This document shows, piece by piece, positions 1 to 10,415 of a stretch of 10,415 nucleotides of DNA. Where the stretch lies: contig JAJYRF010000051.1 of assembly GCA_021794255.1 (NCBI GenBank), forward strand, positions 1-10,415. Direction: 5' to 3'. The notes under the pieces are model-generated. The model ran no database searches, was not told the origin of the DNA, and saw only the letters and a list, made by a program, of their open reading frames with translations. The translations under genes were made by a program, and so were the position numbers. The first letter of the stretch is position 1, and each line of letters starts with the position of its first letter. This stretch comes from a bacterium. Its GTDB lineage: Bacteria; SZUA-79; Acidulodesulfobacterales; Acidulodesulfobacteraceae.

Positions 1-1037
1 TGGACGTTAGGCTCTTTTCTGCCTTTCCTCGCCGTAGCTTCGTGCAGGGAGCGTTTCTTTTTTCTTGCCTGCTTAATAACCGTTATAGGGATAATATTGT
101 TTTTTACTTCCGTTATGCCGGTAATAGCTATGGCGTCGTTATAATGCCCTTTTTCTAATCCAAGACTGCGCCTGTTTATAGAAGTAAGATAACCATAGGT
201 AAACGCAACCTTATCTCCGTAAATAGCCTTAAATTCGTCCATAAGTTTATATCTTACGGCGTTATACATTGCGGCGGCGATATACTGCTTAGGCTTTTTA
301 AGTTTTGATAAAGCTCCTGTCTTATGTCCTTTTATATGACAGCTTTTATGTAATAATGCAAGATTATCGGGTCTATTAGTCCCGCCGTCCGCTCTCGGTA
401 TTATATGATGAATATGCCAGCCGTCGTTTTCTTTATAACCTTTATGACAAAACTGGCATTTGCCGCTTTCTCTTACGAGTAAAAACTGTTTGGCGTTTTC
501 ATAGCCGTATAGAGAGCCTTGCTGATATTCAACACCGGATACATCGGGATTAATAAGTTTCTGCATATCGAATTTATTAATTTCTACCTTTAACGTATAA
601 TCGGGATAATAGCTTACGAGTTCGTTAATTTTATTAACTATATGCCTTGCTTTTTGTTCTATGCTCGGCGGTAACCATCCTGTATATCTCCTGCGGTTAT
701 CGAACTTTGCCTTGCGGTAGCGGGTATTTCTGTTTCTTCTGCCACGTCTTAATACTTTTCTTGCCGCAAGTAAAGATTTAACGTCGGTTCTTAACCTGAT
801 TTCGCCTTTTTCTACTATTTTACCGTTATCCAACGCTACTGCGTATCCGGTAGTATCGCCGGGGTCAACGCCTACGGTTGCGTGCTGGACAATTTCGGTA
901 GTGTCGAATAATAACCGGATAGTAAACGGCTTTTTCGATACTATTACCGCCTTGCCTTCTTTTAGCATACGCCTTACCTTGCCGTATCTTTTAGTCGGCA
1001 TAAGCTGTTTTCCGTTCTTGCTAATTACTTTTACCAT
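1..1037 (-). CDS. iscB: IscB RNA-guided nuclease, 3' end beyond window
   Basis: IscB proteins are transposon-encoded, omegaRNA-guided DNA nucleases related to the ancestor of Cas9. The visible 345 residues contain a PLMP-like start (QLMP at 11-14), RuvC-I (VGVDPG, Asp58), an Arg-rich bridge-helix region (about 97-118), RuvC-II (VEINKFD, Glu152), an HNH insert (CQFC at 194-197, IHHIIPRADGG around 209-219, RPDN at 222-225) and RuvC-III (GHYNDA, His298 and Asp301). All expected catalytic positions are present. The second zinc pair of the HNH reads HxxC (His230, Cys233), where the other IscB in this window has CxxC. The ATG at 1037 follows AGAGG and directly succeeds the structured leader. The C-terminal TAM-interacting part lies off the window. 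Base composition is visibly richer in G+C than the neighbouring genes, consistent with transfer. Family identity is secure; activity is inferred from intact motifs. Confidence 0.93.
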   Translation of the reverse strand, partial: MVKVISKNGKQLMPTKRYGKVRRMLKEGKAVIVSKKPFTIRLLFDTTEIVQHATVGVDPGDTTGYAVALDNGKIVEKGEIRLRTDVKSLLAARKVLRRGRRNRNTRYRKAKFDNRRRYTGWLPPSIEQKARHIVNKINELVSYYPDYTLKVEINKFDMQKLINPDVSGVEYQQGSLYGYENAKQFLLVRESGKCQFCHKGYKENDGWHIHHIIPRADGGTNRPDNLALLHKSCHIKGHKTGALSKLKKPKQYIAAAMYNAVRYKLMDEFKAIYGDKVAFTYGYLTSINRRSLGLEKGHYNDAIAITGITEVKNNIIPITVIKQARKKKRSLHEATARKGRKEPNV

Positions 1038-1306
1038 TTCTTACCTCTAAAAAGTTACTGTAAGTCTTCCATAAGGAAGTTATTGCCCATCGGCAATGTT
1101 ATAAGCGCTTTGTTAAATGATGTTGACTGAGTCTTTCAACTCTGTTTACAGAGCCTCGATAGAGCCTGACGCTTGGGCATTACGTCAGGGTATCATCACG
1201 CAAATAACGTAGTATTGGTTATGAATCCGATACTGTGCCTAGACAACCAATTACTCTTGAACCTCACGGCTCAAGCCACATCCGAAAGGATGGGGTGATT
1301 GACTTT
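1038..1306 (-). ncRNA. IscB omegaRNA (HEARO-type leader RNA)
   Basis: IscB guide RNAs are encoded immediately upstream of the nuclease, with the guide at the 5' end. This leader holds an ordered series of hairpins: 1276-1295 (minus-strand loop TTTC), 1257-1274 (7 bp, loop GTGA), a long-range stem 1214-1220 with 1245-1251, 1165-1189 (7 bp), 1140-1153 (6 bp), 1083-1096 (5 bp) and 1066-1079 (5 bp). The element at 9950-10210 shows a similar series with different stem sequences, and identical TTTC and GTGA loops in the first two hairpins. The 5' boundary is set by the sequence AAAGTCAATCACCCC, shared by both copies. The guide would then be the flanking DNA just above 1306. Exact ends are inferred. 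Confidence 0.8.
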
Positions 1307-1426
1307 TTCTTTTAGTTTTTCTAATTCGTTTTGATATTTATATAATTTGTCTTCCCATTCTTTGGCATAATATTTTGCGTCGAAAATTAATCCTTCTAAT
1401 TCTTTTATTTCTTCTTTTATATCCAT
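1271..1426 (-). CDS. Small coiled-coil protein, 3' end replaced by IscB element
   Basis: A 51-residue ORF with an excellent ribosome binding site (AAGGAG, eight bases before the ATG). Residues 1-41 are rich in Lys and Glu with heptad-like Leu/Ile spacing (start MDIKEEIKELEGLIF, end ELEKLKEK), consistent with a coiled coil. The last ten residues (VNHPILSDVA) are encoded by the first bases of the IscB element, including its first hairpin, and the stop is in the second hairpin. The original gene was therefore probably longer and has been truncated by the insertion. Function unknown. Confidence 0.6.
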   Translation of the reverse strand: MDIKEEIKELEGLIFDAKYYAKEWEDKLYKYQNELEKLKEKVNHPILSDVA

Positions 1427-1441
1427 AATTATTTCTCCTTA

Positions 1442-2044
1442 TTATTTAATATAGCCGATATTATGGTTGATATATTCTAAATCCGTAAAATCTATATATT
1501 CTAATTTTTTTTCTCTGGTTTCTTTTAATTCCGTTATTTTTTGTGTACCACATAAAGGACATGGGTCCGTCATGGCGAATACTGTTTTGCCGGAAGCGGA
1601 ATATATTCTGAGTATCGTATTTTTAGGAATGGTATTGAAACTACTTATTCTGATGTCCTTTTTAGTAATTACGGATTTATTTTTCCAGTCTTTAATTAAT
1701 TTGGGGGGTTTTATGATATTATATTTTTTTGTATCTGTATCATTATTAGCGTAGTCAGGAAATTCTAGTGTTTCCGTAATCTCGATAAAATCAAATATTG
1801 ATAACTTATATTTCTTTTCGCCGGCTATGCGGACGGATGTATTATTAATACCGCAAGCCGGGCATTTATTTATAAATTGGGATAATGTCGTTACGGGACC
1901 GGATATGGCTATATACATTACCGTTCCTTCCGGCATAATACAGTATCCGTTGGCTAATCTTTTTTTGAGTATTACGGTTTTATATTCCCAGTCTCTTACG
2001 AGAGGCGGGGCGGGAATTATGTTATATTTGCCTTTGTAATTCAT
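1442..2044 (-). CDS. Hypothetical protein with two tandem CPxCG domains
   Basis: The 200-residue product is an internal duplication. Residues 7-88 and 108-191 align along their length: YNIIPAPPLVRDWEYKTVI with YNIIKPPKLIKDWKNKSVI, then a strand with ITKK or ILKK, an IPxGT or IPKNT segment, a CPACG (61-65) or CPLCG (162-166) knuckle, and a closing FDF.EI or IDFTDLEYI strand. Each half has only one CxxC, so a metal site would need both halves or a partner, or a Cys pair from two molecules. There is no signal peptide or membrane segment. The start at 2044 has GGAGA about seven bases upstream. It is the last intact native gene before the small ORF hit by the left IscB element. I do not recognise the family. 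Confidence 0.85.
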   Translation of the reverse strand: MNYKGKYNIIPAPPLVRDWEYKTVILKKRLANGYCIMPEGTVMYIAISGPVTTLSQFINKCPACGINNTSVRIAGEKKYKLSIFDFIEITETLEFPDYANNDTDTKKYNIIKPPKLIKDWKNKSVITKKDIRISSFNTIPKNTILRIYSASGKTVFAMTDPCPLCGTQKITELKETREKKLEYIDFTDLEYINHNIGYIK

Positions 2045-2087
2045 TTAAATTCTCCAAAATTATATGTTATATGTTAAATTTATAATT

Positions 2088-2366
2088 TTATTTATGAATG
2101 ATTTTGGTAATGATATTTTGTTTTTTAAATTTATTATATGCAACGGCAAAAATTGAGAAAATTACGGGAATTAACATAATTATTATTATGATATTTATAA
2201 AAGTTTTATATGTACTTATAGATAGATAATATTTTGATATTTTTGTTACGCATAATACAAATAATAACATTGATGATATGCCGAATGCCTCTTTAGGTTT
2301 GTTTGTGCTAAGTAAATAAATTATTGTGACAATCCAAAATAAACCGATAATTAATATTAATGACAT
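2088..2366 (-). CDS. Small three-span membrane protein
   Basis: A 92-residue hydrophobic protein with likely membrane segments at about 2-19 (SLILIIGLFWIVTIIYLL), 27-45 and 54-76 (the Ile-rich FINIIIIIMLIPVIFSIFA), and a basic C-terminal tail (NKFKKQNIITKIIHK). A strong AAGGAG lies ten bases before the ATG. It sits in a run of short minus-strand genes that includes a second membrane protein at 2919-3413. No family is recognised. A holin-like or membrane-stress role can be imagined, but no sequence signature supports it. Confidence 0.75.
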   Translation of the reverse strand: MSLILIIGLFWIVTIIYLLSTNKPKEAFGISSMLLFVLCVTKISKYYLSISTYKTFINIIIIIMLIPVIFSIFAVAYNKFKKQNIITKIIHK

Positions 2367-2406
2367 TATATATTTTCTCCTTATTTAAGTTTAGATTTAG
2401 TATATA

Positions 2407-2625
2407 TTATGCTAATATTATCCACATTTCGTCTTCGCTTATAACGTCGCTGTCCGTAAAAGACAGCGATACTGCTCTGGCTTGTTTATTATATACGACA
2501 TCTTTAAGATTTTTGCATAGTATTTTTGTGTTCGTTTCGTATTTTTTGGGGGATTTTGTTTTGGCGTAAACTGTTGATTTTTGATCTAATTCTTTTAATA
2601 TGTCGATTAGTTCTTTAACTTTCAT
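2407..2625 (-). CDS. Small hypothetical protein (MKVKELIDILKELDQ family)
   Basis: A 72-residue soluble protein starting MKVKELIDILKELDQKSTV. This beginning (a short amphipathic helix, then a strand with DxxV-like spacing) recurs in many small uncharacterised phage and bacterial proteins. The middle carries a single Cys (residue 37), and the end is acidic (FTDSDVISEDEMWIILA). The ribosome binding site AAAGGAA precedes the ATG by ten bases. The plus-strand frames over the same region have no comparable signals. Function unknown. Confidence 0.75.
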   Translation of the reverse strand: MKVKELIDILKELDQKSTVYAKTKSPKKYETNTKILCKNLKDVVYNKQARAVSLSFTDSDVISEDEMWIILA

Positions 2626-2659
2626 ATTTGTTGTTCCTTTTATGATTTTAATAATTTAA

Positions 2660-2836
2660 TTAATGTTTTTCTTGTAATAATTTATTTAAATTAGGCGTTA
2701 ATTTATCGGATAATTGTTGTTCTTCGATATTCGATAAAATTGCGATTTCTCCTTGGTCGGGGTTTCTGTTTTCTTTTTTACAGTTTATGAATATTTCTTT
2801 TTTTAGTCTTTCTTGTATTTTGATTTTTTCTTTCAT
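2660..2836 (-). CDS. Small charged hypothetical protein
   Basis: A 58-residue ORF running from ATG at 2836 to TAA at 2660, starting MKEKIKIQERLKKEIFINC and ending LNKLLQEKH. It is rich in Lys and Glu and helical in character, with one Cys at residue 19. The region upstream has only a weak purine-rich site. It fills a gap between clear genes in the same direction and shares the codon style of its neighbours (AAA, GAA, ATA), which is the main support. Function unknown. Confidence 0.5.
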   Translation of the reverse strand: MKEKIKIQERLKKEIFINCKKENRNPDQGEIAILSNIEEQQLSDKLTPNLNKLLQEKH

Positions 2837-2856
2837 AATAATTTTTTCTTTTTGTG

Positions 2857-2946
2857 TTATTTTGATTTTGGTTTTTGAATAGTTTTATTATATTGTGAGA
2901 TTTTTTCTAGGATTTTGTTCATGATTTCTTTTTCTTCTGATTCCAT
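2857..2946 (-). CDS. 29-residue peptide overlapping the membrane gene
   Basis: A very short ORF (MESEEKEIMNKILEKISQYN and nine more residues) whose ATG lies inside the 3' end of the upstream membrane protein gene, overlapping it by 28 bases in another frame. A perfect AAGGAG is placed eight bases before the ATG and is itself part of the upstream coding sequence. The composition is amphipathic and charged. The ribosome binding site makes translation plausible, but the length leaves it uncertain. Confidence 0.4.
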   Translation of the reverse strand: MESEEKEIMNKILEKISQYNKTIQKPKSK

Positions 2947-3413
2947 AATTTTGTCTCCTTTTTTGAGTATTGTTGATTCATTTTGTTATTATTTTGTTTT
3001 TTGATTATTACTTTTTTTGTTATGTTATAATTTTGAATACTATGATTACTTTTTGTCATGCTTAATGTCATTATAGCAAATATGAAATAAGAAGCAAGTA
3101 TAGTAACGAATATTATGTACATACTTTCTCTGTTTATAATATTTTTATAATGCATTATAATTGCGGATAATCCTATAATCATTGCTATTACGATTATTGT
3201 ATTTGGTATGCCTTCCATTTTAATTGCTTGTCTGTTTGTAGATTTTACAAGACCGACTATTATCGCAGCTGCGGCAAACATTATGCCAAATAGAATTATT
3301 CCTGTTTTATATGCTATTTCTTCGTTTAATACTCCTTCATTTCCTAGTATTATGAATATGGAAGCGATTATGTAGATAATTATTACGATTCCCGATAATG
3401 ATAAGTTTGACAT
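2919..3413 (-). CDS. Four-span membrane protein with basic tail
   Basis: A 164-residue protein with likely transmembrane segments at about 6-24, 36-56, 70-88 and 97-117. A hydrophilic, strongly basic C-terminal tail of about 45 residues follows, rich in Lys, Gln and Asn and ending NQKKKKS. The start at 3413 has GAGGAA seven bases upstream. The gene lies directly downstream of the TnpB element and of a probable gene fragment. The overall design (short loops, basic cytoplasmic tail) fits a small inner-membrane protein. No family is recognised. Confidence 0.75.
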   Translation of the reverse strand: MSNLSLSGIVIIIYIIASIFIILGNEGVLNEEIAYKTGIILFGIMFAAAAIIVGLVKSTNRQAIKMEGIPNTIIVIAMIIGLSAIIMHYKNIINRESMYIIFVTILASYFIFAIMTLSMTKSNHSIQNYNITKKVIIKKQNNNKMNQQYSKKETKLWNQKKKKS

Positions 3414-3449
3414 TATTGATTCCTCTTTTTTGAAAAATTTATAAATAAA

Positions 3450-3582
3450 TTATTCTGTTTTTGTGGATGATGTTATTGATTTTTTAATTTTGTTTAGAAT
3501 GAAATTAAATATTTCTATTTTATCTTTTTCATTTTTTATATATTTACCGTTTAATTTTATTGAATATGTTATTACTAGCGCG
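3450..3582 (-). pseudogene. C-terminal fragment of a gene interrupted by the TnpB element
   Basis: Immediately past the right end of the TnpB element an open frame continues for about 43 codons to TAA at 3450 (VITYSIKLNGKYIKNEKDKI, then a Lys-rich helix ending SSTKTE). It has no start codon or ribosome binding site of its own. Its composition matches the native genes rather than the transposon. The simplest reading is the 3' part of the gene whose 5' part is the ORF at 5039-5263. The two pieces would give a protein of roughly 105 residues. This is inference, because the exact junction cannot be set from the window. Confidence 0.45.
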
Positions 3583-3700
3583 TGAACTACTCTCGCCTAA
3601 GAGGCGTGAGCTTCCTGCTTCATCGTATGACGACTAATACCGGTATTCCGATATCCCGCCGGCTCATACTCCACAGGCGTAAACTCCGACAGATTACTGC
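3582..3700 (-). ncRNA. Predicted TnpB omegaRNA (right-end RNA)
   Basis: TnpB guide RNAs are made from the 3' end of tnpB and the right end of the element, with the guide following the end. Here the last codons of tnpB overlap a structured region: the 12-base palindrome AATACCGGTATT (3636-3647), a short hairpin TCGTCATACGA (3623-3633) and the right-end hairpin (3590-3610). The guide would start just beyond TTCAC at about 3581 and read into the interrupted gene. The 5' limit is a guess. Confidence 0.6.
3590..3610 (-). repeat. Right-end hairpin of the TnpB element
   Basis: The minus-strand stem is CTCACGCC paired with GGCGAGAG, with one A-A mismatch and the loop TCTTA. It contains the stop codon of tnpB (3597-3599). 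It precedes AGTTCAC, where TnpA would be expected to cut the right end. Confidence 0.65.
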
Positions 3701-4910
3701 CGTATTTTGAAACATATTCTAATAAGAATATTAATCCTTCGAGGAATAGATTAATACTAGCATTTATATCTCTATCATGAGTAATTCCACATTTAGGACA
3801 TGTCCATGATCTTTTTGATAACTTAAGATCCTTATAAACATAATCACAGTTTAATGTTGAACATTTCTTTGATGATGGATAAAATCTGTCAACTTCGATT
3901 ATCTGTCTTCCATACCAGGATGCTTTGTATTTGATCATGTCTACAAATCTACTCCATGATACATCCGATATAGATTTAGATAAATGCCGGTTTTTAATCA
4001 TTCCTTTAATATTAAGATCCTCAAGAATAATAACTTGGTTATCGTTTACTATTCTTGAGGATAATTTGTGTAAAAAATTATTGCGTTGATTAAATATATG
4101 TTCGTGTAATAAAGATAATTTGTTTTTGAATTTAAGATAATTCTTAGATGAGGTAGTTTTGTCTTGCTTAGTCCTTTTATGGACTTTTCGATTTAACCAT
4201 CTTGATAATTTAACTAACTTTTTCTGGGATTTAAGTAAGTATGTAGGATTAGGTATTTTGTGAGTTTGTTTATCGTTGATGTTGGTTCCGGTAGTGATAG
4301 TAGCAAAATCTTTAATACCTAAGTCTATACCAGTTGATATACCGAGTGTTTTTTTAGGTATATATGGAGTGTATTTGAATTTATCTATAAGCATATTAAC
4401 ATAGTATTTACCTGATGTGGTTTTAGAAATACTAATAGAATTGACTGTTTCGTAAAAATGTCTGTGAAACTTAACTTTTATAGATGATTTTAATTTAGGA
4501 ATTTGTATGGTATTATTTACGATTTTGAAACTCTGAGGTATTACTATACTGTTATAAGAGTATTTCTTTTTAAAGTTAGGATATCCTGCTTGTTTAGTAA
4601 AGAATCTATGGTAAGCATCATCTAAAGCTCTAAGACTACCTTGCAGAGATTGTGAATTAGCCTCTTTTAAAAAAGGGAACCCTTTTTTTAATAATGGTAG
4701 TATTGCTGAGTTAGAATGGTAATTATTTTTAATATTATAGTTTTCGTATAAGTTTATTGTCCTTTCTAAGAAGAAGTTATATACGAATCTATGATATCCG
4801 ATTTGTTCGTTAAAATATATTATTTGTTCTTTATTGGGATATATGCGGAATCTGTAAGTATAGAATTTATTATCTTTATCCTTAGTTTTATTCTTATTTC
4901 TAGGATTCAT
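3597..4910 (-). CDS. tnpB: TnpB RNA-guided endonuclease
   Basis: TnpB is the transposon-encoded, omegaRNA-guided single-RuvC nuclease from which Cas12 enzymes evolved. The 437-residue protein has the N-terminal helix-turn-helix/WED region (YRFRIYPNKEQIIYFNEQIG, residues 19-38), RuvC-I (GIDLGIKDFAT, Asp196), RuvC-II (IILEDLNIKGM, Glu297), a zinc ribbon (Cys350, Cys355, CPKC at 371-374) and RuvC-III (HDRDINASIN, Asp381). The first zinc pair is spaced CxxxxC rather than the usual CxxC. The basic C-terminal tail ending KQEAHAS is encoded by the omegaRNA region. Length and motifs are those of a full, probably active protein. No ribosome binding site is visible before the ATG at 4910. A strong promoter lies about 70 bases upstream. 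The cellular role inferred for the family is to cut the empty donor site and so favour retention of the element. Confidence 0.95.
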   Translation of the reverse strand: MNPRNKNKTKDKDNKFYTYRFRIYPNKEQIIYFNEQIGYHRFVYNFFLERTINLYENYNIKNNYHSNSAILPLLKKGFPFLKEANSQSLQGSLRALDDAYHRFFTKQAGYPNFKKKYSYNSIVIPQSFKIVNNTIQIPKLKSSIKVKFHRHFYETVNSISISKTTSGKYYVNMLIDKFKYTPYIPKKTLGISTGIDLGIKDFATITTGTNINDKQTHKIPNPTYLLKSQKKLVKLSRWLNRKVHKRTKQDKTTSSKNYLKFKNKLSLLHEHIFNQRNNFLHKLSSRIVNDNQVIILEDLNIKGMIKNRHLSKSISDVSWSRFVDMIKYKASWYGRQIIEVDRFYPSSKKCSTLNCDYVYKDLKLSKRSWTCPKCGITHDRDINASINLFLEGLIFLLEYVSKYGSNLSEFTPVEYEPAGYRNTGISRHTMKQEAHAS

Positions 4911-4983
4911 ATATTGCGTGATATGATGATTGTATAATGTGATATTGTATTATATGATTTTGGTAATGCTATATATTAGTAAT

Positions 4984-5012
4984 ATTATACTATATTATTG
5001 TTATGAAATCAA
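4984..5012 (-). promoter_or_regulatory. sigma70-type promoter for tnpB
   Basis: On the minus strand, TTGATT (5012-5007) is followed after exactly 17 bases by a perfect TATAAT (4989-4984). Transcription would start near 4977, about 67 bases before the tnpB ATG. It lies inside the element, between the left-end hairpin and tnpB. In such AT-rich DNA a TATAAT can occur by chance, but the combination with spacing is good. Confidence 0.6.
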
Positions 5013-5038
5013 TAGAAAATTAAGTATTTTTTAACAAT

Positions 5039-5263
5039 TCATCTCCCGCTTAAGAAGCGGGAGTTTTCTTGTTTGTTTTTGATAAATAAGGACATATAAA
5101 TAGTTTTTAACATGTTCGCGCGGATATTAATAATTAAAGATAAATTTTTTATTTCTAGAATCTTATCTTTATTGCTTATGTTGTTTAGCCATATTATGTA
5201 TTCTTCCGGAGTAAATTGAAATCCCGTATATGTCGATATTTTTAAATCGTTTGTTTTTTTCAT
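5039..5263 (-). CDS. Hypothetical protein truncated by the TnpB element
   Basis: A 74-residue ORF starting MKKTNDLKISTYTGFQFTPE. Residues 1-64 look native. The last residues (ENSRFLSGR) are encoded by the left-end hairpin of the TnpB element, which supplies the TGA stop. The start at 5263 lies two bases past the stop of the upstream gene, so it is likely translated as part of that operon. The C-terminal remainder may be the fragment at 3450-3582. The family is not recognised. The predicted content is mostly helical (FTPEEYIIWLNNISNKDKIL). Confidence 0.6.
   Translation of the reverse strand: MKKTNDLKISTYTGFQFTPEEYIIWLNNISNKDKILEIKNLSLIINIRANMLKTIYMSLFIKNKQENSRFLSGR
5043..5063 (-). repeat. Left-end hairpin of the TnpB element
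   Basis: A perfect 9-bp stem, CTCCCGCTT with AAGCGGGAG, and a three-base loop. On the minus strand no T-run follows, so it is not a terminator for the leftward genes. Its core CGCTTCTTAAGCG matches the right-end core CGCCTCTTAGGCG with compensating changes. It encodes the last residues and stop region of the ORF at 5039-5263. Confidence 0.6.
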
Positions 5264-5265
5264 GA

Positions 5266-5787
5266 TTATTTGTTATATTTGTTAATTAAGTTTTTAGATG
5301 CGGTATTTTTGATTTTTATATTTTTTGCCAATGTATCAACTCTGTTTGAAATTTCATTCCAGATTGTTTTTATTGCCAGTTTATATTCATCTGAAATGGC
5401 GTAGTCGTTTAAAAAATCTTTTAATTTTTGCGTGTATTCCTGTATATTTGAAAAGTTCCATTCTACCGCTTCGTTTTTATCTTTTTGTTTCCAATCGTTA
5501 AGTTGTATTGTCTCGTTAATTTTTGGATTATCTGTTTCGATAACTAAACTGTGTTTAGTTTCCGTCGGTTCGCATGGATTATAATATTCGGATTCGGCGC
5601 TATAATGTATGATTATTAGATAACAAGTTAGCGGAGCCGTTTTGTTATTAATATTTTTGATAGTGAAATAATTGTTAATTTTTTTATCATTGTCGAATGT
5701 GTCGTCTTCGCGTAGTATATCTAAAAGATTAACATTTTTTATAAAATCGGTTATTTCTTTAACTTTTTTCTTGTTGTTTGTGTTCAT
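5266..5787 (-). CDS. Hypothetical protein in the radical SAM operon
   Basis: A 173-residue soluble, mixed alpha/beta protein starting MNTNNKKKVKEITDFIKNVN. A central segment with strand character (CYLIIIHYSAESEYYNP, then KHSLVIETDNP) follows a helical N-terminus, and the C-terminal half is helical (LKDFLNDYAISDEYKLAIKT). It has two Cys residues, at about 55 and 72. The start codon at 5787 is one base past the TAA of the radical SAM gene, and its AAAGGAAAA ribosome binding site lies within the end of that gene, so the two are probably translated together. No family is recognised. Confidence 0.8.
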   Translation of the reverse strand: MNTNNKKKVKEITDFIKNVNLLDILREDDTFDNDKKINNYFTIKNINNKTAPLTCYLIIIHYSAESEYYNPCEPTETKHSLVIETDNPKINETIQLNDWKQKDKNEAVEWNFSNIQEYTQKLKDFLNDYAISDEYKLAIKTIWNEISNRVDTLAKNIKIKNTASKNLINKYNK

Positions 5788-5788
5788 T

Positions 5789-6718
5789 TTAATTTTCCTT
5801 TTTTAATTTTTTTATATTTTTAAATATTTCGTTTAATTTAATTGAATTATTTAATTCATGTATATTTTTAAAATCATAAGACGATAAACTATATTTATTT
5901 TTAACGAAATCGATATACATAGAAAATTCTCCATCGTTGCCCATAAAGTATGTTTTCCATGTATTATGGTCTATGATTTCTTTTAAATTTAATTGATTAA
6001 TTGCTAAGTTATCAAAAGCTAAAATTAAATTGTCGGTTTTAATCAGATTTAAAATTGAATTTTTAATTCTTTCGATATTAAGTTTGACGGCATGATTTAA
6101 CATATAATATGTTTCTCCCCTGCCTTTCTTTTTGTATCCTAATATTAATATTTTATTTATTTTATTGTCGATCATATGTTTTATTTCGTTGCATGTGTTT
6201 ATGCCCAGAATCGTATGCATAACTATTTTATTTTTTAACGGTTTAGGCAGATTTTTAATATAATTAATAAAACTATCGTCGTAACTGTTATATACAGATA
6301 TTCCGATTCCGTATACTTTGTTAAATAATTCTTTTTTTGTTTCGAATATCGTGTAATTAGAATTTTCGATATCTTTTTGGTTTATCGTGACGGATGGGAA
6401 GTTGTTTATTCTTAATTCGTCGATAAGTTTTTCTATTTCGGGATAATCTAAAATACAGCCACCGCCTATAGCGATTTCTATTCCTTCGGTATTTTTAAAT
6501 AACGATAAAATATCGTCGATATTTGCGTGTTTACCTTTTACGGATGATGATTCGGCGCACCATTCGCATTTATTTTTACAATAGTCGGTTATTTTAATAT
6601 CTATTGATTCCGGGTATTTTGGTTTATATTTAAAACCGCTTAACAGATCGAACCTGATTTTGGTTCCGGATTTTTTATCTATGCCGTAATTATAATTGCC
6701 GTTATTATATATGTTCAT
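5789..6718 (-). CDS. Radical SAM protein, phage type
   Basis: Radical SAM enzymes bind a 4Fe-4S cluster through CxxxCxxC and cleave S-adenosylmethionine to start radical chemistry. The 309-residue protein has IKITDYCKNKCEWCAESS with Cys47, Cys51 and Cys54. It also has a GGxxxxDYPEIEKLIDEL segment (from residue 85), which corresponds to the SAM-contacting GGE loop of the family but reads GGGC. Later strands IGISVYN, KIVMHTILGI and ILILGYKKKGRG continue the partial barrel. There is no SPASM-like Cys-rich C-terminal extension, so no auxiliary cluster is evident. Its ATG overlaps the TGA of the upstream gene by four bases (ATGA), indicating translational coupling. Radical SAM proteins with a GYKxxGRG-like segment occur in large phages, from memory of that group. 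The substrate is unknown; a peptide or nucleotide substrate is possible. Confidence 0.88.
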   Translation of the reverse strand: MNIYNNGNYNYGIDKKSGTKIRFDLLSGFKYKPKYPESIDIKITDYCKNKCEWCAESSSVKGKHANIDDILSLFKNTEGIEIAIGGGCILDYPEIEKLIDELRINNFPSVTINQKDIENSNYTIFETKKELFNKVYGIGISVYNSYDDSFINYIKNLPKPLKNKIVMHTILGINTCNEIKHMIDNKINKILILGYKKKGRGETYYMLNHAVKLNIERIKNSILNLIKTDNLILAFDNLAINQLNLKEIIDHNTWKTYFMGNDGEFSMYIDFVKNKYSLSSYDFKNIHELNNSIKLNEIFKNIKKLKKEN

Positions 6719-7407
6719 TTTGCTGTTTCTTTTTGTAGGGATTTTTTAAAATCGTCTATGGAATTTTCATATTTACCGAAAATATTTTTTATTCCTTTGG
6801 TTCTGGTAAAAGGGTTTTTGATGATTTTTCCTTTATGATTTATGATAATGTCTAGTTTTCTTTGATCTTCGGAATTATCGTTTCCGCCGACTATTATGAT
6901 TTTGGGATTAAAGACTATATCCCATAGATTGTTTAATATTGTGATGATATCTTTACTGTTTTTTATGGATATTTTATCCGATATTATGCTTTGATGATCT
7001 ATGTGATGTATTTCTCTGACGTCTTTTGCAAAATCTATCGGTATCATTATGTTGTATCCTAATTTTTCAAGTAAGATATTTTTAAATAAGCCCCAAATGA
7101 ATTTTTGGGATTTACTGTATTGTTCTGTATCGTCATCGTCGTTGTTTAGTGTTGGGAACCAGTTTGTATTTAATATTTGGGATATTACATAATCTAATTT
7201 TTTTGGTTCCGATGTTAAGACGAAATTATCCCAGTCGTATTCTTCTTCCAATATGAATTTTTTGTAAAAATCTATATTATTATTTTTTTTGCGATCAGCT
7301 TTTTTTAATAATTCTTGTAAAGTTTTATTTGTATTATTTTCTTCGGTTAAAACTATCTCATGCGTAGAGCTTGAATTAGTTTCAAACATATTAAATCTGA
7401 ATTTCAT
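6715..7407 (-). CDS. Hypothetical phage protein with N-terminal FETNSSSTH segment
   Basis: A 230-residue acidic protein starting MKFRFNMFETNSSSTHEIVL. An N-terminus of the type NxFETNSSSxH recurs in uncharacterised phage and bacterial proteins, as I recall the pattern. The Asn-Ser-Ser-Ser stretch in such a constant position suggests an active or modified segment rather than a linker. The rest is mixed: an acidic loop (NNDDDDTEQ), a region with IREIHHIDHQS-like His content around 135, and a C-terminal strand (PKIIIVGGNDN, then KLDIIINHKGK). A textbook AAAAGGAG stands eight bases before the ATG, just downstream of the Cas12a-type stem-loops. Its stop overlaps the start of the radical SAM gene, so the two are produced together. 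Whether this protein is a substrate or partner of that enzyme is inference. Confidence 0.8.
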   Translation of the reverse strand: MKFRFNMFETNSSSTHEIVLTEENNTNKTLQELLKKADRKKNNNIDFYKKFILEEEYDWDNFVLTSEPKKLDYVISQILNTNWFPTLNNDDDDTEQYSKSQKFIWGLFKNILLEKLGYNIMIPIDFAKDVREIHHIDHQSIISDKISIKNSKDIITILNNLWDIVFNPKIIIVGGNDNSEDQRKLDIIINHKGKIIKNPFTRTKGIKNIFGKYENSIDDFKKSLQKETAK

Positions 7408-7460
7408 TTTTTTGTCTCCTTTTAATCCGTTGGTTATTATTTTGAGAGTCTATACATATT

Positions 7461-7481
7461 TGATCTACGATAGTAGAAATT
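7461..7481 (-). repeat. Cas12a repeat-like stem-loop, copy B
   Basis: The 21-base match to copy A includes TCTAC-TATC-GTAGA and the two bases CA after AGAT. A Cas12a crRNA made here would use the following bases (AATATGTATAGACTCTC) as guide and lies about 55 bases before the FETNSSSTH start codon. It is therefore also in that gene's leader. Confidence 0.75.
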
Positions 7482-7537
7482 TTAATTTATATTTATTTTT
7501 TTTTAATGTAGGGAACATTAATTTATTGTCGTGAAAC

Positions 7538-7558
7538 TGATCTACGATAGTAGAAATT
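7538..7558 (-). repeat. Cas12a repeat-like stem-loop, copy A
   Basis: Identical to copy B over 21 bases. It begins seven bases after the stop of the 98-residue gene. The putative guide that follows on the minus strand starts GTTTCACGACAATAAATTAA. I found no matching protospacer in the window by eye. Confidence 0.75.
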
Positions 7559-7565
7559 AATATAT

Positions 7566-7862
7566 TTATTTATTTATTATATCTGTTATTTTATTATATT
7601 TAAAGCATTTTTGGAATATATTAAATATGCGGTCTATTGTTTCGGCGTCGTAATATCTGATTGCGTATCTTTTTATGCATGTTGTTGCCCATTCTTCTGC
7701 GAATTCTTGAGACATATTGTATTTTGATACCATCCATGAAACATAATCTTTGAAATATTTTTCCGCGTTTTTTTTATTGTCTATTTTCATCGCGGGACCT
7801 AATATTTCTTCTAATGTCGTATCTTTTGGGTTAAAAGTTATTTCATTTTTTATTTTTTTCAT
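7566..7862 (-). CDS. Conserved hypothetical protein (GPAM...YYD type)
   Basis: A 98-residue helical protein. The sequence LEEILGPAMKIDNKKNAEKY, then EEWATTCIKRYAIRYYDAET and RIFNIFQKCF, resembles a family of small uncharacterised bacterial and plasmid/phage proteins with a GPAMxI opening, a YYDxET turn and an LFxC close. This is from memory of the pattern, not a search. It has two Cys residues. AAGGAA lies seven bases before the ATG. The last codons overlap a candidate promoter, and the stop is followed at once by the first Cas12a-like stem-loop. Function unknown. Confidence 0.75.
   Translation of the reverse strand: MKKIKNEITFNPKDTTLEEILGPAMKIDNKKNAEKYFKDYVSWMVSKYNMSQEFAEEWATTCIKRYAIRYYDAETIDRIFNIFQKCFKYNKITDIINK
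7576..7604 (-). promoter_or_regulatory. Candidate promoter for the repeat-like RNA
   Basis: On the minus strand, TTTAAA (7604-7599, four of six matches to the -35 consensus) is followed after 17 bases by a perfect TATAAT (7581-7576). Transcription would begin near 7569, about ten bases before copy A. The site overlaps the last codons of the 98-residue gene. The high AT content makes chance matches easy, so support is moderate. Confidence 0.35.
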
Positions 7863-8013
7863 GATTTTTTCCTTTTTTATTTAGTGTTTTTGTTTGATTT
7901 TTTTTATTGCCCCGTATTATGAATATTAAAAAAGTAAATAAAATCATATCTGCAATTAATGTGAGTGATAAATTTTCTTCTTTTATATTTTCTTCATTTT
8001 TTATTGTTTTCAT
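7843..8013 (-). CDS. Small single-span membrane protein
   Basis: A 56-residue ORF from ATG at 8013 to TGA at 7843, overlapping the start of the next gene by 20 bases in another frame. Residues 16-34 (LSLTLIADMILFTFLIFII) form one clear membrane segment. It is flanked by an acidic N-terminus (KNEENIKEEN) and a Lys/Asn-rich C-terminus, so the tail would face the cytoplasm. The upstream site is a weak AAAGAG. The clear hydrophobic core and operon position support it. Function unknown. Confidence 0.5.
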   Translation of the reverse strand: MKTIKNEENIKEENLSLTLIADMILFTFLIFIIRGNKKNQTKTLNKKGKNHEKNKK

Positions 8014-8027
8014 GGTTTTTTCTCTTT

Positions 8028-8654
8028 TTATTTAGTGTTTTTATTTAAAAGCGCTTGATAATTAATTAACAAATTATGTAATTTAACGGGCGTGTGGTTT
8101 ATATTATCAGGAGATATGTTTATAAGTTTGTCGAATATTTTTGTTTTTTCATGAATATGACCATGGATATTTAAATCGAATTTGTCATTGATGAAGATTT
8201 TGTTTAAAGAATCTATATGGTATTTAAATGGATCCTCGTAATTAAGTAGGAAATTGTCGCTTGGATGTATAATTTTATAAATATTTTCTACAGGATAGTG
8301 GGAAAATAGTATTTTTACGCCGTTAATTTCAGCTTTTACGGCGTTGATTATTTTGTAATCGCTATTTATTATGGTTATGCCGTAATCACGATACATGCTA
8401 ACGGCATATAAATCATGATTGCCTCTTAGCAAAAATTTTTTGCCTTTTAATAAATTGCAATATCTGTTTAATCTTGATTTGACGATTTTATCGCCGTCGT
8501 CGGAGATAAAATCTCCTAAGATAAAAACTGTATCCATATCTGAAACAACGGAATTCCAATTGTTTATGAGATATTCGTCGTAGCGGGAGCTTACCGAATT
8601 AAAATCTCCGAAATGTGTATCGGCGATAAGGAATATTTTGTCCGTTATTTTCAT
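8028..8654 (-). CDS. Calcineurin-like metallophosphoesterase
   Basis: This 208-residue protein carries the full set of metallophosphoesterase motifs: ADTHFGD (Asp12, His14), GDFISD (Asp48), GNHD (78-81), SHYP (His119) and HGHIHE (His164, His166). Together these bind two metal ions and cleave phosphoester bonds. The compact single-domain form is close to the YfcE/phage-type phosphoesterases, whose substrates include phosphodiesters and cyclic nucleotides; the exact substrate cannot be told. No signal peptide is present, so it is cytoplasmic. The ATG at 8654 lacks an obvious ribosome binding site, unlike most genes here, yet the DTH motif sits at the normal distance from it. It is the first native gene after the right IscB element. 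Confidence 0.92.
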   Translation of the reverse strand: MKITDKIFLIADTHFGDFNSVSSRYDEYLINNWNSVVSDMDTVFILGDFISDDGDKIVKSRLNRYCNLLKGKKFLLRGNHDLYAVSMYRDYGITIINSDYKIINAVKAEINGVKILFSHYPVENIYKIIHPSDNFLLNYEDPFKYHIDSLNKIFINDKFDLNIHGHIHEKTKIFDKLINISPDNINHTPVKLHNLLINYQALLNKNTK

Positions 8655-8685
8655 TTTATTAATATCGGTTGTTGTTAATTTTGTT

Positions 8686-8755
8686 TTAAAAGTAGTCTAT
8701 CAATAATCGCTGTAATATCCTTTGATTTATTGATGGGGATATAAGGCAATCATTT
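8686..8755 (-). pseudogene. Possible C-terminal remnant past the IscB element
   Basis: Just past the iscB stop an open frame of about 20 codons runs to TAA at 8686 (LISPSINQRILQRLLIDYF) with no start of its own. It could be the 3' end of the small gene whose 5' end is at 10169-10300, split by the element. The right boundary of the element is not visible, so this is weakly supported. Confidence 0.25.
8701..8732 (-). other. Imperfect inverted repeat after iscB
   Basis: CAATAAATC and GATTATTG can pair as eight base pairs with one bulge around a 15-base loop. On the minus strand a short run TTTT follows some ten bases later. It could be a weak terminator for iscB or part of the element's right end. 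The evidence does not separate the two. Confidence 0.25.
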
Positions 8756-9949
8756 TTAGTTAAATTGTAATCCTTTTCCATAAACTAATATATCTGCTTT
8801 TTTAATATTAATATTAAAAATTTCGTTTAATTTGTTTTTTAATTTAACATATTTGCCGTAAGAGTAGACGCCTATGACTCTGAAAACTTCTTTTTCGCAT
8901 TTCACCAAGTCATTCGGTTGCATTTTATATCTTATTTTTTTTATAGACGGCTTAAAGCTTTTGCGGTTAAGTTGCGTGCATCTATTCTGCCTGCGGGTAA
9001 AAGAACCGCTAATAACATCCGTCCTTTCTTGCCAACTCCCGCCCGCTATGCAAAAGGCGTCGTTAGAATGAGATTTATTGAGTTTTAACGCTATCCTTGC
9101 GGACTTGGTAAGGTAGCCGTAAGTAATACTGACGGTATAGCCAAGTTCTTTTAACTTATTAACTATTTTCCACCGCAGGATAGACATTACCGTTTCCGCT
9201 TTAAAGGCTTTATGTTTCTTAATGGATAGCTTAATCTTGCCCTTGTGATACGCTTTATGACAACTTTTGCAGAGAGTAATTAAGTTGTCTGGTCTATTTC
9301 CGCCTATCTGTCTGCTTTCGATGTGATGAACATTTAATACCTTATCTTTGTTTTTACCATTACAAGCTTGGCATATATGGTTATCACGGTATAAGACATA
9401 CTCCCTGATATTCCAAAATCCTGCTTGCTCTCCGTTTTGATATTCAACGCCTGATATATCAGGATCCTTAATTTTTTGAATATCGAAAGCAGCAGCTTCG
9501 ACGGTAATCTTCGTAACTGGTAATATAGACTTAACAAATTCTATTGCTTTGATATGTTCGTTAAGCCTGTGTTCTATCGACGGAGTTAACCAACCGGCTT
9601 TAATACCACGGTTTAAGAATTTCGGTTTGCGATACCAAAGCCTATTGCGTCTTATCCTGCGGTATTGCCTTTTTTCGGATAAGAGCTTCGGTATATCCGT
9701 TCTTAGTCCTATTTCGGAGTTAAAGAGTTCCTTAGTATCCGATACTGCTGAAAGTCCGATAAACTTATAGCCGGTATCAACTCCTAATTTGGTATCTTGT
9801 TTTACTTCTCCTGTTGCATAAGTAAGTTGAATCGTAAATGGAGTTCTCATAATTACTTTAGCTAATCTTTTTCTCAAAAGTTTTCTTGCTTTGCCTGGTG
9901 TAGTCGGCATTAAAGGTTTACCATGCATGTTTAAGACGAATACTCTCAA
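8756..9949 (-). CDS. iscB: IscB RNA-guided nuclease
   Basis: Numbered from the TTG at 9949, the 397-residue protein has the PLMP domain (HGKPLMPTTPGKARKLLRKR, PLMP at 12-15), RuvC-I (LGVDTG, Asp58), an Arg-rich bridge helix (RRIRRNRLWYRKPKF, 97-111), RuvC-II (VEAAAFD, Glu151), an HNH insert (CQAC at 193-196, His208-His209, RPDN at 219-222, CKSC at 227-230), RuvC-III (SHSNDA, His294 and Asp297) and a C-terminal TAM-interaction region (KMQPNDLVKC to VYGKGLQF). The frame stays open upstream to 10150, but that stretch is the structured omegaRNA. The TTG gives MRVFVLN, the family's usual beginning, and has AGAGGA eight bases before it. The other IscB also starts directly after its leader. Alternatives are the ATG at 10129 (with AGGGGG upstream) or at 9928. 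All catalytic residues are intact. Confidence 0.93.
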   Translation of the reverse strand: MRVFVLNMHGKPLMPTTPGKARKLLRKRLAKVIMRTPFTIQLTYATGEVKQDTKLGVDTGYKFIGLSAVSDTKELFNSEIGLRTDIPKLLSEKRQYRRIRRNRLWYRKPKFLNRGIKAGWLTPSIEHRLNEHIKAIEFVKSILPVTKITVEAAAFDIQKIKDPDISGVEYQNGEQAGFWNIREYVLYRDNHICQACNGKNKDKVLNVHHIESRQIGGNRPDNLITLCKSCHKAYHKGKIKLSIKKHKAFKAETVMSILRWKIVNKLKELGYTVSITYGYLTKSARIALKLNKSHSNDAFCIAGGSWQERTDVISGSFTRRQNRCTQLNRKSFKPSIKKIRYKMQPNDLVKCEKEVFRVIGVYSYGKYVKLKNKLNEIFNINIKKADILVYGKGLQFN

Positions 9950-10210
9950 GTTTCGTCCTCTCCTGCCGGAGAGTAGGTTTTCTTCGGGGTTGTTATTAAC
10001 CGTTTTTAAGTCCGCCACACTGAGAGTTTCCTCTCTGTTTAATAACGGACCACAGTTGCTACGGACTAGAGAATCCGTAGGTGTGTTCCTTAAGGTTCTT
10101 GTTAATAACTTCTGCGATTTAATTTTCATGATTAAATGCCCCCTAATCAACCATTAGATATCTTGTCGTCACCGACAAGCCCCGTCCGAAAGGGCGGGGT
10201 GATTGACTTT
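9950..10210 (-). ncRNA. IscB omegaRNA (HEARO-type leader RNA), copy 2
   Basis: Hairpins in order on the minus strand: 10180-10199 (loop TTTC), 10162-10179 (perfect 7 bp, loop GTGA), 10143-10157 (5 bp), 10059-10080 (7 bp), 10022-10035 (5 bp, loop GAAA) and 9958-9973 (perfect 6 bp, loop GGCA) just before the iscB start. The length of about 260 bases and the hairpin order agree with the leader at 1038-1306 despite little sequence identity. Stem bases differ in compensating ways while the TTTC and GTGA loops are kept. The guide would be the AT-rich flank just above 10210. Confidence 0.8.
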
Positions 10211-10300
10211 AATTGTAATATTTTCTTTTTCGGGAAAAAATTTGCTATCGTCTGTTTGAGATAAATATTCGAATATTATGAGATTTCCTTTTTTTTTCAT
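10169..10300 (-). CDS. Small ORF with 3' end replaced by IscB element
   Basis: A 43-residue ORF with AAGGAG seven bases before the ATG, starting MKKKGNLIIFEYLSQTDDSK. Residues 1-30 look native. The rest (KVNHPALSDGACR) is encoded by the left end of the IscB element, and the stop lies in its second hairpin. The same arrangement, even the same KVNHP reading frame, is seen at 1271-1426. The gene is presumably a truncated version of a longer one. Confidence 0.55.
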   Translation of the reverse strand: MKKKGNLIIFEYLSQTDDSKFFPEKENITIKVNHPALSDGACR

Positions 10301-10321
10301 AAGCGATCTCCTTTTTAATTT

Positions 10322-10415
10322 TTATTTGAATGAATTTTTTATTATTTTATCTTTATTTATTTTAAACATAGGTTCTTTTTTTTCTAATTTTGCAATTTTT
10401 TTCATGTCATTTTTA
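10322..10415 (-). CDS. C-terminal part or short ORF at the window edge
   Basis: An open frame ends at TAA 10322 (MKKIAKLEKKEPMFKINKDK and seven more residues from an internal ATG at 10405). It remains open to the window edge, so it may be the end of a longer gene. It is Lys-rich with no recognisable domain. Confidence 0.3.
   Translation of the reverse strand, partial: KNDMKKIAKLEKKEPMFKINKDKIIKNSFK

Follow-up and report, generated by a model that had tools for sequence, protein, structure and literature searches.

Paired type V-A repeat cores in an intergenic gap of a likely phage element are candidate decoys for host Cas12a

Our analysis favours a reading, which we consider probable, whereby a 158-bp intergenic gap in a likely phage element encodes a decoy RNA that would sequester host Cas12a and work like the published type V-A RNA anti-CRISPRs. 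The gap lies in the 10,415-nucleotide stretch of DNA analysed here (the window) and contains AATTTCTACTATCGTAGAT twice without a mismatch (minus strand, 7558-7540 and 7481-7463); this 19-mer is the processed repeat of type V-A (Cas12a) crRNAs. The observations in favour of a decoy are the exactness of the two cores, their orientation, their intergenic position, their identity to real V-A repeats and the evidence that such cores form a non-random class in viral contigs. In our model, transcription toward a 230-aa ORF downstream, starting perhaps at a promoter that closely precedes core 1, or else farther up the operon, would produce a transcript with two V-A processed-repeat hairpins. Cas12a, with which we infer the host to be equipped, would attach to every hairpin, cleave the RNA immediately 5' of AAUUUCUAC and stay loaded with an RNA whose "guide" spares the phage, so that immune crRNAs would find less Cas12a available. 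With two cores, a transcript would offer twice the binding sites.

Results

The two V-A cores and their surroundings

Core 1 (7540..7558, minus strand) consists of an AAUU motif, a stem of UCUAC and GUAGA and a UAUC loop, and the same 19-mer occurs in genuine V-A arrays; core 2 (7463..7481, minus strand) is identical and lies 77 nt downstream measured start to start, leaving 58 nt between the cores. The copies agree exactly over 21 bases (7461-7481 and 7538-7558), which are part of a direct repeat 41 nt long and 85% identical; the orientation of the cores is that of the flanking minus-strand genes. The first-pass annotation of this DNA, which had reported two exact 21-base copies running with transcription inside a 158-base intergenic gap, was therefore correct. 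A scan of the whole window found no further match to AATTTCTACTATCGTAGAT at up to three mismatches; shuffled windows gave 0.01 matches on average, and 0 of 200 shuffles contained two.

By sequence and predicted fold, both cores have the AAUU motif, five-pair stem, tetraloop and 19-nt repeat length of a Cas12a-binding crRNA handle. According to excerpts of PMC6507119, a mature Cas12a crRNA comprises a 19-nt repeat and a 23-25-nt spacer, the AAUU motif and the conserved stem are required for crRNA maturation, and the tetraloop of the AsCpf1 crRNA is UCUU. If Cas12a processed core 1, the would-be guide 1 would occupy 7516..7539, and the would-be guide 2 would occupy 7439..7462 within the leader of the 230-aa ORF (minus strand, 24 nt each); both are placed by position only.

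The part of the repeat 5' of the core is a different matter. By BLAST, copy 1 is 94% identical over 33-34 nt to an array repeat from Prevotellaceae, a good-looking match that would suggest full-repeat homology 5' of core 1 and that we set aside as AT-rich background: the scores of the 17-nt parts upstream of the cores are reached by 29 of 500 and 24 of 500 shuffles and by 11 of 104 window stretches. The upstream half of the repeat, annotated as degenerate, is not recognisable, and the spacing is indeed non-canonical, with 77 nt here versus 62-68 nt between neighbouring copies in genuine arrays.

The gap (7408-7565, 158 bp) separates two minus-strand ORFs without a family match, a 98-aa ORF upstream of the cores (7566..7862) and the 230-aa ORF downstream of them (6715..7407), which is preceded by a Shine-Dalgarno-like AGGAG (7416..7420, minus strand). 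A possible promoter (TTTAAA, 17 nt, TATAAT; 7576..7604, minus strand) ends 17 nt before core 1. It has a perfect TATAAT and a score of 10 out of 12 that is equalled by 12 of 1475 sampled stretches, and the promoter scan of 6600-8800 overall gave 16 sites against 15.1 expected from shuffles, i.e. not above shuffles. Scanning the gap and the flanks of the cores, we found no terminator after the cores. In the predicted fold of the gap, core 1 pairs with core 2 at -15.7 kcal/mol versus -14.7 kcal/mol for two local hairpins, and with pairs restricted to 45 nt apart the two core stems are predicted to form with probabilities of about 0.58 and 0.91. An 81-aa plus-strand ORF with a TTG start (7289-7534) covers core 2; because it overlaps the 230-aa ORF too, we treat it as spurious.

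The AlphaFold model of the 230-aa ORF has a mean pLDDT of 40. This ORF has four relatives in the protein database (99, 68, 65 and 62% identity), and the 98-aa ORF has a single one, 99% identical. No viral-contig locus was found that encodes a relative of the 230-aa ORF, and none was found for the neighbouring radical-SAM ORF; phage records gave no match to the 230-aa ORF and, at the DNA level, none to the 2.7-kb region around the cores. No relative of the 230-aa ORF was found in 391 genomes of one class (that of G009) and 200 of another (that of G029), which as class samples carry little weight; two further class samples, of 194 genomes (class of G005) and 395 genomes (class of G031), yielded two weak partial matches in the former and two in the latter, none of them a relative of the locus.

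The element that carries the cores

Judged by its genes, the window is likely to be of phage origin, for which the gene evidence is modest: its radical-SAM protein matches phrog_16999 and is, among the matches listed, 33-35% identical to Microcystis phage and Lak phage proteins, and its phosphoesterase matches phrog_547. No cas gene was recognised among the window ORFs given to Pfam (10), PHROGs (9), PADLOC (8) and NCBIfam (6), and the description of the operon as lacking cas genes therefore holds within the 10.4-kb window.

The window also contains two IscB genes on the minus strand, about 8 kb apart, one at 3-1037 with its RNA at 1079-1303 and the other at 8756-10150 with its RNA at 9973-10207. 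Each has a HEARO (omega) RNA match just ahead of the RRXRR domain, and the second RNA runs across the point at which the long ORF was called to start. A TnpB-like gene (3597-4910, minus strand) encodes OrfB_IS605 and Cas12f1-like TNB domains, so that three RNA-guided nuclease genes share one window with the V-A cores. Finegoldia, Cetobacterium and Natranaerobius are among the best plasmid matches to the larger IscB, which may be taken as a weak hint at host range.

The same core in cellular and viral genomes

In the cellular genome contigs, the exact 19-mer is present in 36 stretches from 32 genomes, and several of these stretches are plain V-A arrays whose repeats, about 36 nt long, have it as their 3' half, examples being those of Paludibacteraceae, Tannerella, Prevotella and Helicobacteraceae (Bacteroidales and others). 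Cas12a is encoded, with a match over the family cut-off, by 19 of the 32 genomes; the other 13 showed none, and 11 of these are labelled MAG with no completeness given. One genome that encodes Cas12a, that of Planctomycetaceae bacterium Im510_bin130, also has single V-A cores in four places on two contigs (L142, L147, L148).

Among viral contigs, six were found with the exact 19-mer; it is intergenic in five of the six, has a terminator in four and has both in four. With the loop left free (AATTTCTACTNNNGTAGAT), at least 120 stretches match, compared to 118 for a control hairpin of the same make-up (AATTTCATCTNNNGATGAT). As the former number is not clearly higher, raw match numbers show little, and it is position alone that separates the two. 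Among the matches listed, 61 of 125 V-A cores are intergenic, 18 have a terminator and 15 have both, versus 3, 1 and 0 of 118 control matches; with duplicate flanks removed, the corresponding numbers among the matches listed are 57, 18 and 15 of 109 versus 2, 1 and 0 of 82. These class counts rest on the 120 V-A stretches listed, on a simple ORF caller and on terminators sought within 90 nt, and one array locus (seven matches) is left out of the intergenic and terminator counts. Based on the excess of intergenic positions and terminators over the control hairpin, we conclude that phage-borne V-A cores are a real, non-random class.

Part of this class has promoter or terminator signals of its own. 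Of the 113 V-A matches listed, 13 have a TAnnTTTG box, which we take to be the Bacteroidota -7 promoter element, with its end 3-6 nt ahead of the core; the figure for control matches is 0 of 80. Anywhere within 20 nt, the box is found for 15 V-A and three control matches, with L278 and L066 supplying several of the 13 and of the 15. Matches near the start of a locus, or in loci with over four matches, were dropped from this count. No cas12a was found in 18 core-bearing viral records, that of L277 included, and the control genomes likewise gave none there, though the same model did detect cas12a in the 19 cellular genomes above. Intergenic cores end 11-16 nt before a start codon in L019, L026, L081, L104, L154 and L277, of which L019 and L104 are related, and the proteins downstream of such leader-embedded cores belong to no evident common family when compared by eye. 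Searched against phage records, core 2 and its flank had three hits, all of them weak (E about 4). A 20-base stretch of Methanosarcina virus MetMV (MK170447.1, 14857-14876) is 95% identical to the V-A core and flank (E about 4), has no annotated feature beneath it and may be a chance match.

Pairs of cores are rare. They are found in four viral loci with 11-41 nt between the cores (L044, L066, L277, L278), and none was found in viral contigs with 50-80 nt between. The closest parallel to the present pair is L277, on a viral contig of 223,865 bases, in which two cores lie between same-strand genes in a gene leader, their loops differ (TTT and TAT) and the second core ends 12 nt before the ATG; a third exact core on the same contig may be due to chance, given that it is near an ORF start. 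The loops of the L278 pair differ as well (ATG and ATA). Compared with the window proteins, the 12.6-kb L277 locus and the L278 locus gave no match better than E 0.04. The 27,578-base contig of L278 (also L284 and L285) has four V-A cores with three different loops; three of them share the upstream sequence AAAGTAATGTACCTTTGTTAAA and the fourth shares its last ten bases, as if a promoter-core cassette had spread within the phage. In L064 (1350-1821, minus strand), three V-A cores with loops TCA, TCA and TCC are scattered across some 470 bases on the strand opposite to the genes on either side, and one of them has a terminator.

Discussion

Single RNA decoys are already known; a shortened pair placed in front of a gene is an unusual version of them. 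In the excerpted text of PMC10651486, RacrVA1, RacrVA2 and RacrVA3 are reported to inhibit the Moraxella bovoculi V-A system rebuilt in Pseudomonas. The present cores resemble these Racr V-A RNAs, as described there, in that an intergenic repeat-like RNA of the same repeat type is carried on a mobile element without cas genes and is expected to compete for Cas12a. They differ, in a comparison made by description, in comprising two truncated 19-nt cores 77 nt apart that lie in a gene leader and have no terminator. The annotation of the cores as repeat mimics acting as decoys is strengthened insofar as the core is identical to real V-A repeats, phage-borne cores are non-random and V-A RNA anti-CRISPRs work, while binding and cutting by Cas12a are steps that the cores would be predicted to undergo. 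Several observations argue against a decoy: a terminator 3' of the cores is missing, unlike in 15 intergenic V-A matches among those listed, the match covers 19 of the about 36 nt of a full repeat, the predicted fold of the gap has a slight preference for pairing the cores with each other, the raw number of viral V-A matches is not clearly higher than that of the control, and 13 of the 32 genomes with the 19-mer showed no Cas12a.

Coverage and spacing set the cores apart from what published searches look for. As far as the excerpts of PMC10651486 describe it, SRUFinder demands a bit score of 41.1, counts full matches within 100 bp as an array and treats a coverage of 50-90% as partial. The cores are intergenic with no cas gene beside them in the 10.4-kb window; they cover 19 of 36 nt, with the upstream part at about background level, instead of at least 90% of the repeat, and each has a second copy 77 nt off, within the 100 bp in which a solitary repeat unit has no other repeat. 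Because they cover 19 of about 36 nt and lie 77 nt apart, they are not solitary repeat units by the published definition, and SRUFinder would be expected to pass over them. The main text of PMC10651486 nowhere uses the words tandem, terminator, untranslated, two SRUs or multiple SRUs, and no paired or leader-embedded V-A cores appeared in the titles and abstract starts of the open-licence PMC literature searched.

Other explanations of the pair have to be weighed against a decoy. The first-pass annotation had offered a two-unit mini-array that loads host Cas12a with phage-chosen guides. Such guides would aim it at a rival phage or a host gene, and this suggestion, which we consider unlikely, did not gain from the search for targets. 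Cas12a would process the cores like genuine repeats, and Cas-less arrays of huge phages that possibly rely on host Cas proteins have been described (PMC7162821, excerpts). With these arrays and with virus-borne mini-CRISPR arrays (PMC6858448), the pair would have in common more than one repeat, no adjoining cas genes and a dependence on host Cas. In contrast to both, the present locus has cores only, a non-array spacing and no guide target: neither guide has a convincing target in the phage and plasmid records and the loci compared. Guide matches in phages and plasmids are low-scoring and mostly AT-rich among the best 20 of each, the 132-nt stretch containing both guides reaching at best E 0.009 in phages, in a match that sits between the guides, and E 0.1 in plasmids (best 20 listed of each), and guide seeds beside a TTTV PAM are at most 9 nt long in the loci compared. 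The start-to-start distance is also outside the range of genuine arrays; type V-A arrays in Francisella have 36-bp repeats and 27-32 bp spacers (PMC6507119, excerpts), compared with cores of 19 nt and 58 nt between them here. It is very unlikely that the pair is what survives of a host V-A array that the element took up and that has been decaying since. The 41-nt direct repeat takes in part of the AT-rich upstream stretch, and an array repeat can be aligned with copy 1 and the sequence upstream of it, as would suit a remnant; the cores, however, are intact with the remainder of the repeat unrecognisable, the spacing does not fit, and we discount a remnant because the upstream parts score at about background level.

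A further explanation is that the resemblance to a V-A repeat is accidental and that the cores serve as a protein-binding dyad (operator) or as an RNA-processing stem. The sequence TCTAC-N4-GTAGA forms a palindrome, two copies before a gene would suit an operator, and the copies are able to pair with each other; yet the asymmetric AAUU and AU flanks match as well, the control hairpin is intergenic in just 2 of 82 matches, and loops vary between the copies in L277 and L278, making this explanation improbable. The gap might instead be a Cas12a-responsive leader, in which Cas12a, by binding or cleaving the RNA between the two flanking ORFs (98 aa and 230 aa), would alter expression of the phage genes downstream and so be sensed by the phage. 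The distance from the end of core 2 to the ATG of the 230-aa ORF is 55 nt, and the cores just ahead of start codons in L277 and the five other loci named above would fit such a role; any phage intergenic element often falls in leaders, though, and the absence of an evident common family among the downstream proteins also argues against it, and we have little confidence in this role. Regulation by a crRNA-like RNA that loads Cas12a is known from CreR, a regulator of type I and V-A cas operons (PMC12737573, excerpts). CreR serves the promoter of its own cas operon, as described there, unlike the cores here, in whose window no cas12a was recognised; complementarity of the CreR type amounts to three 9-nt seeds beside TTTV, all in viral loci, and the loci compared need not include a cas12a promoter.

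Returning to a decoy, we speculate, with low confidence, that large phages embed one or two cores in their own mRNA leaders, such that the transcript would be both decoy and sensor, and cutting and capping by Cas12a would retune the downstream gene. If so, the decoy would be borne on an mRNA and lie outside published search rules, rather than being a free-standing small RNA. A decoy at the present locus would further imply that the 19-nt processed core is enough for a V-A RNA anti-CRISPR, and that such RNAs can be paired and can be carried in gene leaders. Such elements may be undercounted in phages because the published rules (at least 90% coverage, solitary within 100 bp) pass over them; the consensus AATTTCTACT-N3-GTAGAT combined with an intergenic filter recovers candidates.

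Finally, we note that some phage-borne cores are joined to a second kind of repeat. We searched the titles of the open-licence PMC literature and found none on a composite two-type RNA anti-CRISPR. A repeat end of the type GTGGATTGAAAC, presumably type I-C, or a variant of it, follows an inverted repeat and lies 21-23 nt ahead of a V-A core in L004, L006, L035, L048, L078, L102 and L140, with a terminator behind the composite in six of the seven (L140 being outside the scored set). An I-C-like handle is nearby for 12 of the 123 V-A matches listed, which include six from the added loci L277, L278, L132, L139, L140 and L155, versus 2 of 79 control matches. From their sequences, these composite RNAs look like RNA anti-CRISPR candidates against two CRISPR types at once. 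In L106 and L113, the I-C-like repeat end and the V-A core are found in reversed order.
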